Positions 1 through 64,000 of a stretch of DNA of 64,000 bases are shown piece by piece. The notes beneath the pieces were generated by a model, which saw nothing but the letters and a program-made list of their open reading frames with translations, was not told where the DNA came from and searched no databases. The stretch is taken from NCBI RefSeq assembly GCF_004570875.1, contig NZ_SPQK01000020.1, positions 1-64,000 on the forward strand, in the 5' to 3' direction. The DNA is from Blastococcus sp. CT_GayMR16. Its GTDB lineage: Bacteria > Actinomycetota > Actinomycetes > Mycobacteriales > Geodermatophilaceae. Each line of letters begins with the position of its first letter. The first letter of the stretch is position 1. The translations under genes and the position numbers were made by a program.

Positions 1-428
1 CCCTGGCCGGCCTGCCGCCGGGCAGCGCGGCGGGCGTCTCCGGCGTCCGGCAGGACGTCGCCTCGCTGCCCGACCAGTGGGCGCAGGCCCGCGCCGCGGC
101 ACGGGTGGCACGCGCCGTGCCGCACCTCTCCCCCGTGGCGCACTGGGCGGAGCTCGGCGCGTGGCGGGTCGTGACCGAACTCCCCGGGCCCGACCCCGTC
201 GTCCTCCCGCTCCTGTCCGACCGCGTGCTCGCCGAGACCGCGGAGGTCTTCCTCGACTGCGCCGGGAGCGCCTCCCGGGCCGCCGCGGTCCTGCAGATCC
301 ACCGGCAGACGCTGTACTACCGGCTCGCCCGGATCGGCGAGATCACCGGCCTGGACCTGGCCGACGGCGAGGCCCGGCTACTGCTCCACGCTTCCGTGAA
401 GGCGGCCCGCCTGGGGCCGGGTATCTGA
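1..428 (+). CDS. PucR-family transcriptional regulator, C-terminal part
   Basis: The gene enters from outside the window and is read in the frame starting at base 3. The visible 141 codons end in the helix-turn-helix typical of PucR/CdaR regulators: a conserved helix, then IHRQTLYYRLARI and ITGLDLADGEARLLL at the very end. Family members have an N-terminal sensor, a GGDEF-like middle region and this C-terminal DNA-binding domain, and often control purine, sugar-acid or amino-acid catabolism. The target cannot be told from what is visible. The next gene starts 40 bases downstream on the same strand and may or may not be co-transcribed. Confidence 0.85.
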   Translation, partial: LAGLPPGSAAGVSGVRQDVASLPDQWAQARAAARVARAVPHLSPVAHWAELGAWRVVTELPGPDPVVLPLLSDRVLAETAEVFLDCAGSASRAAAVLQIHRQTLYYRLARIGEITGLDLADGEARLLLHASVKAARLGPGI

Positions 429-468
429 TCCGCACCCGGATGATCGACTGTCGCCTAGGCTTTCCCCA

Positions 469-1083
469 ATGGCCCCCGGAGAAGCGACGGCGGCCGCGGC
501 GAACAGCGACGTCCTGCACTTGTTGCGCACGGGGACGGCGGCCGAGCACGAGTCCGTCGAGCGCACCCTCGACCTGCTCGACCCGGACCTGGACCGGGCG
601 CGGCTGACCGGCGTGCTCACGCGCATGCACGGTTTCTGGCAGGCGGCCGAGGCCGTCCTCGACGACTGGGCCGCCCGGTTCCCCGCCGACGCCGAGACCG
701 TCAGGTGGTTCGCGCGGCGCCGGGCCGCCCTGTTCGCCGCCGACCTGGACACCCTGGGTGCGGGCCCGGCCGACGCCGGGCCGGTCCTCCCGCCGGTCGC
801 CGACACCGACGACGCCCTCGGCCGGCTCTACGTCCTCGAGGGATCCACGCTCGGCGGCACGTTCATCGACCGCCACCTGACCGGGCTCCCCGCCCTCTCC
901 GGGGTCCGGCTGCGCTCCTTCTCCCCGTACGGCGCCGACACGGGCGCCATGTGGCACGCCTTCCGCCGCGTCACCCGGGACCACGTGGCCGGCGGCGGAG
1001 ACGCGGGCGCGATGGTCTCGGCGGCGACCGGCACCTTCCGCGCCCTCGAGCAGTGGTGCCGCCCCGCGGGCGTGGCCGCGTGA
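469..1083 (+). CDS. biliverdin-producing heme oxygenase
   Basis: 204 residues. It is predicted to open heme to biliverdin, the chromophore of the phytochrome encoded next to it. The N-terminal helix carries AEHESVE, where His27 fits the proximal heme ligand, and the C-terminal half carries ALGRLYVLEGSTLGGTFI, the distal-helix signature of bacterial heme oxygenases of the BphO/HemO type. Length is normal for the family. The stop overlaps the phytochrome start (GTGA at 1080-1083), so the two are translationally coupled, which supports a chromophore-supply role over iron scavenging. ATG at 469 is the first start; no strong Shine-Dalgarno is visible. Confidence 0.9.
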   Translation: MAPGEATAAAANSDVLHLLRTGTAAEHESVERTLDLLDPDLDRARLTGVLTRMHGFWQAAEAVLDDWAARFPADAETVRWFARRRAALFAADLDTLGAGPADAGPVLPPVADTDDALGRLYVLEGSTLGGTFIDRHLTGLPALSGVRLRSFSPYGADTGAMWHAFRRVTRDHVAGGGDAGAMVSAATGTFRALEQWCRPAGVAA

Positions 1084-3425
1084 CCGAGCCGCTGGTGGAG
1101 TTCCTCCCCGCAGGCACGCCGGTCGACCTGTCCAACTGCGAGCGCGAGCCGATCCACGTGCCCGGCAGCGTGCAGCCGCGCGGGGTGCTCATCGCCGTGA
1201 GCGACCCCGACTTCGTCGTCCAGCAGGTGTCGGAGAACCTCGGCGACCTGATCGGCGTCCACTGGCGGGCGGCGCTGGGCCGCCCGCTGACCGAGGTGCT
1301 CGGCGTCGCGGCCGCCTCGGCCGTGATCCGGTCGGCCAGCGCTTTCGGTGACCTGCGGGAGCGCAACCCCGTGGAGATCACGCTGGACGTCGACGGCGAC
1401 CCGGTGCCCGTCGACGCACTGCTCCACCGCGCGGTGATCCGGGCCGACGAGCCCGTCCCGACGGAGTTCCCGGCCGGCCGGGACCCGGGCTCGAGCCTGC
1501 TCGTGGAACTGGAGCCCGCGCGCGGCCCGCGGCCCTTCTCCTTCCCCAACACCTACCAGGCGGTGCGCGGCACGATCGGCGACCTCAACCGGGCCTCGTC
1601 GCTGCAGCAGCTCTACGACATCACTGCCACGGCGGTCCGCACCCTCACCGGCTTCGACCGCGTGATGGTCTACCGCTACGACGCCGACTACAACGGCGAG
1701 GTCGTCGCCGAGGCGAAGCTGCCGGAGCTCAACTCCTTCCTCGGCCTGCACTATCCGGCCTCGGACATCCCCGCCCAGGCTCGGGCCCTGTACGAGAAGA
1801 ACTGGATCCGGCTGATCTCCGACGTCGACTACGTGCCGGCCGGGCTGCAGCCGACCCTGCACCCCGCCAGCGGGCTGCCGCTGGACCTCACCTACTCCAC
1901 GCTGCGCAGCGTCTCGCCGATCCACCTCGAGTACCTCAGGAACATGGGCGTGCGGGCATCCATGTCGATCTCGCTGCTGCGCGACGACAAGCTCTGGGGC
2001 CTCATCGCCTGCCACCACTACAGCGGTCCGCACGCACCGCCGTATGCGACCCGGGCAGCCGCGGAGTTCCTCGGCTCCACGCTGTCGCTGCGCCTGGTCG
2101 ACCGGGCCGAGGAGGACGAGATCCGCCGGGCGCTGCGGGTCCGGTCGACCCTGGCCTGGCTGACCGCCGCCACGCTCGACGAGGACCGGCCGCTCGCCGA
2201 GACCCTGCTGGGCTCCCGCAGCCTGCTCGACCTCGTGCCTGCCGACGGCGTCGCCGTCCATCTGCAGGGCACGCGGGGCAGCCGCGGCGTGGCGCTACCG
2301 GTCACGGTCGCCGACGGGATCGCCGCCTGGGCGGCCGCCCAGGGTGACGACGTGGTCGCGACGGACTCCCTCCCGCACACGGCCGACCGGCTCGGCGTGC
2401 CGGCGGAGCTCGCTTCCGGGGTACTCGTGCTGCCGCTCCCGGAGGGCCAGTACGTGCTGTGGTCGCGCGGCGAGGCGGTGCAGCACATCGACTGGGGTGG
2501 CGACCCGCACAACAAGGCGATCGCCGAGCGCGAAGGGAACGGCGTGCGGCTGAGCCCGCGCAAGTCCTTCGACCGATGGCGGGAGACCGTCCGCGACCGC
2601 TCCGAGCCGTGGACGACGCAGCAGGTGTCGGAGGCGACCGAGCTGCGCACGCACCTGCTCGAGGCCCTCTACGCCCGGTCGCGCAGCACCGTCCGGGCCG
2701 CGGAGAGGTTGCAGCGCAGCCTGCTGACCGACCCGCCGCAGCACGATCGGCTCGAGGTGGCGGTGCGTTACGTCCCCGCTGCACCGGGGGCCCAGGTGGG
2801 CGGCGACTGGTACGACGTGTTCGGTCAGCCGGACGGCTCGACGATGCTCGTCATCGGCGACGTCGTGGGCCACGACACCGAGGCGGCCGCGAGCATGGCC
2901 CAGCTGAGGGGCCTGCTGCGCGGCATCGCCTTCGACAGCAGCGACGGGCCGGCCGCGGTGCTCGCCCGACTCGATGCCGCGACCCACGGCCTCCAGGTCG
3001 GGGCCCTGGCGACGGTCCTGGTCGGCCGGCTGGACCACGTCGGCGGACCCGCGGGCGGCATGCGCCTGCGCTGGGCCAGCGCCGGACACCTGCCGCCGAT
3101 CGTCGTCGACCCGGACGGGCGAGAGCGGCTGCTCACCGCGCCCCGCCCCGGACTGCTCCTCGGCGTCGACGCGAGTGCGACCCGGACCGACCAGGAGGAC
3201 GTCCTGGCGCCCGGGTCGACGGTCCTGCTCTACACCGACGGGCTGGTCGAGCGCCGGGACCAGCTCTTCGACGACGGCGTCACGCTGCTCGGCGAGGCCC
3301 TCGCCGACCTGCGCGGGCTGCCCGTCGGCGAGATGTGCGACGCGCTGCTCGCCCGGCTGCTGCCGGAACGGTCCATGGACGACGTCGCGCTGGTCGCCGT
3401 CCGGCTGCGCGCTCAGGCGGACTGA
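1080..3425 (+). CDS. bphP: bacteriophytochrome with C-terminal PP2C (SpoIIE) phosphatase
   Basis: 781 residues from GTG 1080, which overlaps the heme oxygenase stop; longer upstream reading is out-of-frame with that gene and lacks homology. Domains in order: PAS (about 10-130) with Cys20, the position used by bacteriophytochromes to bind biliverdin; GAF (about 140-320) with YPASDIPAQAR near 225; PHY (about 330-515) with the tongue motif PRKSF near 493; a short helix; then a SpoIIE-type Ser/Thr phosphatase (about 530-778) with GGDWYD, GDVVGHD, SAGHLPP and a final MDDVALVAV. There is no histidine kinase. Red/far-red light probably sets phosphatase activity towards an anti-sigma-factor antagonist (STAS) protein. 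That partner is inferred; a STAS gene lies at 30.1 kb but is unlinked. Confidence 0.93.
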   Translation: MTEPLVEFLPAGTPVDLSNCEREPIHVPGSVQPRGVLIAVSDPDFVVQQVSENLGDLIGVHWRAALGRPLTEVLGVAAASAVIRSASAFGDLRERNPVEITLDVDGDPVPVDALLHRAVIRADEPVPTEFPAGRDPGSSLLVELEPARGPRPFSFPNTYQAVRGTIGDLNRASSLQQLYDITATAVRTLTGFDRVMVYRYDADYNGEVVAEAKLPELNSFLGLHYPASDIPAQARALYEKNWIRLISDVDYVPAGLQPTLHPASGLPLDLTYSTLRSVSPIHLEYLRNMGVRASMSISLLRDDKLWGLIACHHYSGPHAPPYATRAAAEFLGSTLSLRLVDRAEEDEIRRALRVRSTLAWLTAATLDEDRPLAETLLGSRSLLDLVPADGVAVHLQGTRGSRGVALPVTVADGIAAWAAAQGDDVVATDSLPHTADRLGVPAELASGVLVLPLPEGQYVLWSRGEAVQHIDWGGDPHNKAIAEREGNGVRLSPRKSFDRWRETVRDRSEPWTTQQVSEATELRTHLLEALYARSRSTVRAAERLQRSLLTDPPQHDRLEVAVRYVPAAPGAQVGGDWYDVFGQPDGSTMLVIGDVVGHDTEAAASMAQLRGLLRGIAFDSSDGPAAVLARLDAATHGLQVGALATVLVGRLDHVGGPAGGMRLRWASAGHLPPIVVDPDGRERLLTAPRPGLLLGVDASATRTDQEDVLAPGSTVLLYTDGLVERRDQLFDDGVTLLGEALADLRGLPVGEMCDALLARLLPERSMDDVALVAVRLRAQAD

Positions 3426-3434
3426 CGCCCGCCG

Positions 3435-3737
3435 CTAGTCCTGGTCGAGATCGGGGGCGGTGAACCGGGGCGTCAGCCCGTCGTCGGGCCCGCCGCCCTC
3501 GCCGGGCAGCGGTGCCTCGTCCTCGGCCGCACGCATCTGAGCGAGGGACTCCTCGACCGACGGCTCCCGCAGCCCCTTCGCATCCCGTTCGAGCGCGGCC
3601 AGCAGCCGCTCCTCGTCGGGGGCGAGATCACCGGGGCCGAGGTGACCTCCCGGAACGCCTGCGTCGGAGCCGGTGTCCATCCCACTGTCGGGCAGCGTGC
3701 TCTCGGGGTCGGTGCCGTCCCGGCCGGCCATGCTCAT
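3435..3737 (-). CDS. small acidic hypothetical protein
   Basis: 100 residues, strongly acidic and rich in Asp, Glu, Gly and Pro, with one predicted amphipathic segment (LAPDEERLLAALERDAKGL). No known domain is recognised and no signal or membrane segment is seen. The start at 3737 has a good Shine-Dalgarno (GGAG, 7-8 bases upstream). It converges on the phytochrome gene with 9 bases between the stops. Composition suggests a soluble, partly disordered protein. Function unknown. Confidence 0.6.
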   Translation of the reverse strand: MSMAGRDGTDPESTLPDSGMDTGSDAGVPGGHLGPGDLAPDEERLLAALERDAKGLREPSVEESLAQMRAAEDEAPLPGEGGGPDDGLTPRFTAPDLDQD

Positions 3738-3911
3738 GCTGTCTCCTCACGTGGGGCGGCTGCATGCACCCCTCCGTCCGAACCTCGCCGCTGTGCCCCT
3801 CCACCCTCTCGGAGAACGGGCCCGGGCGCAGGTCGGCGGGACCCCGGGGTTGTCTCTCAGGCGCGGAACGAGGCAATGCGTGGTCGTCAGGTTTCGGTCG
3901 CTCGGGCGAGA

Positions 3912-5565
<1,654 letters not shown>

Positions 5566-5602
5566 GGGTCTCACCTCCTCGGGCGGCGTCACGGTCAACG
5601 GC

Positions 5603-5633
5603 ACGCTACAAGCCCGGACTTCAGCGGGTCCAA
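5603..5633 (-). promoter_or_regulatory. rox: predicted promoter of the rox leader transcript
   Basis: Minus strand: TTGGAC at 5633-5628, then TAGCGT (fits actinobacterial TANNNT) at 5608-5603 with a 19-base spacer, or TGTAGC with a 17-base spacer. Transcription would start near 5596, giving a 5' leader that contains the small ORF and the hairpin. Prediction from consensus only. Confidence 0.45.
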
Positions 5634-5673
5634 CCTTTTCCCAGTCACGTGATCGGCGACCGGCAGGCACGCG

Positions 5674-6501
5674 CTAGCCGGCACCCACCTGCCCGTTCGC
5701 CACGGCCCCGCGGAGCCGCTGCGCGGGAGTGGCCCAGACGTCGGCCAGGGTCACCGTGCGCAGCCCTCGCTCGGCGATGAGCGCCAGCAGGTCGCCGTAG
5801 ACCGTGGTGACGGTGGGGTGGTTGGCGTGCCCGACGACGATCGTCTGCGCGGTGAACCACTGCCTGGCCGCGGCCATCAGCTCCTCGCCGCTCAGCACGC
5901 GGGAGTCGTCCAGGGTGCCGTTCCACATGGCGACCGTGGGGTGGCCGAGATCGGCCGCGATCCGGTCGATCCGCTCGTTCCTGGCGCCGAACGGCGGCCG
6001 GAGGAACGGGCTGTCGCGGACGCCGAACGTCGTGCGCAGGAACTCCTGGTTGCGGGTGATCTCCTCGGCCACCTCACCGTCCCCGAGGGTGGTCAGGTCC
6101 GGGTGCGACCAGGTGTGGTTGCCGAAGGCCACCTGGCCGGATTCGACCAGCGGTCGCAGCGCCGGGGCGTTGTCGGTCCAGGAGCGGTAGCACCCGTTGG
6201 GGAAGAAGGTCAGCCGCACTCCGGTGTCGGCGGCAAGCGTGGCGAACGCGGCGACGACGTCGGAGTTCGTGCCGTCGTCGATGGTCAGCGCCAGGTCGGT
6301 CCCCTCGCCCGGCAGCCCGTCCACGACCCCGACCGGGGGCGGCACCGGCACCAGCCCCGGCACCCCGATCGGTGTGACCGCGGCGGCGGGGGCCAGCACC
6401 CGGCCGGGCGTGCGCCGGACGTCGACGGGGGCGGTCTCGCGCACGAGGGCGGCGCCCGCCAGGCCGGCCGCGAGGGTGAGCAGGAACTGTCGGCGCTCCA
6501 T
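5674..6501 (-). CDS. secreted polysaccharide deacetylase (NodB domain)
   Basis: 275 residues. The N-terminus (MERRQFLLTLAAGLAGAAL) looks like a signal sequence with twin arginine. The NodB domain spans about 68-270 and has its metal and catalytic motifs: TIDDG (Asp pair), NHTWSHPDL (metal His residues) and RPPFGARN. It probably removes acetyl groups from a cell-wall or exopolysaccharide sugar outside the membrane. It is separate from rox, which starts on the same strand but is preceded by its own promoter, and divergent from the subtilase. Substrate cannot be inferred. Confidence 0.85.
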   Translation of the reverse strand: MERRQFLLTLAAGLAGAALVRETAPVDVRRTPGRVLAPAAAVTPIGVPGLVPVPPPVGVVDGLPGEGTDLALTIDDGTNSDVVAAFATLAADTGVRLTFFPNGCYRSWTDNAPALRPLVESGQVAFGNHTWSHPDLTTLGDGEVAEEITRNQEFLRTTFGVRDSPFLRPPFGARNERIDRIAADLGHPTVAMWNGTLDDSRVLSGEELMAAARQWFTAQTIVVGHANHPTVTTVYGDLLALIAERGLRTVTLADVWATPAQRLRGAVANGQVGAG

Positions 6502-6592
6502 GGGGCGGACCGTAGAACCGGCCCGACAGGCCGCCCGGAACCCGCCGTCCGACGCGCCGCAGCCGTTCGGAGCGCTAGCGGACGACTGCGTT

Positions 6593-6637
6593 CTGTAACG
6601 AACTCAGTAACAGACCGCTATACAGCACGTACAGCGG
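6593..6637. promoter_or_regulatory. two adjacent inverted repeats upstream of the subtilase
   Basis: The 268-base gap 6502-6769 contains CTGTAAC-7-GTAACAG at 6593-6613 and CCGCTATAC-5-GTACAGCGG at 6615-6637, each with one mismatch. A lower-GC stretch (TTGATATTTACC, 6639-6650) and a short C/G hairpin follow near 6650-6667. The arms look like protein-binding sites or a structured 5' leader of the subtilase-GGDEF operon. No known riboswitch class is recognised. Confidence 0.4.
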
Positions 6638-6769
6638 GTTGATATTTACCCCTCACCCCGATGGGGGGACATGGCCCAAGTCGGTGTACTCAAACCTTTC
6701 AGGACTTAACACTCCGTGCCGAACCCATTACGCACAAGGAAGTCCGAGTTCCACAAGGAGGTGCACTGC

Positions 6770-8557
6770 ATGATCAGCAACCAGCGGGGATCCACCGCTC
6801 AGGATGCGCCGGGCTACGGCGTGACCTGGGGCGGCCTTCCCCTCCACGCGCGACGGGCAATGACCGTCGCTGTCGCCAGTCTCGTGGCGGCGGGGCTGGC
6901 CGGTCCGACCGCCGCATCCGCGGCGACCACGGCTTCGGCCTCGTCGGCCGACCAGGTGTCGGTCATCGTTCGCGAGCTCGAGGGTGCCGGTAACGCGCCC
7001 GAGCGGGCGGTGTCGGCATTCGGCGGTTCCGTCGGACGTCAGCTCGACATCATGGGCGGATTCACCGCCACCGTCCCGGTCGACCGCCTCGACGCGCTCC
7101 GCGGTGTCGCGGGCGTCGCCTCGGTCACCGACGATGCCGGTCTCGCTCTGCAGAGCACCGACGTCGAGTCGTCGGCCGCTCAGGCCGGCTCGCTCTACAC
7201 GATCGCCAACCAGGTGACTGGTGCCTCGGCGATGTGGGACGCGGGCTACACCGGCAAGGGCGTCGACGTCGCGGTCATCGACTCGGGCGTCGTCCCGGTC
7301 GACGGTCTCACCGGCCGTACGAACACCAAGATCGTCTACGGCCCGGACCTGACCATGGAGAACAACGGTCCGACGAAGAACCTCGACACCTACGGCCACG
7401 GCACGGCCATGTCCAGCATCATCGCTGGCCGGGACTCCGCCGCGACCACGGTCAGCGGGAACGCCACCGACTTCGTCGGCATGGCTCCCGACTCCCGGAT
7501 CGTCAGCATCAAGGTCGCTGACGCCAAGGGCCAGACCGACGTGTCGCAGGCCATCGCGGCCATCGACTGGGTGGTCTCGAACCGCAACAAGAACGGCCTC
7601 AACATCCGGGTGCTGAACATGTCGTTCGGTACCGACGGTGTTCAGGACTACGTGCTCGACCCGCTGGCCTACGCGGCCGAGCAGGCCTGGCACAAGGGCA
7701 TCGTGGTCGTCGTCGCCGTCGGCAACGAGGGCTTCGGTACGGCCAAGGTCAACAACCCGGCCTACAACCCGTACCTGATCGCCGTCGGCAGCAACAACGC
7801 CAACGGCACCGCCACCACGGCGGACGACGTCGTCTCCACGTTCTCGAACGACGGTGACGGCACCCGCAACCCCGACGTCGTCGCCCCTGGTGACCACGTG
7901 GTCGGTCTGCGTGCGGCGGGGTCCTACCTGGACACGACGTACCCGACCGCCCGCATCGGCGAGCGGCTCTTCCGTGGCAGCGGCACCTCGCAGGCCGCCG
8001 CTGTGGTGTCCGGTGCCGCGGCGCTGCTGATCCAGCAGCGTCCGAACATCAAGCCCGACCAGGTCAAGGCGCTCCTCACCGGGACGGCTTCGGCCATTCC
8101 CGGTGCGACCGCCGCCCAGCAGGGCGCCGGCCTGATCGACCTGGCGAAGGCCAAGGACGCTGCCACCCCCGACAAGGTGCAGAACTTCAAGTTGTCGACG
8201 GGTATCGGCTCCCTGGAGCTCTCGCGTGGTTCGGTGCACGTCACCGTCGGTGGCCGTGAGGTCCGCGGCGAGGTCGACGTGCGTGGTCGTGGCGTGGACG
8301 TTCGCGCCCTGGCCGCCGGCCTCCGCAACAGCGCCAACTGGAACGGCATGAGCTGGTCCGGGATGTCGTGGTCCGGCATGAGCTGGTCCGGCATGAGCTG
8401 GAGCGGCATGAGCTGGTCCGGCATGAGCTGGAGCGGCATGTCCTGGTCCGGCATGAGCTGGAGCGGCATGTCCTGGTCCGGCATGAGCTGGTCGGGCATG
8501 TCCTGGTCCGGCATGAGCTGGTCCGGGATGTCCTGGTCCGGCATGAGCTGGTCCTAA
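6770..8557 (+). CDS. secreted S8 subtilisin-like protease with GMSWS-repeat tail
   Basis: 595 residues. ATG 6770 is preferred over 6716 because AAGGAGGTG (6755-6763) precedes it. A signal peptide occupies about 1-50, ending in ASAA. A short propeptide-like region (VSVIVRELEG onward, about 60-120) follows, then the catalytic domain with Asp171 (VAVIDSG), His210 (YGHGTA), an oxyanion Asn (VAVGNEG) and Ser407 (GSGTSQA), so the enzyme should be active. Residues from about 526 form 14 exact-length repeats of GMSWS reaching the stop, with no membrane anchor or sorting signal after them. The stop lies inside the Shine-Dalgarno of the GGDEF-EAL gene. Substrate unknown. Confidence 0.92.
   Translation: MISNQRGSTAQDAPGYGVTWGGLPLHARRAMTVAVASLVAAGLAGPTAASAATTASASSADQVSVIVRELEGAGNAPERAVSAFGGSVGRQLDIMGGFTATVPVDRLDALRGVAGVASVTDDAGLALQSTDVESSAAQAGSLYTIANQVTGASAMWDAGYTGKGVDVAVIDSGVVPVDGLTGRTNTKIVYGPDLTMENNGPTKNLDTYGHGTAMSSIIAGRDSAATTVSGNATDFVGMAPDSRIVSIKVADAKGQTDVSQAIAAIDWVVSNRNKNGLNIRVLNMSFGTDGVQDYVLDPLAYAAEQAWHKGIVVVVAVGNEGFGTAKVNNPAYNPYLIAVGSNNANGTATTADDVVSTFSNDGDGTRNPDVVAPGDHVVGLRAAGSYLDTTYPTARIGERLFRGSGTSQAAAVVSGAAALLIQQRPNIKPDQVKALLTGTASAIPGATAAQQGAGLIDLAKAKDAATPDKVQNFKLSTGIGSLELSRGSVHVTVGGREVRGEVDVRGRGVDVRALAAGLRNSANWNGMSWSGMSWSGMSWSGMSWSGMSWSGMSWSGMSWSGMSWSGMSWSGMSWSGMSWSGMSWSGMSWSGMSWS
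8345..8554 (+). repeat. 15-bp coding tandem repeat, 14 units (GMSWS)
   Basis: Fourteen 15-base units of the form GGCATGAGCTGGTCC, each encoding G-M-S-W-S, run without interruption to the last sense codon of the protease. Variation is confined to synonymous positions (AGC/TCC/TCG for Ser, GGC/GGG for Gly), so the peptide pattern is conserved while the DNA has drifted. That argues for selection on the protein repeat. Confidence 0.95.
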
Positions 8558-8570
8558 GGAGGTGACGACG

Positions 8571-11201
8571 ATGACGAACGGTGTCGAGGTGAAGGATTCA
8601 CGCGTGTCCCGCCTGGGCGTTCCCCAGCGGATCATGCTGCTCACGGCCTCTGTGGCTGCGATTGCGGTGGCGCTGTTCGTCATCGTCGTCCGCACGCTGC
8701 CCGGAGCCCCCACGGCTCTGACCCTGCCGTGGGTGCTCTGGGCCGCCGCCTTCACGATCAGTGAGGCGCTGGTCGTGCACGTCCAGTGGCAGCGCGAGGC
8801 GCACACGTTCTCCATGGGCGACCTCGTCCTGGGGGCCGGCCTGCTCCTCGCCACGCCGCGCGAGCTGGTGATCGCCCAGGTGCTCGGCTTCGCCGTCACC
8901 CTGGTCGTCCAGCGCCGGCAGCGCGGCATCAAGCTGGCGTTCAACGTGGCCATCTCGGCCCTCGGCGGATCGCTCGCCACGATCGTCTTCGCGCTGCTCT
9001 CCGGCCCTCTCGGGTTGTGGGACTGGCTGGCGGCGCTGTTCGCCGTCCTGGTCATCACCGTGACCGCCGACCTCTGCATCTTCGCCGTCATCAGCCTGTC
9101 CGAGGGGCGTGCCCACCTGGCGCCCCTGCTGGAGATGCTGGCGCTGTCCCTGCCCTTCACGCTCGGCTCGGCCGCGGTGGGCCTCGTGCTCGCCCGGTCG
9201 GCCGTCAGCGACCCCGCGGCGCTGGCCCTGCTCGCGCTGCCCACCTTCCTCATCGTCGCGGCCTACCGCGCCTACACCGGTGCCCGCGAGCAGCGGGAGA
9301 ACCTGCGCCTGCTGCACGAGGTGACCTCGCTGCTGCACTCCAACGGCGACAGCCAGGAGGCGCTCGGCGACTTCCTCGACTCGGTGCGTTCGGCGTTCCG
9401 CGCCGACATGGCCGAGCTCGTGCTGCTCGGCCCCGCCGGCCGCGAGGGTGCGACCGTCAGCCGCAGCCGCGAGGGCACCGAGCCCGTCGTCATGGCTCCC
9501 CTCGACGACCCCGAGGACCACCACCGCCTGCTCCGCCTGGCCACCGCGTCGGGTGCGCTCACCACGCGCACCGGCACCGGCCGGGGCCAGCACCTGGACG
9601 GCTACGCGGCCGGCCGTGGGCTCAAGGACGCCATGGCGGCGGCCCTGCGCACCGACGACCGCGTGCACGGGCTGCTGCTCGTCGGCGGCCGCCTCGGTGA
9701 CGTGAGCACCTTCAGCACGAGCGACCTCGCCCTCCTGGACACGTTCGCCCGCCACGTGGCGACGTCGCTGGAGCGCGGTCGCCTCGAGGAGAACCTGCGC
9801 CAGGTCACCGACCTCAAGGAGCAGCTGCGGCACCAGGCGCTGCACGACCCGCTGACCGGGCTGCCCAACCGCACCCTGTTCCTAGACCGGGTGCGCCACG
9901 CCGTCGACACCGCCGGCCGCACCCGCGTCTGGCCGGCCGTGGTCTACCTGGACCTCGACGGGTTCAAGCCGGTCAACGACACCTTCGGCCACGAGGCCGG
10001 CGACGTCCTGCTGCGCACGGTCGCCGACCGTCTCCGCGGGTGCCTGCGCCCCGCCGACACCGCCGCCCGTCTCGGTGGTGACGAGTTCGTGGTGCTGCTG
10101 AACGGTCCCATCGACCGCTTCGGCGTCGACCGCGTGATCGAGCGCATCCGCACCCAGCTCGACGTGCCGGTGCTGCTCGGCGAGGGCGTCGTCACCACCG
10201 TCGGCGCCAGCATCGGGGTCGCCATCGGCGACCTCGACATCCCGGACGCCGACACCCTCGTCCGCAACGCCGACATCGCGATGTACACCGCCAAGCGCTC
10301 GCTCGGCAACGACTACGTGATCTACGAGCCGGGCATGGGCGACACGACCGTCACCCGCAAGGACTCCGCCGCCGAGCTGGCCGCGGCCATCCGCAACGGT
10401 GAGATGCGCACCGTCTACCAGCCGCTGATCGACATGCGCACCGGCCGGCCGATCGGGGCCGAGGCGCTCGTCCGCTGGCAGCACCCGGTCGACGGGCTGC
10501 GCTCGCCCGACCAGTTCATCGGCCTCGCCGAGGACAGCGGCCTGATCACCGAGATCGGTGCCGTGGTGCTCAACGACGCGTGCCACCAGGCCGCGCGCTG
10601 GGTCGCGGAGTCCCCGGACCACACCGACCTGCTGGTGACGGTGAACCTGTCCGCGCGTCAGGTCGGCGACGAGAAGATCGTCGAGCAGGTCAGTGCGGCG
10701 CTCGCGTCCTCGGGCCTGGACCCGCACCGGCTGGTCCTCGAGATCACCGAGACCGTCCTGATGCACGACCGCGACGCGGCTGCCGCCACGCTGTGGCTGC
10801 TCAAGGGCCTCGGCGTCCGGATCGCGATCGACGACTTCGGCACCGGCTACTCGTCGCTGGCCTACCTGCGCCGCTTCCCGATCGACATGCTCAAGGTCGC
10901 CCGCGAGTTCGTCGACGGTCTCGGCCGCGACGCCCACGACGACGTCATCACCCACGCGATCGTGGAGCTGGCCAACACCCTGGGCCTGCTCACCGTCGCC
11001 GAGGGCATCGAGACGGCGCAGCAGTCGGAGACGCTGGCCGCGCTGGGCTGCGACATCGCCCAGGGCTACCTGTTCTCGCGTCCGATCGAGGCCGAGGCGG
11101 TCAGCCTGGTCATGGCGGCGGCGACGTGGCCGGACATGCCCCAGTCCGAGGCCGCGGCCGCCATCGAGGCGGGCCCGGCGGAGCTGGCCTCGGCCAGCTG
11201 A
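8571..11201 (+). CDS. membrane GGDEF-EAL c-di-GMP turnover protein
   Basis: 876 residues. ATG 8571 is chosen because AAGGAGGTG (8556-8564) overlaps the protease stop and would overlap a start at 8562. Several hydrophobic segments span about 20-235 (a MASE-like sensor region), followed by a GAF-like domain (about 240-400), a GGDEF domain (about 415-575) with intact GGDEF near 502, and an EAL domain (about 600-850) with EALVRW near 629 and DDFGTGYSSL near 752. Both catalytic motifs are intact, so either synthesis or breakdown of c-di-GMP is possible. Coupling to the protease is by an SD that contains its stop codon. Confidence 0.93.
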   Translation: MTNGVEVKDSRVSRLGVPQRIMLLTASVAAIAVALFVIVVRTLPGAPTALTLPWVLWAAAFTISEALVVHVQWQREAHTFSMGDLVLGAGLLLATPRELVIAQVLGFAVTLVVQRRQRGIKLAFNVAISALGGSLATIVFALLSGPLGLWDWLAALFAVLVITVTADLCIFAVISLSEGRAHLAPLLEMLALSLPFTLGSAAVGLVLARSAVSDPAALALLALPTFLIVAAYRAYTGAREQRENLRLLHEVTSLLHSNGDSQEALGDFLDSVRSAFRADMAELVLLGPAGREGATVSRSREGTEPVVMAPLDDPEDHHRLLRLATASGALTTRTGTGRGQHLDGYAAGRGLKDAMAAALRTDDRVHGLLLVGGRLGDVSTFSTSDLALLDTFARHVATSLERGRLEENLRQVTDLKEQLRHQALHDPLTGLPNRTLFLDRVRHAVDTAGRTRVWPAVVYLDLDGFKPVNDTFGHEAGDVLLRTVADRLRGCLRPADTAARLGGDEFVVLLNGPIDRFGVDRVIERIRTQLDVPVLLGEGVVTTVGASIGVAIGDLDIPDADTLVRNADIAMYTAKRSLGNDYVIYEPGMGDTTVTRKDSAAELAAAIRNGEMRTVYQPLIDMRTGRPIGAEALVRWQHPVDGLRSPDQFIGLAEDSGLITEIGAVVLNDACHQAARWVAESPDHTDLLVTVNLSARQVGDEKIVEQVSAALASSGLDPHRLVLEITETVLMHDRDAAAATLWLLKGLGVRIAIDDFGTGYSSLAYLRRFPIDMLKVAREFVDGLGRDAHDDVITHAIVELANTLGLLTVAEGIETAQQSETLAALGCDIAQGYLFSRPIEAEAVSLVMAAATWPDMPQSEAAAAIEAGPAELASAS

Positions 11202-11208
11202 GCAGCGA

Positions 11209-11739
11209 TCAGGCCGCAGGGGCCAGCCCCGCGGCCTCGATCAGCTGCGCCTGCTCCCGGCACCACGGGGACCAGGCGTCGTCGCCCTCGGCCTCCTGCC
11301 GCTGGCGGAACGCGGCCCAGTCCAGCAGCTCCCACTCCCCCACCTCGGTGGCCTCCGGCGTAGGCGAGCCGCTGAACCGGCCGAGGTAGACGGGGCAGAT
11401 CTCGTTCTCCACGACGCCGCGGAACTCAGCGCGGTAGCGGTAGCCGGGCAGCGCCGGACGGACGTCGGCCACCTCCAGGCCCAGCTCGAACCGGGCGCGC
11501 CGCGCGATGGCGGCGGCGTCGTCCTCACCCGGGCCCGGGTGGCCGCACACGGTGTTGGTCCACATGCCGGGGAACGTCTGCTTCCCCTGCGCCCGGCGGG
11601 TGACCAGCAGCCGGCCCGCGTCGTCGAAGAGGTACGCCGAGAACGCGCGGTGCAGCGGCGTCTCCCCGTGGTGCACGAGCGGCTTCGGCATCGCGCCGAT
11701 GGCCTCGCCGTTCTCGTCCACGAGAACGATGAGCTCCAT
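11209..11739 (-). CDS. idi: isopentenyl-diphosphate delta-isomerase, type I
   Basis: 176 residues, Nudix fold. It interconverts IPP and DMAPP for isoprenoid, quinone and carotenoid synthesis. The motif WTNTVCGHP holds the active-site Cys and metal His, followed by the Nudix-like helix AAAIARRARFELGLEV; the YRYRAEF and ENEICPVY segments are typical. The start at 11739 (MELIVLVDENGEAIG) matches family N-termini and has GGAGG 11 bases upstream. An in-frame extension to 11847 reads low-complexity sequence and is rejected. It converges with the GGDEF-EAL gene. Confidence 0.92.
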   Translation of the reverse strand: MELIVLVDENGEAIGAMPKPLVHHGETPLHRAFSAYLFDDAGRLLVTRRAQGKQTFPGMWTNTVCGHPGPGEDDAAAIARRARFELGLEVADVRPALPGYRYRAEFRGVVENEICPVYLGRFSGSPTPEATEVGEWELLDWAAFRQRQEAEGDDAWSPWCREQAQLIEAAGLAPAA

Positions 11740-11873
11740 GACACTGTCGTCCTCCGGACGACCCCGCGGCCACGTGCCGTCCCCCGGCGCTGCTGAGCCC
11801 TGCCGCCGTTCCTCGCGGGAGCCTCCGGCCCCCACTCGTCGCGACACCTCGTCCCCCAGTTCCGTTGTCGGCC

Positions 11874-12950
11874 CTACTGGTCGTAGTCCACGGTAACTGC
11901 GTCAGTTGTAGGGAGGGACTGGCAGGTGAGGACGTAGCCGGCCGCGACCTCTTCGGCCTCGAGGGCGTAGTTGCGCCGCATCGTCACCTCGCCCTCGGTC
12001 ACCTTCGCCCGGCAGGTGCCGCACACCCCGCCCTTGCACGCGAACGGCAGGTCCCCGCGGACCTTCTGCGCGGCGTCGAGCACCGGCACGTCCCGGGGCA
12101 GGGTCAGCGGGGTGGCCCGGCCGTCCAGGACGACGGTCACCTCGCTGCTCGGCCCCGTCACCGTGGCCGCGTCGCCGCGCGCCGGCTCCGGCGGGACGTC
12201 GTCGACGTAGAACAGCTCCTGGTGCACCCGCTCACGCGGCACCCCGAGCTCGGCCAGGAGTTCCTGCGCGTCGGTGACCATCCCGTGCGGACCGCACAGC
12301 CACCAGTGGTCGACGCTCCCGGCGTCCAGGAACGCGTCGAGCAGGGTGCGCAGCCGCTGTCCGTCGAGCCGGCCACTGGTCAGCTCGGCGTCGCGCGCCT
12401 CGCGGGAGAGCACGTGCACGAGTTGCAGCCGCGGCCCGTGGCGGTCCTTCAGGTCGGCCAGCTCGTCGGCGAACATGACGGTGTTGGTCCTGCGGTTGCC
12501 GTAGAACATGGTCACGGTCGACTCGCCGTCCTGCAGCGCCGTCGCCGCGAGCGACAGCGCGGGGGTGATCCCGGAACCGGCGACGACGAACACGTGCTCG
12601 CCCGGCGCGGTGAGGTCGGCGGTGAAGCGCCCCTTCGGCGTCAGCACCTCGATCTCGTCACCGGGGCGCACCTGGTGGACCAGCCACGAGGAGAACAGCC
12701 CGCCGGGCACCTCGCGCACGCCGATCCGCAGCGAGGCCCCGGCGGGCGCGCAGATCGAGTAGTCGCGACGCTCATCGCGGCCGTCGTCCGTGCGGCGCAG
12801 GGTGATCGACTGCCCCGGCCGGAACGCGTAGTCGGCCGCGAACTCCGGCGGGACGTCGAACGTGACCGCCGCCGCGTCGTCGGTCAGCTGGTCCACCCGC
12901 GCCACGCGCAACGGGCGGAACGTCGCGCGCCGTGGGATCACCGCAGTCAC
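11874..12950 (-). CDS. paaE: phenylacetyl-CoA epoxidase reductase subunit PaaE
   Basis: 358 residues from GTG 12950. It passes electrons from NADPH to the PaaABC oxygenase. The order is an FAD-binding domain (RRDYSICAP near 85), an NAD(P)-binding domain (VFVVAGSGITPALSLA near 135) and a C-terminal plant-type [2Fe-2S] ferredoxin domain with CKGGVCGTCRAKV and LTCQSLP. Its start shares one base with the paaD stop (TAGTG), and GAAGGAG of the paaD end serves as ribosome-binding site. Last gene of the paaABCDE operon. Confidence 0.95.
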   Translation of the reverse strand: MTAVIPRRATFRPLRVARVDQLTDDAAAVTFDVPPEFAADYAFRPGQSITLRRTDDGRDERRDYSICAPAGASLRIGVREVPGGLFSSWLVHQVRPGDEIEVLTPKGRFTADLTAPGEHVFVVAGSGITPALSLAATALQDGESTVTMFYGNRRTNTVMFADELADLKDRHGPRLQLVHVLSREARDAELTSGRLDGQRLRTLLDAFLDAGSVDHWWLCGPHGMVTDAQELLAELGVPRERVHQELFYVDDVPPEPARGDAATVTGPSSEVTVVLDGRATPLTLPRDVPVLDAAQKVRGDLPFACKGGVCGTCRAKVTEGEVTMRRNYALEAEEVAAGYVLTCQSLPTTDAVTVDYDQ

Positions 12951-13462
12951 TAGATCTCCTTCACGTGCTCGAACGGCTCCTGGCAGCTCCGGCACCGGCG
13001 CAGCGCCTTGCATGCCGTCGCGCTGAATTCGCTGAGCTCCTCGGTGTCGGCGGACCCGCACAGCGGGCAGGACGCCGTCCGGTGCGTCGTCCCCAGCTGC
13101 AGCGGAACCGGGCCCTCGGATCGGACCGGCGCTAGACCGGGCGGCGCGATCCCGGCCTCGAGGAGCTTGCGGCGACCCTCTGGAGTGATCCAGTCGGTGC
13201 TCCACGCGGGCGTGAGCACCGTGCGGACGTCGACGTCGGCGAAGCCCGCCTCGTGCAGCGCGTGCACCAGATCCGCCCGCATGACCCCCATCGCCGGGCA
13301 GCCGGTGTAGGTGGGGGTGATCTCGACGACGACGGAGCCGTCGCGCTCGATCCGCACGTCGCGGAGGACCCCCAGGTCGGACAGGGAGATCATCGGGAGC
13401 TCCGGGTCGGTCACCGACTCAGCGACGACGCGGGGGTCGGCCGTGCTGGTCATCATGCTCAC
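12950..13462 (-). CDS. paaD: phenylacetate degradation protein PaaD
   Basis: 170 residues. The N-terminal half is a MIP18/DUF59-type domain (VTDPELPMISLSDLGVL, YTGCPAM). The C-terminal half has a four-Cys cluster, CPLCG then CKALRRCRSC. PaaD is needed for maturation of the epoxidase complex, probably in iron-sulfur delivery. GTG 13462 overlaps the paaC stop (GTGA), the same arrangement as elsewhere in this operon. ATG 13456 or 13453 are possible alternatives. Confidence 0.93.
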   Translation of the reverse strand: MSMMTSTADPRVVAESVTDPELPMISLSDLGVLRDVRIERDGSVVVEITPTYTGCPAMGVMRADLVHALHEAGFADVDVRTVLTPAWSTDWITPEGRRKLLEAGIAPPGLAPVRSEGPVPLQLGTTHRTASCPLCGSADTEELSEFSATACKALRRCRSCQEPFEHVKEI

Positions 13463-14370
13463 CAGGTCGCCTGCGGGTGGGTCCGGGCCAGGCCCTGCAG
13501 CTCCTCGAGCAGCGCCGGCAACTCCGGGCCGTGTCGTCCGAGCCGGCCGCCCGGCGCGGCGTCCGCCGGCCAGGCGGGCAGCCGCAGCGTCGCCCGCGTG
13601 AGCACCTCGTCGAGCACCGACCGCACCTCGTCGCGGACGCTCGCAGGGTCGACGGCGACGCCCGCCGCGGTCAGCCGGGCCTCGACCTCGGTCGCGGTGA
13701 ACAGGTCGGCCAGCAGCGGCCAGACCGCATCGACGCCGGCCTGGGCTCGCTGGTGCGACTCCGCCGTCCCGTCGCCCAGCCGCAGCAGCCAGCGCCCCGC
13801 ATGGTCGCGGTGATAGGCGAGTTCGTTGACGCCCTTCGCGGCGATCGCCGCGAGCACCGGGTCCCGGGAGGCGCGCAGCCGGGCGAACAGCGCCAGCCGC
13901 CAGGTGGCGGCGACCAGCAGCCGGGCGATCGTCTGCGCGAAGTCGCCGTTGGGGGCCACCACGAGCGCGGTAGAGCGGAACTCGTCGACGTCCCGGAAGT
14001 AGGCCAGCGCGTCCTCGTCGGGGATGGTGTCGCCGGCCAGCGTCCGCGAACGGCCCAGCACACCCACCGAGCCGGCGCGAGCCAGCAGCAGCCGGGCCTG
14101 GCCGAGCAGGTCCAGCGCGATGTTGGCCAGCGCCACCTCCTCCTCGAGCTCCGGGGCGTTGGTCACCCACTGGGTGAGCCGCTGGGCGAGCACGAGGGCG
14201 TCGTCGCCGAGCATCAGGCAGTAGGCGCCCAGGTCGGCAGGGTCGACGCCGTCGGGGACGGTCGTGTCGACGCCGGCCAGCGGATCGTCGAACCCGGTAC
14301 CGAACGCCCAGTGCCCCTCACCGCCGTGCGCCTGGTCGAGAGCGTCGTAGACCGTTTCCTCATGCGCCAT
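13459..14370 (-). CDS. paaC: phenylacetyl-CoA epoxidase structural subunit PaaC
   Basis: 303 residues. PaaC is a ferritin-like partner that has lost the di-iron site and stabilises PaaA. Family segments include LMLGDDALVLAQRLTQW, LANIALDLLGQAR, and KGVNELAYHRDHAGRWLLRLGDGT. The start at 14370 (MAHEETVYDAL) has GAGAGGG 5 bases upstream. The frame is open further, to 14472, but that would read through the repeat lying between paaB and paaC. This is the one junction in the operon that does not overlap; a copy of the dispersed repeat fills the 98-base gap. Confidence 0.94.
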   Translation of the reverse strand: MAHEETVYDALDQAHGGEGHWAFGTGFDDPLAGVDTTVPDGVDPADLGAYCLMLGDDALVLAQRLTQWVTNAPELEEEVALANIALDLLGQARLLLARAGSVGVLGRSRTLAGDTIPDEDALAYFRDVDEFRSTALVVAPNGDFAQTIARLLVAATWRLALFARLRASRDPVLAAIAAKGVNELAYHRDHAGRWLLRLGDGTAESHQRAQAGVDAVWPLLADLFTATEVEARLTAAGVAVDPASVRDEVRSVLDEVLTRATLRLPAWPADAAPGGRLGRHGPELPALLEELQGLARTHPQATW

Positions 14371-14408
14371 GCGAACCCTCTCTTCCGGGCACGGAGTGCT
14401 CGGCCATC

Positions 14409-14471
14409 GGCCTTCTCTCAGGGGCCCGCCCGCCGAGGAACGAGGCGGGTGGGGGGAGAGGAGGTCCTTCA
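14409..14471 (-). repeat. dispersed hairpin repeat, copy A (paaB-paaC gap)
   Basis: On the minus strand it starts at the paaB stop (TGA-AGGACC), continues CTCCTCTCCCCCCACC, then an imperfect CCGCCTCG/CGAGGCGG-like centre, GGGCGGGCCCCTGAGAG and AAGGCC. The outer arms (AGGACCTCCTCTC and GAGAGAAGGCC) can pair. It matches copies B to E in order of motifs: AAGGACC, a C-run, a central CTCG palindrome, GGGCCCCT, GGCCG. It may weaken transcription into paaCDE. Confidence 0.75.
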
Positions 14472-14834
14472 CATGTGGGGGACGGTGTCCGGGATCTCGT
14501 AGAACGTCGGGTGCCGGTAGACCTTGTCGCCGTTGGGGGCGAACATCGGGTCCTTCTCGTCGGGGCTGGAGGCGCTGATGTGCTCGGCCTTCACCACCCA
14601 GATGCTCACGCCCTCGTTGCGCCGGGTGTAGACGTCGCGGGCGGCGTGCACCGCCATCTCGTCGTCGGGCGCGTGCAGGGAGCCGACGTGCACGTGGTTG
14701 AGCCCCCGCTTGCCGCGGACGAACACCTCGTAGAGCGGCCAGTCGCGGCGGCCCCGTCCAGGGGCCCGCCCCGAGCTTGCGAGGGGTGGGGAGGACGGGG
14801 TGTTTTTGCCGCCCTCCGCTGTCATGTCGCTCAC
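14469..14834 (-). CDS. paaB: phenylacetyl-CoA epoxidase subunit PaaB with repeat-derived N-terminus
   Basis: 121 residues. PaaB bridges PaaAC units in the ring-1,2-epoxidase. From [20 protein letters not shown] to [11 protein letters not shown] the protein is standard (about 95 residues). Before that lie about 27 extra residues: VSDMTAEGG followed by a Ser/Pro/Arg/Gly-rich stretch encoded by repeat copy B (14750-14807). GTG 14834 overlaps the paaA stop (GTGA) and has GGAGAA 7 bases upstream, so translation does run through the repeat. The extension should be a flexible tail. Confidence 0.93.
14750..14807 (-). repeat. dispersed hairpin repeat, copy B (inside paaB)
   Basis: Minus strand: an A-run and ACACCCCGTCC, CCCCACCCCTCG, CAAG, CTCGGGGCGGGCCCC, TGGACGGGGCCGC. 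The arms CCCCGTCC and GGACGGGG pair exactly, and the inner CCCCTCG...CGGGG pairs too. Same architecture as copies A, C, D and E. It is in frame within the 5' end of paaB. Confidence 0.8.
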
Positions 14835-15781
14835 GGCTGCTTCTCCGCGTAGGCGGTCGCCGCCTCGGTGACCCACGCGTTGTCGTCGCGGGCGGCGCGC
14901 CGGCGGGCGATCCGCTCGTCGTTGCACGGGCCCTCTCCGGCGATCACCCGCTTGAACTCCGCCCAGTCGATCGCGCCGAAGCGGTAGTGCCCGCTCTCCG
15001 GGTCCAGGGTGAGCTCCGGGTCGGGCAGCGTGACGCCGAGGAACTCCGCCTGCGGCACCGACATGTCCACGAACCGCTGCCGCAGTTCGTCGTTGGTGTG
15101 CCGCTTGACGCCCCACTTCATCGACTGGGCCGTGTTCGGGCTGTCGTCGTCCGGTGGGCCGAACATCATCAGCGACGGCCACCACCACCGGTCGACGGCG
15201 TCCTGCACCATCGCGCGCTGCTCGGGGGTGCCGCCCATCATCGTCATGAGGAGCTCGTAGCCCTGCCGCTGGTGGAAGGACTCCTCCTTGCAGACGCGGA
15301 TCATCGCCCGCGCGTACGGGCCATAGGAGCTGCGGCACAACGGCACCTGGTTGCAGATCGCCGCGCCGTCGACCAGCCAGCCGATGACGCCGACGTCGGC
15401 GTAGGTGAGCGTCGGGTAGTTGAAGATCGAGCTGTACTTCTGCCGGCGCTCGATGAGCTTGTCGGTGAGATCGGCCCGGTCGGCGGCGAGCGTCTCCGCG
15501 GCGGAGTACAGGTACATGCCGTGGCCGGCCTCGTCCTGGACCTTGGCCAGCAGGATCGCCTTGCGCCGAAGGCTGGGGGCTGCCAGCAACCAGTCGCCCT
15601 CGGGCTGCATCCCGATGATCTCGGAGTGCGCGTGCTGGGCGATCTGCCGGATCAGGCCGTTGCGGTAGCCCTCGGGCATCCAGTCCCGGGGCTCGATGCG
15701 GTGGCCGGCCGCGATCGTCGCGTCGAAGTACGCCTCGAGAGTCGCGTCGTCGAGAAGGCTGTCCCGCGTCGGGGCGCTCAT
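14831..15781 (-). CDS. paaA: phenylacetyl-CoA epoxidase catalytic subunit PaaA
   Basis: 316 residues, the di-iron catalytic subunit that epoxidises the aromatic ring of phenylacetyl-CoA. Ferritin-like helices carry the metal ligands, visible as [13 protein letters not shown] and [15 protein letters not shown] (E-x2-H pairs). ATG 15781 has GGGAG 6 bases upstream. It is the first gene of paaABCDE and divergent from paaK. The intergenic region carries the TetR-type operator. Confidence 0.96.
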
Positions 15782-15803
15782 CGCATCTCCCTCAGAGCAT
15801 TTA

Positions 15804-15819
15804 CTGACCGATCGGTCAG
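15804..15819. promoter_or_regulatory. palindromic operator between paaA and paaK
   Basis: CTGACCGATCGGTCAG is a perfect 16-base palindrome in the 103-base divergent region, of the form bound by TetR regulators of phenylacetate and fatty-acid genes. It lies 23 bases upstream of paaA and 66 bases upstream of paaK, so a bound repressor could silence both. The TetR protein encoded at 17209 is the obvious ligand; the inducer is probably phenylacetyl-CoA by family precedent. Confidence 0.75.
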
Positions 15820-15884
15820 GAATAGTGTGGCCCACGACACCGCGGCAGCACAAGGTCGGCACGACGCGACCCGGAGGGACGGCG

Positions 15885-17216
15885 ATGACGACGGAGAGCA
15901 CCGCACGGCCGGGGCTCGCCCCGGACCCCGGGACGCTGGACCCGGCGGAGCGGATGGGCCTCGACGAGCTGCGCGCGGCCCAGCTGACCCGGCTGCAGTG
16001 GACACTCCGGCACGCCTACGACAACGTGCCGCACTACCGGCAGGCCTTCGACGCCGCCGGCGTCCACCCCGACGACTGCCGGGAGCTGGCCGACCTCGCG
16101 AAGTTCCCGACGACCGGCAAGGCGGACCTGCGGGAGAACTACCCCTTCGGCATGTTCGCCGTCCCCCAGGACCGGATCCGCCGGGTGCACGCCTCCTCCG
16201 GCACGACCGGGCGGCCGACCGTCGTCGGCTACACCGAGGGCGATCTGGACACCTGGGCCACGGTCGTGGCCCGGTCGATCCGGGCCGCGGGTGGCCGTCC
16301 GGGCGACGCGGTGCACGTCGCCTACGGGTACGGGCTGTTCACCGGCGGGCTCGGCGCCCACTACGGCGCGGAGAAGCTCGGCTGCACCGTCATCCCCATC
16401 TCCGGTGGCATGACCCCGCGCCAGGCGCAGCTGATCACCGACTTCCGGCCCCGGGTGATCATGGTGACGCCGTCCTACATGCTCGCCGTGATCGACGAGC
16501 TGGAGAAGCAGGGCGTCGACCCGCGGTCGACGTCGCTGGAGATCGGCATCTTCGGCGCCGAACCGTGGACCGACCAGATGCGCCAGGAGATCGAGGCGCG
16601 CCTCGGCATCGACGCGGTCGACATCTACGGGCTGTCGGAGGTCATGGGGCCGGGCGTGGCCCAGGAGTGCGTCGAGACCAAGGACGGCCTGCACATCTGG
16701 GAGGACCACTTCTACCCGGAGGTCGTCGACCCGCTGACCGGCGAGGTGCTGCCGGACGGCGAGCGGGGCGAACTGCTGTTCACCACGCTGACCAAGGAGG
16801 GCATGCCGGTCATCAGGTACCGCACCCGCGACCTGACCCGACTGCTCCCCGGCACCGCACGCCCGGGGATGCGCCGCATGGAGAAGGTCACCGGCCGCAC
16901 CGACGACATGATCATCCTGCGCGGGGTGAACCTGTTCCCGACGCAGGTCGAGGAGGTCGTCCTGCGGACGCCGGGGCTGTCGCCGCACTTTCGCCTGGTA
17001 CTGACCACCCGCGGCCGGCTCGACCACCTCACCGTCGAGGTGGAGGCACGCACCGACTGCGCCGACGACCGCCGGAGCAACGCGGCCGAGGAGGTGTCGG
17101 CCGCGGTCAAGGAGACCGTCGGGGTGAGCGTGGACGTCGTCGTCGTCGACCCCGAGACGCTGCCCCGCTCGGTGGGCAAGCTGCAGCGGCTGCTGGACCA
17201 GCGCGCCCGTGACTGA
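15885..17216 (+). CDS. paaK: phenylacetate-CoA ligase
   Basis: 443 residues, ANL superfamily adenylating enzyme that converts phenylacetate, ATP and CoA to phenylacetyl-CoA, the first step of the pathway. The AMP-binding motif is [15 protein letters not shown]; other family segments are [21 protein letters not shown] and [17 protein letters not shown], and the C-terminal lysine region [11 protein letters not shown] is present. ATG 15885 follows GGAGGG by 6 bases; the frame is open upstream only through the operator. It overlaps the TetR gene by 8 bases. Confidence 0.96.
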
Positions 17217-17805
17217 GCAGGCGGTCCGCCGCGGCCGCCCGGGCCACTCGCTGGAGTCGCTGCTCGCCGTCGCCGTCGCCGTGTTCAACGAGCGCGGGTA
17301 CGAGGCGACGAGCATGGACGAGCTCGCCCTGCGGGCCGGGATCACCAAGTCGGCGATCTACCACCACGTGCCCGGCAAGGAGGAGCTGCTCCGGCTGGCC
17401 GTGGACCGGGCCCTCGACGGGCTGTTCTCGGTAACCCGGGAACCGGGCGCGACGACGGGCCCGGCGATCGACCGGCTGGAGCACGTCGTCCGCGGCTCGG
17501 TCCGGGTGCTGACCGCCGAGCTGCCATTCGTCACGCTGCTGCTCCGGGTGCGGGGCAACACCGACGTCGAGCGTGCCGCCGTGGCACGGCGGCGTGAGTT
17601 CGACCGTGTCGTCAGCGATCTGGTGCGGGCCGCCGAGCAGGAGGGCAGCGTGCGCCCCGACGTCGACCCGGCGGTGATCGGCCGGCTGCTGTTCGGCACC
17701 GTCAACTCCCTGACGGAGTGGTACCGCCCGGACGGGCCGCTGTCGTCCGACGACCTCGCGAACGCGCTGGTGGCGACCACGTTCGACGGCCTGCGGACCG
17801 GCTGA
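17209..17805 (+). CDS. paaR: TetR-family regulator of the phenylacetate genes
   Basis: 198 residues from GTG 17209, overlapping the paaK stop. The N-terminal helix-turn-helix (FNERGYEATSMDELALRAGITKSAIYHHVPGKEELL) is typical TetR, followed by a ligand-binding domain. Position at the end of the paaK transcript and the palindrome between paaA and paaK indicate autoregulated repression relieved by a pathway intermediate. The name paaR is by function and context. Confidence 0.88.
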   Translation: MTEQAVRRGRPGHSLESLLAVAVAVFNERGYEATSMDELALRAGITKSAIYHHVPGKEELLRLAVDRALDGLFSVTREPGATTGPAIDRLEHVVRGSVRVLTAELPFVTLLLRVRGNTDVERAAVARRREFDRVVSDLVRAAEQEGSVRPDVDPAVIGRLLFGTVNSLTEWYRPDGPLSSDDLANALVATTFDGLRTG

Positions 17806-17825
17806 CGGTGCGGCAGGGTGGTGCC

Positions 17826-18656
17826 GTGGACAGCTTCCGCCGTGACGGCCTCACCTTCGACGTCCGCGACGCCGGCCCTGCGGACGGCGAGCCCGTCGTC
17901 CTCCTGCACGGCTTTCCGCAGGACTCGGCCGCCTGGGACCTGGTGGCGCCGGCGCTGCACCAGGCGGGCCTGCGCACGCTCGCCCCGGACCAGCGCGGCT
18001 GCTCCCCCATGGCCCGGCCCCGCGGCCGCGGCCGGTACCGCCTGCGCGAGACGACCGCCGACGTCCTCGCGCTGATGGACGCCGCCGGGCTGGAGAGCGC
18101 CCACGTCGTGGGGCACGACTGGGGCGGCATCGTGGCCTGGGCGCTGGCCGCGTGGCACCCCGACCGGGTGCGGACGCTGACCGCGCTCTCGGTGCCGCAC
18201 CCCGCGGCGATGGCGAAGGCCATGGTGACCAGCGACCAGGCGCTCCGGTCGTACTACATGTTCGCCTTCCAGCTCCCCTACCTGCCCGAACGGCTGCTGC
18301 TGTCCGGCGGGGGGACGCCGCTGCGCCGGATGCTGCGCAGCGGTGGCCTGTCCCGCGAGGCCGCCGCCCACTACGTCGCCCGGATGCACGAGCCGGGGGC
18401 GCTCAGCGCGGCCCTCGGCTGGTACCGCGCGCTGCCGATGAGCGGCCGCGACCGGGTGGGCGTTGTCCGCGTGCCCACGCTGCACATGTGGAGCACCGGC
18501 GACGCGTTCCTCGGCCGCGCCGGGATCGACGCCACGGCGCGCTTCGTCGACGCCCCCTACCGGCTCGAGGTCCTCGAGGACGTCTCGCACTGGATCCCCG
18601 AGCTGGCCGCGGACCGCGTCGCCGAGCTGGTCACCGCGCACGTCCGAACCGCCTGA
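17826..18656 (+). CDS. alpha/beta hydrolase, epoxide hydrolase-like
   Basis: 276 residues. It has HGFPQDS (oxyanion hole), GHDWGGIVAWALA with an Asp nucleophile as in epoxide hydrolases and dehalogenases, and DVSHWIPE with the catalytic His. GTG 17826 is chosen because AGGG lies about 9 bases upstream; GTG 17808 lacks a site. It starts 20 bases after the TetR gene and is probably in the same transcript. A role in clearing a reactive epoxide or side product of the Paa pathway is a guess from context. Confidence 0.82.
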   Translation: MDSFRRDGLTFDVRDAGPADGEPVVLLHGFPQDSAAWDLVAPALHQAGLRTLAPDQRGCSPMARPRGRGRYRLRETTADVLALMDAAGLESAHVVGHDWGGIVAWALAAWHPDRVRTLTALSVPHPAAMAKAMVTSDQALRSYYMFAFQLPYLPERLLLSGGGTPLRRMLRSGGLSREAAAHYVARMHEPGALSAALGWYRALPMSGRDRVGVVRVPTLHMWSTGDAFLGRAGIDATARFVDAPYRLEVLEDVSHWIPELAADRVAELVTAHVRTA

Positions 18657-18660
18657 CCGC

Positions 18661-18713
18661 GCTTTCGTACCGAAAGCACCTCCTGAGTTGGTGCTTTCGG
18701 TACCGAAAGCACC
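18661..18713. terminator. clustered GCTTTCG/CGAAAGC palindromes between convergent genes
   Basis: Four hexamer-plus elements alternate: GCTTTCG (18661), CGAAAGC (18671), then a perfect 24-base palindrome 18690-18713 containing both again around GGTACC. Two hairpins can form in either transcript, so this looks like a bidirectional terminator between the hydrolase and the SRPBCC gene, whose stop codon overlaps it. An unusual sequence for a terminator, since it has no T-run. Confidence 0.6.
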
Positions 18714-19147
18714 TAGAGGGCGGCGAGGTAGTGCGGGAACAGCGTCGACCAGCCCTGCTGGTTGCGGTCGCGCCATGCCCCGCCCCGGGAACCGAGCCGC
18801 TCCCAGCCGGAGTGCTCGATCTCGACCCGGGTCGCCGACTCCCCCGCAGGGACGAAGCGGACGGCGACGTCCGTGGCGTCGGCCCGGTCGGCGCGCAGGA
18901 ACCAGAGGTAGTCCAGGCGGTGCGGCGGCTCCCACACCGTGACCTCGCCCCAGTCGTGCTCGACGCCGTCCGCCGTCCGCTCGTAGATCCGCCCGCCGGG
19001 CCGGCCCTCGAGGGCGACGCGCAGATCCCGTTCCCCCGTGACCGTGTGGTCGGCCGGCCACCAGGTGCCGATGCCGGCCGTCCAGACGGTGAAGGCGTGC
19101 TCCACGGGGCAGGCGACCTCGAAGGAGAACCGGAGCGGCTCGGTCAC
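18713..19147 (-). CDS. SRPBCC (AHSA1-like) protein
   Basis: 144 residues from GTG 19147, overlapping the ArsR stop (GTGA). The fold is START/Bet v1-like: VACPVEHAFTVWTAGIGTWWP at the start, GGRIYERTADG in the middle, and GWERLGSRGGAWRDRNQQGW near the end. Such proteins are commonly coupled to ArsR regulators in actinobacteria; the bound ligand is unknown. It ends within the palindrome cluster. Confidence 0.85.
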   Translation of the reverse strand: MTEPLRFSFEVACPVEHAFTVWTAGIGTWWPADHTVTGERDLRVALEGRPGGRIYERTADGVEHDWGEVTVWEPPHRLDYLWFLRADRADATDVAVRFVPAGESATRVEIEHSGWERLGSRGGAWRDRNQQGWSTLFPHYLAAL

Positions 19148-19464
19148 GGCCGGCCCTCGGTGTTCTCCGCGACCAGCCGGAACCGCGCGGCGGCCTCGCC
19201 CCACACGCGCTCCAGGTAGGCCTGGACAGCGGTGAGCCCCTCCTCCTGAAGCCGGTAGATCCGCCGCGCCCCACGTGGCTCCTCGACGACGAGCCCGGCC
19301 TCCTTCAGCAGGCGGAGATGGCGGGAGACAGCCGGCCGGCTGACCGGCAGCCGCTCAGCGAGCTCCTGGACCGACCGGTCGCCCTCCCCGAGCAGACTCA
19401 GGATGGCCCGCCGGGTCGGGTCGCCGAGCGCCTCGAAGGGATCCCGTCCGGGGACCTCAGGCAC
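19144..19464 (-). CDS. ArsR-family transcriptional regulator
   Basis: 106 residues. The winged helix is complete: FEALGDPTRRAILSLLGEG, then VQELAERLPVSRPAVSRHLRLLKEAGLV and the wing PRGARRIYRL. No metal-binding Cys or His pair is seen, so it is not a metal sensor of the classic type; the family is the SRPBCC-linked ArsR group. GTG 19464 overlaps the upstream SRPBCC gene by 8 bases and the downstream one by 4, so all three are coupled. Confidence 0.9.
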   Translation of the reverse strand: MPEVPGRDPFEALGDPTRRAILSLLGEGDRSVQELAERLPVSRPAVSRHLRLLKEAGLVVEEPRGARRIYRLQEEGLTAVQAYLERVWGEAAARFRLVAENTEGRP

Positions 19465-19879
19465 CGGACTCGACGCGGCGCTTGAGCCCGGCGACGAACT
19501 GGTCGAACGACGGCTGGAGGTCGGGCATGCTGCGCCAGATCAGGCCGAGCAGCGGGCCGGTGTACTCCTCGCGCATGCGGACGACGGTGCCGTCGCCGTC
19601 CGGGGTCAGCGTGTAGGTGCGAACGCCCCGGAAGAGTCCGAGCGGCATGCCGCCGGTGAACTCCATCCGGTGCGGGGCCTCCACGGTGGTGACCTTCACG
19701 GGGAACGCCCGGCCGGGCGCGGCCGCGGAGCGGATCGTCACCTTCTCGCCGAGAGCGACGCGTCCCTCCACCCCGGTGACGCCGGAGTCCCACGACGACC
19801 ATGCAGCGGCGTCGCCGAGCACGGTCCAGACCTCGTCCGGACTCGCGCCGATCGTCGCCGTCGACTCGTAGCACTTCAC
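19457..19879 (-). CDS. SRPBCC (polyketide cyclase/dehydrase-like) protein
   Basis: 140 residues from GTG 19879, which follows GGGAGG by about 6 bases. START-like fold: STATIGASPDEVWTVLGDAAAWSSWDSGV at the start, TYTLTPDGDGTVVRMREEYTG in the middle and a long C-terminal helix. It is the first gene of the SRPBCC-ArsR-SRPBCC operon, under two inverted repeats. The ligand is unknown. Confidence 0.85.
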   Translation of the reverse strand: MKCYESTATIGASPDEVWTVLGDAAAWSSWDSGVTGVEGRVALGEKVTIRSAAAPGRAFPVKVTTVEAPHRMEFTGGMPLGLFRGVRTYTLTPDGDGTVVRMREEYTGPLLGLIWRSMPDLQPSFDQFVAGLKRRVESGA

Positions 19880-19898
19880 AAGAACCTCCCCGGGTGTG

Positions 19899-19932
19899 GT
19901 AACCGATCGGTTACGGTAACTCGGCGGTTACC
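19899..19932 (-). promoter_or_regulatory. two TetR-like operators in front of the SRPBCC-ArsR operon
   Basis: GTAACCGATCGGTTAC is a perfect 16-base palindrome at 19899-19914, and GGTAAC-5-GGTTACC a looser one at 19915-19932. They lie 20-53 bases upstream of the first start and overlap the 3' end of the monooxygenase gene. The half-site is more like those of TetR regulators than ArsR sites. The regulator is not identified. Confidence 0.65.
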
Positions 19933-21481
19933 ATAGCCCGCCGTCCGTGAGAGGGGAACCCACGCGCGCCCTGAGCACCGGGCCGGCCACCGGCGGCCCG
20001 AACCAGGTGGTGAGCGCGTCCTCGAGCCCCGCTCCGGTCCCGTCTCCCACCCAGGCCACATGCCCGTCGGGTCGGATCAGTACGGCTGCGGGAGCGGGGA
20101 CTGCACCGATCACCGGCAGCTCCCACGCGCCGTCGTAGGAGGCGTCCACCACCTGCACGCGATCCCGCCACGCCCCCACGTCGACGCTGCCCCGCTCCCC
20201 GAGGTTCAGCAGCACCGGGCGGGCAGGATGCAGGAGGGTGAACACCCGCAGCGGGCCGGCGGGGGTCACCAGATCGAGATCGGGCATGCGGCACCCGAGC
20301 AGCGGGTGTCCCGCACCGAGGTCGTAGCGGACGTCCAGGCCGGAGAGCAGTCCGGCGACGTGGCGGCGCGGCTCGTCCATGTCCATCAGCTCGGCCATCA
20401 GGTCGCGCACGGCCTCGATCCGCGGGTCGGGCCGCTGGAGGGCGCTCATCGCCATCGTCTGCCGCAACGCGCGGGCCCCGGCCGGGTGCCGCTCGGCGGA
20501 ATAGGTGTCCAGGAGGCTGTCCGGTGAGACGCCCCTGACCACCTGGGCGAGCTTCCACCCCAGGTTCACCGCGTCCTGGATGCCGAGGCCGATCCCCTGC
20601 CCGCCCGAGGGGTGGTGGATGTGCGCGGCGTCGCCGGCCAGCAGCACCCGCCCGTCGCGATAGGTCGCTGCCTGCCGCGTGGCATCGGTGAACCTGGAGA
20701 TCCAGGTGGGGCTGTGGATCCCGTAGTCGGTCCCGCAGGCGGCGACGAGGGCCTCGCTGAGGTCGCGCAGGGTCGGGTCGCTGTTCGGTCCGACGTGCGC
20801 TTCGGTCACCATGATCCCCACCGGCCCCCGGTCCGCGTAGACCACCTCGCCGTCGCAGATCACGTACTCCGTCCTGCCGAAGGCGAGGAGGCCGGCAGGA
20901 GTGCGGCGGGTGCCCAGTTCCGGCTCCTCGGCCACCTCGGCCTCGCCGATCAGGCTGCTCGTCGTCGCCTCCCAACCGGGGAACTCGATGCCGGCCGCCT
21001 TGCGGATGACACTGCGCCCGCCGTCGGCCCCGACGAGATACGCGGTCCGGATCGGCTCGCCGCCGGCCAGGTGGACGACGACACCGGCGTCGTCCTGGGC
21101 GAAGCCGATCACCTCTCCTCGGTGGATCGGCACCGACAGCTCGTCGACCCAGCCGGCCAGGATGCGTTCGATGTGTTTCTGCCACAGGCCGAGCGTGTAC
21201 GGGTGGCGGGTCGGGAAGTCGCCGGCGTCCAGCATCCTGTTGCCGGTGCCTGCCGCCTGGGCCACCTGCCCCTCCGCGAGGAACCGATCAGCGATGCCCC
21301 GCTGGTCGAGGATCTCGATCGTGCGGGAGTGGAAGCCGCCGGCACGCGAGCCCACCAGTTCCCGGGTCGGCCGCCGCTCGACGATCGCGACATCGATCCC
21401 CGCCAGCGCCAGCTCAGCGGCCAGCATCAATCCGGTCGGCCCGCCTCCGGCAACGAGCACATCCACCATGTCGTCCCCCAT
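19928..21481 (-). CDS. FAD-dependent monooxygenase, Rox-like
   Basis: 517 residues, same class A flavoprotein family as the Rox gene at 3.9-5.5 kb but clearly diverged. Motifs: VLVAGGGPTGLMLAAELALAG at the N-terminus, VGADGGRSVIRKAAG near 150, and GDAAHIHHPSGGQGIGLGIQDA near 282. The C-terminal thioredoxin-like part ends in [16 protein letters not shown]. An antibiotic- or aromatic-hydroxylating role is likely; a rifamycin-element-like palindrome 41 bases upstream suggests rifamycins. ATG 21481 and ATG 21469 are both possible starts. Confidence 0.82.
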   Translation of the reverse strand: MGDDMVDVLVAGGGPTGLMLAAELALAGIDVAIVERRPTRELVGSRAGGFHSRTIEILDQRGIADRFLAEGQVAQAAGTGNRMLDAGDFPTRHPYTLGLWQKHIERILAGWVDELSVPIHRGEVIGFAQDDAGVVVHLAGGEPIRTAYLVGADGGRSVIRKAAGIEFPGWEATTSSLIGEAEVAEEPELGTRRTPAGLLAFGRTEYVICDGEVVYADRGPVGIMVTEAHVGPNSDPTLRDLSEALVAACGTDYGIHSPTWISRFTDATRQAATYRDGRVLLAGDAAHIHHPSGGQGIGLGIQDAVNLGWKLAQVVRGVSPDSLLDTYSAERHPAGARALRQTMAMSALQRPDPRIEAVRDLMAELMDMDEPRRHVAGLLSGLDVRYDLGAGHPLLGCRMPDLDLVTPAGPLRVFTLLHPARPVLLNLGERGSVDVGAWRDRVQVVDASYDGAWELPVIGAVPAPAAVLIRPDGHVAWVGDGTGAGLEDALTTWFGPPVAGPVLRARVGSPLTDGGLW

Positions 21482-21521
21482 GTCTCCCGTTCCGGCACGG
21501 CCGCGAAGTGTGGGGGACGAC

Positions 21522-21543
21522 GGGGGCCTTGCCGCAAGCCCCC
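21522..21543. promoter_or_regulatory. rifamycin-associated-element-like palindrome
   Basis: The 22-base inverted repeat has the core TTGCGGCAAG flanked by G-run and C-run arms (minus-strand reading). It corresponds, as I remember it, to the 19-bp rifamycin-associated element found upstream of rox, rph and helR genes. On the plus strand TTGCCG at 21529-21534 lies inside it, and TATACG follows at 21552-21557 with a 17-base spacer, a good promoter reading towards the gene at 21635. Towards the monooxygenase only a weak -10 is seen. Confidence 0.75.
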
Positions 21544-21634
21544 CTCCGCGCTATACGTTGAAGTGGCAGGGAGCGACGCTGGGTGCCGGGTTGACCGGTA
21601 TCGCGTCATGGGTCCAGGACCTCGGTGGAGCGAC

Positions 21635-23047
21635 ATGGTCAGCGAGAGCCTCTACCGGCAGCTGGTACCGGAGGCGCCGCTGTACCGGCGCACCGACCGT
21701 GACCCGGTCAGCGACGAGTCGCGGGCGCGCTACGAGTCGCTGCGGTCGGCCGCCCCGCCCACGCCCGGGCTGACCGATCCCCGGCTGCACTCCACGTGGC
21801 AGGGGCAGATCGCGCAGATCCTGTTCGCGTTCCCCGCGTGGGCGGTCGAGGACCAGGAGTCCGCCACGGCGTACCGCTCGGTCATCGGCGCCCTGCGAGC
21901 GGGCACCGAGTTCGTGGTCGTGCACGCCGCCGGCGCCCGGGCCGCCGTCGAGGAGTGGTTCGACTCGGCCGGGCACGCCGACACCGTCACCTACGTGCCG
22001 TTGCCGGACTACGTCAGCTTCACCGACTGGGCCGAGGACGCCTACGTGGCGCTGGCCGACGCCATCGATGACACCCGGTACCTGATGGAGCCGTGGGAGT
22101 TCCAGCGCGCCGGCGACGCGCTCATCGCCGACGCCGTCGAGGAGCACACCGGCATCCGCGCCTCGCAGGCGCCGCTGATCTTCCAGGGCGGCAACTGCCT
22201 CATCGGGGACGACTTCTGGTTCCTCGGCACCGACTACTTCGCCGACAGCATCGTCCTGCTCCGCCGCGGCCGGTCACCGGTGGAGCTCCCCGACGGGGCC
22301 GACCTGTCCGCCGCCGTCCGTCGGTTGTTCCACGACTACGTCGAAGCGGGACGGCGGCTCGACCTCGTCGGTACCCGCAAGCCGATCGCCGTCCCGGACT
22401 TCCGGGGACGACGGGAAGGGGACCAGTACTTCCTGGACCTGCCTTCGGGCGGCACCGGCGCCTTCCAGCCGATCTTCCACATCGACATGTTCGTGACTCT
22501 GGTCGGGCGCGAGGAGGGCCGGTTCGTCGTCCTGGTGGGCGACCCGTCGCAGGCCGACGAGCTGCTGGGCTCGACCTCCCCGTACGACCTGCGCGAGGTG
22601 TACGACCAGATCGCCGCCACGCTCGCCGCGGCTGGCTTCGACGTGCGGCGCAACCCGCTCGTGCACCGGAGCACGGTGGCGCAGAGCCTGTCCCTGGCCG
22701 ACCTGCGGGCGATCGCCGAACGGGAGAAGGACGCCGCCCTGACCCAGGCGGTGCGCGAGCTGTCGGCCGCCGGGGCGCAGGCAGACACGAACGTGACGGT
22801 CCGCGACTGGCACCACGTCACCTGGAACAACTGCCTGGTGGAGAACAGTGCGGCAGTCGGACGCCACGTCTACCTGCCGACCTTCGGCCACGGCCCCGAG
22901 AGCGACCTCGCCGTCGTCGACGACCACATGAGGCAGCTGTGGGCGGACCTCGGCTTCGAGGTCCACCTGCTCGCCGACTTCACCTCCTTCGCCCGCCGGC
23001 AGGGCGTCGTCCACTGCATCAAGAAGTACCTGCGTCGCGGCGACTGA
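21635..23047 (+). CDS. guanidine-modifying-enzyme superfamily protein (PAD/agmatine-deiminase-like)
   Basis: 470 residues. ATG 21635 follows GGAG by about 5 bases; the in-frame ATG 21608 lacks a site. Three catalytic-type segments appear in the family order: FQGGNCLIGDDFWFLGTD near 187, FHIDMFVTLVG near 284 and the C-terminal VVHCIKKYLRR with the candidate nucleophile Cys. The segment WHHVTWNNCLVEN (about 390) lies before it. A deiminase or amidinotransferase acting on a guanidino or related group is likely; the substrate is unknown. Its promoter contains the rifamycin-element-like palindrome. Confidence 0.72.
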   Translation: MVSESLYRQLVPEAPLYRRTDRDPVSDESRARYESLRSAAPPTPGLTDPRLHSTWQGQIAQILFAFPAWAVEDQESATAYRSVIGALRAGTEFVVVHAAGARAAVEEWFDSAGHADTVTYVPLPDYVSFTDWAEDAYVALADAIDDTRYLMEPWEFQRAGDALIADAVEEHTGIRASQAPLIFQGGNCLIGDDFWFLGTDYFADSIVLLRRGRSPVELPDGADLSAAVRRLFHDYVEAGRRLDLVGTRKPIAVPDFRGRREGDQYFLDLPSGGTGAFQPIFHIDMFVTLVGREEGRFVVLVGDPSQADELLGSTSPYDLREVYDQIAATLAAAGFDVRRNPLVHRSTVAQSLSLADLRAIAEREKDAALTQAVRELSAAGAQADTNVTVRDWHHVTWNNCLVENSAAVGRHVYLPTFGHGPESDLAVVDDHMRQLWADLGFEVHLLADFTSFARRQGVVHCIKKYLRRGD

Positions 23048-23086
23048 CCTGGTCAGCCGGCCGCCCGCGGAGCACAGTCACGCGTC

Positions 23087-23425
23087 ATGAGTCTCGATCC
23101 GGTGGAGTCCAACCCCCAGCACTACGCGGTCGTCTTCGAGAACGACCGGGTGCGCGTCCTGGAGTACACCGACCGGCCCGGGGACCGGACGACGCCGCAC
23201 GAGCACCCCGACAGCGTGATGCACACGCTGAGCGCGTTCCGGAGACGGCTGCACTCCGGGGACGCGCACCGGGACGTCGAGATGCCGGCCGGCCTCACCG
23301 GCTGGCTGCCGGCGCAGCAGCACGCCGGCGAGAACATCGGCGACACCCCGACCCACGTGCTCTTCGTCGAGCTCAAGGAAGGGTCAGCGACAGGCGGGGC
23401 GATGGTCAGCTTGGGCCCCGAATGA
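23087..23425 (+). CDS. small cupin-domain protein
   Basis: 112 residues forming one compact beta-barrel-like sequence: VFENDRVRVLEYTDRPGDRTTPHEHPDSV with metal-binding His residues (HEH), then GWLPAQQHAGENIGDTPTHVLFVELKE. This matches small single-cupin proteins of unknown substrate. It starts 39 bases after the deiminase-like gene on the same strand and overlaps the next gene (ATGA), so the three may form one transcript. Confidence 0.75.
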   Translation: MSLDPVESNPQHYAVVFENDRVRVLEYTDRPGDRTTPHEHPDSVMHTLSAFRRRLHSGDAHRDVEMPAGLTGWLPAQQHAGENIGDTPTHVLFVELKEGSATGGAMVSLGPE

Positions 23426-23619
23426 CCGACGACGCCCCCGGTCTGCCGACGAATCTCGGCGCACCGGCGACCCGCGCGCTCCGGGCAGCCGGGTACACCG
23501 ACCTGGCGGGGCTGGCCGATGTGCCCGCCGCCGAGCTGGTGCGGTTGCACGGCGTGGGTCCGAAGGCGCTGGGCCGTCTGCAGGAGGCGCTGCAGGCGGC
23601 GGGACTGTCGCTCGGCTGA
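23422..23619 (+). CDS. small helix-hairpin-helix protein
   Basis: 65 residues; nearly the whole protein is one helix-hairpin-helix unit, LGAPATRALRAAGYTDLAGLADVP then LVRLHGVGPKALGRLQEALQAAGL. The GVGPKA turn is the non-specific DNA-phosphate contact of the fold. It may bind DNA, or act as a protein module as in RNA polymerase alpha-like domains. ATG overlaps the cupin stop. Confidence 0.8.
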   Translation: MTDDAPGLPTNLGAPATRALRAAGYTDLAGLADVPAAELVRLHGVGPKALGRLQEALQAAGLSLG

Positions 23620-23625
23620 CCGACC

Positions 23626-23976
23626 TCAGAGGTCGAAGGCCGTGGGGTGGCGCGCCTCGTAGAGACCGAGTCGCCCGCCGCCGGGCAGGCGGATGGTCGT
23701 CAGCCGTCCCCACCCCTGGTCGCTGACCGGCCCGTCGAAGGTCACCCCGCGCGCGCTGAACTCCGTCACGCTCTCGTCGACGTCGTCGCACACGAGGTAG
23801 AGCTCCACGGCACCCGAGGTGTCCGCCGGGTGCACCGCGACCTCGCCCGGTGGCAGCTGGAGGATCGTCCAGCCGCCGCCGGCATCGGCCGTGGGAAGGG
23901 GCAGCAGGTCCTGCAGGAAGGCGCGGTCGGCCTCCGCGTCGGTGCTGTACAGGATGACGTGCGCGCCCCGGATCAT
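23626..23976 (-). CDS. glyoxalase/VOC-family protein
   Basis: 116 residues with the paired beta-alpha-beta modules of the vicinal-oxygen-chelate fold: HVILYSTDAEADRAFLQDLLPLP, VELYLVCDDVDESVTEFSARGV, and the end LPGGGRLGLYEARHPTA. Candidate metal ligands are His6 and Glu110. Single-domain members bind metals, antibiotics or small metabolites; which applies here is not evident. It converges on the helix-hairpin-helix gene with 6 bases between stops. Confidence 0.82.
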   Translation of the reverse strand: MIRGAHVILYSTDAEADRAFLQDLLPLPTADAGGGWTILQLPPGEVAVHPADTSGAVELYLVCDDVDESVTEFSARGVTFDGPVSDQGWGRLTTIRLPGGGRLGLYEARHPTAFDL

Positions 23977-24048
23977 CCGCCCAACCTAGGGCCGGCACGG
24001 TGACCGGTCGCACCGGTTGCCCGTCACCGCTCCGGGTAGCGGCTGCTC

Positions 24049-25122
24049 ATGGCTGAATTCACCAGCGACCACCTCCGCGGGATGACGGTCGCCGTCACCG
24101 GCGCCAGCGGAAACCTCGGGACGGCGCTGCTCCGGCGGCTGACCGCACCTGATGCCGGGGTGGCCGAGGTCCGCGGGCTGGCCCGCCGGCAACCTCCGGA
24201 CGTCGCGCCCTACTCCGGCGTCCGGTGGCACCTGGCCGACCTCGGCGGGCCGCGCAGCGAGGACACGCTCGCCGAGTTCATGGACGGCGTCGACGCCGTC
24301 GTCCATCTCGCCTGGGCGCTGCAGCCCGGCCGTCAGCCCGACGACCTGCGGCGGGTCAACGTCGAGGGCACCCGCCGCGTGATGCGCGCCGCCGGGGTCG
24401 CCGGGGTGCGCCACGTCGTGCACATGTCCTCGATCGGCGCCTACGCGCCGGGGGCGGTCGGGCAGCGCGTGGCGGAGGACTGGCCGACGACCGGCATCCC
24501 TAGCGCGCAGTACAGCCGGGACAAGTCCGAGGCCGAGCGCGTCGTCCGCGAGGTGTCGGCCCGGCACCCCGAGATGACGGTGAGCGTCGTCCGGCCGACG
24601 CTGGTCCTCCAGCCCGACGCCGGCAGCGAGATCGGCCGCTACTTCCTCGGGCCGCTGGTGTTCGGCGCCGCCCGGATGCTGCCAGGTGCGGTGGCCCGGC
24701 TGCTCCCCCTGCCGCTCCCCCGGCTGGCGGTCTCGTTCGTGCACGCCGACGACGTCGCCGACGCCGTGGTGCGGATGCTCGACCGCCGCGCTCCTGGTCC
24801 GTTCAACCTCGCGGCCGAACCCCTGTTGGACGGCAACGGCCTGGCCCGCGCCCTGGGAACGGTGCGGATCCCCGTTCCCGCGCTCGCCGTCCGGACGTCG
24901 GTGCAGGCGGCGTTCGCCGCGCACGTCATCCCGACGGAGCCGGGGTGGGTGGACATCGGCACCCGGGTCCCGGCGCTCAACACGAGCCGCGCCCGGAAGC
25001 TCCTGGACTGGGCGCCGGTGCATCGCGGGGACGAGGTGCTGCGGGACTTCGTCGCCGCCCTCGGCCGCGGGGAGGGAGCGCCCGGCCCGCTGCTGCGGCC
25101 GGCCGGCCGCCCGGCTCCTTGA
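24049..25122 (+). CDS. NAD-dependent epimerase/dehydratase family protein
   Basis: 357 residues, extended short-chain dehydrogenase. The cofactor loop VAVTGASGNLGTALLRRL lies at 12-29, the catalytic Ser is in VHMSSIGAYAPG near 128, and the Tyr-x3-Lys pair is YSRDKSEAERVV near 155. The end shows substrate-domain features of nucleoside-diphosphate-sugar epimerases. The substrate is unknown. A G-rich hairpin at 25147-25169 follows the stop and may terminate it. Confidence 0.88.
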   Translation: MAEFTSDHLRGMTVAVTGASGNLGTALLRRLTAPDAGVAEVRGLARRQPPDVAPYSGVRWHLADLGGPRSEDTLAEFMDGVDAVVHLAWALQPGRQPDDLRRVNVEGTRRVMRAAGVAGVRHVVHMSSIGAYAPGAVGQRVAEDWPTTGIPSAQYSRDKSEAERVVREVSARHPEMTVSVVRPTLVLQPDAGSEIGRYFLGPLVFGAARMLPGAVARLLPLPLPRLAVSFVHADDVADAVVRMLDRRAPGPFNLAAEPLLDGNGLARALGTVRIPVPALAVRTSVQAAFAAHVIPTEPGWVDIGTRVPALNTSRARKLLDWAPVHRGDEVLRDFVAALGRGEGAPGPLLRPAGRPAP

Positions 25123-25146
25123 ACCACCCGGGCCGGCGCCCGCGCG

Positions 25147-25169
25147 TCCTGAAGGGGGGCTTTCAGGGA
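25147..25169 (+). terminator. hairpin downstream of the epimerase gene
   Basis: TCCTGAA and TTTCAGGGA can pair across a G-run 25 bases after the stop of the epimerase gene. The G-rich loop and missing T-tract make it a weak candidate for an intrinsic terminator. It is not a convincing copy of the dispersed repeat. Confidence 0.4.
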
Positions 25170-25228
25170 CACCCAACTCCCGAGGTGACGGGGGTGCATG
25201 AGTTGCGCATGCTGGAACCATCCTGCGG

Positions 25229-25696
25229 ATGACGACACCGATCGGTCTGGAAGCGCAGCGACCCAACCCCGCACTCGAACCGCTGGCGCCGCTACTGGGC
25301 GAATGGCGCACGACCGGGACGCATCCGCTGGTGCCAGGAACGACCTTCCATGGCCGTACATCGTTCGCATGGCACCAGGGCGGTGCCTTCGTATTGATGC
25401 GCTCCGAGATCGATGAGCCGGAGATCCCCAGCGGCGTAGCGGTGATCGGCTCCGATGACGCCGCCGGCACCTTCACGATGATCTACTTCGATGAACGCGA
25501 CATCTCTCGCCGATACACCGTCGAGGTCGGCGACGGCGAGGTGTCGTGGCACCGCGACGAGGCGGGGTTCGCCCAGCGGATGGTCCTCACCGTCGCCGGC
25601 GACGGCAGCCGACTCGACGCCAAGGGGACCATGTCGCACGAGGGGGGCCCGTGGGAGGACGACCTACGGCTGACCTACGAGCGCATCGACTCATAA
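25229..25696 (+). CDS. heme/fatty-acid-binding-barrel-like hypothetical protein
   Basis: 155 residues, all-beta pattern: LEPLAPLLGEWRTTGTHPLVPG at the start, GRTSFAWHQGGAFVLMRSEID, then a run of strands FTMIYFDERDISRRYTVEVGDGEVSWHRD and the end GGPWEDDLRLTYERIDS. This resembles the DUF1579/nitrobindin-like barrels used to bind heme or lipids. Codon use is less GC-biased at the 5' end than in its neighbours, which may mean recent arrival. The start is ATG 25229; no clear ribosome-binding site is seen. Confidence 0.65.
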   Translation: MTTPIGLEAQRPNPALEPLAPLLGEWRTTGTHPLVPGTTFHGRTSFAWHQGGAFVLMRSEIDEPEIPSGVAVIGSDDAAGTFTMIYFDERDISRRYTVEVGDGEVSWHRDEAGFAQRMVLTVAGDGSRLDAKGTMSHEGGPWEDDLRLTYERIDS

Positions 25697-25775
25697 GGCG
25701 ACCCAGCGTGTCCGCTGGTTCTGGCCGGCTCGCCCCCGGGTGCTTCGAGCCGCGCCTGGAGGGCCGCGGGGGTCA

Positions 25776-26552
25776 CTACCTCGACCTGGCGGGACGGGTC
25801 GGGTCGGACCAGCTGGTGGTGTCGGCACCGGTGCGATCGCCGTTCCGCGCCAGCGGCGCCTCGCCCACCTCGAGCGTCTGCCACGGTTCTCCCACCCACG
25901 GCTGCCGGCTGTACTCCAGACGCAGTCGACCCGGCCGCGCGTCGATCAGTTCACCGAACACGGTCGCGAACACCTGACCGTCCCGCTCGTGGCGGACCAC
26001 CAGCGCGGCCGGATCGTCTCTCGGGGGTCCGTCCTGGACGAGCCGGCGCCAGCCGTCCGGGTAGGCGGACTCCTCGAAGGCTCTGAGGAAGGTCTCCGCC
26101 TTGCGGTTCTCCGGCCCACCGGAGGTCAGCATGGAGGTTCCCTCCGGGTGCTCCGTCGTCCGGAGCTCCCGGCCGTCGAAGTCCCACGTGGTGACGCGCT
26201 GCGGCGTCGCCAGGAGCAATGCGAAGCTCGCCATGCCGCCGAGGTCGAGGTGATCGAGCCACTCCGCGCCGTGCGCCACCGCCAGAAGCGGGAGCACTCC
26301 CCTGCTCGGCGCGCCGGCATCGGCGTCCTGCTTCAGCGGCCGGTTGACCACCAGCGCGGTTGCGCCCGTGCTGATCCGCGAGGCGCACCACGTGCCGCCC
26401 GCGATTCGGTCACGGCCGCCGACGACGTCCGGGAACTCGGGCCACCACGTGCCGGGATCATCGAAGTCCCGCGTCGTCAGCTCGTCGCGCAACGCCAGGA
26501 TCTGGGGTGGCCGTCCCACAGACCAGCGGACGACGACGGTGCACACCTCCAC
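25776..26552 (-). CDS. TANGO2/NRDE-family protein
   Basis: 258 residues as drawn from GTG 26552. The N-terminus reads MEVCTVVVRW, and members of this family normally begin MCTVV with Cys2 as a conserved, possibly catalytic N-terminal residue. GTG 26546 would give exactly that and is the likelier start, although no separate ribosome-binding site fits it. Other segments: GTWCASRISTGATALVVNRP and SMLTSGGPENRKAETFL. TANGO2 proteins are linked to heme or acyl-CoA handling in eukaryotes; the bacterial role is unknown. It lies 34 bases downstream of the AAA ATPase on the same strand. Confidence 0.78.
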   Translation of the reverse strand: MEVCTVVVRWSVGRPPQILALRDELTTRDFDDPGTWWPEFPDVVGGRDRIAGGTWCASRISTGATALVVNRPLKQDADAGAPSRGVLPLLAVAHGAEWLDHLDLGGMASFALLLATPQRVTTWDFDGRELRTTEHPEGTSMLTSGGPENRKAETFLRAFEESAYPDGWRRLVQDGPPRDDPAALVVRHERDGQVFATVFGELIDARPGRLRLEYSRQPWVGEPWQTLEVGEAPLARNGDRTGADTTSWSDPTRPARSR

Positions 26553-26586
26553 ATGATCGCCGTCAGCCGGGTGCGGCGCTCAGCGG

Positions 26587-28065
26587 TCAGACGTCAGCCG
26601 CGGCGCTGCCCAGGAGAGTGCGCGTCATGGCGTTGCGCGTGTCCAGGAGTTCGTCGAGTGCGACGGCGAGGTCGCCGGCCGACACCGCGAGGGCTTCGGC
26701 GCCAGGTGTACGGCTCGCGGCGAGGAGTGCGGCCCGTCTCAGCAGCTCCTTGAGGAACGACGCGGTGACACCCTCGGTCCGGGCGATGACGTCGTCCAGA
26801 CCTGAGGTATCGACCGGCAGCGTGCCGCGGTAGAGCTCGAACAGCGCGCGGCGAGCGTCCGCGTCGGGCAGCCCGAGAGCGACCGCCTGGTCGACGCGGC
26901 CGGGTCGGGCGGCCAGTGCCGGCTCGAGCAGGTCGGCCCGGTTGGTGGTCAGCACGAAGACCACGTCGGCGTCGTCGGCGAGGCCGTCCATCTCGTTGAG
27001 CAGCTGGAACAGCAGCGGATGCTGCCCGGGGTGCATCCCACGATCGTCGGCGATGAGATCGACGTCCTCGATCACCAGCATCGCCGGCTGCAGGGCTCGG
27101 GCGACCGAGCATGCCTCGGCGATCAGGTGCATCGCGTTGCCGGTGAGCTGTAGGACCGTGGTGCCCGCGAGGCTGCTGGTCAGGTACCGGATGGTGTGCG
27201 TCTTGCCGGTCCCCGGCGGCCCGTAGAGCAGCAGCCCGCGCTTGAGGTGCTGGCCGGCCGCGAGCAGCCGCTCCTTGTGGCTGGCCACCTCGACGACCTG
27301 CCGCTGCAACGAGGCGAGGGTCTCCGGCGGCAGGATGAGCTGCGCGGCAGTGAGGGTGGGCCGACGGTGGAACTGCAGCAGTGTCTGCCCGTGCCCGAAG
27401 ACCTCCTGCCCGAAGGACAGCACCTGCCCGCGGAAGACGTTGTGCTCGACGGACGCCGCCCGGATCTCCGCGGCTGCCCTGGCCCCAGCCTGGGAATCGG
27501 TGCTGACGATCTGCACGGACACCTGCTCGATACCGAACTCCGGTGAGGCGCCGCGCAGCAGCAGAGTCGTCCGCACGTCCCCCTCACGCACCAGGTAGAT
27601 CCCGCATCGCTGGCACGGGCGGACCTCGCCGTCCGGCCCGCACGCCAGGTTGACGGTGGCGGGGTTGCCCGGCTGCAGCCCCATCACGTCGTGCCGTCCC
27701 TCGCCGCCGGAGAACAGGTCGCCCAGGCGGAACATGGCGTGCTGGAAGTTCGTGACACCGACGAGTTCCCAGCTGCGGCGCGCGTCGGTCAGCCAGGCGT
27801 CCAGTCCGGCCTGCACGTTGACGTGGTCGTAGCTCGGCCAGGTCTCCTCGACCACGTCGAAGGCGGTGGCCCCGGGACCGAGGTGTTCGCCCAGGATCCG
27901 CGAGAGCCGCGGTCGGTCGGCGGCGCGTGCGGCGCCGACCACCGCACGCAGGCCGCGACGGGCCAGCCGGCCGACGTCGGCGAGTTCTGGTCGCAGTGCC
28001 CCGTCGGAGGAGGGCGGGCTGACCGGCACCGGGCCGTAGGAGGCCCATCCGCGCTCTTCGACCAC
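26587..28065 (-). CDS. AAA+ ATPase with Cys-containing N-terminal domain
   Basis: 492 residues. A single C-terminal AAA+ module (about 235-475) has Walker A GPPGTGKTHTIR, Walker B LVIEDVDLIADD, sensor-1 VLTTNRAD and the arginine-finger region AARPGRVDQAV, closest in pattern to CDC48/proteasome-type ATPases. The N-terminal half (1-230) is not recognised; it contains CGPDGEVRPCQRCGIYL, a possible metal-binding Cys cluster near 143-157. It may unfold or remodel a target; the downstream TANGO2-like gene is a possible partner. Confidence 0.85.
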   Translation of the reverse strand: MVEERGWASYGPVPVSPPSSDGALRPELADVGRLARRGLRAVVGAARAADRPRLSRILGEHLGPGATAFDVVEETWPSYDHVNVQAGLDAWLTDARRSWELVGVTNFQHAMFRLGDLFSGGEGRHDVMGLQPGNPATVNLACGPDGEVRPCQRCGIYLVREGDVRTTLLLRGASPEFGIEQVSVQIVSTDSQAGARAAAEIRAASVEHNVFRGQVLSFGQEVFGHGQTLLQFHRRPTLTAAQLILPPETLASLQRQVVEVASHKERLLAAGQHLKRGLLLYGPPGTGKTHTIRYLTSSLAGTTVLQLTGNAMHLIAEACSVARALQPAMLVIEDVDLIADDRGMHPGQHPLLFQLLNEMDGLADDADVVFVLTTNRADLLEPALAARPGRVDQAVALGLPDADARRALFELYRGTLPVDTSGLDDVIARTEGVTASFLKELLRRAALLAASRTPGAEALAVSAGDLAVALDELLDTRNAMTRTLLGSAAADV

Positions 28066-28128
28066 CGCTGCCCTCCCGGTCCGTGGGAGCGGACAGTAGC
28101 CGGAACGAGCGGGTTCAGCTACCGGTAT

Positions 28129-28794
28129 TCAGTCGGTCCTGCTGGACCAGGCCGTGACGTCGCGGCCGGTCTGCGCGAAGACGTCGGCGGCCCGCTCGGG
28201 GCGTAGCGCCACGAACAAGCCCTCCGCCTCGGCGAGCGTCGTCCCTGGGTCGTCCTCGGCCACGAGCCGGGCGGTTGCCGTCGTCCGCCGCCCCTCCGTG
28301 GTCCCCATCTCCGCGGTCGCGAGCAGGGGGACGCCGAGGCGCACCGGACGCCGGTAGGTGACGGTGATCGTGGCGGTCAGGCCGCCGCGGCCGGCCGCCC
28401 GGATTGCCCGGGCGAGCACGTGGTCGAGCAGGGTCGCGACGACGCCGCCGTGCACCAGACCCGGCGGGCCCTCGTGGGCCTTGCCGAGGGTGACCCGGCC
28501 GGTCGCCCGGCCGTCCGGAGTGTCGGTGGCGACCATCGGGGGTGCGACCGGGTTGCCCGGGCCGTAGACCGGGCTGTACCAGCGCTCACCGATCTCCGGG
28601 TCGTCCACGGAGGCGATCTCGTGCAGCTCCCGGCTCTGCCTGCGGAGCCGGCCCGTGACCTCCCGCGCCAGGAGGGCGGCCTCGGCCAGCTCGGGGATCG
28701 GCACCTCGGTGCGGACGGCGGCGTCGACGAGTTCCCGCAGCGCAGCACCGAGCTCGCCCACCGCGGCCCGGCGCTCGTCGCGGGCTTCAGCCAC
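28129..28794 (-). CDS. PaaI-type hotdog thioesterase
   Basis: 221 residues. An N-terminal helical region (1-85) precedes one hotdog domain (about 85-205) with PPGLVHGGVVATLLDHVLA, the catalytic region of acyl-CoA thioesterases, and ITVTYRRPVRLGVPLLATAEM. It should hydrolyse acyl- or aryl-CoA. The GTG start at 28794 overlaps the acyl-CoA dehydrogenase stop by 8 bases, so both are made together and probably act on related CoA esters. Confidence 0.85.
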   Translation of the reverse strand: MAEARDERRAAVGELGAALRELVDAAVRTEVPIPELAEAALLAREVTGRLRRQSRELHEIASVDDPEIGERWYSPVYGPGNPVAPPMVATDTPDGRATGRVTLGKAHEGPPGLVHGGVVATLLDHVLARAIRAAGRGGLTATITVTYRRPVRLGVPLLATAEMGTTEGRRTTATARLVAEDDPGTTLAEAEGLFVALRPERAADVFAQTGRDVTAWSSRTD

Positions 28795-29941
28795 GGGGCA
28801 TGCCGGCTTCGCGCAGCAGCGCGCCGCCGACGATCACCCGCTGCACCTCGCTGGTGCCCTCGTAGAGCCGGAACAGCCGGGCGTCGCGGTAGAAGCGCTC
28901 CACCGGCGTCGTCCTCAGGTAGCCCATGCCGCCGTGGATCTGGACGGCGGAGTCCGTCGCCCGGCCGACCATCTCGGTGCAGAAGAGCTTCGCCGACGAG
29001 GGGCCGACGGAGGTGTCCGCACCGGTGTCGTAGGCGGCCGCGACCTCGCGGACCATGGCGCGCCCGGCCAGCAGCCCGGCGTGCATGTCGGCGAGCATCC
29101 CCTGGACCAGCTGGAACCGGCCGATGGGCGCACCGCCCTGCTTGGCGGTGGCGGCGTAGGCGACCGACTCGTCGAGCACCCGCTGCGCCATGCCGACGCA
29201 CAGCGCCGCGATGTGCAGCCGGCCGCGGGAGAGCACGGTGAGCGCCTTGGCGTACCCGCGACCCTCCTCGCCGATGAGCGCCTCGGCGGGCACCCGCACG
29301 TCGTCGAAGAAGACCTCCGCGGTCCAGGCCCCGGATTGCCCCATCTTCTTGTCCTTGGGGCCGACGGTCACGCCCGCCGTCGACGTCTCGACGACGAAAC
29401 TGGAGATCCCGCGGCCGCCGCGCTCGTCGGGGTTGCTCCGGGCGAACACGACGAAGAGGTCGGCGATCGGCGCGTTGGTGATGTAGCGCTTGCTGCCGTT
29501 GATCACCCATTCGTCGCGGTCGCGGCGTGCGCTGGTGCGCAGGCCGGCGGGGTCGGAGCCGGCCTCGGCCTCGGTGAGGGCGAAGGAGCCGATGAGCTCG
29601 CCGGCTGCCAGGCGGGGCAGGTACGCCTTCTTCTGCTCCTCGGTGCCGAACTTGGCGATCACCTGCCCTGCGATGCCGTTGTTGGTGCCGAAGAGCGAGC
29701 GGAACGCCGGCGTGGTGTAGCCGAACTCGAACGCCAGCTGCACGTCCTCGCTCATGGTCACGCCGAGGCCGCCGTACTCCTCCGGCAGCGCGTACCCGAA
29801 CAGGCCCATCTCGGCGGCCTGCGCACGCAGCTCGTCGGGGATGCGGTCCTCGTCCTCGATCTGCTCCTCGCGGGGGATGACCGATTCACGGACCAGAGCC
29901 CGGACCGCGTCCCTGATCTGGCGGAAGTCTTCAGCGTCCAC
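28787..29941 (-). CDS. acyl-CoA dehydrogenase
   Basis: 384 residues, FAD enzyme that introduces the 2,3-double bond of an acyl-CoA. All three domains are present: N-terminal helices with LFGYALPEEYGGLG, the middle sheet with SFALTEAEAGSDPAGLRT and WVINGSKRYITNAP, and the C-terminal helices ending in QIHGGMGYLRTTPVERFYRDARLFRLYEGTSEVQ. The Glu of YEGTSEVQ is the catalytic base. GTG 29941 gives a family-length N-terminus; the frame remains open upstream but reads noncoding sequence. Confidence 0.93.
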   Translation of the reverse strand: MDAEDFRQIRDAVRALVRESVIPREEQIEDEDRIPDELRAQAAEMGLFGYALPEEYGGLGVTMSEDVQLAFEFGYTTPAFRSLFGTNNGIAGQVIAKFGTEEQKKAYLPRLAAGELIGSFALTEAEAGSDPAGLRTSARRDRDEWVINGSKRYITNAPIADLFVVFARSNPDERGGRGISSFVVETSTAGVTVGPKDKKMGQSGAWTAEVFFDDVRVPAEALIGEEGRGYAKALTVLSRGRLHIAALCVGMAQRVLDESVAYAATAKQGGAPIGRFQLVQGMLADMHAGLLAGRAMVREVAAAYDTGADTSVGPSSAKLFCTEMVGRATDSAVQIHGGMGYLRTTPVERFYRDARLFRLYEGTSEVQRVIVGGALLREAGMPRG

Positions 29942-30039
29942 GCCGCCATGGTGACGCGTGCGCCCGCGGGCCGCTCCCGCGGGGCTTCCCGGTAGTGGCG
30001 GCCTCTGCAAACTTAACGGAGTCAAACGATTGCTCTCCG

Positions 30040-30069
30040 TTGTCAAAGCGCGTCCGCCCGGTTTAGCCT
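30040..30069 (+). promoter_or_regulatory. predicted promoter of the STAS gene
   Basis: TTGTCA at 30040-30045 and TAGCCT (TANNNT type) at 30064-30069 are separated by 18 bases, a good vegetative-type promoter 57 bases upstream of the STAS start. It lies in the 184-base divergent gap with the acyl-CoA dehydrogenase gene. Confidence 0.5.
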
Positions 30070-30125
30070 CGTTACGCGGTCCCCCGAGTACCGGGTGTCC
30101 GGCCCGACGATCGACCGGAGGCGCA

Positions 30126-30578
30126 GTGCCGCCACTCAACGTCGCCCTCGTCCCGGGCCCCGACCAGGTCGTGGTCCGGCTGACCGGGGACGCGGACATG
30201 TCCACCGTTCCCCTGCTGTCCGATGCCCTGACCCAGGGCGCTGGTCTGGGCACCCGGCAGGTCGTCGTCGACATCGCCGGGGCCTCCTTCTGGGACTGCT
30301 CGGGACTGCACGCGCTCGCCACGTTCACCGGCGAGCTGGCCGCGGCCGGGCGCTCGTGCCGGATCGTCGGGGCCCTCGCCGCCACCCGGCGGCTGATCGG
30401 CCTGGCCGACCTCACCGGCCGGCTGGTTCTGGACGGGCCTCTGCCGGCACGTCCGACGTCGCCCCCCGCCCCGGTTCGGCGGGCAGTACCGGCCCGCCGT
30501 CCGGTGAGCGGGCACCCCGTCCCCGTGCGCGGCGCGCAGTCGCCCGTCGCAGCCGGACGATTCGCGCGCCGCGACTGA
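30126..30578 (+). CDS. STAS-domain protein (anti-sigma-factor antagonist-like)
   Basis: 150 residues from GTG 30126. Residues 1-105 form a STAS domain: VVVRLTGDADMSTVPLLSDAL, then VVVDIAGASFWDCSGLHALATF. The motif that is normally DSSG reads D57-C58-S59-G60, so the residue matching the usual phospho-acceptor Ser58 of SpoIIAA is Cys. The last 45 residues are a basic Pro/Arg/Ala-rich tail. It could be a phosphorylation-blind antagonist. Partner kinase is not in the window; PP2C activity of the phytochrome is a possible but unlinked partner. Confidence 0.85.
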   Translation: MPPLNVALVPGPDQVVVRLTGDADMSTVPLLSDALTQGAGLGTRQVVVDIAGASFWDCSGLHALATFTGELAAAGRSCRIVGALAATRRLIGLADLTGRLVLDGPLPARPTSPPAPVRRAVPARRPVSGHPVPVRGAQSPVAAGRFARRD

Positions 30579-30581
30579 CGA

Positions 30582-31436
30582 TCAGGCGAGGGCATCCAGG
30601 CGGGCGATGTCCTCGGCGGACAGCGTGATGCCGGCGGCGCCCATGTTCTCCGTGAGGTGCTCCACGGACTTGGTGCCGGGGATGGGCAGCACGACCGGCG
30701 ACTTCTGCAGCAGCCACGCCAGCGCCACCTGGGACGGCGTCGCGCCCAGCTCGCCGGCGATGTCGGCCACCGGGCTGTCGGGTGCGGCGAGGTCACCCGT
30801 GGCGATCGGGAACCACGGGATGAACGCGATGTTCTCGGCCGTGGCGTAGTCGAGCACGTCCTGGCTCTGCCGGTTGGTCAGGTTGTAGAGGTTCTGCACG
30901 CTGACGACGTCCACGATCTCCCGCGCCGCCGCCAGCTCCTCGACCGACACCTCCGAGACACCGATGTGCCGGACCTTGCCCTGGTCCTGCAGGTCCTTGA
31001 AAGCGCCCAGCTGGTCGGCCAGCGGCACGGCGGGGTCGATGCGGTGCAGCTGGATGAGGTCGATCCGGTCCACCTTCAGGTGCCGCAGCGAGAGCTCCAC
31101 CTGCTGGGTCAGGTAGGCCGGGTGGCCGACCACCGTCCAGACGCCCGGGCCCTGCCGGGTGAAGCCGGCCTTCGAGCCGATGACGAGGTTCTCCGGGTAG
31201 GGGTGCAGCGCCTCGGCGATGATCTGCTCGCTGACGAGCGGCCCGTAGGAGTCGGCGGTGTCGATGAAGTCGACGCCCTGCTCCACCGCTGCCCGGACAA
31301 CGCGCAGCGCGCCGTCCCGGTCGGCGGGCTCACCCCAGACGCCGGGGCCGGGCAGCTGCATCGCGCCGTAGCCGAGCCGATGGATGGGCAGGTCGCCGCC
31401 GATGGAGAACGTGTCGCTCAGTTGTGCAGTGGTCAT
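30582..31436 (-). CDS. aldo/keto reductase
   Basis: 284 residues, TIM-barrel NADPH-dependent oxidoreductase. The catalytic tetrad is partly visible: FIDTADSYGP (Asp and Tyr), IGSKAGFTRQG (Lys), and LIQLHRIDPAVPL (His). The end, LPIPGTKSVEHLTENMGA, carries the NADPH phosphate contact. ATG 31436 (MTTAQLSDTF) matches family length. It is divergent from the phosphatase gene, and its close relative starts at 63.6 kb. Substrate unknown. Confidence 0.9.
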   Translation of the reverse strand: MTTAQLSDTFSIGGDLPIHRLGYGAMQLPGPGVWGEPADRDGALRVVRAAVEQGVDFIDTADSYGPLVSEQIIAEALHPYPENLVIGSKAGFTRQGPGVWTVVGHPAYLTQQVELSLRHLKVDRIDLIQLHRIDPAVPLADQLGAFKDLQDQGKVRHIGVSEVSVEELAAAREIVDVVSVQNLYNLTNRQSQDVLDYATAENIAFIPWFPIATGDLAAPDSPVADIAGELGATPSQVALAWLLQKSPVVLPIPGTKSVEHLTENMGAAGITLSAEDIARLDALA

Positions 31437-31494
31437 GTCTGGGGCCAGCACGGCACACCGCGCGGGTGTTCCCGGCACCGTGTTCGATGGCGGG

Positions 31495-32118
31495 ATGGGC
31501 GAGGTTCTCGGTGGGCGGGTCGGGGAGATCATCGTGGTGCGGCACGGGCAGACCGAGTGGAGCCGCAGCGGCCAGCACACCGGCCTGACCGACCTGCCAC
31601 TGCTCCCCGATGGAGAGGCCGACGGACGGCGCCTCGGACCCGTCCTCGCGGAGCGGCACATCACACACGCCTTCGTCAGCCCGCTCACCCGAGCCCGGCG
31701 GACGGCGGAGCTGGCCGGGCTCATGGACGGCGCGGTCGACACCTCCCTCGACCCGGACCTCGTCGAGGTCGACTACGGGGCCTACGAGGGCCGGACGACG
31801 AAGGACATCAGCGCGGAACTGGGCAGGCAGTGGTCCCTGTGGGCCGACGGAACCGCCCCCGGCGACACCCCCGGGGAGAGCCTCGACCAGGTGGCCCAGC
31901 GGGTCGACCGCGTCCTGGACAAGGTCCGGCCACTGCTGCCCGACGGCGACGTCGCGCTGGTGGCGCACGGGCACGTGCTGCGCATCCTCACCGCCCGGTG
32001 GCTCCGTCTGGGCCCGGAGGCCGGCGCCCTCTTCCCCCTCGCGACCGGCCGCTTCGGCGTCCTGGGCCACGAGCACGACCGGCCCGCACTGACCGGCTGG
32101 AACACCGGCTGCTCCTGA
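31495..32118 (+). CDS. histidine phosphatase (phosphoglycerate-mutase superfamily)
   Basis: 207 residues from ATG 31495; an in-frame GTG 31480 is an alternative. The catalytic motif VVRHGQTEWSRSG (phospho-His) and the second His in LVAHGHVLRIL are present, with HTGLTDLPLLPDGEADGRRLG and SPLTRARRTAEL in between, so it is an active branch-1 enzyme. Relatives dephosphorylate sugar phosphates, acid-resistance intermediates or nucleotides. It converges on the EAL gene with one base between stops. Confidence 0.88.
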   Translation: MGEVLGGRVGEIIVVRHGQTEWSRSGQHTGLTDLPLLPDGEADGRRLGPVLAERHITHAFVSPLTRARRTAELAGLMDGAVDTSLDPDLVEVDYGAYEGRTTKDISAELGRQWSLWADGTAPGDTPGESLDQVAQRVDRVLDKVRPLLPDGDVALVAHGHVLRILTARWLRLGPEAGALFPLATGRFGVLGHEHDRPALTGWNTGCS

Positions 32119-32119
32119 G

Positions 32120-33232
32120 CTACGTCGTCAGTGCCCGCGCCGGCGTGACCGGCTGCCATCTGCCTTCGGGCTCCTCGACCGGCGGCTGCGGGCGCACGGG
32201 CCGGCCGAACAGCCAGCCCTGACCCAGGTCGGCGCCGAGCGCGGTCACCTCGTCGGCGAGCCGCTCGGTCTCCACGCCCTCGGCCACGACGACGGCGCCG
32301 AGCTGGTGGGCGAGATCGGTGACCGCCTTCAGGACGGTGCGCGCCCCGTCGTCCGGGAGCTCCTGCACCAGTCGCTTGTCGAGCTTCACGACATCGGGGC
32401 GGACGGCCGCGAGCAGCGACAGGCTCGACCAGCCGGCGCCGACGTCGTCCAGGGCGACCCGCCAGCCCAGCGTGCGGTAGTGGTCGAGGATGGAGACCAG
32501 GTGACCGCGGTCGGCGATCGCGTGCGACTCGACCACCTCGAACACCAGCTGTGCGGGCTCGATCCCCGTCTCGTGCACCACCCGCTCTGTGCTGGCCAGG
32601 CAGACCTGCGGCCGGTAGATCGAGGTCGGGTTGAAGTTGACGAACAGGTCGTCGTCCCCGAGCCAGGGCACCGCGCCGGTGATCGCGGACTCGCGGCCGA
32701 TCCGGTCGAGCCGGTGCAGCCAGCCGGCCTGCTCGGCAACGAAGAACAGGTCACCGCCCCCGACCTCGCGGCCGTCGACGACGCCGCGCAGCAGGGCCTC
32801 GTGGGCGGCGACGGAACGGTCGGCGAGGGACACGATCGGCTGGTAGACCGACCAGAACTCCGCCTCGGCGAGGACGCCCACCTCCACGGTCACCCCGCGG
32901 CGGGCCAGCTCGACGGCGAGCGTGGGTGCCGTCAGCAGTCGCGCGGTGAGCGCGGCCCCCTCGCCGGGTGGATCGGTGACCACCCGGAGTGCCTCGGTCT
33001 CGGCGGCGGTGAGCTCACGGGCCAGGATCTGGAAGAGCCGGTCCAGTCGGCGCCCGCCGCGGTCGTCGAGGATGTCCAGCAGCTGAGGGGACGAGTAGAC
33101 CGTCAGCCCCATCGCCTTCGCGATCCGGGACACGCTCGGCAGGACGTGCCCGATCGAGGTGGCCACCAGCGCCCGGGTCGCGGGACCCGGGATCTCCCAG
33201 TTCTGGCGGCAGCCGCACACCCCGCCACACAT
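32120..33232 (-). CDS. EAL-domain c-di-GMP phosphodiesterase
   Basis: 370 residues from ATG 33232; an in-frame GTG 33316 would add 28 residues of poor character. The N-terminus is Cys-rich, MCGGVCGCRQNWEIPG. A MerR-like or other helical segment covers about 30-115. The EAL domain spans about 125-355 with EALLRG near 166, NFNPTSIY, LVFEVVES, and DDVGAGWSSLSLL. Active-site residues are conserved, so c-di-GMP hydrolysis is likely. It is divergent from a TetR gene. Confidence 0.85.
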   Translation of the reverse strand: MCGGVCGCRQNWEIPGPATRALVATSIGHVLPSVSRIAKAMGLTVYSSPQLLDILDDRGGRRLDRLFQILARELTAAETEALRVVTDPPGEGAALTARLLTAPTLAVELARRGVTVEVGVLAEAEFWSVYQPIVSLADRSVAAHEALLRGVVDGREVGGGDLFFVAEQAGWLHRLDRIGRESAITGAVPWLGDDDLFVNFNPTSIYRPQVCLASTERVVHETGIEPAQLVFEVVESHAIADRGHLVSILDHYRTLGWRVALDDVGAGWSSLSLLAAVRPDVVKLDKRLVQELPDDGARTVLKAVTDLAHQLGAVVVAEGVETERLADEVTALGADLGQGWLFGRPVRPQPPVEEPEGRWQPVTPARALTT

Positions 33233-33379
33233 CGTTCCCACACCCGCAGGATGACTGACCGTTTTCCCGCCGGCGCACAGGCGCGCGGCGGCCCGGAGGG
33301 TCTTCCGGATTGACACTCACAGGTTACTCGTAGGCGAAGTTCTGGAACGTTCTTATCTTTAGTGTCTAAGGTCTGCCCC

Positions 33380-34003
33380 ATGTCCGTGCTCACGCCGACC
33401 GAGATCCCCCGCCCGAGCCGCGGAGGGCGACCCCGCGATCCCAGCCGCGACGGGGTCATCCGGGCCGCCATCCTGCGCCTGCTGGCCGACGTTGGATACG
33501 GCGCGCTCACGATGGACGCCGTGGCGTCGGAGGCCGGCGTCGGCAAGGCGACGATCTACCGCCGCTGGCGCACCAAGCAGGACCTCGTCGTCGACACGAT
33601 CTCCGACCTGAACCGCGCCGAGGCGACGCCGGAGGACACCGGCTCCCTCGAGGGCGACCTGCGGGCGATCCTGCGGTCGCTGGTCGCCGTCATCACGGGA
33701 CCGACCGGCGCCGCCACCCTGTCCCTGCTGTCGACGGTGCCGCACCAGCCGGCGCTGGCGCAGGCCTTCCGGAACGGCCCGCTGGGCGTCTGGCGCCACG
33801 CCTTCGACCAGATCTGGGCCCGCGCCGAGGGCCGCGGCGAGATCGGGCCGGGCATCGCCGGCTCCGTTCTTGCGGAGACCACCAGCGCACTGCTCGTGCA
33901 GCGCTGGCTGCTGACCGGGGACACGGTGGACGAGGCGTACGCCGACGAGGTGCTCGAGACGGTGATCCTTCCGCTGGTCCGCGCGTCCAGCGTGGCTGTC
34001 TGA
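33380..34003 (+). CDS. TetR-family transcriptional regulator
   Basis: 207 residues. ATG 33380 is preferred to 33362. The DNA-binding domain is ILRLLADVGYGALTMDAVASEAGVGKATIYRRWRTKQDLV, and the C-terminal domain (TGSLEGDLRAILRSLVAVITGP onward) is the TetR_C type common in actinobacteria. The 147-base gap to the EAL gene contains TTAGTGTCTAA and GTTCTGGAAC, small inverted repeats that could be its operator. Confidence 0.88.
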   Translation: MSVLTPTEIPRPSRGGRPRDPSRDGVIRAAILRLLADVGYGALTMDAVASEAGVGKATIYRRWRTKQDLVVDTISDLNRAEATPEDTGSLEGDLRAILRSLVAVITGPTGAATLSLLSTVPHQPALAQAFRNGPLGVWRHAFDQIWARAEGRGEIGPGIAGSVLAETTSALLVQRWLLTGDTVDEAYADEVLETVILPLVRASSVAV

Positions 34004-34013
34004 TCCGGCGCGG

Positions 34014-34502
34014 CTACCAGCCGAGCGTGCCCGGCTCCCCCTTGAACGGTCCGACGACCTCGTCGGTGATCCAGCCGCCGTAGAACCCGCCCGCCTGCGG
34101 CCGCGCCGTCTCCCCGTCGACGAGCGCGCGGTCGACCTTGCCCGGATAGAACGCGACCGCGCCCCGCAGGTGCTCGAAGCCGGGGCTCGGGTCCTCGTAG
34201 GACCAGGCGGCCTGGGGCACGCGCGTCCCGTCGACGACGACATCCCAGTAGGTGGCGGCGCCCTTCCACTCGCACCACGAACCGCCCCCGGCGCGCTCGA
34301 GCACGCCGTCGGCGACGTCCTCACGGGGGACGTAGTACACGGGCGGGTGGCTGGTCTCGCAGACGCGGACGGCACGGACGCTGTCGGCGAGCACACGGCC
34401 GCCGAACTCGACGACGATGCGCCGGGCGGTCACGTCGGCCGAGGGCGGCCGCGGGTAGTCCCAGACCGACTCCTGGCCCGGGCCCACCGGGTCGCGGCGC
34501 AC
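34014..34502 (-). CDS. DUF427 family protein
   Basis: 162 residues. The DUF427 pattern is clear: VEFGGRVLADSVRAVRVCETSHPPVYYVPREDV, then CEWKGAATYWDVVVDG and AWSYEDPSPGFEHLRGAVAFYPGKVD. The family is a compact beta-protein of unknown function, common in actinobacteria and proteobacteria. It starts 1 base upstream of the DUF3618 stop, so the two are in one operon. Confidence 0.88.
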   Translation of the reverse strand: MRRDPVGPGQESVWDYPRPPSADVTARRIVVEFGGRVLADSVRAVRVCETSHPPVYYVPREDVADGVLERAGGGSWCEWKGAATYWDVVVDGTRVPQAAWSYEDPSPGFEHLRGAVAFYPGKVDRALVDGETARPQAGGFYGGWITDEVVGPFKGEPGTLGW

Positions 34503-34503
34503 G

Positions 34504-34734
34504 TCAGTCGTTGCGGTGCCGGATCTTCTGGACGACGGCGAAGGTGATCAGCAGGCCGACCGCACCCACGGTCGCCATCCCGGCCGGGGTCTGCAGGAAG
34601 CGCTGGACGGCGTCCCTGCCCTTGGCCTTCAGGCGCGTCGGGCTCGTCCGGTAGGTCAGCTGGTCCAGGGTGGCGGCCAGCGACTCGCGGGCGGCGTCGA
34701 TCTCGAGCTGGATCTGTCGTGGGTCGCGAGGCAC
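34504..34734 (-). CDS. DUF3618 membrane-anchored small protein
   Basis: 76 residues: RQIQLEIDAARESLAATLDQL (amphipathic helix), then a positively charged segment and a C-terminal transmembrane helix TVGAVGLLITFAVVQKIRHRND. This is the DUF3618 arrangement found with cell-envelope and phage-holin-like proteins. Probably an inner-membrane protein with its N-terminus in the cytoplasm. Confidence 0.85.
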   Translation of the reverse strand: MPRDPRQIQLEIDAARESLAATLDQLTYRTSPTRLKAKGRDAVQRFLQTPAGMATVGAVGLLITFAVVQKIRHRND

Positions 34735-34822
34735 GGCGACAGCCTGCCAGACGATCCGCAGGCGGGCTCACCCGCGAACCCCAGGGACACCCGGGAGGGC
34801 TACTTCTAGACTTCGGGACCGA

Positions 34823-34903
34823 GCGGGAGTGGTGTAACGGCAGCCACGCCAGACTTAGGATCTGGTGCCTTCGGGCGTGGGGGTTCGAGTCCCCCCTCCC
34901 GCA
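34823..34903 (+). tRNA. tRNA-Leu (anticodon TAG)
   Basis: The acceptor arms GCGGGAG (34823-34829) and CTCCCGC (34896-34902) pair perfectly, with discriminator A at 34903. The anticodon stem CCAGA/TCTGG encloses the loop CTTAGGA, so the anticodon is TAG. The variable arm TGCCTTCGGGCG is long, as in leucine tRNAs, and the T arm GGGGGTTCGAGTCCCCC is standard. No CCA is encoded. 81 bases. Confidence 0.95.
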
Positions 34904-35080
34904 CAACAGTGAATCCCCAGCACCGTCCGGTGCGGCAGGCTGCGGGCTCGTGGGCGCGGAGTACGAGCTCGAGCCGCTGCGGACGGCCACCGCGGCTGGT
35001 CGATGAGTTCCGGGCCTGCGTGCGGTCAGAACCACCAGGACCTGCCGGGGAACTGACGCGCCCGTACGCGAAGGAGACGC

Positions 35081-35638
35081 ATGGCCAAGCTGATCTACTC
35101 GATGATCACCTCGCTGGACGGCTACGCCGAGGCGGCGGAGGGCGACCTCGGCACCGGGGCCGAGGACGAAGAGGTGCACACCTTCATCGGTGACGTGTTC
35201 CGGTCGGTCGGCACGTTCCTCTACGGCCGCCGGATGTACGAGACGATGGTCTTCTGGGAGACCGCGCACACCGAGCCCGACGCGCCTCCGCACATCCTGC
35301 AGTACGCCCGGGACTGGCAGGCCGCCGAGAAGGTCGTCTACTCCACGACGCTGGAGTCGGCGTCCAGCGCGAAGACCAGGATCGAGCGGACGTTCGACCC
35401 GGACGCGGTGCGCACGCTCAAGGCCGAGGCTGACCACGACCTCAGCATCGACGGCCCGAACCTCGCCGCCCAGGCGATCGCCGCGGGCCTGGTGGACGAG
35501 TACCACCTCTTCATGACGACCAGCGTGGTCGGTGGCGGCAAGCGGTTCTTCCCCGACGGCGTCCGCCTCGATCTGGAGCTGGTCGAGGAGCGCGCCTTCG
35601 ACACCGGTCTGATCTACGCCCGCTACCGAACCCGCTGA
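35081..35638 (+). CDS. dihydrofolate reductase/RibD-C family protein
   Basis: 185 residues. It begins MAKLIYSMITSLDGYAE, then TFLYGRRMYETM and LSIDGPNLAAQAIAAGLVDEYHLFMTTSVVGGGKRFFP, the NADPH-binding fold of RibD-C/YyaP-type reductases. A separate role from folate metabolism is likely; many relatives are of unknown substrate. ATG 35081 follows GGAGA. The gap to the tRNA (34904-35080) holds no feature I recognise. Confidence 0.9.
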   Translation: MAKLIYSMITSLDGYAEAAEGDLGTGAEDEEVHTFIGDVFRSVGTFLYGRRMYETMVFWETAHTEPDAPPHILQYARDWQAAEKVVYSTTLESASSAKTRIERTFDPDAVRTLKAEADHDLSIDGPNLAAQAIAAGLVDEYHLFMTTSVVGGGKRFFPDGVRLDLELVEERAFDTGLIYARYRTR

Positions 35639-35673
35639 GCCGGCAGCTCCGACACCGTCGCTCCCTTCCCGGA

Positions 35674-35922
35674 TCAGCCGAGCTGCTCCATGGCCTCGGC
35701 CCGGAACTGGGCGAGGAACTGGTCGCGGGTGATGCCCCGCCGCTCGGCCTCCCGGTCGCACAGCATGGCGATGACCAGCGACGACTGGCGGACGACGTCG
35801 GCGCGCGTGTCGTCGTCCAGGCCGCTGAGCACCTTCGTCCAGCCGGCCCAGTCGCCCTCTCCGGCGGCCTCCGCCATCTCCAGCACCAGGCCGAACCGGC
35901 GCAGCGACTCCAGGTTGGCCAT
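35674..35922 (-). CDS. small helical hypothetical protein
   Basis: 82 residues from ATG 35922 (MANLESLRRFGLVLEMAEAAGEG). It is entirely helix-prone, acidic, with ADVVRQSSLVIAMLCDREAERRG in the middle. No family recognised. An in-frame extension to 36021 is Arg-rich and is rejected as noncoding. Confidence 0.6.
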   Translation of the reverse strand: MANLESLRRFGLVLEMAEAAGEGDWAGWTKVLSGLDDDTRADVVRQSSLVIAMLCDREAERRGITRDQFLAQFRAEAMEQLG

Positions 35923-36020
35923 CCGGCACTCCCTCGCTCGTCCGGTCGCCCGGTGCGCCCGATCGCCCTGACGGTATCGACGTCGTGCCGGCTCCCCGGC
36001 CGAGGCCCTACGGTGCCGCA

Positions 36021-36606
36021 ATGATCGACAGCGACCCCCCGTGGGAACCGCCCCTGGCCGGCACCGAGTCCGAGCATCTCGTCGGGGCGCTCGACCGCCT
36101 CCGCACGACCTTCCGGTGGAAGGCCGACGACCTGGACGCGGCGGGGTTGCAGACCCGCATCGGCGCCTCGTCGCTGACGCTCGGCGGCCTGCTCAAGCAT
36201 CTGGCGTTCGTGGAGGACTACCTCTTCACCACCAAGCTGACAGGGCAGCCGGTCGGGGCCCCGTGGGATTTCTCCGAGTGGGACGGCGACGACTGGCCGC
36301 TCACCTCCGCGGCCCAGGACACCCCCGAGCAGCTGTACGCGTTCTGGGACGACGCCGTCGCGCGGTCCCGCGAGCGCCTGACCTCGGCGCTGGCCGACGG
36401 CGGACTCGACCAGCTCGTCCACGTCTCGTCGCCGGACGGCCGCCATGCCAGCCTCCGCCGGCTCGTCTGCGACCTCATCGAGGAGTACGGCCGGCACACC
36501 GGGCGGGCATGCCGATCTGCTCCGCGAGGCCGTGGACGGCCGTGTCGGGGAGGACCCCCCGGCCGACTGGCGCCTCGCGCCGAGGTCCACGCCCGGCCTC
36601 TCCTGA
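36021..36606 (+). pseudogene. DinB-like protein, frameshifted by a 4-base tandem duplication
   Basis: The start (MIDSDPPWEPPLAG) and the helical DinB/YfiT sequence up to LIEEYGRHTG (about residue 162) are normal. GGGC is then repeated at 36501-36504 and 36505-36508. Removing one unit restores HADLLREAVDGRVGEDP and a stop at 36606, four bases from the neighbouring gene; uncorrected, the frame runs to 36713 as Arg/Pro-rich sequence overlapping that gene. Family members use metal-ligand His residues near the C-terminus to act in thiol-dependent chemistry. The change is a real frameshift or an assembly error. Confidence 0.8.
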
Positions 36607-36609
36607 GCG

Positions 36610-37530
36610 TCAGGCCAGGCGGACCCGCAGGTCCAGCTCGACCGACGGAGTTCCCGGGTCGTCACCGTCCACGACGGCCAGCAGGTGCACCTCGTCCGGG
36701 CGGAGCCTGCTGAGGGCGAGCCCCTCGACCTTGTGCACGTGGCCGTCCACCTGTGGGATCGGCGCGACGTCGACGACGCTGTCGCCGTCCACGAGGACGA
36801 GCGCGGAGGCAACAACGGGACCGTCGTCGACGGCGTTGGGGGTGTCCTCGGCAGCTGCGCTGAGCAGCATCCGACCATCGGGCAGCGTGATCGCGTCGGT
36901 CACGGCGAGACCGACACCCCCGACCGAACCGAGGTCGTAGCCGCGGGGGTGCCGGACCTGCACCGAGCCGCCACCGGTCCGGTGAATCGCGGCGGCGACG
37001 AGCTCCTCCAGCGAGAGGTCCACGCTCGCGGAGCGCACTCCCGCGGCCAGGTTGCCGCGGTTGAACCACCGCACGGTCCCGTCGTGACGGGCGGCGCCCT
37101 CGAGATTGAGGTGCTCCAGGGGCAGGCCGAGCCGCTGCGCGACCCGTTCGTAGAGGCGATCGAGGTCGGCGGCCTGCGCGACGGGCCGGCCGTCGCTGAG
37201 CTGCACGAGCACGCCGCGCATCCGCCGGCTCGTGGAGCCCGATCCGAGCAGCAGGACCGCCGGCTCCCCGTCCACCTCGACCGGACAGGCCACCTCCAGA
37301 TCCGGCTTGAGGCGCTTCGTCCCGCGCGCCTCGCTGAACGTGTCGTGTCCCTCCACCGGCGGCAGGACCCGCACCGGCGTGATCTCGGCGGCACGGCGCC
37401 ACGCGGCGAACGTGGCGTCGTCCTGACAGATGAGCCAGCCGTCGCCCAGCGGTGCGATGCCGGACGCCGCGGTCACCGGCGTCCCGTCGGAAAAACGCAG
37501 CGACCGGACGTCGTCCACGGAGACCAGCAC
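36610..37530 (-). CDS. hypothetical protein, beta-propeller-like
   Basis: 306 residues. GTG 37530 (VLVSVDDVRSLRF) is the first plausible start. The protein has repeated strand-loop-strand patterns: ASGIAPLGDGWLICQDDATFAAW, DLEVACPVEVDGEPAVLLLGSGST, and VDGHVHKVEGLALSRLRPDEVHLLAVVDGDD at the end, suggesting a six-bladed or phytase-like propeller. No signal peptide is seen. Not assigned to a known family. Confidence 0.6.
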   Translation of the reverse strand: MLVSVDDVRSLRFSDGTPVTAASGIAPLGDGWLICQDDATFAAWRRAAEITPVRVLPPVEGHDTFSEARGTKRLKPDLEVACPVEVDGEPAVLLLGSGSTSRRMRGVLVQLSDGRPVAQAADLDRLYERVAQRLGLPLEHLNLEGAARHDGTVRWFNRGNLAAGVRSASVDLSLEELVAAAIHRTGGGSVQVRHPRGYDLGSVGGVGLAVTDAITLPDGRMLLSAAAEDTPNAVDDGPVVASALVLVDGDSVVDVAPIPQVDGHVHKVEGLALSRLRPDEVHLLAVVDGDDPGTPSVELDLRVRLA

Positions 37531-37647
37531 CGGCCCACTGTGCGCGCTCCTCCGCCGGACCGCTCCGGGCCGTCGGCGCCCGCGTCCAGGTCCGGGGCCG
37601 GACGGGGAGCCCTTGCGCGTCCTCGGCCTTCCGAGCAGCCTGCGCCG

Positions 37648-38259
37648 ATGGGCGTCTACACCGAGCACCTCCGGCCACGACTGCACAACCTCGCCCTGAA
37701 CGGTCGCGCCACCGGCGAGGTACGCGACCGCGTCTGCGCCGGCCTGAGCGGCGACGTCCTCGAGATCGGCTACGGCTCGGGACTCAACCAACCGCACCTG
37801 CCGACGGCGGTGACCGGCGTGTGGGCGATCGAGCCGTCCGCGACCGCCCTCCGGCTGAGCGAGGAGCGTCGGAGCGCCTCGGAGATCCCGGTGGTCGTGG
37901 CCGGTGACGACGCGCAGTCGCTCCCCTTTCCCGACGACCGTTTCGACGCCGCGCTGTGCACGTGGGTGCTCTGCGGCATCCCCGACGCGGGTGCCGCGCT
38001 GGCGGAGGTGGCCCGCGTCCTGAAGCCGGGCGCGTCGCTGCACTTCGTCGAGCACGGCCTGGCGCCGGACCCCACCGTCGTCCGGTGGCAGCGCCGCACC
38101 AACTCGATCAACCGGGCGATCGCCGGTTGCATCCTGGACAACGACGTCCGTTCCCTGCTGGGCGCCTCGCCGCTCACGGTGACCGAACTGAGCCAGCAGT
38201 ACGAGAAGGGCGCGCCGAAGTCCCAGGGCTCCATGTACGAGGGGCGCGCCGCGGCCTGA
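37648..38259 (+). CDS. class I SAM-dependent methyltransferase
   Basis: 203 residues. The SAM-binding motif I is VLEIGYGSGLNQPHL near 38, motif II LPFPDDRFDAALCTWVLCGI near 95, and motif III AEVARVLKPGASLHFVEHG near 123. The overall sequence matches ubiquinone/menaquinone-methyltransferase-like (UbiE) proteins of unknown substrate. It starts with ATG 37648 after a 117-base gap from the divergent gene. Confidence 0.88.
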   Translation: MGVYTEHLRPRLHNLALNGRATGEVRDRVCAGLSGDVLEIGYGSGLNQPHLPTAVTGVWAIEPSATALRLSEERRSASEIPVVVAGDDAQSLPFPDDRFDAALCTWVLCGIPDAGAALAEVARVLKPGASLHFVEHGLAPDPTVVRWQRRTNSINRAIAGCILDNDVRSLLGASPLTVTELSQQYEKGAPKSQGSMYEGRAAA

Positions 38260-38330
38260 CGGTCACCCTTCGGGGTGGGACCGCCGCCGCTCGCCTCGGG
38301 AGCGGAACCCGACCGGCCGAAGTCCTAGGC

Positions 38331-38591
38331 ATGACCAGCTCTGCTTCGTCGGCCACCTGGCTGCCCGCGGCCGTCGCCCGCGCCGCCGTGGTCTCCCCTG
38401 CCCCCGCCCACGCCGTGCCCACGACCGGCCGCCACCGCGCGCCCGACATGCCCGGCCCGTTCACCTTCGCAACCCCGCGCGACCTCGTCCGCAGGGGGCG
38501 GCACAGCGAGGCGAAGTGGAGCGGTGAGCTGCACGACCCGCGCCGCGACGAGGTCGACGCCTTCGACTGGCTGGGCTTCGGGCAGAACTGA
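38331..38591 (+). CDS. small hypothetical protein with Ala-rich N-terminus
   Basis: 86 residues. The N-terminal 30 residues (Ala/Pro-rich, ending AHAVPTT) are only weakly signal-like; the C-terminal half FATPRDLVRRGRHSEAKWSGELHDPRRDEVDAF is charged. No ribosome-binding site is obvious and no family is recognised, so the call is tentative. It converges on rdgB with 3 bases between stops. Confidence 0.4.
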   Translation: MTSSASSATWLPAAVARAAVVSPAPAHAVPTTGRHRAPDMPGPFTFATPRDLVRRGRHSEAKWSGELHDPRRDEVDAFDWLGFGQN

Positions 38592-38594
38592 GCG

Positions 38595-39203
38595 TCAGCC
38601 GGCCCGAAGGACCTCGGCGAGCACCGGCACCAGCGCGGCGAATGCCTGGCCGCGGTGACTGCGCGCGTCCTTCTCCTCCGGCGTCAGCTCCGCCGAGGTG
38701 ACGTCGAGTCCCTCCGGCACGAACACCGGGTCGTAGCCGAACCCGTTGGCGCCGCGCTTCCCGCGGATCACGCTGCCCCGCCACTGCCGCGCGAGGACCC
38801 GCTCGGTGCCGTCGGGGGTCACGAGCGCGGCCGCGCAGACGAACGCCGCACCCCGGCGTTCGTCGGGCACGTCGGCGATCTGCCCCAGCAGCAGCGCGGT
38901 GTTCGCCTCGTCGTCCCCGTGCCGGCCCGACCACCGGGCCGAGAGCACCCCGGGCATCCCGTTGAGCGCGTCGACGGTCAGACCGGAGTCGTCGGCCACG
39001 GCGGGCAGACCCGTGTGGCGCACCGCCTCGCGCGCCTTCAGCAGGGCGTTCTCCTCGAACGTCGCGCCGGTCTCGGGCGCCTCCGGGTACTCGTCGACGT
39101 CGCGCAGGCCGATGACCTGCACCCCGGGGACGGCGGACTCCAGCAGCCGCTGCAGCTCCGCGAGCTTGCCCGCGTTGCGGGTGGCCAGGAGCAGGGTGCT
39201 CAT
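38595..39203 (-). CDS. rdgB: XTP/dITP pyrophosphatase (RdgB/HAM1)
   Basis: 202 residues. It removes non-canonical purine nucleoside triphosphates (ITP, XTP) to protect DNA and RNA. Motifs: [16 protein letters not shown] at the N-terminus, [14 protein letters not shown] near 70, and [14 protein letters not shown] near 150. ATG 39203 overlaps the rph stop (ATGA). It is the last gene of the conserved wall/cysteine block. Confidence 0.96.
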
Positions 39204-39922
39204 CGAGCCAGCGCTTCGGCCTGCAGCCGGGTCAGCTCGGCGCAGCCGGCGACCGCGAGGTCCAGCAGCTCGTCGAGGGTCTTCCGGTCGAACACCGCGC
39301 CCTCCGCGGTGCCCTGGACCTCGACGAAGTTCCCGTCGCCGGTGCACACGACGTTCATGTCGGTGCCGGCGCGCACGTCCTCCTCGTAGGCGAGGTCCAG
39401 CCGGGGCTCGCCGTCGATCACCCCGACGCTGACAGCCGCGACCGACTGGCCGATCGCGTGGGGCTTGGCCAGCTTCTTGCGGTCGCCCAGCCACGAGACG
39501 GCGTCGGCGAGGGCCACGTAGGCGCCCGTGATGGCTGCGGTCCGGGTGCCGCCGTCGGCCTGCAGGACGTCGCAGTCGATGGCGATGCTGTTCTCGCCGA
39601 GAGCGGCCAGGTCGATCGAGGCGCGCAGCGAGCGGCCGATCAACCGGCTGATCTCATGGGTGCGGCCGCCGATGCGGCCCTTCACCGACTCGCGGTCACT
39701 CCGGGTGTGGGTGGCCCGCGGGAGCATCGCGTACTCCGCGGTCACCCAGCCCAGGCCCGAGCCCTTGCGCCAGCGCGGCACGCCCTCGGTCACGCTGGCC
39801 GCGCACAGCACGCGCGTGCGGCCGAACTCGACGAGCACGGACCCCTCGGCGTGGTCGAGCCAGGAGCGGGTGATGGTCACGGGGCGGAGCTGGTCGGCTG
39901 TACGGCCGTCGGGGCGGGTCAC
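39200..39922 (-). CDS. rph: ribonuclease PH
   Basis: 240 residues from GTG 39922. It trims 3' ends of tRNA precursors by phosphorolysis. [57 protein letters not shown] and [22 protein letters not shown] are classic for the family. It overlaps rdgB by four bases. The two lie at the end of the block that corresponds to Rv1340-Rv1341, though here they are separated from the MBL gene by six other genes. Confidence 0.97.
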
Positions 39923-39995
39923 GAGATCCGAGGGTAGTTGCGGGCCCGGGCCGGCCTTCCGTGCGTCCCGGGACGACGGCCGCGATGATCACCGC

Positions 39996-40400
39996 ATGCG
40001 ATCGGAACTGCGTGCGGTCCGGACCGGCGGGATGCCGGTCGTGGTGGACCTGACCGAGGACTGCGCCGAGTTCGTCCGGCAGGAGGTCGACGGCCTGCTG
40101 CACGTCTTCGTGCCGCACGCGACTGCCGGGATCGCGATCCTGGAGACCGGCGCCGGCAGCGACGACGACCTGCTCGCCCAGCTGGACGTGCTGCTCCCCC
40201 GCGACGACCGCTGGCGGCACCGGCACGGCAGCCCGGGACACGGCCGCGACCACGTCGTCCCGGCGTTCATCCCCCCGCACGCCAGCGTGCCGGTGCTCGA
40301 GGGGCTGCTGCAGCTGGGCACCTGGCAGCGGATCTGCCTGGTCGACACCAATACCGACAACGCCCAGCGGCACGTCCGCTTCTCCTTCCTCCCCGGCTGA
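39996..40400 (+). CDS. YjbQ/UPF0047 family protein
   Basis: 134 residues. The signature HVFVPHATAGIAILETG and the later HGSPGHGRDHVVPAFIPPHASVPVLEGLLQLGTWQRICLVDTN include the metal-binding His residues of this family. Relatives are secondary thiamine-phosphate synthases or of unknown function. ATG 39996; divergent from rph by 73 bases. Confidence 0.92.
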   Translation: MRSELRAVRTGGMPVVVDLTEDCAEFVRQEVDGLLHVFVPHATAGIAILETGAGSDDDLLAQLDVLLPRDDRWRHRHGSPGHGRDHVVPAFIPPHASVPVLEGLLQLGTWQRICLVDTNTDNAQRHVRFSFLPG

Positions 40401-40451
40401 GCTGCCGCGCGCGCCTCCCCCGGTTCCGGGTCGTCGGAGGAACACGGCAGG

Positions 40452-40955
40452 ATGCCGGTCATGACCGACAGCGGCACCGACACGGCCTCCGTCCGCCTGT
40501 CCCCCGGCGACCCGGCGCCGGACTTCACGCTGCCCGACGCCGAGGGCACGCCGGTGACGCTCTCGTCCTATCGCGGACGGCGCGTCATCGTGTACTGCTA
40601 CCCGGCGGCACTGACCCCGGGATGCACGACCCAGGCCGTCGACTTCACCGCCGCAGCGGGCGAGCTCGCCGAGGCGGGGCTCGACATCATCGGCATCTCC
40701 CCCGACCAGCCCGAGAAGCTGCTGCGTTTCCGGGACAAGGAGAAGCTCGACATCACCCTCGTCTCCGACCCGGACAAGAAGGTGCTCCAGGCCTACGGCG
40801 CGTACGGCCCGAAGAAGCTGTACGGCAAGGAGGTCATCGGCGTGATCCGCTCGACCTTCGTCGTCGACGCCGAGGGCCGCATCGAGAGCGCCGCCTACAA
40901 CGTCAAGGCGACCGGCCACGTGGCCAAGCTGCGCCGCGACCTCGGCTTGGGCTGA
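40452..40955 (+). CDS. bcp: peroxiredoxin, Bcp/PrxQ type with unpaired Cys
   Basis: 167 residues. It reduces hydroperoxides through Cys in YPAALTPGCTTQAVDF. In most Bcp proteins the residue four later is a second Cys (resolving Cys, pattern CTTQACDF); here it is Val, so this is a 1-Cys form needing another thiol. Other family segments: FTLPDAEGTPVTLSSYRGRRV and GISPDQPEKLLRFRDKEKL. ATG 40452 has GGAGG at a spacing of 11; ATG 40461 also possible. Confidence 0.9.
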   Translation: MPVMTDSGTDTASVRLSPGDPAPDFTLPDAEGTPVTLSSYRGRRVIVYCYPAALTPGCTTQAVDFTAAAGELAEAGLDIIGISPDQPEKLLRFRDKEKLDITLVSDPDKKVLQAYGAYGPKKLYGKEVIGVIRSTFVVDAEGRIESAAYNVKATGHVAKLRRDLGLG

Positions 40956-40971
40956 CCCGGGACGGATCGCC

Positions 40972-42231
40972 TCAGGAGTGCTGGGCCTCGGCCCGCACCG
41001 CCGCGCGCGCCTCGGCGTACCGGACCACCTCGAACGCGATCAGTGCGACGAGGACGGCGACGAGCACAGCCAGAGCTGCCAGCGCCGGCAACTGAGCGGT
41101 GGCCAGGGGCGCGGCGAGCACCACCACCGCGACCACGGCCCGTGGGCGGTTGATCGAGCCGACGTTGCGCAGCCGGAACGCCAGGTGGGCCAGGAGGTAG
41201 GCCGCGACGCCGCCGTACATCGCCCAGAGCGCGGTCGTCGGCAACGGGTCGGTGAGGCTGTGGTGCGAGGTGTCGGCGACGTACTCCGCGGTCTTCTTCA
41301 GGCCGAGGGCGAGGTAGACGATTCCGGCCACCATCGGGAAGTGCAGGTAGGTGTAGGAGTCCCGCGCGAGCTTGACCCGTTCGACGCCCTGGCGGCGGCT
41401 CAGCTCCCGTTCGGCGACCGGGGCCACGACGTCGAAGTACAGCCACCACAGCGCCACGCTGACCGCCAGGCCGAGCAGCGCAGCGCCGATGACGGGCACG
41501 GTCAGCGGCAGGTCGGTGACCCCGACGCCCACGGCGATGATCGACTCCCCGAGCGCGATGATCACGATCAGCCCGTGCCGCTCCGCGAAGTGCACAGGGG
41601 ACGGCAGCCGCCAGCCGTTCCCCGAGGCGTACACGCCGGTGTAGTCGATGACGAGGGCCAGTGCCCAGAGCCCGGTCTGCGCGGCACCGCCGAGCACCGC
41701 CCCCACCACGAGCAGCGTGACGGCCACGCCGACGGGAACGGCCGTGCGCAACAGCTGCCGGCGGAGGTCCGCGTCGCCCAGGGCCGCGACGGCGTACACC
41801 GACAGGTGCAGGAGGCGGATGAGGGCGAGCGCACCGGCCAGGACGACGGGCGCGCTGATGCCACCGCCCTCGTCACCCCAGGCCTCCGGAATGGCCAGCG
41901 CGACCAGGAACATGGCACCCATCGCGGCGATCATCGCCGCGCGGACCACCCCCTCGTCGGCATGCGCCTGGTTGCCCAGCCAGGCGTAGCTGCACCACAC
42001 GAACCACATCAGGGCGAGCAGGACGAGCCCCCGCAGCAGCCCCCGCCAGCCGAGGTCGTCGGCCATGAACGCGGTGACCTGGGTGATCGCGAAGACGAAC
42101 ACCAGGTCGAAGAAGAGCTCGAGCGTGGTGACGCCGTGCCCCTCCTCCGTGGGCACGATCCGCGCCCGGAGGCGGCGGCGGTCCGGGCCGGCTGCCGGGG
42201 CAGGCTGCGGTGCGTCGGTCTGCCGGCTCAC
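40972..42231 (-). CDS. low-temperature requirement protein A (LtrA family)
   Basis: 419 residues with about ten transmembrane helices. It begins with the family hallmark VTTLELFFDLVFVFAITQVTAFM after a basic N-terminal segment, and carries LIVIIALGESIIAVGVGV in the middle and HFPMVAGIVYLALGLKKT towards the end. LtrA proteins are integral membrane proteins of unsettled function, first linked to cold growth in Listeria. It converges on bcp. Confidence 0.92.
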   Translation of the reverse strand: MSRQTDAPQPAPAAGPDRRRLRARIVPTEEGHGVTTLELFFDLVFVFAITQVTAFMADDLGWRGLLRGLVLLALMWFVWCSYAWLGNQAHADEGVVRAAMIAAMGAMFLVALAIPEAWGDEGGGISAPVVLAGALALIRLLHLSVYAVAALGDADLRRQLLRTAVPVGVAVTLLVVGAVLGGAAQTGLWALALVIDYTGVYASGNGWRLPSPVHFAERHGLIVIIALGESIIAVGVGVTDLPLTVPVIGAALLGLAVSVALWWLYFDVVAPVAERELSRRQGVERVKLARDSYTYLHFPMVAGIVYLALGLKKTAEYVADTSHHSLTDPLPTTALWAMYGGVAAYLLAHLAFRLRNVGSINRPRAVVAVVVLAAPLATAQLPALAALAVLVAVLVALIAFEVVRYAEARAAVRAEAQHS

Positions 42232-42333
42232 GTCGTCCCCTCTCGAGGGTCGCCGGCGCCTGGCCGGCCGGCTGACCGGGACATCATGGACGCTGACCGT
42301 GTCCCCGGACAGGACGTCGGCCGCGGGCCGGTG

Positions 42334-42822
42334 TCACGCGCGCCACGTACCAGGCCGCGGCTGCACATCCGGCTCGTCGGGCCCGTTGCCCTCCCAGGGG
42401 AAGCAGTGATCGGGGAACGCCCAGGTGAGCTGGTAGGCCGGCACGGAGTACTCGGCGGGGCGTTCGTAGAACCGGTTGGCCACGAGCACAACCTCGCCCG
42501 GGTTCGGCAGTTCCTCGACGACCAGCCGGATGTCGGCCCAGTCCGGCCAGACGAGCAGCTCGCCGGCGACGAGATTCCGTCCGTCGGCCACGACTCCGGC
42601 GACCCGGCTCACGACGCTGTGCGTGGTCTTCGCCCCCAGACCGACGAGAACCAACTCGGGATGCCCGAGTCCGAACAGGCCGACGGTGTAGCCGAACGGG
42701 GGCTCGTCGGGCTCGTCACCGGCGCCGACGTACTGGACCGACCAACGGTGGGCCCGGATCACCTGGGCGAGGTGGGCGTCCTCCTGGTCCAGCCAGGCGA
42801 TCGTCTGCGGGTCGTGCGTCAT
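42334..42822 (-). CDS. DUF4262 family protein
   Basis: 162 residues from ATG 42822; an extension to 42864 is not needed. The family pattern FGYTVGLFGLGHPELVLVGL, NLVAGELLVWPDWADIRLVVEE and WAFPDHCFPWEGNGPDEPD is clear. Function unknown; the family is often near regulators or stress genes. It lies between LigD polymerase and LtrA on the same strand. Confidence 0.85.
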   Translation of the reverse strand: MTHDPQTIAWLDQEDAHLAQVIRAHRWSVQYVGAGDEPDEPPFGYTVGLFGLGHPELVLVGLGAKTTHSVVSRVAGVVADGRNLVAGELLVWPDWADIRLVVEELPNPGEVVLVANRFYERPAEYSVPAYQLTWAFPDHCFPWEGNGPDEPDVQPRPGTWRA

Positions 42823-42903
42823 ACGAGCAGCCTGCGCGCGAGTACCGACAGAACGGGCTCTCACGGCCGGCCTGTGGACGGGGAAGCGGGGTGGGGACGG
42901 CGG

Positions 42904-43872
42904 TCAGTCGCCGGGGGGCGCGGCCTCGTCGGCCGCCTGCTGGGCCCTCTTCCGCCGCTTGCCCTCGTGCATGGCCTGCACCCGCGCGATGGGGATGGTG
43001 TGCCCCTCGGCGAGCAGGTCGGCCGGCAGGGTCTGCGGTTCGGGCAGTTCGGCCGCCCACTCGGTGGGGAACCGGTCCGAGGCGGACGTCACGGTGAAGT
43101 CCGCGGGCCGGACGTCGTCCAGGGCGTCCCAGCCGACCGGCGCGGACACGGGCAGGGACGGCCGGATCCGCGGGCTGTAGGCGGCGACGATGGTGTTCTG
43201 CCCCGACCGGGTCGAGTCGACGAAGACCCGCCCGTGCCGGTCCTCCTTGAGGTAGGCGGTCGTCGCGAGCTCGGGGTCGAGACGCTCGGTGCGGGCCGCG
43301 AGCGCGCGGGTGGCGGCCGCGACGTCCTCGAAGGGCGCCCCACGGACCGGGACGACCACGTGCACCCCCTTCGACCCGCTGGTCTTCACCGCTCCCGTCA
43401 GCCCGGAGTCCTCGAGCGCCTGCCGGACCAGCCGGGCGGCACGGACGACGGTCGCGAAGTCCGCACCCTCGGGCGGGTCCAGGTCGAGCACCAGGCCGGT
43501 CGGCTCCGCCTCCCCGACGCGGAAGAAGGGGACGTGGAACTCGACAGCGCGCTGGTTGGCCAGCCACAGCAGGGTCCGGCGGTCGTCGCAGAGCACCTGC
43601 GCGATCTCGCGGTGCGAGCCCTCCGACCAGACGGGCACCGTCCGCACCCAGTCGGGGGCGCCCTTCGACACGTTCCGCTGCATGAACGGCGCCTGACCGG
43701 GACGCACCCGCTTCACCGACAGCGGCCGGCCCGCCAGCAGCGGGACCATCCGGTCGGCCACGGCGTCCAGGTAGTCGACGAGGTCGCCCTTGGTCACGCC
43801 GAGGTCGTCACCCAGCGGCTGGTCGAGGCTGGTCAACCGGACGCCGTCACGCTCCTCCTCCACGCCGCTCAC
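42904..43872 (-). CDS. LigD-type DNA primase-polymerase domain protein
   Basis: 322 residues. The stand-alone polymerase domain of LigD, used in end-joining repair. GTG 43872 follows GAGGAGA by 8 bases. Catalytic metal-binding Asp residues sit in GLVLDLDPPEGADF; KTSGSKGVHVVVPV and VDSTRSGQNTIVAAYSPR are family-typical. No ligase or nuclease domain is attached, and no ku gene is in the window. The C-terminus ends in a Lys/Arg-rich stretch (GKRRKRAQQ). Confidence 0.92.
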   Translation of the reverse strand: MSGVEEERDGVRLTSLDQPLGDDLGVTKGDLVDYLDAVADRMVPLLAGRPLSVKRVRPGQAPFMQRNVSKGAPDWVRTVPVWSEGSHREIAQVLCDDRRTLLWLANQRAVEFHVPFFRVGEAEPTGLVLDLDPPEGADFATVVRAARLVRQALEDSGLTGAVKTSGSKGVHVVVPVRGAPFEDVAAATRALAARTERLDPELATTAYLKEDRHGRVFVDSTRSGQNTIVAAYSPRIRPSLPVSAPVGWDALDDVRPADFTVTSASDRFPTEWAAELPEPQTLPADLLAEGHTIPIARVQAMHEGKRRKRAQQAADEAAPPGD

Positions 43873-43900
43873 CGTGCCGTCTCCTCGCCAGGTCGGCAAG

Positions 43901-43962
43901 CGGCCCTCCTGCAGGGGCCCGCCGCGAGCTCGCGAGTGGTGGGGGGCAGGAGGGTCCTTTTC
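43901..43962 (-). repeat. dispersed hairpin repeat, copy C (downstream of the MBL gene)
   Basis: On the minus strand it begins at the MBL stop codon (TGA-AAAGGACCC), then TCCTGCCCCCCACC, the centre CTCGCGAGCTCGC, GGCGGGCCCC and TGCAGGAGGGCCG. The arms GGACCCTCCTGC and GCAGGAGGGCC pair almost perfectly. It has the best arm symmetry of the copies, together with D, and is likely a terminator for murI-MBL transcripts. Confidence 0.85.
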
Positions 43963-44701
43963 AGATCTCGTAGGTCGCGCCGGAATGGACGAGCTCGGTC
44001 TCGGAGAAGACGGCGCTCGCGGCGAACAGCTGGCCGATCTCGTCGACCCAGGCCGGGATGTGCGTCAGCAGCAGGCGGCCGACGCCGGCCGCGGACGCGT
44101 GCTCGCCGGCCTCCCGGCCGGTGAGGTGCAGCCCCGTGGGCAGGTCGGGGCCGGGCGGGTGGGCCGCCTCGGCCAGGAGCACGTCGGCACCGCGGGCCAG
44201 CTCGATGACGCGCTCGCACGGGCCGGTGTCGCCGGTGTAGACCAGCGACCGCCCGTCGACGGTCAGCCGGATGGCGTAGCACTCCACCGGGTGCGCCGTG
44301 CGGGCGAGCGTGACCTCGAAGGGTCCGAGCAGGAACGAGCCCGACCCGACCGGGACGAAGTCGAAGACGTCGGTGAGCCCGTCGCCGTCCAGGTCGTAGG
44401 CGAGCGCCAGCCGCCGTTCGGCGCCGACGGGCGCGTACATCGGCACGAGTTTCCGGGGGGACGGGCCGGCGTAGCGGTGCCAGACCACGAACGGCGCGAC
44501 GTCGAGGCAGTGGTCGGCGTGCAGGTGGGACAGGAAGAGCGCGTCGATGCTCGCCGGGTCCACATAGCCTTGCAGCGGACCGAACGCGCCGTTGCCCAGG
44601 TCGAGCAGCAGCCGGAATCCCTCGTGCTCGACGAGGTAGCTCGATGCGGGCGACTTCGGCCCCGGGCCGCTGCCGGAGCAGCCGACGATGGTCAGCTTCA
44701 C
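43961..44701 (-). CDS. metallo-beta-lactamase-fold hydrolase (Rv1339-like)
   Basis: 246 residues from GTG 44701, overlapping the murI stop. The metal motif is [10 protein letters not shown] near 60; further ligands sit in [17 protein letters not shown] and [11 protein letters not shown]. Sequence and synteny match M. tuberculosis Rv1339, a protein reported to hydrolyse cAMP. RNase Z-like tRNA processing is a less likely alternative given the neighbours. The dispersed repeat starts at its stop codon. Confidence 0.9.
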
Positions 44702-45513
44702 GCGGCACCCACCGATGCGACCCGGAGCACCGAGCCGATCTCGGGGCCGAGGAAGCGCCGGCCCAGCCGGGCGAACGGCTCGGGGTCGCCGGTGGCAAGG
44801 AAGCGGTGCTCGGGCGGCGGAGCGTCCAGGTCGCGCAGCAGGTCGGCGCCGGTGAGCACCCGGTAGACGTCCTTGGCGGTCTCCTCGGCGCTGGACACCA
44901 GGGTGACGTCGTCGCCCATCACCAGCGAGATGACGCCGGTGAGCAGCGGGTAGTGCGTGCAGCCGAGGACGACGGTGTCGACGCCGGCGGCCAGCAGCGG
45001 GTCGAGGTAGGACTGGGCCAGGCCGAGCACCTGGCGGCCGCTGGTGACCCCGCGCTCCACGAAGTCGACGAAGCTCGGGCAGGCCGCGCTGGTCACGGTG
45101 ATCTGCGGCGCCGCGGCGAAGGCGTCCTCGTAGGCGCCGCTCGTGACGGTGGCCTGGGTGCCGATGACGCCGACCTGCCCGTTGCGGGTCGCGGCCGTCG
45201 CCCGGCGGACCGCGGGAAGGACCACCTCGACCACCGGGACGTCGTAGCGCTCGCGGGCATCCCGCAGGGAGGCGGCGCTGGCGGAGTTGCAGGCGACCAC
45301 CAGCATCTTGACCCCGTCGGCCACCAGACCGTCCATCACGGCGAGGGAGTGCCGGCGCACCTCGGCGATGGGCAGCGGGCCGTAGGGGCCGTTCGCGGTG
45401 TCGCCGATGTAGCGGATCGCCTCGTGCGGAAGCTGGTCGAGCACGGCCCGGGCGACCGTCAGCCCACCGACACCGGAGTCGAAGATGCCGATCGGCGCGT
45501 CTGCTCCGCGCAT
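44698..45513 (-). CDS. murI: glutamate racemase
   Basis: 271 residues. Makes D-glutamate for peptidoglycan. [17 protein letters not shown] is the first catalytic region; [12 protein letters not shown] (Cys) and [13 protein letters not shown] (Cys) are the two active-site cysteines. ATG 45513 is preferred because GGGAGGA lies 9 bases upstream; ATG 45531 in frame is possible. A TAGCCT hexamer at 45547-45542 (minus) may be the -10 element. It is coupled to the MBL gene by a GTGA overlap. Confidence 0.96.
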
Positions 45514-45613
45514 TGTCTGCGTTCCTCCCATATTGCGCGTCAGGCTAGCTGCCCGTAGCGACACGTTGCAGGACGTGTGCGCCGACGTCTGCGGCACCCT
45601 TCTCCCCGACACA

Positions 45614-45657
45614 CGGCGAAGGCCCTCTCCCGGTTCAGGAGAAGGCCGTCGACGCCG
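45614..45657 (-). terminator. terminator-like hairpin after cysM
   Basis: CGGCG...CGCCG outer arms enclose GGCC...GGCC and CTCC...GGAG inner arms in a hairpin 20-64 bases downstream of the cysM stop and upstream of the murI start. It probably ends the mec-cysO-cysM transcript and explains why murI has its own promoter. Confidence 0.65.
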
Positions 45658-45677
45658 TGCTGATCATGAAGGAGGCA

Positions 45678-46634
<957 letters not shown>

Positions 46635-46910
46635 TCAGCCGCCGGCGACGGCGGGGAGGATCGTGACCGAGTCGCCGTCCTTGACCTGGGTGTCGAGGGC
46701 GCCGGTGAAGCGCACGTCCTCGTCGTTGACGTAGACGTTGACGAAGCGGTGCAGCTTGCCCTCCTCCGTCACCAGACGGTTCTTGAGGCCGGGGTGCTGG
46801 CTGTCGAGATCGTCGACGAGCGCGCCGAGCGTGGCGCCGCTGCCCTCGACGGTCTTGTTGCCGCCGGTGTGGGTGCGCAGAATGGTCGGGATCCGGACCT
46901 CGATGGCCAT
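46635..46910 (-). CDS. cysO: sulfur-carrier protein CysO (MoaD/ThiS fold)
   Basis: 91 residues. Ubiquitin-like sulfur carrier ending in the di-glycine PAVAGG, where the thiocarboxylate forms before cysteine is built on it. IEVRIPTILRTHTGGNKTVEGSG starts the beta-grasp fold and VYVNDEDVRFTGALDTQVKDGDSVTILPAVAGG ends it. The middle gene of mec-cysO-cysM. Confidence 0.96.
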   Translation of the reverse strand: MAIEVRIPTILRTHTGGNKTVEGSGATLGALVDDLDSQHPGLKNRLVTEEGKLHRFVNVYVNDEDVRFTGALDTQVKDGDSVTILPAVAGG

Positions 46911-46987
46911 GGCGTGCGGTTCTCCTAGAACTGGGATGTCAGGGGACGCTGCGCGGGGCGCAGCAGTGGTGCGTCTGTGCGGGCCAA

Positions 46988-47022
46988 CGCCCGTCCGCCG
47001 CCGGGGATTCCGGACGGCGGCG
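46988..47022 (-). terminator. GC-rich hairpin between mec and cysO
   Basis: CCGTCCG (46991-46997) pairs with CGGACGG (47011-47017), and GCCGCCG/CGGCGGC can extend or compete. It lies a few bases after the mec stop and before cysO, so it could lower downstream expression or act as a terminator with readthrough. The remaining gap to the cysO start (46911-46987) shows nothing else. Confidence 0.55.
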
Positions 47023-47027
47023 CTTCC

Positions 47028-47501
47028 TCAGTCGTAGACGACGGTGGTCGGGGAATGACCGAAGAGGTAGGACTCGACGATCTCGACCTCCTCCTCGCTC
47101 ACCTCCCCGTCCACGATGCGGAAGCTGCGGAACTCGACGTCGTCGCCGGCCAGCCCCGTCTGGTTCCCGTGGTGCCGCGTGGACACCAGGACGTAGTGCG
47201 CGTTCGGCTCGGACGCGTAACTGATGTCGGTGCGCGAGGGATGGGCCTCGGTGGCGGTGTGCGAGTGGTAGATCACCACCGGCTCTTCGTCCCGGTCGTC
47301 CATCTCGCGGTAGAGCTTCAGCAGGTCACCGGAATCGAACTCGTAGAACGTCGGCGACCGCGCCGCGTTGAGCATCGGGAGAAAGCGCTCGGGGCGGTCA
47401 CTGCCCTCGGGACCGGCGACGACGCCACAGGCCTCGTCCGGGTGGTCTTCCCGGACGTGGGCCACGATGGCGTCGTAGGTCGCGCGGTCGATGCGCAGCA
47501 C
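47028..47501 (-). CDS. mec: CysO-cysteine peptidase Mec (JAMM/Mov34)
   Basis: 157 residues. Zinc peptidase that releases cysteine from the CysO-cysteine adduct. The JAMM motif is complete: VIYHSHTATEAHPSRTD (H-x-H, S, D), with Glu in DEACGVVAGPEG. GTG 47501 is the start; a TANNNT hexamer 7 bases upstream suggests leaderless translation. It is followed by cysO and cysM. Confidence 0.93.
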   Translation of the reverse strand: MLRIDRATYDAIVAHVREDHPDEACGVVAGPEGSDRPERFLPMLNAARSPTFYEFDSGDLLKLYREMDDRDEEPVVIYHSHTATEAHPSRTDISYASEPNAHYVLVSTRHHGNQTGLAGDDVEFRSFRIVDGEVSEEEVEIVESYLFGHSPTTVVYD

Positions 47502-47508
47502 GAGGCTC

Positions 47509-47514
47509 AGTCTA
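47509..47514 (-). promoter_or_regulatory. mec: -10 element of a leaderless mec promoter
   Basis: TAGACT (fits TANNNT) on the minus strand ends 7 bases before the GTG of mec, so transcription would start at or next to the start codon. The -35 region would fall within repeat copy D, where no TTGAC-like hexamer exists. Confidence 0.5.
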
Positions 47515-47517
47515 GTA

Positions 47518-47579
47518 GAAGGACCCTCCTGCCCCCCGACCGCTCGCAAGCTCGCAGCCGGGCCCCTGCAGGAGGGCCG
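47518..47579 (+). repeat. dispersed hairpin repeat, copy D (upstream of mec)
   Basis: Reads on the plus strand: GAAGGACCCTCCTGCC, CCCCGACCGCTCGC, AAGCTCGCAGCC, GGGCCCCTGCAGGAGGGCCG. Arms CCCTCCTGC and GCAGGAGGG pair perfectly. It lies between the divergent start codons of mec (47501) and the membrane-protein gene (47605), so here it is in promoter DNA, not after a gene. Confidence 0.85.
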
Positions 47580-47604
47580 ATCACAGCCGATACCGTCGGG
47601 CCTC

Positions 47605-47958
47605 GTGTTGGTCAACCTGCTCATCGCCGCCGGGGTCGTGCTCTTTCCGATCCCCGCGCTGGTCCTGGGCGCCCGTGGCCTGCTCAAGCGGCCCGGCTAC
47701 ACCGCCGACGAACCGGCCGACCGGGTCTCCTACATCGTGCTGATCTCCTTGCGCTGCCTCCTGCTGCTGGTGGTGTTCGCGCTGTCCGTCGTGATCCTCG
47801 TGTCCACGATCGGCGCCACGGTGCGCGACGTGGAACTGCACGGGCTGGTCTACGTCTTCTTCGCCCTCGACGTGCTGCTGGCCCTGCTGATCGTGTTCAG
47901 CTTCGGGCGCCGCGAGCGCCGGCGAGTGCGTCGACGAGCGACCCCTGCAGCGCGGTGA
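47605..47958 (+). CDS. small three-helix membrane protein
   Basis: 117 residues from GTG 47605, which follows TACCGT (TANNNT) by 8 bases, so probably leaderless. Three transmembrane helices: LLIAAGVVLFPIPALVLGARG, LRCLLLLVVFALSVVILVST and [19 protein letters not shown], then a basic C-terminus ([10 protein letters not shown]). It overlaps the convergent DUF2017 gene by 62 bases. No function is assigned. Confidence 0.7.
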   Translation: MLVNLLIAAGVVLFPIPALVLGARGLLKRPGYTADEPADRVSYIVLISLRCLLLLVVFALSVVILVSTIGATVRDVELHGLVYVFFALDVLLALLIVFSFGRRERRRVRRRATPAAR

Positions 47959-48397
47959 GCCAGTAGTAGACCGCCAGTTGCTGGTCCTGTTCGTCGGCGA
48001 CGTCGTCCGGCGGCTCGGTGTCCTCGGTGATGTCCAGCCGCGTACCCAGCGCGAGGCGCAGGTCGTTGCTGCTGCGCAGCCACGCCCCCGCCTGGTCGCG
48101 ATCGAGCCGGATCTCACCCCCGCCGTCGGGCAGGGTGGCGCGGACGATGGCCAGGTCGTCGGTCTTGCCGCTGCGCAGCGAGGACTCGGTGAGCTCCCGG
48201 TAGTCGGCGGCGAGCTCCGGATCTCCACGGTGTCCGTCCGGCAGCAGCCGGGCCATCACGGGGTCACCGGCGACGTCGTCGGTGTCCGCGGCGAGCAGCT
48301 GCTCCAGCTGGTCGAGGAGCAGGCCGACGATGCCGGCCTCGGCCGGGTCGAGCCGGGCGACGACGTCGCCGCCCCTGGTCACTCGGAAAGTCTTCAC
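47897..48397 (-). CDS. DUF2017 family protein
   Basis: 166 residues from GTG 48397, overlapping the clpS stop (GTGA). The family pattern is [20 protein letters not shown] and [34 protein letters not shown]. It always follows clpS in actinobacteria (Rv1332 position), and a role with ClpS or the Clp protease is inferred from that linkage only. Confidence 0.93.
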
Positions 48398-48690
48398 GAG
48401 TCCCTCTGGTAGCTGGCCCACAAGCCGTAGGCGTGCAGCCGGCTGGTGTCGTGCTCCATGCGCTCGCGCGGCCCGGAGCTGACGATGGCCTTGCCCTCGT
48501 GGTGCACCTGCAGCATCAGCGTCGTGGCCGTCGGCTCGTCGTAGCCGAACAGCTCCTGCAGCACGAAGGTGACGTAGTTCATGAGATTGACCGGGTCGTT
48601 CCAGACGACGGTGACCCACGGACGGTCGAGATCGGAGTGTTCCTCCACCGTCGTCTCGGGCGTCCGGGACGGAGCGAGCGGGCCGGCCAC
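48394..48690 (-). CDS. clpS: ATP-dependent Clp protease adaptor ClpS
   Basis: 98 residues. It delivers N-degron substrates to ClpC/Clp[33 protein letters not shown] holds the substrate-pocket residues ([10 protein letters not shown]), and [34 protein letters not shown] completes the fold. It lies next to pncB, as in M. tuberculosis (Rv1330c-Rv1331). Confidence 0.97.
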
Positions 48691-48749
48691 CCGACCACTT
48701 TAGGACGCCGGCCCGACAACGTCCGCAGCCGCCTTTACGCTCCGGGACC

Positions 48750-50066
48750 ATGCCGAAGTCCGGAGAGCCCGTCCCTCCCGCAGCCCGACCGGCTCCCGCG
48801 CTGTTCACCGACCGGTACGAGCTGACGATGGTCGCCGCCGCCCTGGCCGACGGCACGGCCGACCGCGACTGCGTGTTCGAGGTGTTCGCCCGCCGCCTGC
48901 CCCACGGCCGCCGCTACGGCGTCCTCGCCGGCACCGGCCGGCTGCTCGAGGCGCTGCCCCACTTCACGTTCGGGGACGACGAACTGGCCGCGCTGCGCGA
49001 GCAGGGGCTCACCGACCAGCGGCTGCTCGACTGGCTGGCCGACTTCCGGTTCACCGGCGACATCGACGGCTACGCCGAGGGCGACCTTTACTTTCCCGGC
49101 TCCCCCGTGCTGACCGTCCGGGCACCGTTCGCCGAGGGAGTGCTGCTGGAGACCCTGGCTCTCTCGGTGCTCAACCACGACAGCGCGATCGCCTCGGCCG
49201 CGGCGCGCATGGTGGCCGCCGCCTGCGAGCGGCCGTGCATCGAGATGGGGTCGCGACGCACCCATGAGGAGGCCGCGGTCGCCGCCGGCCGCGCCGCGTA
49301 CCTGGTGGGGTTCGCGTCCAGCTCCAACCTCGAGGCCGGCCGGCGCTACGGCGTCCCGACCACAGGCACCAGCGCGCACGCGTTCACGCTGCTGCACGAC
49401 GACGAGCGTTCCGCGTTCCGGTCGCAGGTCGACACGCTCGGCCCCGGCACGACGCTGCTGGTCGACACCTATGACGTCGACCAGGGCATCCGGACGGCGG
49501 TGGAGGTGGCCGGCCCGCAGCTCGGTGCCATCCGCCTGGACTCCGGCGACCTGCCGACCCTCGCCACCCACGCCCGCCAGCTGCTGGACTCCCTGGGAGC
49601 CGCGTCGACCCGGATCGTGGTCACCAGCGACCTCGACGAGTACGCCATCGCCGGACTCATGGCCGCGCCCGTTGACCGGTACGGCGTGGGCACCTCGCTG
49701 GTCACCGGCTCGGGCGCGCCGACGGCCGGCATGGTCTACAAGCTGGTCCAGCGCGACGGCGTCCCGGTGGCGAAGAAGTCGGAGGGCAAGAACTCCGTCG
49801 GCGGCCGCAAGCACGCCGTCCGCCGGCACGCCTCCGACGGGACGGCGCTGGCCGAGGTGGTCAGCAGCGCACCGATCACCCCCCGGGACGGCGACCGCGA
49901 CCTCGTCGTCCCCCTCGTCCGGGCCGGGGCGACCTGCAGCGACGTGACCCCCGCGGAGGCCATGGCCCAGGCACGGGCGCACCACGAGCAGGTGCGCGCG
50001 GCACTGCCGCCGGAGGCCTGGGCGCTGTCCCGCGGGGAATGCGCGTTGGAGACCGTGACGGCATGA
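48750..50066 (+). CDS. pncB: nicotinate phosphoribosyltransferase
   Basis: 438 residues. Converts nicotinate to nicotinate mononucleotide for NAD salvage. LFTDRYELTMVAAALADG starts the protein, FEVFARRLPHGRRYGVLAG follows, and IEMGSRRTHEEAAVAAGRAAYLVGFASSSNLEAGRRYG carries the catalytic His region. It starts 59 bases from the divergent clpS and runs 10 bases before pncA. Confidence 0.96.
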   Translation: MPKSGEPVPPAARPAPALFTDRYELTMVAAALADGTADRDCVFEVFARRLPHGRRYGVLAGTGRLLEALPHFTFGDDELAALREQGLTDQRLLDWLADFRFTGDIDGYAEGDLYFPGSPVLTVRAPFAEGVLLETLALSVLNHDSAIASAAARMVAAACERPCIEMGSRRTHEEAAVAAGRAAYLVGFASSSNLEAGRRYGVPTTGTSAHAFTLLHDDERSAFRSQVDTLGPGTTLLVDTYDVDQGIRTAVEVAGPQLGAIRLDSGDLPTLATHARQLLDSLGAASTRIVVTSDLDEYAIAGLMAAPVDRYGVGTSLVTGSGAPTAGMVYKLVQRDGVPVAKKSEGKNSVGGRKHAVRRHASDGTALAEVVSSAPITPRDGDRDLVVPLVRAGATCSDVTPAEAMAQARAHHEQVRAALPPEAWALSRGECALETVTA

Positions 50067-50076
50067 GGAGGCATCG

Positions 50077-50643
50077 ATGACGCGAGCGCTGATCGTGGTC
50101 GACGTGCAGAACGACTTCTGCGAGGGCGGCAGCCTGGCCGTGGCCGGCGGCGCCGCGGTGGCCGCTGCGATCTCCGGCCACATCCCGGCGGCCGGCTACG
50201 ACCACGTCGTCGCCACCCGGGACCACCACATCGACCCGGGCACGCACTTCGCCGAGCACCCGGATTTCCTGGCGACCTGGCCCGCGCACTGCGTCGTCGG
50301 ATCCGGCGGGGTCGAGCTGCACCCCGCGCTGGACCGGGAGCCGCTGGAGGCGATCTTCGACAAGGGCGAGTTCGCGGCCGCCTACTCCGGCTTCGAGGGC
50401 GCTTCCGACGGCGTCGCGCTCGCCGACTGGCTGCGCGAACGAGGCGTGGACGCCGTCGACGTGGTCGGCATCGCGACCGACCACTGTGTGCGCGCCACGG
50501 CGCTGGACGCCGTCGGCAACGGCTTCGCGACCCGGGTCCTGCTCCCGCTCACGGTCGGCGTCGCCGAGGGCACGACGCAGGCGGCACTGGAGCAGCTCCG
50601 GATCGCCGGCGTCGACCTGCAGGGACACGTCAGCCGGGCGTGA
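50077..50643 (+). CDS. pncA: nicotinamidase
   Basis: 188 residues. Hydrolyses nicotinamide to nicotinate, feeding PncB; also the enzyme that activates pyrazinamide in mycobacteria. The catalytic triad is visible: Asp in VVDVQNDFCEGGSL, Lys in the ATWPAHCVVGSGG region and Cys in GIATDHCVRATAL. Metal-binding His residues sit in TRDHHIDPGTHF. Only 10 bases separate it from pncB, so the two form one operon. Confidence 0.96.
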   Translation: MTRALIVVDVQNDFCEGGSLAVAGGAAVAAAISGHIPAAGYDHVVATRDHHIDPGTHFAEHPDFLATWPAHCVVGSGGVELHPALDREPLEAIFDKGEFAAAYSGFEGASDGVALADWLRERGVDAVDVVGIATDHCVRATALDAVGNGFATRVLLPLTVGVAEGTTQAALEQLRIAGVDLQGHVSRA

Positions 50644-50668
50644 GGACACCCGCCGGCCCTGGGTGTGC

Positions 50669-51322
50669 TCAGGCGGCGGCGCGGTGGCTGCCCAGCAGCC
50701 GGCCGTGCTCGAGGGCGTCGCGCTCGGCCGTGGCCTTGAGCTCGGCAGCCAGCTCGGTGAAGCCGTCCAGCATCGGGTTCACACCGACCAGGGTGAACTC
50801 GCGCTCGACCACCCGCAGGTCCAGGTGCCAGCCGTCCTCGAGGATCCGGCGGATCCAGCCAGTGGCGTGGTCCCAGCCCTCGCGCGGCGTGCCGGCGCTG
50901 TAGTTCCCGCCGCGCACCGTGACCAGCACGGCGGGCTTGCCGGCCAACGGCGCGTCGCCGGCGGGGCTCATCCGGGGGTCGGTGAGCACGAGGTCGACCC
51001 ACGCCTTGAAGTGCTGGGAGACCCCGAAGTTGTACAGCGGCACCGCGAACAGCAGCGCCTCGGCGTCGATCAGTTCGTCGACCAGGGTGGCGGCCAGCGC
51101 CACGGCCTCCGCCTCCTCCGGAGTGCGCTGCTCGGCGTCCAGCCGGCTGCCCGCCACCGCCGACGCCCAGGCGCCGGCCGGCAGCGGCTCGGTGCCGATG
51201 TGCCGCCGGGTGACCGGGGCGGCCGGGTTCCCGACCCGCCACTCGGCCTCGACGATGTCGGCGATCTCGCGGCTGGCGGATCCCTCGACGCGGATGCTGG
51301 CGTCCAGACGGAACAGCGACAT
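50669..51322 (-). CDS. FMN-dependent NADH-azoreductase-like oxidoreductase
   Basis: 217 residues, flavodoxin-like fold. MSLFRLDASIRVEGSASREIAD contains the FMN phosphate loop; LLFAVPLYNFGVSQHFKAWVD and PAVLVTVRGGNYSAGTP contact the isoalloxazine. It reduces quinones, azo dyes or nitro compounds. It is divergent from an HxlR gene, and such pairs are usually quinone- or aldehyde-inducible. Confidence 0.9.
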   Translation of the reverse strand: MSLFRLDASIRVEGSASREIADIVEAEWRVGNPAAPVTRRHIGTEPLPAGAWASAVAGSRLDAEQRTPEEAEAVALAATLVDELIDAEALLFAVPLYNFGVSQHFKAWVDLVLTDPRMSPAGDAPLAGKPAVLVTVRGGNYSAGTPREGWDHATGWIRRILEDGWHLDLRVVEREFTLVGVNPMLDGFTELAAELKATAERDALEHGRLLGSHRAAA

Positions 51323-51404
51323 GACGTTCTCCTCACTAGTTCTGGGCTTGCTGCTACGAAAAGGCTAGCACTAGGAATTTCGGAGTGTGGTCTAGCATGA
51401 AGTC

Positions 51405-51752
51405 GTGACCGAGGACCCGGCGCACAGCGCGCGCGCCTGCGACGGGGCGCTCGTTCGCGTCTTCGACGTCCTGGGGAAGCGCTGGAACGGCGTCATCATC
51501 GGCGTGCTGGTCGACGGGCCGGCGTCGTTCAGCGAACTGCGCCGGGCGGTCCACGGGATCAGTGACTCGGTGCTCTCCGACCGGCTCACGGAGCTGGCCG
51601 CCACCGGGCTGGTCCACCGGACGGTCGCGGAAGGGCCGCCGGTCTCCGTCCGCTACGAGCTGACCGACTCCGGCACCAAGCTCATGCCAGCGCTGCGCGA
51701 ACTGTCCCGATGGGCCGCCGACAACCTGGACGCGACCGCGCCGACTGCGTGA
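51405..51752 (+). CDS. HxlR-family transcriptional regulator
   Basis: 115 residues from GTG 51405. The winged helix VFDVLGKRWNGVIIGVLVDGPASFSELRRAVHGISDSVLSDRLTELAATGLVHR is complete, with one N-terminal Cys (DPAHSARACDGAL), a possible redox or quinone sensor as in YodB/QorR. TAGCAT lies 6 bases before the GTG, suggesting a leaderless transcript. The gap to the azoreductase contains several CTAG-based repeats, a likely operator. Confidence 0.9.
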   Translation: MTEDPAHSARACDGALVRVFDVLGKRWNGVIIGVLVDGPASFSELRRAVHGISDSVLSDRLTELAATGLVHRTVAEGPPVSVRYELTDSGTKLMPALRELSRWAADNLDATAPTA

Positions 51753-51764
51753 GCGCCCCTGGCT

Positions 51765-53087
51765 TCAGGTCCCCGCATCCACGACTTCGTCGCGGGTGAA
51801 GCCGAGCACCTGCAGCACCGCATCGAGGTAGGGCTGGTTGAGCGCCGTGTGCGCCTGCTCGCGCACGAAGGGCTTGGCGTTGAACGCGATGCCCAGGCCC
51901 GCGGTGTTCAGCATGTCCAGGTCGTTCGCGCCGTCGCCCACCGCGACGGTCTGCTCCAGCGGGATCCCGTACTGCTCGGCGAACCGGGCCAGGGCGCGGG
52001 CCTTGCCCGGGCGGTCGACGATCTCGCCGACCAGGCCGCCGGTGAGCTTGCCGTCGACGACCTCGAGGGTGTTGGCAGCGGCGAAGTCCAGGCCGAGCGC
52101 CTCGGCCAGCGGATCGGTGATCTGGGTGAACCCGCCGCTGACGATGCCGCAGCGGAACCCCAGCCGCTGCAGGGTGCGGATGAGGGTGCGTGCCCCGGGC
52201 GTCAGGACCAGGGCCTCCCGGACCTCGTCCAGGACCTCCACCGGCAGCCCTTCGAGGACGGCGACGCGCGCCCGCAGCGACTCGGCGAAGTCCAGCTCGC
52301 CGTTCATCGCGGCAGCGGTGATCCGCGCGACCTCGGCGGCACGGCCGGCCCGGGCGGCGAGCTCGTCGATGACCTCCCCGCGCACGAGGGTGGAGTCGAC
52401 GTCCAGCACGATCAGCCGCTTGCTCCGGCGGGCCAGCCCGACCTGCTCGACGGCGATGTCGGCACCGGTGGCCGCGGCGACCGACGCCAGCGCCGTCCGC
52501 AGGGCCGTGGCCTCGGCACCGGAGACGGTGAGCTCGAAGCTCGTCACCGGGTAGTCCGACAGCCGCCGGATGGCGTCGATGTTGCCGCCGATCCCGGCGA
52601 TCGCGTGGGCGGCGCCGGCGACGGCGTCCGGCGGCACGGGGCGGCCGAGCACGATCACGTGGTGCGGCCGGCCCGCGGGTGCGGCCACGGGCTCCGGGAT
52701 CGACGCCGACTCGACCTCGACGGTCATGCCGGTCGCCGCGGCGACCTCTGTCGCCAGGCGCCCCAGGTGGGCCAGGAGCGAGCCCTCGTCGGCCGGGGCG
52801 ACGTCGTCCACCGCGAGGGAGCCGACGACCACCCCGAGGACGAGGTGGCCGTGCACGACGACCTGCTCGACGTCCAGGACCTCCACGACCGGGGCGCCGT
52901 CGGCGAGGGCCGAGAACAGCCGCGCCGTCACCCCGGGCCGGTCGATGCCCGAGACGGTCAGCACCGCGCGCGCCGCCGCCGTCGACGGGGCGGGCGGGAG
53001 GCGAGGCGTGGGGTCCAGCGGTGAAAGGACCCCCTTCCCCCCACCCCTCGCACGCTCGGGGTGGGTCCCTGAAGGGGGCCGTTCCAT
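51765..53087 (-). CDS. serB: phosphoserine phosphatase SerB with repeat-derived N-terminus
   Basis: 440 residues. Last step of serine synthesis. Two ACT-like domains (about 40-110 and 125-205), with VLTVSGIDRPGVTARLFSAL in the first, precede a HAD phosphatase with the nucleophile LIVLDVDSTLVRGEVI, GIVSGGFTQI and VAVGDGANDLDML. The first 22 residues (MERPPSGTHPERARGGG onward) are encoded by repeat copy E. ATG 53087 has an AGG 5 bases upstream; no in-frame start after the repeat fits the usual length. It follows ctaD, as Rv3042c follows Rv3043c. Confidence 0.95.
   Translation of the reverse strand: MERPPSGTHPERARGGGKGVLSPLDPTPRLPPAPSTAAARAVLTVSGIDRPGVTARLFSALADGAPVVEVLDVEQVVVHGHLVLGVVVGSLAVDDVAPADEGSLLAHLGRLATEVAAATGMTVEVESASIPEPVAAPAGRPHHVIVLGRPVPPDAVAGAAHAIAGIGGNIDAIRRLSDYPVTSFELTVSGAEATALRTALASVAAATGADIAVEQVGLARRSKRLIVLDVDSTLVRGEVIDELAARAGRAAEVARITAAAMNGELDFAESLRARVAVLEGLPVEVLDEVREALVLTPGARTLIRTLQRLGFRCGIVSGGFTQITDPLAEALGLDFAAANTLEVVDGKLTGGLVGEIVDRPGKARALARFAEQYGIPLEQTVAVGDGANDLDMLNTAGLGIAFNAKPFVREQAHTALNQPYLDAVLQVLGFTRDEVVDAGT
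53022..53082 (+). repeat. dispersed hairpin repeat, copy E (inside serB)
   Basis: Plus strand: GAAAGGACCCCCTTCCCC, CCACCCCTCGC, ACGCTCGGGGTGGG, TCCCTGAAGGGGGCCG. The arms CCCCCTTC and GAAGGGGG pair exactly, and CCACCCC/GGGGTGG pairs inside. It is in frame in the 5' end of serB (minus strand) and gives codons for Gly, Arg, Pro and Ser. Confidence 0.85.
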
Positions 53088-53113
53088 GTCGCCTCGGCCT
53101 CCGGTCAAGTGGC

Positions 53114-54865
53114 TCAGAGGGGGTCCGGGTCGTTCGGCCCCTGCCGCTTGCCGGTGCCCTCCAGCAGCTCGCTGGCGTACGGCGCGTGCCGCGATCCGGA
53201 GTGCGCCTCGGCCTGCAGGCGCTCGAGCATGTGCGGGTAGTGGGCCTCGAACGCGGGACGCTCGGACCGGATCCGCGGGATCTCCACGAAGTTGTGCCGC
53301 GGCGGCGGCGAGGACGTCGCCCACTCCAGCGAGTTCCCGTGACCCCATGGGTCGTCGCGCAGGGCCAGTTGCCCGTACTTCCACGACTTCACCACGTTGT
53401 AGAGGAACGGGATGGTCGAGGCGCCGAGGACGAACGCGAAGATCGTGGAGATCGTGTTCAGCGTGGTGAAGCCGTCGGTCGACAGGTAGTCGGCGTAGCG
53501 GCGCGGCATGCCCTCGTTGCCCAGCCAGTGCTGGATCAGGAACGTGCCGTGGAAGCCGATGAAGGTCAGCCAGAAGTGCAGCTTGCCGATCTTCTCGTCC
53601 ATCATCCGGCCGCACATCTTCGGGAACCAGAAGTAGATGCCCGCGTAGGCGGCGAACACGACGGTGCCGAAGACGACGTAGTGGAAGTGCGCCACGACGA
53701 AGTAGGTGTCGGAGACGTGCCAGTCCAGCGGGGGGCTGGCCAGCAGCACGCCGGTCAGGCCGCCGAAGAGGAACGTGACCATGAAGCCGATCGACCACAG
53801 CATCGGCGTCTCGAAGGTCAGCTGACCCCGCCACATGCTGCCGATCCAGTTGAAGAACTTGATGCCGGTGGGGACGGCGATCAGGTAGGTCAGGAACGCG
53901 AAGAACGGCAGCAGCACCGCGCCGGTGGCGTACATGTGGTGGGCCCAGACGGCCAGGGAGAGGGCGCCGATGGCCAGCGTGGCGAAGACCATGCCCTTGT
54001 AGCCGAACAGCGGCTTGCGGCTGAAGACCGGGATGATCTCGGTGATGATGCCGAAGAACGGCAGGGCGATGATGTAGACCTCGGGGTGCCCGAAGAACCA
54101 GAACAGGTGCTGCCACAGCATCGCGCCGCCGTTCTCGCGGCTGTAGATCAGTGCGCCGAGGTTCCGGTCGGCCAGCAGCGCGAGCAGTGCCGCAGTCAGG
54201 ATCGGGAAGGCCAGCAGGACCAGCACGCTGGTGACGAGCGTGTTCCAGGTGAAGATCGGCATGCGGAAGAGCGTCATGCCGGGCGCGCGCAGGCAGACGA
54301 TCGTGGCGATGAAGTTGACAGCACCGAGGATCGTGCCCAGGCCAGCCACGGCCAGCCCGGCGATCCAGAGGTTCGCGCCGGCACCCGGGGAATTGGTGAT
54401 GTCCGACAACGGCGTGTAGGCCGTCCAGCCGAAGTCCGCGGCACCGCCGGGGGTGAGGAAGCCCAGCATCGCCGTCGTCCCACCGAAGAGGAACAGCCAG
54501 TAGGAGAAGGCGTTCAGCCGCGGGAACGCGACGTCGGGGGCGCCGATCTGCAGCGGCATGATCAGGTTCGCGAAGGCGAAGAACAGCGGCGTCGCGAAGA
54601 ACAGCAGCATGACCGTGCCGTGCATCGTGAACAGCTGGTTGTACTGCTCCGGCGACAGGAACTGCATGCCCGGCCGTGCCAACTCGCCACGCATGAGCAT
54701 GGCCATCAGGCCGCCCACGATGAAGAACGCGAACGACGTGGTCAGGTACATCAGGCCGATGGTCTTGTGGTCGGTCGTCCGCAGCAGGTTGGCCAGCCGC
54801 GACCCCTTCTCCGCCACGTGGACCGGACTCGGCCGACTCACGATGGGCGCCGGTGCAATCGTCAC
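53114..54865 (-). CDS. ctaD: cytochrome c oxidase subunit I
   Basis: 583 residues, twelve transmembrane helices. Heme a, heme a3 and Cu-B ligands are visible: [12 protein letters not shown] (His), [11 protein letters not shown] (His and the crosslinked Tyr), [10 protein letters not shown] (His pair) and [10 protein letters not shown] (His pair near the end). It reduces O2 to water and pumps protons. GTG 54865 is the start. The serB gene lies 26 bases downstream on the same strand. Confidence 0.96.
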
Positions 54866-54956
54866 GCTCCGGATCGTAGACGGTGCTTTCCCGGCACTCC
54901 GGCGGGACGGTAGAGGCGCGCCGATGACCGCCCCGGACCCGTCCGGCGACGCACCG

Positions 54957-55823
54957 TCAGGTGCTGCGCGTCGACACTGTCCGGTACGTGCTGATCCGCA
55001 CGGAGACGGTCACGTCGAGTGGTTCGGGGAGCGCGTCGAGCGACGTCCTGACGTCGTCCCGCGCCAGGTGCCGGGCGTGCGGGCCCATGCCCACCAGTGT
55101 CGCGACGGCGGCTCGGTCCAGCCGGAGGCGCTCGCGGTGGACCGCCGTCGTCACCGGTTCCAGGTGCGGCTCCAGGGTCGCCGCGAGCCGGGCCGCCTTG
55201 TGCGGGTCGACCCGCAGCAACCCGAGTGGTCCGACCAGCTCGCCCAGGTGGTCCTCGGCCGGGGTGACGACGACGAGGCGGCCGTCGTCCCCCAGCACCC
55301 GGGCGATCTCCGGCCCGTTGCGTGGCGCGAACACGACCAGCACCCGGTCGACCGCCAGGTCGGCGATCGGGAGCCGCGCCCACGTGTCGGCCACCACGGC
55401 GACCGCCCGTGGATGGGCGCGTGCAGCACGGCGGGCGGCGTACGGGGAGGAGTCGAGCACCACCCCCGCGGCGGCGGGCAGCAGGTCCAGGACGCCGGCG
55501 AGGTGGTGGCCGGTGCCGCCGCCGAGATCCAGCAGGCTCGTCGGCGCCGGGCCGTCCGCGACGGCGTCGGCCAGCGCGCCGGTGACACCGGCGTAGTGAC
55601 CCGCCGCCAGGAACCCGACGCGGTCGGCGACCATCTCGGCCGAGTCGCCCGAGGGGGGTCGGTGGCCGGGCGGCAGCAGGGTGACGTGGCCCTGGCGGGC
55701 ACGGTCGAACCGGTGGCCCGCGGAGCAGCGCAGGCCGGTCGCCTCCACCGACAGTTCTCCGCCGCAGACCGGGCAGGCCAGGATCTCGACCGCCCGGGGG
55801 TCCAGCGGCGGGGCGCTGCTCAC
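54957..55823 (-). CDS. RlmA-type rRNA (guanine) methyltransferase-like protein
   Basis: 288 residues from GTG 55823, overlapping the phosphoesterase stop (GTGA). The N-terminal Zn-knuckle [26 protein letters not shown] and [12 protein letters not shown] are hallmarks of RlmA(I)/RlmA(II)/TlrB. The SAM domain has [17 protein letters not shown] and [17 protein letters not shown]. It could methylate 23S rRNA and affect macrolide or tiamulin binding, as TlrB does for tylosin. Confidence 0.88.
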
Positions 55824-56329
55824 GTCCGCGGCGGGACGGCGTGGAAGGTGACGTCCCGCAGCTCGCCGTCGGCCGCGACCGCGGTCACGTAGGTGCCGTG
55901 CGGCTGGCGGCGCCGGTCGGTGGGCGACCCCGGGTTGAGCAGCCGCAGACCGCCCGGGGCGGTCGTGTCCCAGGGGATGTGGCTGTGCCCGAAGACGAGG
56001 ACGTCGGTGTCGGGGAACCGGGCGGCGCAACGGGTCTCGCGCCCCGTCCTGTCACCCGTCTCGTGTATGACGGCGATGCGGACACCCTCGATCTCGGCCC
56101 GCGCCACCTCGGGCAACCGCTCGCGGAGCGGCCCGTGATCGTTGTTGCCGTAGACCCCGATCAACCGCCGGGAGCGTGCCTCGAACAGGTCCAGCAGCGC
56201 CGCGTCGACCCAGTCACCGGCGTGCACCACGACGTCCGCGACCTCGATCGCCGCCCAGAGGGAATGAGGTAGGTCACGTGCCCGCTGAGGAACGTGCGTG
56301 TCAGAGGTCAACACCAGCGAAACAGGCAC
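55820..56329 (-). CDS. metallophosphoesterase (YfcE-like)
   Basis: 169 residues. The metal-ligand series is VLTSDTHVP, HAGDWVD, VYGNNDHGPL, HETGDR and GHSHIPW. Phosphodiesterases of this size act on 3'-nucleotides or unknown diesters. GTG 56329 is the first candidate start; no ribosome-binding site is clear. It is co-transcribed with the methyltransferase. Confidence 0.88.
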   Translation of the reverse strand: MPVSLVLTSDTHVPQRARDLPHSLWAAIEVADVVVHAGDWVDAALLDLFEARSRRLIGVYGNNDHGPLRERLPEVARAEIEGVRIAVIHETGDRTGRETRCAARFPDTDVLVFGHSHIPWDTTAPGGLRLLNPGSPTDRRRQPHGTYVTAVAADGELRDVTFHAVPPRT

Positions 56330-56409
56330 GACGACATGGTCGCAGGCGGCTACGTTCTGCCCTCGGCCGATGACCTGCGTCCCATCCGCTCGAACACTGA
56401 GGACTGCCC

Positions 56410-57957
56410 GTGACCGACCCTGAGCTGTCCCGCGCCTCCCGGCGCGCAGAACTCCGCGACGACGAGCCCTACGAGAAGCGCTGGCTGGCCCTCGCGGTCA
56501 TCGCCGTGACCATCCTGCTGGTCATCCTCGACGCCACGATCGTCAACATCGCCCTGCCCGCGGTCTCGACCGACCTGGAGATTTCGGCGGCGAGCCAGCA
56601 GTGGATCGTCACCGCCTACACGCTCACGTTCGGCGGCTTCCTGCTGCTCGGCGGCCGCATCGCCGACTTCTGGGGCCGCAAGCGCACCTACTTGGTGGGG
56701 GCTGCCGGCTTCGCGGTCGCCTCGGCGCTCGGTGGCCTGGCGCAGAACGAGGCCATGCTGTTCGGCGCGCGGGCGCTGCAGGGCGCCTTCGGCGCACTCC
56801 TCGCTCCTGCCTCGCTGGCACTGATCACCGTGCTCTTCACCGACACGAAGGAGCGGGCCAAGGCGTTCGCCGTCTACGGCGCGATCGCGGGCGGTGGCTC
56901 GGCGATAGGCCTGCTGCTGGGCGGCGTGCTGACCGAGTACGCCGACTGGCGCTGGTGCTTCTGGGTGAACCTGCCCGTCGCGATCTTCGCGATCGTCGCG
57001 GCCATTCCGATCGTGCCGGAGAGCAAGGCACCCGGTGACACGAGCTACGACATCCCCGGTGCCGTTCTGATCACCCTGGGCCTGGCGTCGGTCGTCTACG
57101 GCTTCACGCGGGTCGCCATGGAGTCGCAGGAGAACGCCCAGCCCGGTGGGAGTGGTGCGAGCGGCTGGTCCGAACCGCTGGCGCTGCTGTTCATCGGCGC
57201 GGGGGTCCTGCTGGTCGCCGCCTTCGTCGTCCTCGAGCTGAAGACCCGAAATCCGCTGCTACCCATGCGGATCGTCCTGGACCGCAACCGCGGCGGGGCC
57301 TACCTGACCTCCACGTTGGTCGGGGCGGGCCTCATCGGCGCGTTCTTCTTCCTCAGCCTCTACTTCCAGCAGGTCCTGCAGTACACCCCGGTCGCGGCCG
57401 GCTTCGCCTCGCTGCCGACGACGCTGGGCGTGCTCCTGTCGGCCGGGGCGGCGAGTGCGCTGGTGCCGAAGGTCGGACCGAAGCCGCTGATGGTGCTCGG
57501 TGGGCTGCTCGCCGCCGCCGGCCTGTTCACGATGTCCTTCCTCAAGGTCGACAGCGGCTTCTGGGAGCTCGCCTTCCCGGGCCAGCTGCTGCTCGGGCTC
57601 GGCCTCGGGTTCACGTTCGTGCCGCTGTCCAACCTCGCGCTCATCGGCGCCGGTGTGCATGACGCCGGTGCGGCCAGCGCGATGCTGAACGCCACGCAGC
57701 AGGTCGGCGCCTCCATCGGCACCGCGCTGCTGGCGACGCTCTCGGTCGGTGCGATCACGAACTACTTCACCGACGTCGCCGCCTCCGGCGGTGACCCGTC
57801 CAGCCCCGCGGTCGGGCTCCAGGCCCAGGTCGAGGGCTACACGACGGCCTTCACCTGGGCCGCCGTCCTGCTCGTCATCGGGGCCCTGGTCTCCGCCTTC
57901 CTGATCAAGGCGACCAAGGAGGACCTGCCGGACGAGGCCGCGGTGCACGCGGCCTGA
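56410..57957 (+). CDS. MFS exporter, DHA2 (EmrB/QacA) family
   Basis: 515 residues, fourteen transmembrane helices. Begins RWLALAVIAVTILLVILDATIVNIALPAVSTDLE (motif D1), then GRIADFWGRKRTYLVGAAGFA (motif A) and FALLAPASLALITVLF-like and GGGSAIGLLLGGVLTEYADWRWCFWVNLP (motif C region). Proton-driven multidrug export is expected; the substrate is unknown. GTG 56410 is the start. Tandem palindromes follow its stop. Confidence 0.93.
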   Translation: MTDPELSRASRRAELRDDEPYEKRWLALAVIAVTILLVILDATIVNIALPAVSTDLEISAASQQWIVTAYTLTFGGFLLLGGRIADFWGRKRTYLVGAAGFAVASALGGLAQNEAMLFGARALQGAFGALLAPASLALITVLFTDTKERAKAFAVYGAIAGGGSAIGLLLGGVLTEYADWRWCFWVNLPVAIFAIVAAIPIVPESKAPGDTSYDIPGAVLITLGLASVVYGFTRVAMESQENAQPGGSGASGWSEPLALLFIGAGVLLVAAFVVLELKTRNPLLPMRIVLDRNRGGAYLTSTLVGAGLIGAFFFLSLYFQQVLQYTPVAAGFASLPTTLGVLLSAGAASALVPKVGPKPLMVLGGLLAAAGLFTMSFLKVDSGFWELAFPGQLLLGLGLGFTFVPLSNLALIGAGVHDAGAASAMLNATQQVGASIGTALLATLSVGAITNYFTDVAASGGDPSSPAVGLQAQVEGYTTAFTWAAVLLVIGALVSAFLIKATKEDLPDEAAVHAA

Positions 57958-57964
57958 CGCGTCG

Positions 57965-58046
57965 CCTGATGATCAGGTGACCTGATCATCAGGGGTCCTG
58001 GCTCACCGTCGACAGTGAGCCAGGACCCCTTCACGTGAGCCAGGAC
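57965..58046. terminator. tandem palindromes between convergent genes
   Basis: CCTGATGATCAGG (57965-57977) and CCTGATCATCAGG (57981-57993) are inverted repeats of each other separated by TGA. Next, GGTCCTGGCTCAC (57994-58006) pairs with GTGAGCCAGGACC (58015-58027), and GTGAGCCAGGAC is repeated at 58035-58046. Two strong hairpins suit a bidirectional terminator for the MFS and CtaG-like genes. Confidence 0.75.
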
Positions 58047-58062
58047 GAGCGCTCGGCCCGCG

Positions 58063-59019
58063 TCAGCCCTTGTCGGCCATGGCGCGGAGTCGGGCGTTGT
58101 AGGCGGCCAACTCGGCGTCGTGCGTCCGGTCGGCCGTCCGGTCGACGGCGCGGCCCCGACGCTCCTCGGAACCGGCCCAGGAGAAGAAGACGACGGCCAG
58201 CACCAGCACGGTCGGCAGCTCACCGAACGCCCACACGATGCCGCCGGCCTCGCCCTGGTCGCGGAGCGGGTCGATGCCCCAACCCGCGGGCGGCTGCGCG
58301 AACGTCTCCACCACGAGCGACCCGGCCATCATGATCGCGACGCCGAAGAAGGCGTGGAACGGCACCGGCAGGAACAGCTCCAGCAGCCGGCCCGGATGGC
58401 TCAGCGTCCGCGGCCACGGGTCCTGGGCCACGATCGGGCCGAAGAAGAGCAGCCCGGTGACGACGAAGTGGGCGAGCATCAGCTGGTGCCCGACCGCGTT
58501 GCGCATCAGCGCGTCGAACAGGGGCGTGAAGTAGACGCCGTAGAGGCTCGCGATGAACAGCGGCACCGTGAACAACGGGTGCGACACGAACCGCGCGAAC
58601 CGGCTGTGCAGGGCGTCGAGCAGGAGCGCCCGCGGGGTACCGGCGGCGCCGTGCCCACGCGGCAGGGTCCGTAGGGCGAGCGTGACCGGCGCGGCCACGA
58701 GCAGGAGCAGCGGCGTGATCAGCGACAGCACCATGTGCTGCGTCATGTGCACGCTGAACAGCACCATCGAGTAGCCGTTGAGCCAGGTTCCGGTGACGGC
58801 GAACAGGGACGCCGTGCCGCCGATCCACGCCAGCGTCCGCCACCACGGCCACGCGACGCCGGTGCCGCGCAGGCGCACCACGGCGGCGAGGTAGACGAGC
58901 AGGCCGACGACGCTGAGCACGGCCAGCACCGACTCCGGCTCCAGGTGCGGCAGGAACATCCGGCCCCACGTGGGCGGCTCGTCGGGCACCCACATGCCCG
59001 AGTGGTGCCCGTGCTCCAC
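58063..59019 (-). CDS. cytochrome c oxidase assembly factor CtaG-like membrane protein
   Basis: 318 residues, about seven transmembrane helices, caa3_CtaG (DUF1404-like) family. MVLFSVHMTQHMVLSLITPLLLLVAAPVTL and HFVVTGLLFFGPIVAQDPWP hold the His residues that may bind copper for Cu-B insertion. GTG 59019 follows AGGAGG by 6 bases. The gene lies 4 kb from ctaD and on the same strand. The acidic and basic C-terminus (SWAGSEERRGRAVDRTADRTHDAELAA) is cytoplasmic by prediction. Confidence 0.88.
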   Translation of the reverse strand: MEHGHHSGMWVPDEPPTWGRMFLPHLEPESVLAVLSVVGLLVYLAAVVRLRGTGVAWPWWRTLAWIGGTASLFAVTGTWLNGYSMVLFSVHMTQHMVLSLITPLLLLVAAPVTLALRTLPRGHGAAGTPRALLLDALHSRFARFVSHPLFTVPLFIASLYGVYFTPLFDALMRNAVGHQLMLAHFVVTGLLFFGPIVAQDPWPRTLSHPGRLLELFLPVPFHAFFGVAIMMAGSLVVETFAQPPAGWGIDPLRDQGEAGGIVWAFGELPTVLVLAVVFFSWAGSEERRGRAVDRTADRTHDAELAAYNARLRAMADKG

Positions 59020-59084
59020 CGACGCCTCCTCTGCCGCGCGCGCTCTGGTCGGCTCCACTGTCCCACCGCGGCCGGATCGGCGGA

Positions 59085-59104
59085 TGGCCCCCCTGCAGGG
59101 GCCG
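59085..59104 (-). repeat. possible remnant of the dispersed repeat
   Basis: A short palindrome (GGCCCCTGCAGGGG, minus strand) between the CDF stop and the CtaG-like start matches only the GGGCCCCTGCAGG section of copies C and D. The AAGGACC and CTCG elements are missing. It may be a degraded copy or a chance palindrome. Confidence 0.4.
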
Positions 59105-59107
59105 TGC

Positions 59108-60025
59108 TCAGTCGTGGACGGGCGCCTCGTGGCCGGCGTGCGCCGCGCCCTCCAGTTGGAAGGTGCAGTGCTCCAGGTCGAAGTGCTCGCCGAGACAACT
59201 GCACAACGCGTCGAGCACCCGTCCCCCGTGGCCGGCGGCCAGCGCCTCGTCGGTGACGACGACGTGCGCCGAGAGCACCGGCAGTCCGGAGGTGATGGTC
59301 CAGGCGTGCAGGTCGTGCACGTCGAGGACACCGTCGACACCCAGGATGTGCGCCCGCACGTCCTGGAGGTCCACGCCTCGGGGTGCGGCCTCCAGGAGGA
59401 CGTCGAAGGCCTCGCGCAGCAGGTGCCAGGCGCGCGGCACGACGAGGACGCCGATGACGGCGGAGGCGACGATGTCGGCCGGAGTCCAGCCGGTGGTCGC
59501 GATGACCACGGCCGCGACGATGACCGCCACGGACCCGAGAGCGTCGGCAGCGACCTCGAGGTAGGCCCCCCGGATGTTCAGGGAGGAATCGCGTCCGCCG
59601 TGGAGCACGAGCAGCGAACCGAGGTTGACCACGAGGCCGACCGACGCGATGACGAGCATCAGCCCGGAGCCGATCTCGGGCGGGTCACCGATCCGGCGGA
59701 TGGCCTCGACCAGCACGTACGCCGCGACGGCGAGCAGGAGCAGCCCGTTGGCCACGGCGGCGAGGATCTCCACGCGCTGCCAGCCGAAGGTGCGCCGTCC
59801 GCGTGCGGGGCGCTGGGCGAGGCTGACGGCGGCCAGCGCGAGCGCGAGGCCGGCGGCATCGGTGGCCATGTGCCCGGCGTCGGCGAGCAGGGCCAGCGAA
59901 CCGGAGAGCACGCCGCCGACGACCTCGGCAGCCAGGACCGCGAGCGTCAGGCCGAGGACGACGACCAGCCGGCGGCGGTGCGCGCCCCCGGCAGTGGCCG
60001 GGGCGTGGATGTGCCCCTGTCCCAT
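59108..60025 (-). CDS. cation diffusion facilitator (CDF) metal exporter
   Basis: 305 residues, six transmembrane helices. Metal-binding sites are visible in LADAGHMATDAAGLALALAA (H-x3-D) and YLEVAADALGSVAVIVAAVVI (D-x3-type). A His-rich loop appears at the N-terminus (GHIHAP). The C-terminal cytoplasmic domain (about 215-300) has VHDLHAWTITSGLPVLSAHVVV. Zn(II) or Co(II) export by proton antiport is likely (ZitB/CzcD group). Confidence 0.92.
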   Translation of the reverse strand: MGQGHIHAPATAGGAHRRRLVVVLGLTLAVLAAEVVGGVLSGSLALLADAGHMATDAAGLALALAAVSLAQRPARGRRTFGWQRVEILAAVANGLLLLAVAAYVLVEAIRRIGDPPEIGSGLMLVIASVGLVVNLGSLLVLHGGRDSSLNIRGAYLEVAADALGSVAVIVAAVVIATTGWTPADIVASAVIGVLVVPRAWHLLREAFDVLLEAAPRGVDLQDVRAHILGVDGVLDVHDLHAWTITSGLPVLSAHVVVTDEALAAGHGGRVLDALCSCLGEHFDLEHCTFQLEGAAHAGHEAPVHD

Positions 60026-60076
60026 CCCCCGCCTCCCTGTGTGCGCCGCGCTACGGCGAAAGTGTCCCCCACGAGC

Positions 60077-60110
60077 GACGCCCCCTGCCGGAAGTCCGGC
60101 AGGGGGCGTC
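60077..60110 (-). terminator. intrinsic terminator-like hairpin downstream of the M23 gene
   Basis: GACGCCCCCTGCCGG pairs perfectly with CCGGCAGGGGGCGTC across a 4-base loop: 15 base pairs, one of the strongest hairpins in the window. It lies 16 bases after the M23 peptidase stop and 52 bases before the CDF start. A T-tract is absent, which is usual in these genomes. Confidence 0.75.
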
Positions 60111-60125
60111 ATCACTACGGGCGAC

Positions 60126-62027
60126 TCAGATCGCGACGCCGCGCTCGCGCAGCCACGGCAGCGGGTCGATCTTCTCGCCGTTGAGGCCGCCGACGTGCAC
60201 CTCGAAGTGCAGGTGCGGGCCGGTGGACTGACCGCGGTTGCCGAGCAGCGCGATGGTGTCACTGGCGCGGACGACCTGGCCGGCCTGGACCAGGATCGAA
60301 TCCATGTGGCCGTAGACGGTCACGTCGCCGTTCTCGTGCTGGATGTAGACCGCCAGCCCGAAGCCGCTCGCCGGACCCGCCTCGAGGACGACGCCGTCCA
60401 TGGCTGCGTACTCGGGGGTCTGCATCGGAGCGGCCAGGTCGATGCCGGCATGCAGGGTGCCCCAGCGGGCTCCGAACGTGCTCGTCAACCGGGCGCCGTT
60501 CACCGGCAGGATCGCCTTGGGCCGGGCTGCCTCGGCGGCCGCCTGCGCAACAGCCTGGTCGGCGGCGGCCTGTACCTGTGCGGCGGCGGCCTGCTCGGCG
60601 TCCCGCGCGTTACGGCTGACGGTCAGCTCGCCCAGCCGCTCGGCGGCGTGGGTCTCGGTGACGGCGTCGGTCGGCTGCGACTCGAGGCCGAGCTCCTCGG
60701 CGATGCTCACCGAAGAGCTCATCGTCTCCGTGGCGGAGGCGACCGGGTCACCGCTGGTGAATCCGCTGACGCTGATCGCGCCGACCAGGGCGGCGGCCAG
60801 GTACAGCGACGGACGACGACGGATCGACGGCGGACGGCGGCGGAGGAACCGCGAGCGGCGCCCCTCGGCAACTGCGGCGACGACCTCGCCGGCCAGGAAG
60901 TCGGCGGCCGAGCCTTCGGCGGGGGCCTGGACCTCGACGGCCACGGGCTCCGCGGAGGCGACGCGCTTGTAGGGGGTCGGCCGGACCGCAGCAGCCTTCG
61001 CTGCCGGCTTCGCGGTGGCGGTGCGCTGGGCAGCCGCTGTCACCTTGGCAGCAGCCGGCTTGGCGACCGCGGTCGCCTTCGTAGCGGCGGCCGGGGTCGC
61101 CTTGGCGGCTGCGGGCTTGGCGGCCGGGGTCGCCTTGGCAGCGGCCGGCTTGGCGACCGGGCTGGCCTTCGCCGCCGCGACCGGCTTGCCGACCGGGGTC
61201 GCCTTGGCGGCCGCGGGCTTGGCGGCAGGAGTGGCCTTCGCCGAGGCAGCGGGCTTGGCACCTGCCGCCGGCTTCGCAACCGAGGCAGCCTTCGCGACCG
61301 CCGCCGGCTTGGCAGCGACCGGGGCGGCCTTCGCGACCGCAGCCGGCTTGGCAGCCGGGGTGGCCTTGGGAGCGACGGCCTTGGGAGCGACCGTCTTGGG
61401 AGCGACGGCCTTGGGAGCGACCGTCTTGGGGGCGGCGGCCTTAGGAGCGACGGCCTTGGGAACGGCGGTCTTGGGAGCGGCGGTCTTCGCAACGGCGGCG
61501 GGCTTCGCCGTGGTGCGAGCGGCCGCAGTGCGGTTCGACACCTTGGCAACAGCAGCGGCCCGTGCGGCGGTGGCCGCCTTCGAGGTCGCGGCCTTGGCAG
61601 AGGCAGCCCCGGCGGCCGCGGCCTTCACAGTGGCGGTCCTGGCCGTCGCGGCGCGGGCGCCCGCAGCCCTCACGGTGGCGGCCTTCGCAGTCGCCGCCTT
61701 GGCCGAGGCGGCCTTGCCGGTCGCCGCAGCCTTCGTGGTGGCCGCAGCCTTGGCCCGCGAGGCCAGGGTGCCGGCCGTCGACGCGGCGGTCTTGCTACGG
61801 GTGGCGCGGGAGGCGGGGACAGCCGAGGTAGGCGTCGACCCGTCCGTGATGGTCGAGGTGGACCCGGTGCGCTGCGACTTCCCCTGCCGCTGCGTCGGGA
61901 CCGTGCTGGTGGCCTTCTCCTCGGTCGACCGGCGAGAGGTTCCGCGGGCCGGGGCGGGGGTGGCTCCAGTGCCCGTCACGGGCTCCGGTCCCTCGACGAG
62001 GAGGTGGTCCTGGTGGAGCGAACTCAT
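60126..62027 (-). CDS. M23 (LytM) peptidase with histone H1-like cytoplasmic tail
   Basis: 633 residues. Residues 1-70 are Ser/Thr-rich. About 75-345 form a low-complexity Lys/Ala/Pro tail of repeats such as APKAVAPKTVAPK and AKPAAAKATPA, like eukaryotic histone H1 tails. A basic stretch RRSRFLRRRPPSIRRR precedes one transmembrane segment (about 405-425), so the tail is cytoplasmic and the rest outside. A helical linker (about 470-510) leads to an M23 domain with HAGIDLAAP (525) and HLHFEVHV (605), the zinc ligands, which looks catalytically complete. Probable role: cell-wall cleavage linked to the nucleoid or division. ATG 62027 has AGG 4 bases upstream. Confidence 0.9.
   Translation of the reverse strand: MSSLHQDHLLVEGPEPVTGTGATPAPARGTSRRSTEEKATSTVPTQRQGKSQRTGSTSTITDGSTPTSAVPASRATRSKTAASTAGTLASRAKAAATTKAAATGKAASAKAATAKAATVRAAGARAATARTATVKAAAAGAASAKAATSKAATAARAAAVAKVSNRTAAARTTAKPAAVAKTAAPKTAVPKAVAPKAAAPKTVAPKAVAPKTVAPKAVAPKATPAAKPAAVAKAAPVAAKPAAVAKAASVAKPAAGAKPAASAKATPAAKPAAAKATPVGKPVAAAKASPVAKPAAAKATPAAKPAAAKATPAAATKATAVAKPAAAKVTAAAQRTATAKPAAKAAAVRPTPYKRVASAEPVAVEVQAPAEGSAADFLAGEVVAAVAEGRRSRFLRRRPPSIRRRPSLYLAAALVGAISVSGFTSGDPVASATETMSSSVSIAEELGLESQPTDAVTETHAAERLGELTVSRNARDAEQAAAAQVQAAADQAVAQAAAEAARPKAILPVNGARLTSTFGARWGTLHAGIDLAAPMQTPEYAAMDGVVLEAGPASGFGLAVYIQHENGDVTVYGHMDSILVQAGQVVRASDTIALLGNRGQSTGPHLHFEVHVGGLNGEKIDPLPWLRERGVAI
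61060..61720 (-). repeat. low-complexity coding repeat (Lys-Ala-Pro)
   Basis: Imperfect 9- to 18-base units of the form GCC-AAG-GCC-ACC-CCG on the minus strand run through the middle of the M23 gene. Codon choice varies while AK, AP and PK pairs are kept, which points to selection on the protein. The same property makes the opposite strand appear open over this region. Confidence 0.85.
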
Positions 62028-62316
62028 GCACCTGACTTCCGTTGGACGGCATTACAACGCGCACTCCCGGGGAGAGGAGCGGGACCCATGTAAACACGCC
62101 GTGACCAGTTCGTGATCTGAGCCGAGGCGTACCCACCCGCCGTTTAGTGGCGGGCGCCACAAAGCGCCATCAATGTGATTCCGCAGTGCGTGAGGGTTGC
62201 GTTACAGCGTGTGAGAAACGCGCCGTGAATTGTTGAAACTGGGGCGATCCAGGTCACGACGGGGCAAAAGACCCTGGAAGCGGCCGACGAACGGCCCTAT
62301 CGAGGGAGAAACAGAC
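62028..62316. other. divergent intergenic region between M23 peptidase and alcohol dehydrogenase
   Basis: 289 bases with below-average GC. It includes an inverted repeat GTGGCG-GG-CGCCAC at 62147-62160 and a run without an obvious riboswitch core. A ribosome-binding site (GGGAGA) lies 7 bases before the dehydrogenase ATG. Promoters for both genes must be here, but no hexamer pair stands out. Confidence 0.4.
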
Positions 62317-63498
62317 ATGCGCGCAGTGACCTGGCACGGCCGAGCCGACGTGCGGGTGGACACCGTTCCCGACCCGGTGATCCAGGAGCCGACCGACGTC
62401 ATCATCGAGGTCACGTCCTCGGGCATCTGCGGCTCCGACCTCCACCTGATCGAGGTGATGGCGCCGTTCATGTCCGTCGGCGACGTCATGGGTCACGAGC
62501 CCATGGGGATCGTCCGCGAGGTCGGCTCCGAGGTGACCGAGGTGAAGGCCGGCGACCGCGTCGTCGTCCCCTTCAACATCTCCTGCGGCACCTGCTGGAT
62601 GTGCAACCAGGGGCTGCAGTCCCAGTGCGAGACGACGCAGAACCGCGAGCAGGGCTTCGGTGCCTCCCTCTTCGGCTACACGAAGCTGTACGGGCAGGTC
62701 CCCGGCGGCCAGGCGGAGTACCTGCGCGTGCCGTTCGGCAACACCCTGCCGATCAAGGTGCCGGAGGGTCCGGCCGACGACCGGTTCGTCTACCTCTCCG
62801 ACGTGCTGCCGACGGCCTGGCAGGCGGTGCAGTACGCCGGCATCCCGAAGGGCGGGAGCGTCCTCGTCCTCGGACTCGGCCCGATCGGTGACATGGCCGC
62901 CCGGATCGCGTTGCAGCAGGGGGCGGGCCAGGTGTTCGGCGCGGACGTCGTCCCCGAGCGACTGGCGCGGGCGCGGGCACGCGGCGTCACCGTCATCGAC
63001 ACGACCGAGCAGGCGGACGTCGTCAGCCGCGTGCGGGACGCCACCGACGGCCGCGGGCCGGACGCCGTGATCGACGCCGTCGGCATGGAGGCGCACGGCT
63101 CGCCGCTGGCGAGCTTGGCCCAGAAGGCCACCGCCGTCGTCCCCGACGCGATCATGGAGAAGGTCATGCAGGTGGTCGGCGTCGATCGGATGGCCGCGCT
63201 CAACACGGCCATCGAAGCCGTCCGCCGTGGCGGCACGATCTCCCTGTCGGGTGTCTACGGCGGCGCGACCGACCCGATGCCGCTCATGCGGATGTTCGAC
63301 AAGCAGGTCCAGCTGCGCATGGGCCAGGCCAACGTGTGGCGCTGGATCCCCGACATCCTGCCGCTGCTCACCGACGCGGACCCGCTCGGCGTCGACGACT
63401 TCGCCACCCACCACGTGCCGCTGGCGGAAGCACCGCAGGCGTACATGAACTTCCGGGAGAAGAAGGAAGGCACCGTCAAGGTCCTCCTCCAGCCCTGA
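62317..63498 (+). CDS. zinc-dependent alcohol dehydrogenase (formaldehyde-dehydrogenase-like)
   Basis: 393 residues. Catalytic zinc ligands in GICGSDLHLIE (Cys) and MGHEPMG (His, Glu); structural zinc in SCGTCWMCNQGLQSQCE (four Cys). The NAD loop is VLVLGLGPIGDMAAR near 186. It matches glutathione-independent formaldehyde dehydrogenase-like enzymes that keep NAD bound. ATG 62317; an open upstream frame to 62230 lacks homology. The downstream aldo/keto reductase starts 55 bases later and may be co-transcribed. Confidence 0.93.
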   Translation: MRAVTWHGRADVRVDTVPDPVIQEPTDVIIEVTSSGICGSDLHLIEVMAPFMSVGDVMGHEPMGIVREVGSEVTEVKAGDRVVVPFNISCGTCWMCNQGLQSQCETTQNREQGFGASLFGYTKLYGQVPGGQAEYLRVPFGNTLPIKVPEGPADDRFVYLSDVLPTAWQAVQYAGIPKGGSVLVLGLGPIGDMAARIALQQGAGQVFGADVVPERLARARARGVTVIDTTEQADVVSRVRDATDGRGPDAVIDAVGMEAHGSPLASLAQKATAVVPDAIMEKVMQVVGVDRMAALNTAIEAVRRGGTISLSGVYGGATDPMPLMRMFDKQVQLRMGQANVWRWIPDILPLLTDADPLGVDDFATHHVPLAEAPQAYMNFREKKEGTVKVLLQP

Positions 63499-63553
63499 GC
63501 GAGCTCCCCCGCCGGCCTGCGCATGTCCGCGGGCCGGCGGGTAGGGAGGCCCT

Positions 63554-64000
63554 ATGACGACCACCGCGGAGAAGTCCGGCCAGTACGCCCTCGGCGACCG
63601 GTCGGTGAACCGGCTCGGGTACGGAGCCATGCAGTTGTCCGGCCCGCACATCATGGGCCCGCCGGCCGACCGCGACGCCGCGATCGCCGTCCTGCGCCGC
63701 GCGGTGGAACTCGGCGTCGACCACATCGACACCAGCGACTACTACGGGCCGCACCTCACCAACGAGCTCATCCGGGAGGCGCTGCACCCCTATCCCGATG
63801 AGCTGACGATCGTCACCAAGGTCGGCGCCCGCCGCACCCGGGACGGCGAGTGGCCCGAGGCGCTGACGCCCGAGGAGCTGCGGCAAGCCGTCCACGACAA
63901 CCTCGACCACCTCGGCCTCGACGTCCTGGAGGTCGTGAACCTGCGCCTCCCCGGGTTCGAGCGGCCGATCGAGCGCTCGCTCGCCGAGCCGTTCGAGGCG
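63554..64000 (+). CDS. aldo/keto reductase, 5' part
   Basis: The first 149 codons are in the window and the gene runs off the end. ATG 63554 follows GGGAGG. LGYGAMQLSGPHIMGPPADRDAAIAVLRRAVELGVDHIDTSDYYGP matches the aldo/keto reductase at 30.6-31.4 kb closely. The catalytic Asp and Tyr (HIDTSDYYG) and Lys (IVTKVGARRT) are present. The His of the tetrad appears as Asn in VVNLRLPG, where the relative has LIQLHRID. Confidence 0.88.
   Translation, partial: MTTTAEKSGQYALGDRSVNRLGYGAMQLSGPHIMGPPADRDAAIAVLRRAVELGVDHIDTSDYYGPHLTNELIREALHPYPDELTIVTKVGARRTRDGEWPEALTPEELRQAVHDNLDHLGLDVLEVVNLRLPGFERPIERSLAEPFEA

Follow-up and report, generated by a model that had tools for sequence, protein, structure and literature searches.

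The locus analyzed here appears, from its sequence and from that of its relatives, to be one copy of a recurrent actinobacterial gene pair, in which a predicted exported protein carrying tandem tryptophan (W) pentapeptides is encoded together with a MASE9-like membrane sensor. The pair occupies positions 6770 to 11201 of the window, i.e., the whole stretch of 64,000 nucleotides from Blastococcus sp. CT_GayMR16 that was analyzed. Named relatives come from Blastococcus, Geodermatophilus and one Frankiales MAG, and a search with the window subtilase (P0001) found matches in 29 of 41 genomes at E <=0.001.

The gene pair in the window

The features of the locus are:

6652..6669, forward strand: palindromic element CTCACCCC-N-A-N-GGGGGGA in the subtilase leader, aligned with some variation in five orthologue leaders
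6770..8557, forward strand: subtilase (S8 peptidase), 595 amino acids; Pfam Peptidase_S8, E 2.8e-40
7253..8131, forward strand: catalytic domain of the subtilase; Pfam match, residues 162-454
8177..8330, forward strand: linker GSLE..RGS.HV...GE.D from the catalytic domain to the tail; residues conserved in relatives
8345..8554, forward strand: tail of 14 perfect GMSWS repeats; tail profile, E 9.3e-13
8555..8563, forward strand: TAA stop overlapping the Shine-Dalgarno sequence AAGGAGGT; read directly
8571..11201, forward strand: membrane sensor with GAF, GGDEF and EAL domains; Pfam and reading
8619..9311, forward strand: MASE9-like polytopic sensor domain, the conserved partner of the W-repeat; profile A1
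9354..9776, forward strand: GAF domain; Pfam GAF_3, E 1.9e-7
9837..10307, forward strand: GGDEF domain with intact GGDEF motif; Pfam, E 2.1e-38, motif read
10374..11084, forward strand: EAL domain with intact EAL, DDFGTGYSS, AEGIE and QGY motifs; Pfam, E 1.5e-72, motifs read

The first gene encodes a member of the peptidase S8 family by both its Pfam match and its Asp-His-Ser triad, and a signal-like hydrophobic segment was located by eye, without a predictor, at approximately residues 29-51. Residues D171, H210, S407 and N319 are the same in all 45 W-tailed relatives that were aligned; because of this invariance of the active-site Asp, His, Ser and Asn, the W-tailed subtilases look like active enzymes. 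In the linker, G480, R486, G487 and G500 are each present in at least 90% of the 45 relatives. Solved structures matching the window subtilase are subtilisin-type chains; none has sequence similarity to the sensor domain or to the tail at E <=1. The nearest named NCBIfam model is the mycosin of type VII secretion (TIGR03921), which all 45 W-tailed subtilases match at E <=0.001. The window subtilase is not assigned to it, with 150.1 bits against a cut-off of 278.75, and differs from mycosins in its W tail and sensor partner. Among plasmid records, the sensor domain finds no match, and the window subtilase finds only S8 peptidases of 33-36% identity in five records.

The tail consists of 14 contiguous 15-nt units, all of which encode GMSWS with zero amino-acid differences, while the codons vary between units (AGC, TCC or TCG for serine, GGC or GGG for glycine). 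The AGC block of serine codons is unreachable from the TCC/TCG block by a single base change, and both blocks are mixed under one protein sequence. The sequence-only reading of this DNA had described 14 uninterrupted repeats, constant at the protein level with varying codons, and the reading of 8345-8554 agrees with it. Within the 4.52-Mb genome, a 27-base degenerate DNA pattern spanning two neighbouring repeats has 13 matches, all of them in the window tail, and the reversed control pattern has none.

We compared the tail with repeat families of similar appearance. Pentapeptide repeats (PF00805 and others) share the period of five; their consensus has Leu or Phe at the centre and one small position, and their fold is a right-handed quadrilateral beta-helix. 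In contrast, the tails have W at the centre, and the supposedly small position varies freely and is often R, Q or N. At E <=0.01, PF00805 matched two of 28 tails, PF13599 one and PF13576 one; the L150 tail reached a whole-protein score of 24.2 against the PF00805 cut-off of 20.2, with no single stretch passing, and the window tail matched none of the three families at E <=10. A beta-helix of this kind was considered but looks unlikely, as a minority of tails score against these families and R, Q or N so often takes the small position. A Lamprin match of the L049 tail (35.5, cut-off 34) was taken as a low-complexity resemblance. A tryptophan-rich region on a subtilisin homologue also recalls the W_rich_C domain (PF07483), named on some cyanobacterial subtilisins (PMC2605481); PF07483 is absent from the Pfam matches of the scanned tails. 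By these profile comparisons, the W tail belongs to no accepted family. No description of the tail or of the pairing was found in the literature searched, most subscription papers being outside its reach.

The junction of the two genes reads ..TGG TCC TAA GGAGGTGACGACG ATG, with the subtilase stop TAA at 8555-8557, the Shine-Dalgarno sequence AAGGAGGT at 8556-8563 and the sensor start ATG at 8571. The GTG at 8562 is unlikely to be the sensor start, as it falls inside the Shine-Dalgarno sequence. Direct reading thus bears out the earlier claim that the stop codon of the protease lies within the Shine-Dalgarno sequence of the c-di-GMP gene, whereas the "fixed ratio" of both products claimed with it is not conserved: in L048, a close relative, 443 nt separate the subtilase stop from the start of the membrane domain, and in four loci the intergenic region contains strong hairpins (z -4 to -11). 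Folding located these very stable GC-rich intergenic hairpins at:

L048, 8703-8830
L062, 10037-10140
L065, 9721-9830
L068, 7960-8040

Folding gave no strong hairpin between the two genes of the window copy, and none in the partial stretch folded for L063.

Five orthologues show strong conservation of the subtilase leader (6640-6769), which includes a GTACTC block and a CCCC/GGGG palindrome. In the own genome, the pattern of this palindrome occurs at one place when at most one mismatch is allowed. A riboswitch was considered for the leader and rejected, with no Rfam match within 6500-6800.

The sensor domain has several hydrophobic segments with short loops by hydropathy average, and near-invariant K and N in 90 relatives. 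Its likeness to MASE9 (PF20972) is that of a polytopic N-terminal domain placed before signalling outputs; the W-repeat partner is the difference. MASE9 is matched at E <=0.01 by 23 of the 90 relatives (best 5.7e-8), and the window copy is among the 67 unmatched ones; likewise, the MASE9 family search of the own genome gave zero matches at E <=0.01. The partner sensor in L074 scores 24.6 bits against a cut-off of 24.3.

In the surroundings of the pair, a divergent polysaccharide deacetylase gene (5674-6501) lies directly upstream of the subtilase leader. Further upstream are a phytochrome (PAS-GAF-PHY) with SpoIIE phosphatase output (1080-3425) and, just before it, a small gene (469-1083) that looks like a haem oxygenase and has no Pfam match at E <=1e-8. 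An apparent phenylacetate-degradation cluster, with a ferredoxin reductase-like protein, a PaaA/PaaC protein and an AMP-ligase, occupies 11874-17216.

Linkage of the tail and the membrane domain

Using profiles of the membrane domain (A1) and of the tail (A2), with 28 rows each, we searched the same 246 Actinomycetota genomes. The membrane domain was found in 55 genomes and the tail in 26, all of them among the 55. By hand count, the tail matches make up 37 places in the 26 genomes, 30 of which lie within 3.5 kb of an A1 match. It should be noted that the 246-genome draw supplied 18 of the 28 A2 rows, which account for 17 of the 37 places; with these 17 removed, 13 of 20 tail places adjoin a sensor. 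When the 14 genomes that supplied A2 rows are excluded, along with G000 and the artefact genome G239, 231 genomes remain; 40 of these have the sensor, and all 10 that have the tail are among the 40 (p 8.7e-9). Because each profile was built from members beside the other, the searches favour the paired type, and this selection persists after removal of the A2 rows, as the sensors that went into A1 mostly came from paired loci.

The tail is found mostly on subtilases that adjoin the sensor. Across 24 genomes that have tails, an A2 tail is present on 30 of the 33 subtilase matches next to a sensor, compared to 3 of 137 others (hand counts; Fisher 1.4e-26); without the A2 rows, the numbers are 13 of 15 and 3 of 137 (Fisher 2.6e-14). 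The 170 S8 matches are per-genome totals, with the sensor-adjacent ones counted among the matches listed and G199 and G239 left out. Of the three sensor-adjacent subtilases lacking an A2 match, two have W tails on reading (G041:C20, G079:C81), so the profile misses some real tails.

Of the seven remaining tail places, three are at contig ends (G079:C204, G199:C4 and G199:C7, the last with a weaker sensor near it). A 47-codon A2 match near a sensor (G199:C16) was excluded from the 30. The tail match at G239:C77 is an artefact, an out-of-frame reading of an ATDDM-repeat protein, and the tail-only matches at L034 and L035 were likewise judged to be artefacts. Two W-tailed subtilases (L177, L179) have no sensor in the fetched stretch and sensors elsewhere in their genomes.

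Of 16 genomes searched within the genus, 13 have both the tail (E <=1e-6) and the sensor (E <=1e-40); the other three, one of which is 84% complete, are below both thresholds. All 18 tail loci of the 16 genomes are within 3.5 kb of a sensor match (hand count). The expectation that orthologues keep the tail and that the gene pair is conserved thus held.

The fetched loci contain 106 sensors, and for 64 of them a W-subtilase lies no more than 2.6 kb away. This fraction varies with the way in which the loci were chosen. A subtilase search supplied most of L046-L085, where 27 of 30 sensors are paired; L116-L175 came from the sensor search and has 31 of 60 paired, and the mixed set L176-L195 has 6 of 16. 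In all 64 pairs, the subtilase is on the same strand and upstream of the sensor, with a median of 65 nt from its stop to the start of the membrane domain. Five further sensors have a W-subtilase in another layout or at a contig end; the other layouts are a downstream subtilase (L133), a divergent one (L140) and a sensor placed first (L051), and the pairs in L079 and L085 are cut by contig ends.

Many of the 106 sensors have no W partner in view, including two further sensors of the own genome (L116, L117), and the sensor in L125 adjoins a divergent subtilase with no W tail seen. Conversely, L050 has a W-tailed subtilase and no sensor within its 18-kb stretch. The sensor in L116 (contig 17) is a close paralogue that has GGDEF without EAL and no W-repeat neighbour; sensor matches with similarly short frames in other genomes of the genus may resemble it.

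Changing outputs and protease-free W-repeats

The sequence-only reading had linked the protease to c-di-GMP turnover. The gene pair itself is conserved; c-di-GMP is not the constant part. In 69 scanned W-partnered sensors, we counted GGDEF in 39, EAL in 38, HATPase in 28, HisKA in 27 and SpoIIE in one (L074, which also has HATPase); this count left out L047, L054, L070, L192 and L175 and kept L193, whose W partner is doubtful. All five scored GGDEF/EAL motifs are present in 27 of 37 GGDEF-type partners. Since other copies have HisKA or SpoIIE outputs, c-di-GMP is only one of several outputs, and we rejected it as the defining link. Next to W-tailed subtilases, the N-terminal membrane domain of the partner is kept while the cytoplasmic part changes; judging from these domain comparisons, this membrane domain is the constant partner of the W-repeat.

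The protease is not constant either. Where no W-subtilase is near, four sensors are preceded on the same strand by a small W-repeat protein with a signal-like N-terminus:

L152: 159 amino acids, word GISWVGAQ
L171: up to 154 amino acids, word GISWT
L172: 142 amino acids, words GISWT/GFSWT
L163: 81 amino acids, word EVRWN; 4-nt overlap with the sensor gene if the sensor starts at 4440

These small proteins beside sensors indicate that the W-repeat can persist without a protease. Their repeat period is not always five. The proteins in L152, L171 and L172 are homologues from three species of one genus, found in 3 of 35 genomes searched in that family; the L163 protein, searched in 21 genomes of its family and in 246 of the phylum, matched one genome each time, its own. 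Tiny divergent W-repeat frames in L176 and L193, without a clear signal peptide, are doubtful. At L175 and L182, other frames read as well as the W frames, which were therefore not taken as genes. L176 and L180, two contig ends of one genome, read like the halves of one gene that encodes bare GVNWA repeats and stands head-to-head with a MASE9-like GGDEF-EAL gene of low score.

Diversity of the tail words

Around the better matches of the window subtilase, the tail words differ (GMTWS, GVSWS, GLSWN, SAKTW, SSTWA and others), and the W at every fifth residue is kept. In the last 160 residues of 63 paired subtilases, the distance from one W to the next is exactly five in 890 of 1052 intervals, and the repeat number covers a wide range, with counts of 2 to 37 such intervals. 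The 64 pairs have 54 dominant words, some of them ties within irregular tails. The words differ in all 13 tabulated genomes having two or more pairs with separate sensors. Where tandem subtilases precede one sensor, they have a common word (L127, L130) or nearly the same one (L158), and the unpaired L050 and the paired L059, from one genome, have the same word SGVSW. Insulated address words, as a set, would show such diversity, but concerted evolution among the tandem repeats and recent duplication would produce it too.

If tail and sensor had coevolved in a special manner, their distances could be expected to be correlated beyond those of the rest of the protease. In 62 pairs (L047 and L056 were left out), the partial Mantel correlation of tail and sensor distances given the catalytic domain is 0.12 (p 0.011), and that of tail and catalytic-domain distances given the sensor is 0.18 (p 0.002). 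The tail-sensor correlation is no greater than the tail-catalytic one; thus, the test gave no signal of special coevolution of tail and sensor, or of specificity between them.

Discussion

We favour, with confidence that is evenly balanced, the interpretation that each W-repeat serves its own sensor as an extracytoplasmic cognate ligand or tether. A subtilase would be the usual carrier of the repeat, and the outputs fed by the sensor are modular. The exported subtilase would present the W-repeat tail outside the membrane, and may release or destroy the repeat by proteolysis. The sensor would read the state of the protease or the supply of repeat through its MASE9-like domain, and its output would be c-di-GMP synthesis or breakdown here, and histidine-kinase or SpoIIE phosphatase signalling in other genomes. 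In this scheme we infer export, binding, the direction of signalling and proteolytic release from sequence patterns. The arrangement has the appearance of peptide-pheromone systems whose sensor kinases are polytopic (AgrC/ComD type) and of pheromone precursors that contain repeats, as in yeast alpha-factor; the common features are an exported repeated word next to a polytopic sensor, and words that diverge between pairs under an unchanged architecture. As differences, the repeat here is of great length and in most copies forms part of a protease, the sensor domain resembles MASE9, and a free peptide is putative.

The strongest of the alternatives, which we regard as unlikely but deserving of weight, is that the W-repeat anchors the exported protease to the cell surface or wall, while the sensor detects something else and the operon only co-regulates the protease and surface behaviour. 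Aromatic repeats of period five with polar spacers would suit surface binding, and the broad range of repeat numbers, the lack of special tail-sensor covariation in the partial Mantel tests, and the few W-tailed subtilases without a sensor are all compatible with an anchor. W-repeat proteins that adjoin the same sensor family without any protease, and the co-absence of tail and sensor in genomes of the genus, would not be expected of a general anchor, however. Nor would the lack of an A2 match (a profile that missed two real adjacent tails) on 134 of the 137 subtilase matches that are not next to a sensor.

Control from the inside out appears improbable. Here, the cytoplasmic nucleotide or phosphorylation state would hold or release the tailed protease via the membrane domain, as in LapD-LapG, where an exported protease likewise acts with a membrane GGDEF-EAL protein. 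A protease gene adjoining a membrane GGDEF-EAL gene follows the same logic, and the catalytic residues conserved in 45 of 45 relatives agree with it. LapD, however, has degenerate GGDEF and EAL motifs, whereas the motifs are intact in the window copy and, for all five, in most GGDEF-type partners. HisKA is present in 27 of 69 partners, and kinases normally receive rather than send; some W partners have no protease to be controlled. LapG-type enzymes are cysteine proteases, and the enzyme here is an S8 serine protease with a W-repeat tail and possible HisKA or SpoIIE outputs of its partner. As to identity, the window sensor was rejected as a LapD: it scores 108 bits against a cut-off of 1020, in the GGDEF-EAL part only, and all five motifs are intact. 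Finally, that the tail is a C-terminal pro-region, an export or folding aid or the enzyme's own substrate, removed at maturation and without a signalling role, is very improbable: the conserved linker before the tail would suit it, and removal of a C-terminal extension is known for secreted subtilases (PMC3480457), yet it leaves the linkage to one sensor family and the protease-free W-repeats unexplained.

The interpretation of the W-repeat as a cognate ligand or tether can be extended, more tentatively, to a diversified extracytoplasmic signalling vocabulary of tandem W pentapeptides in Actinomycetota. Several insulated pairs per cell would then be possible, each with its own word and its own MASE9-like sensor, with a carrier protease or a bare repeat, and with swapped outputs. 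To our knowledge, the inputs of MASE-type membrane sensors that precede c-di-GMP enzymes are mostly unknown. If the vocabulary exists, the W-repeat would be a class of ligand for a MASE-type sensor; a recurrent genetic partner of one MASE-like domain across the phylum, found while the carrier and the output change, is a concrete candidate for such a ligand.
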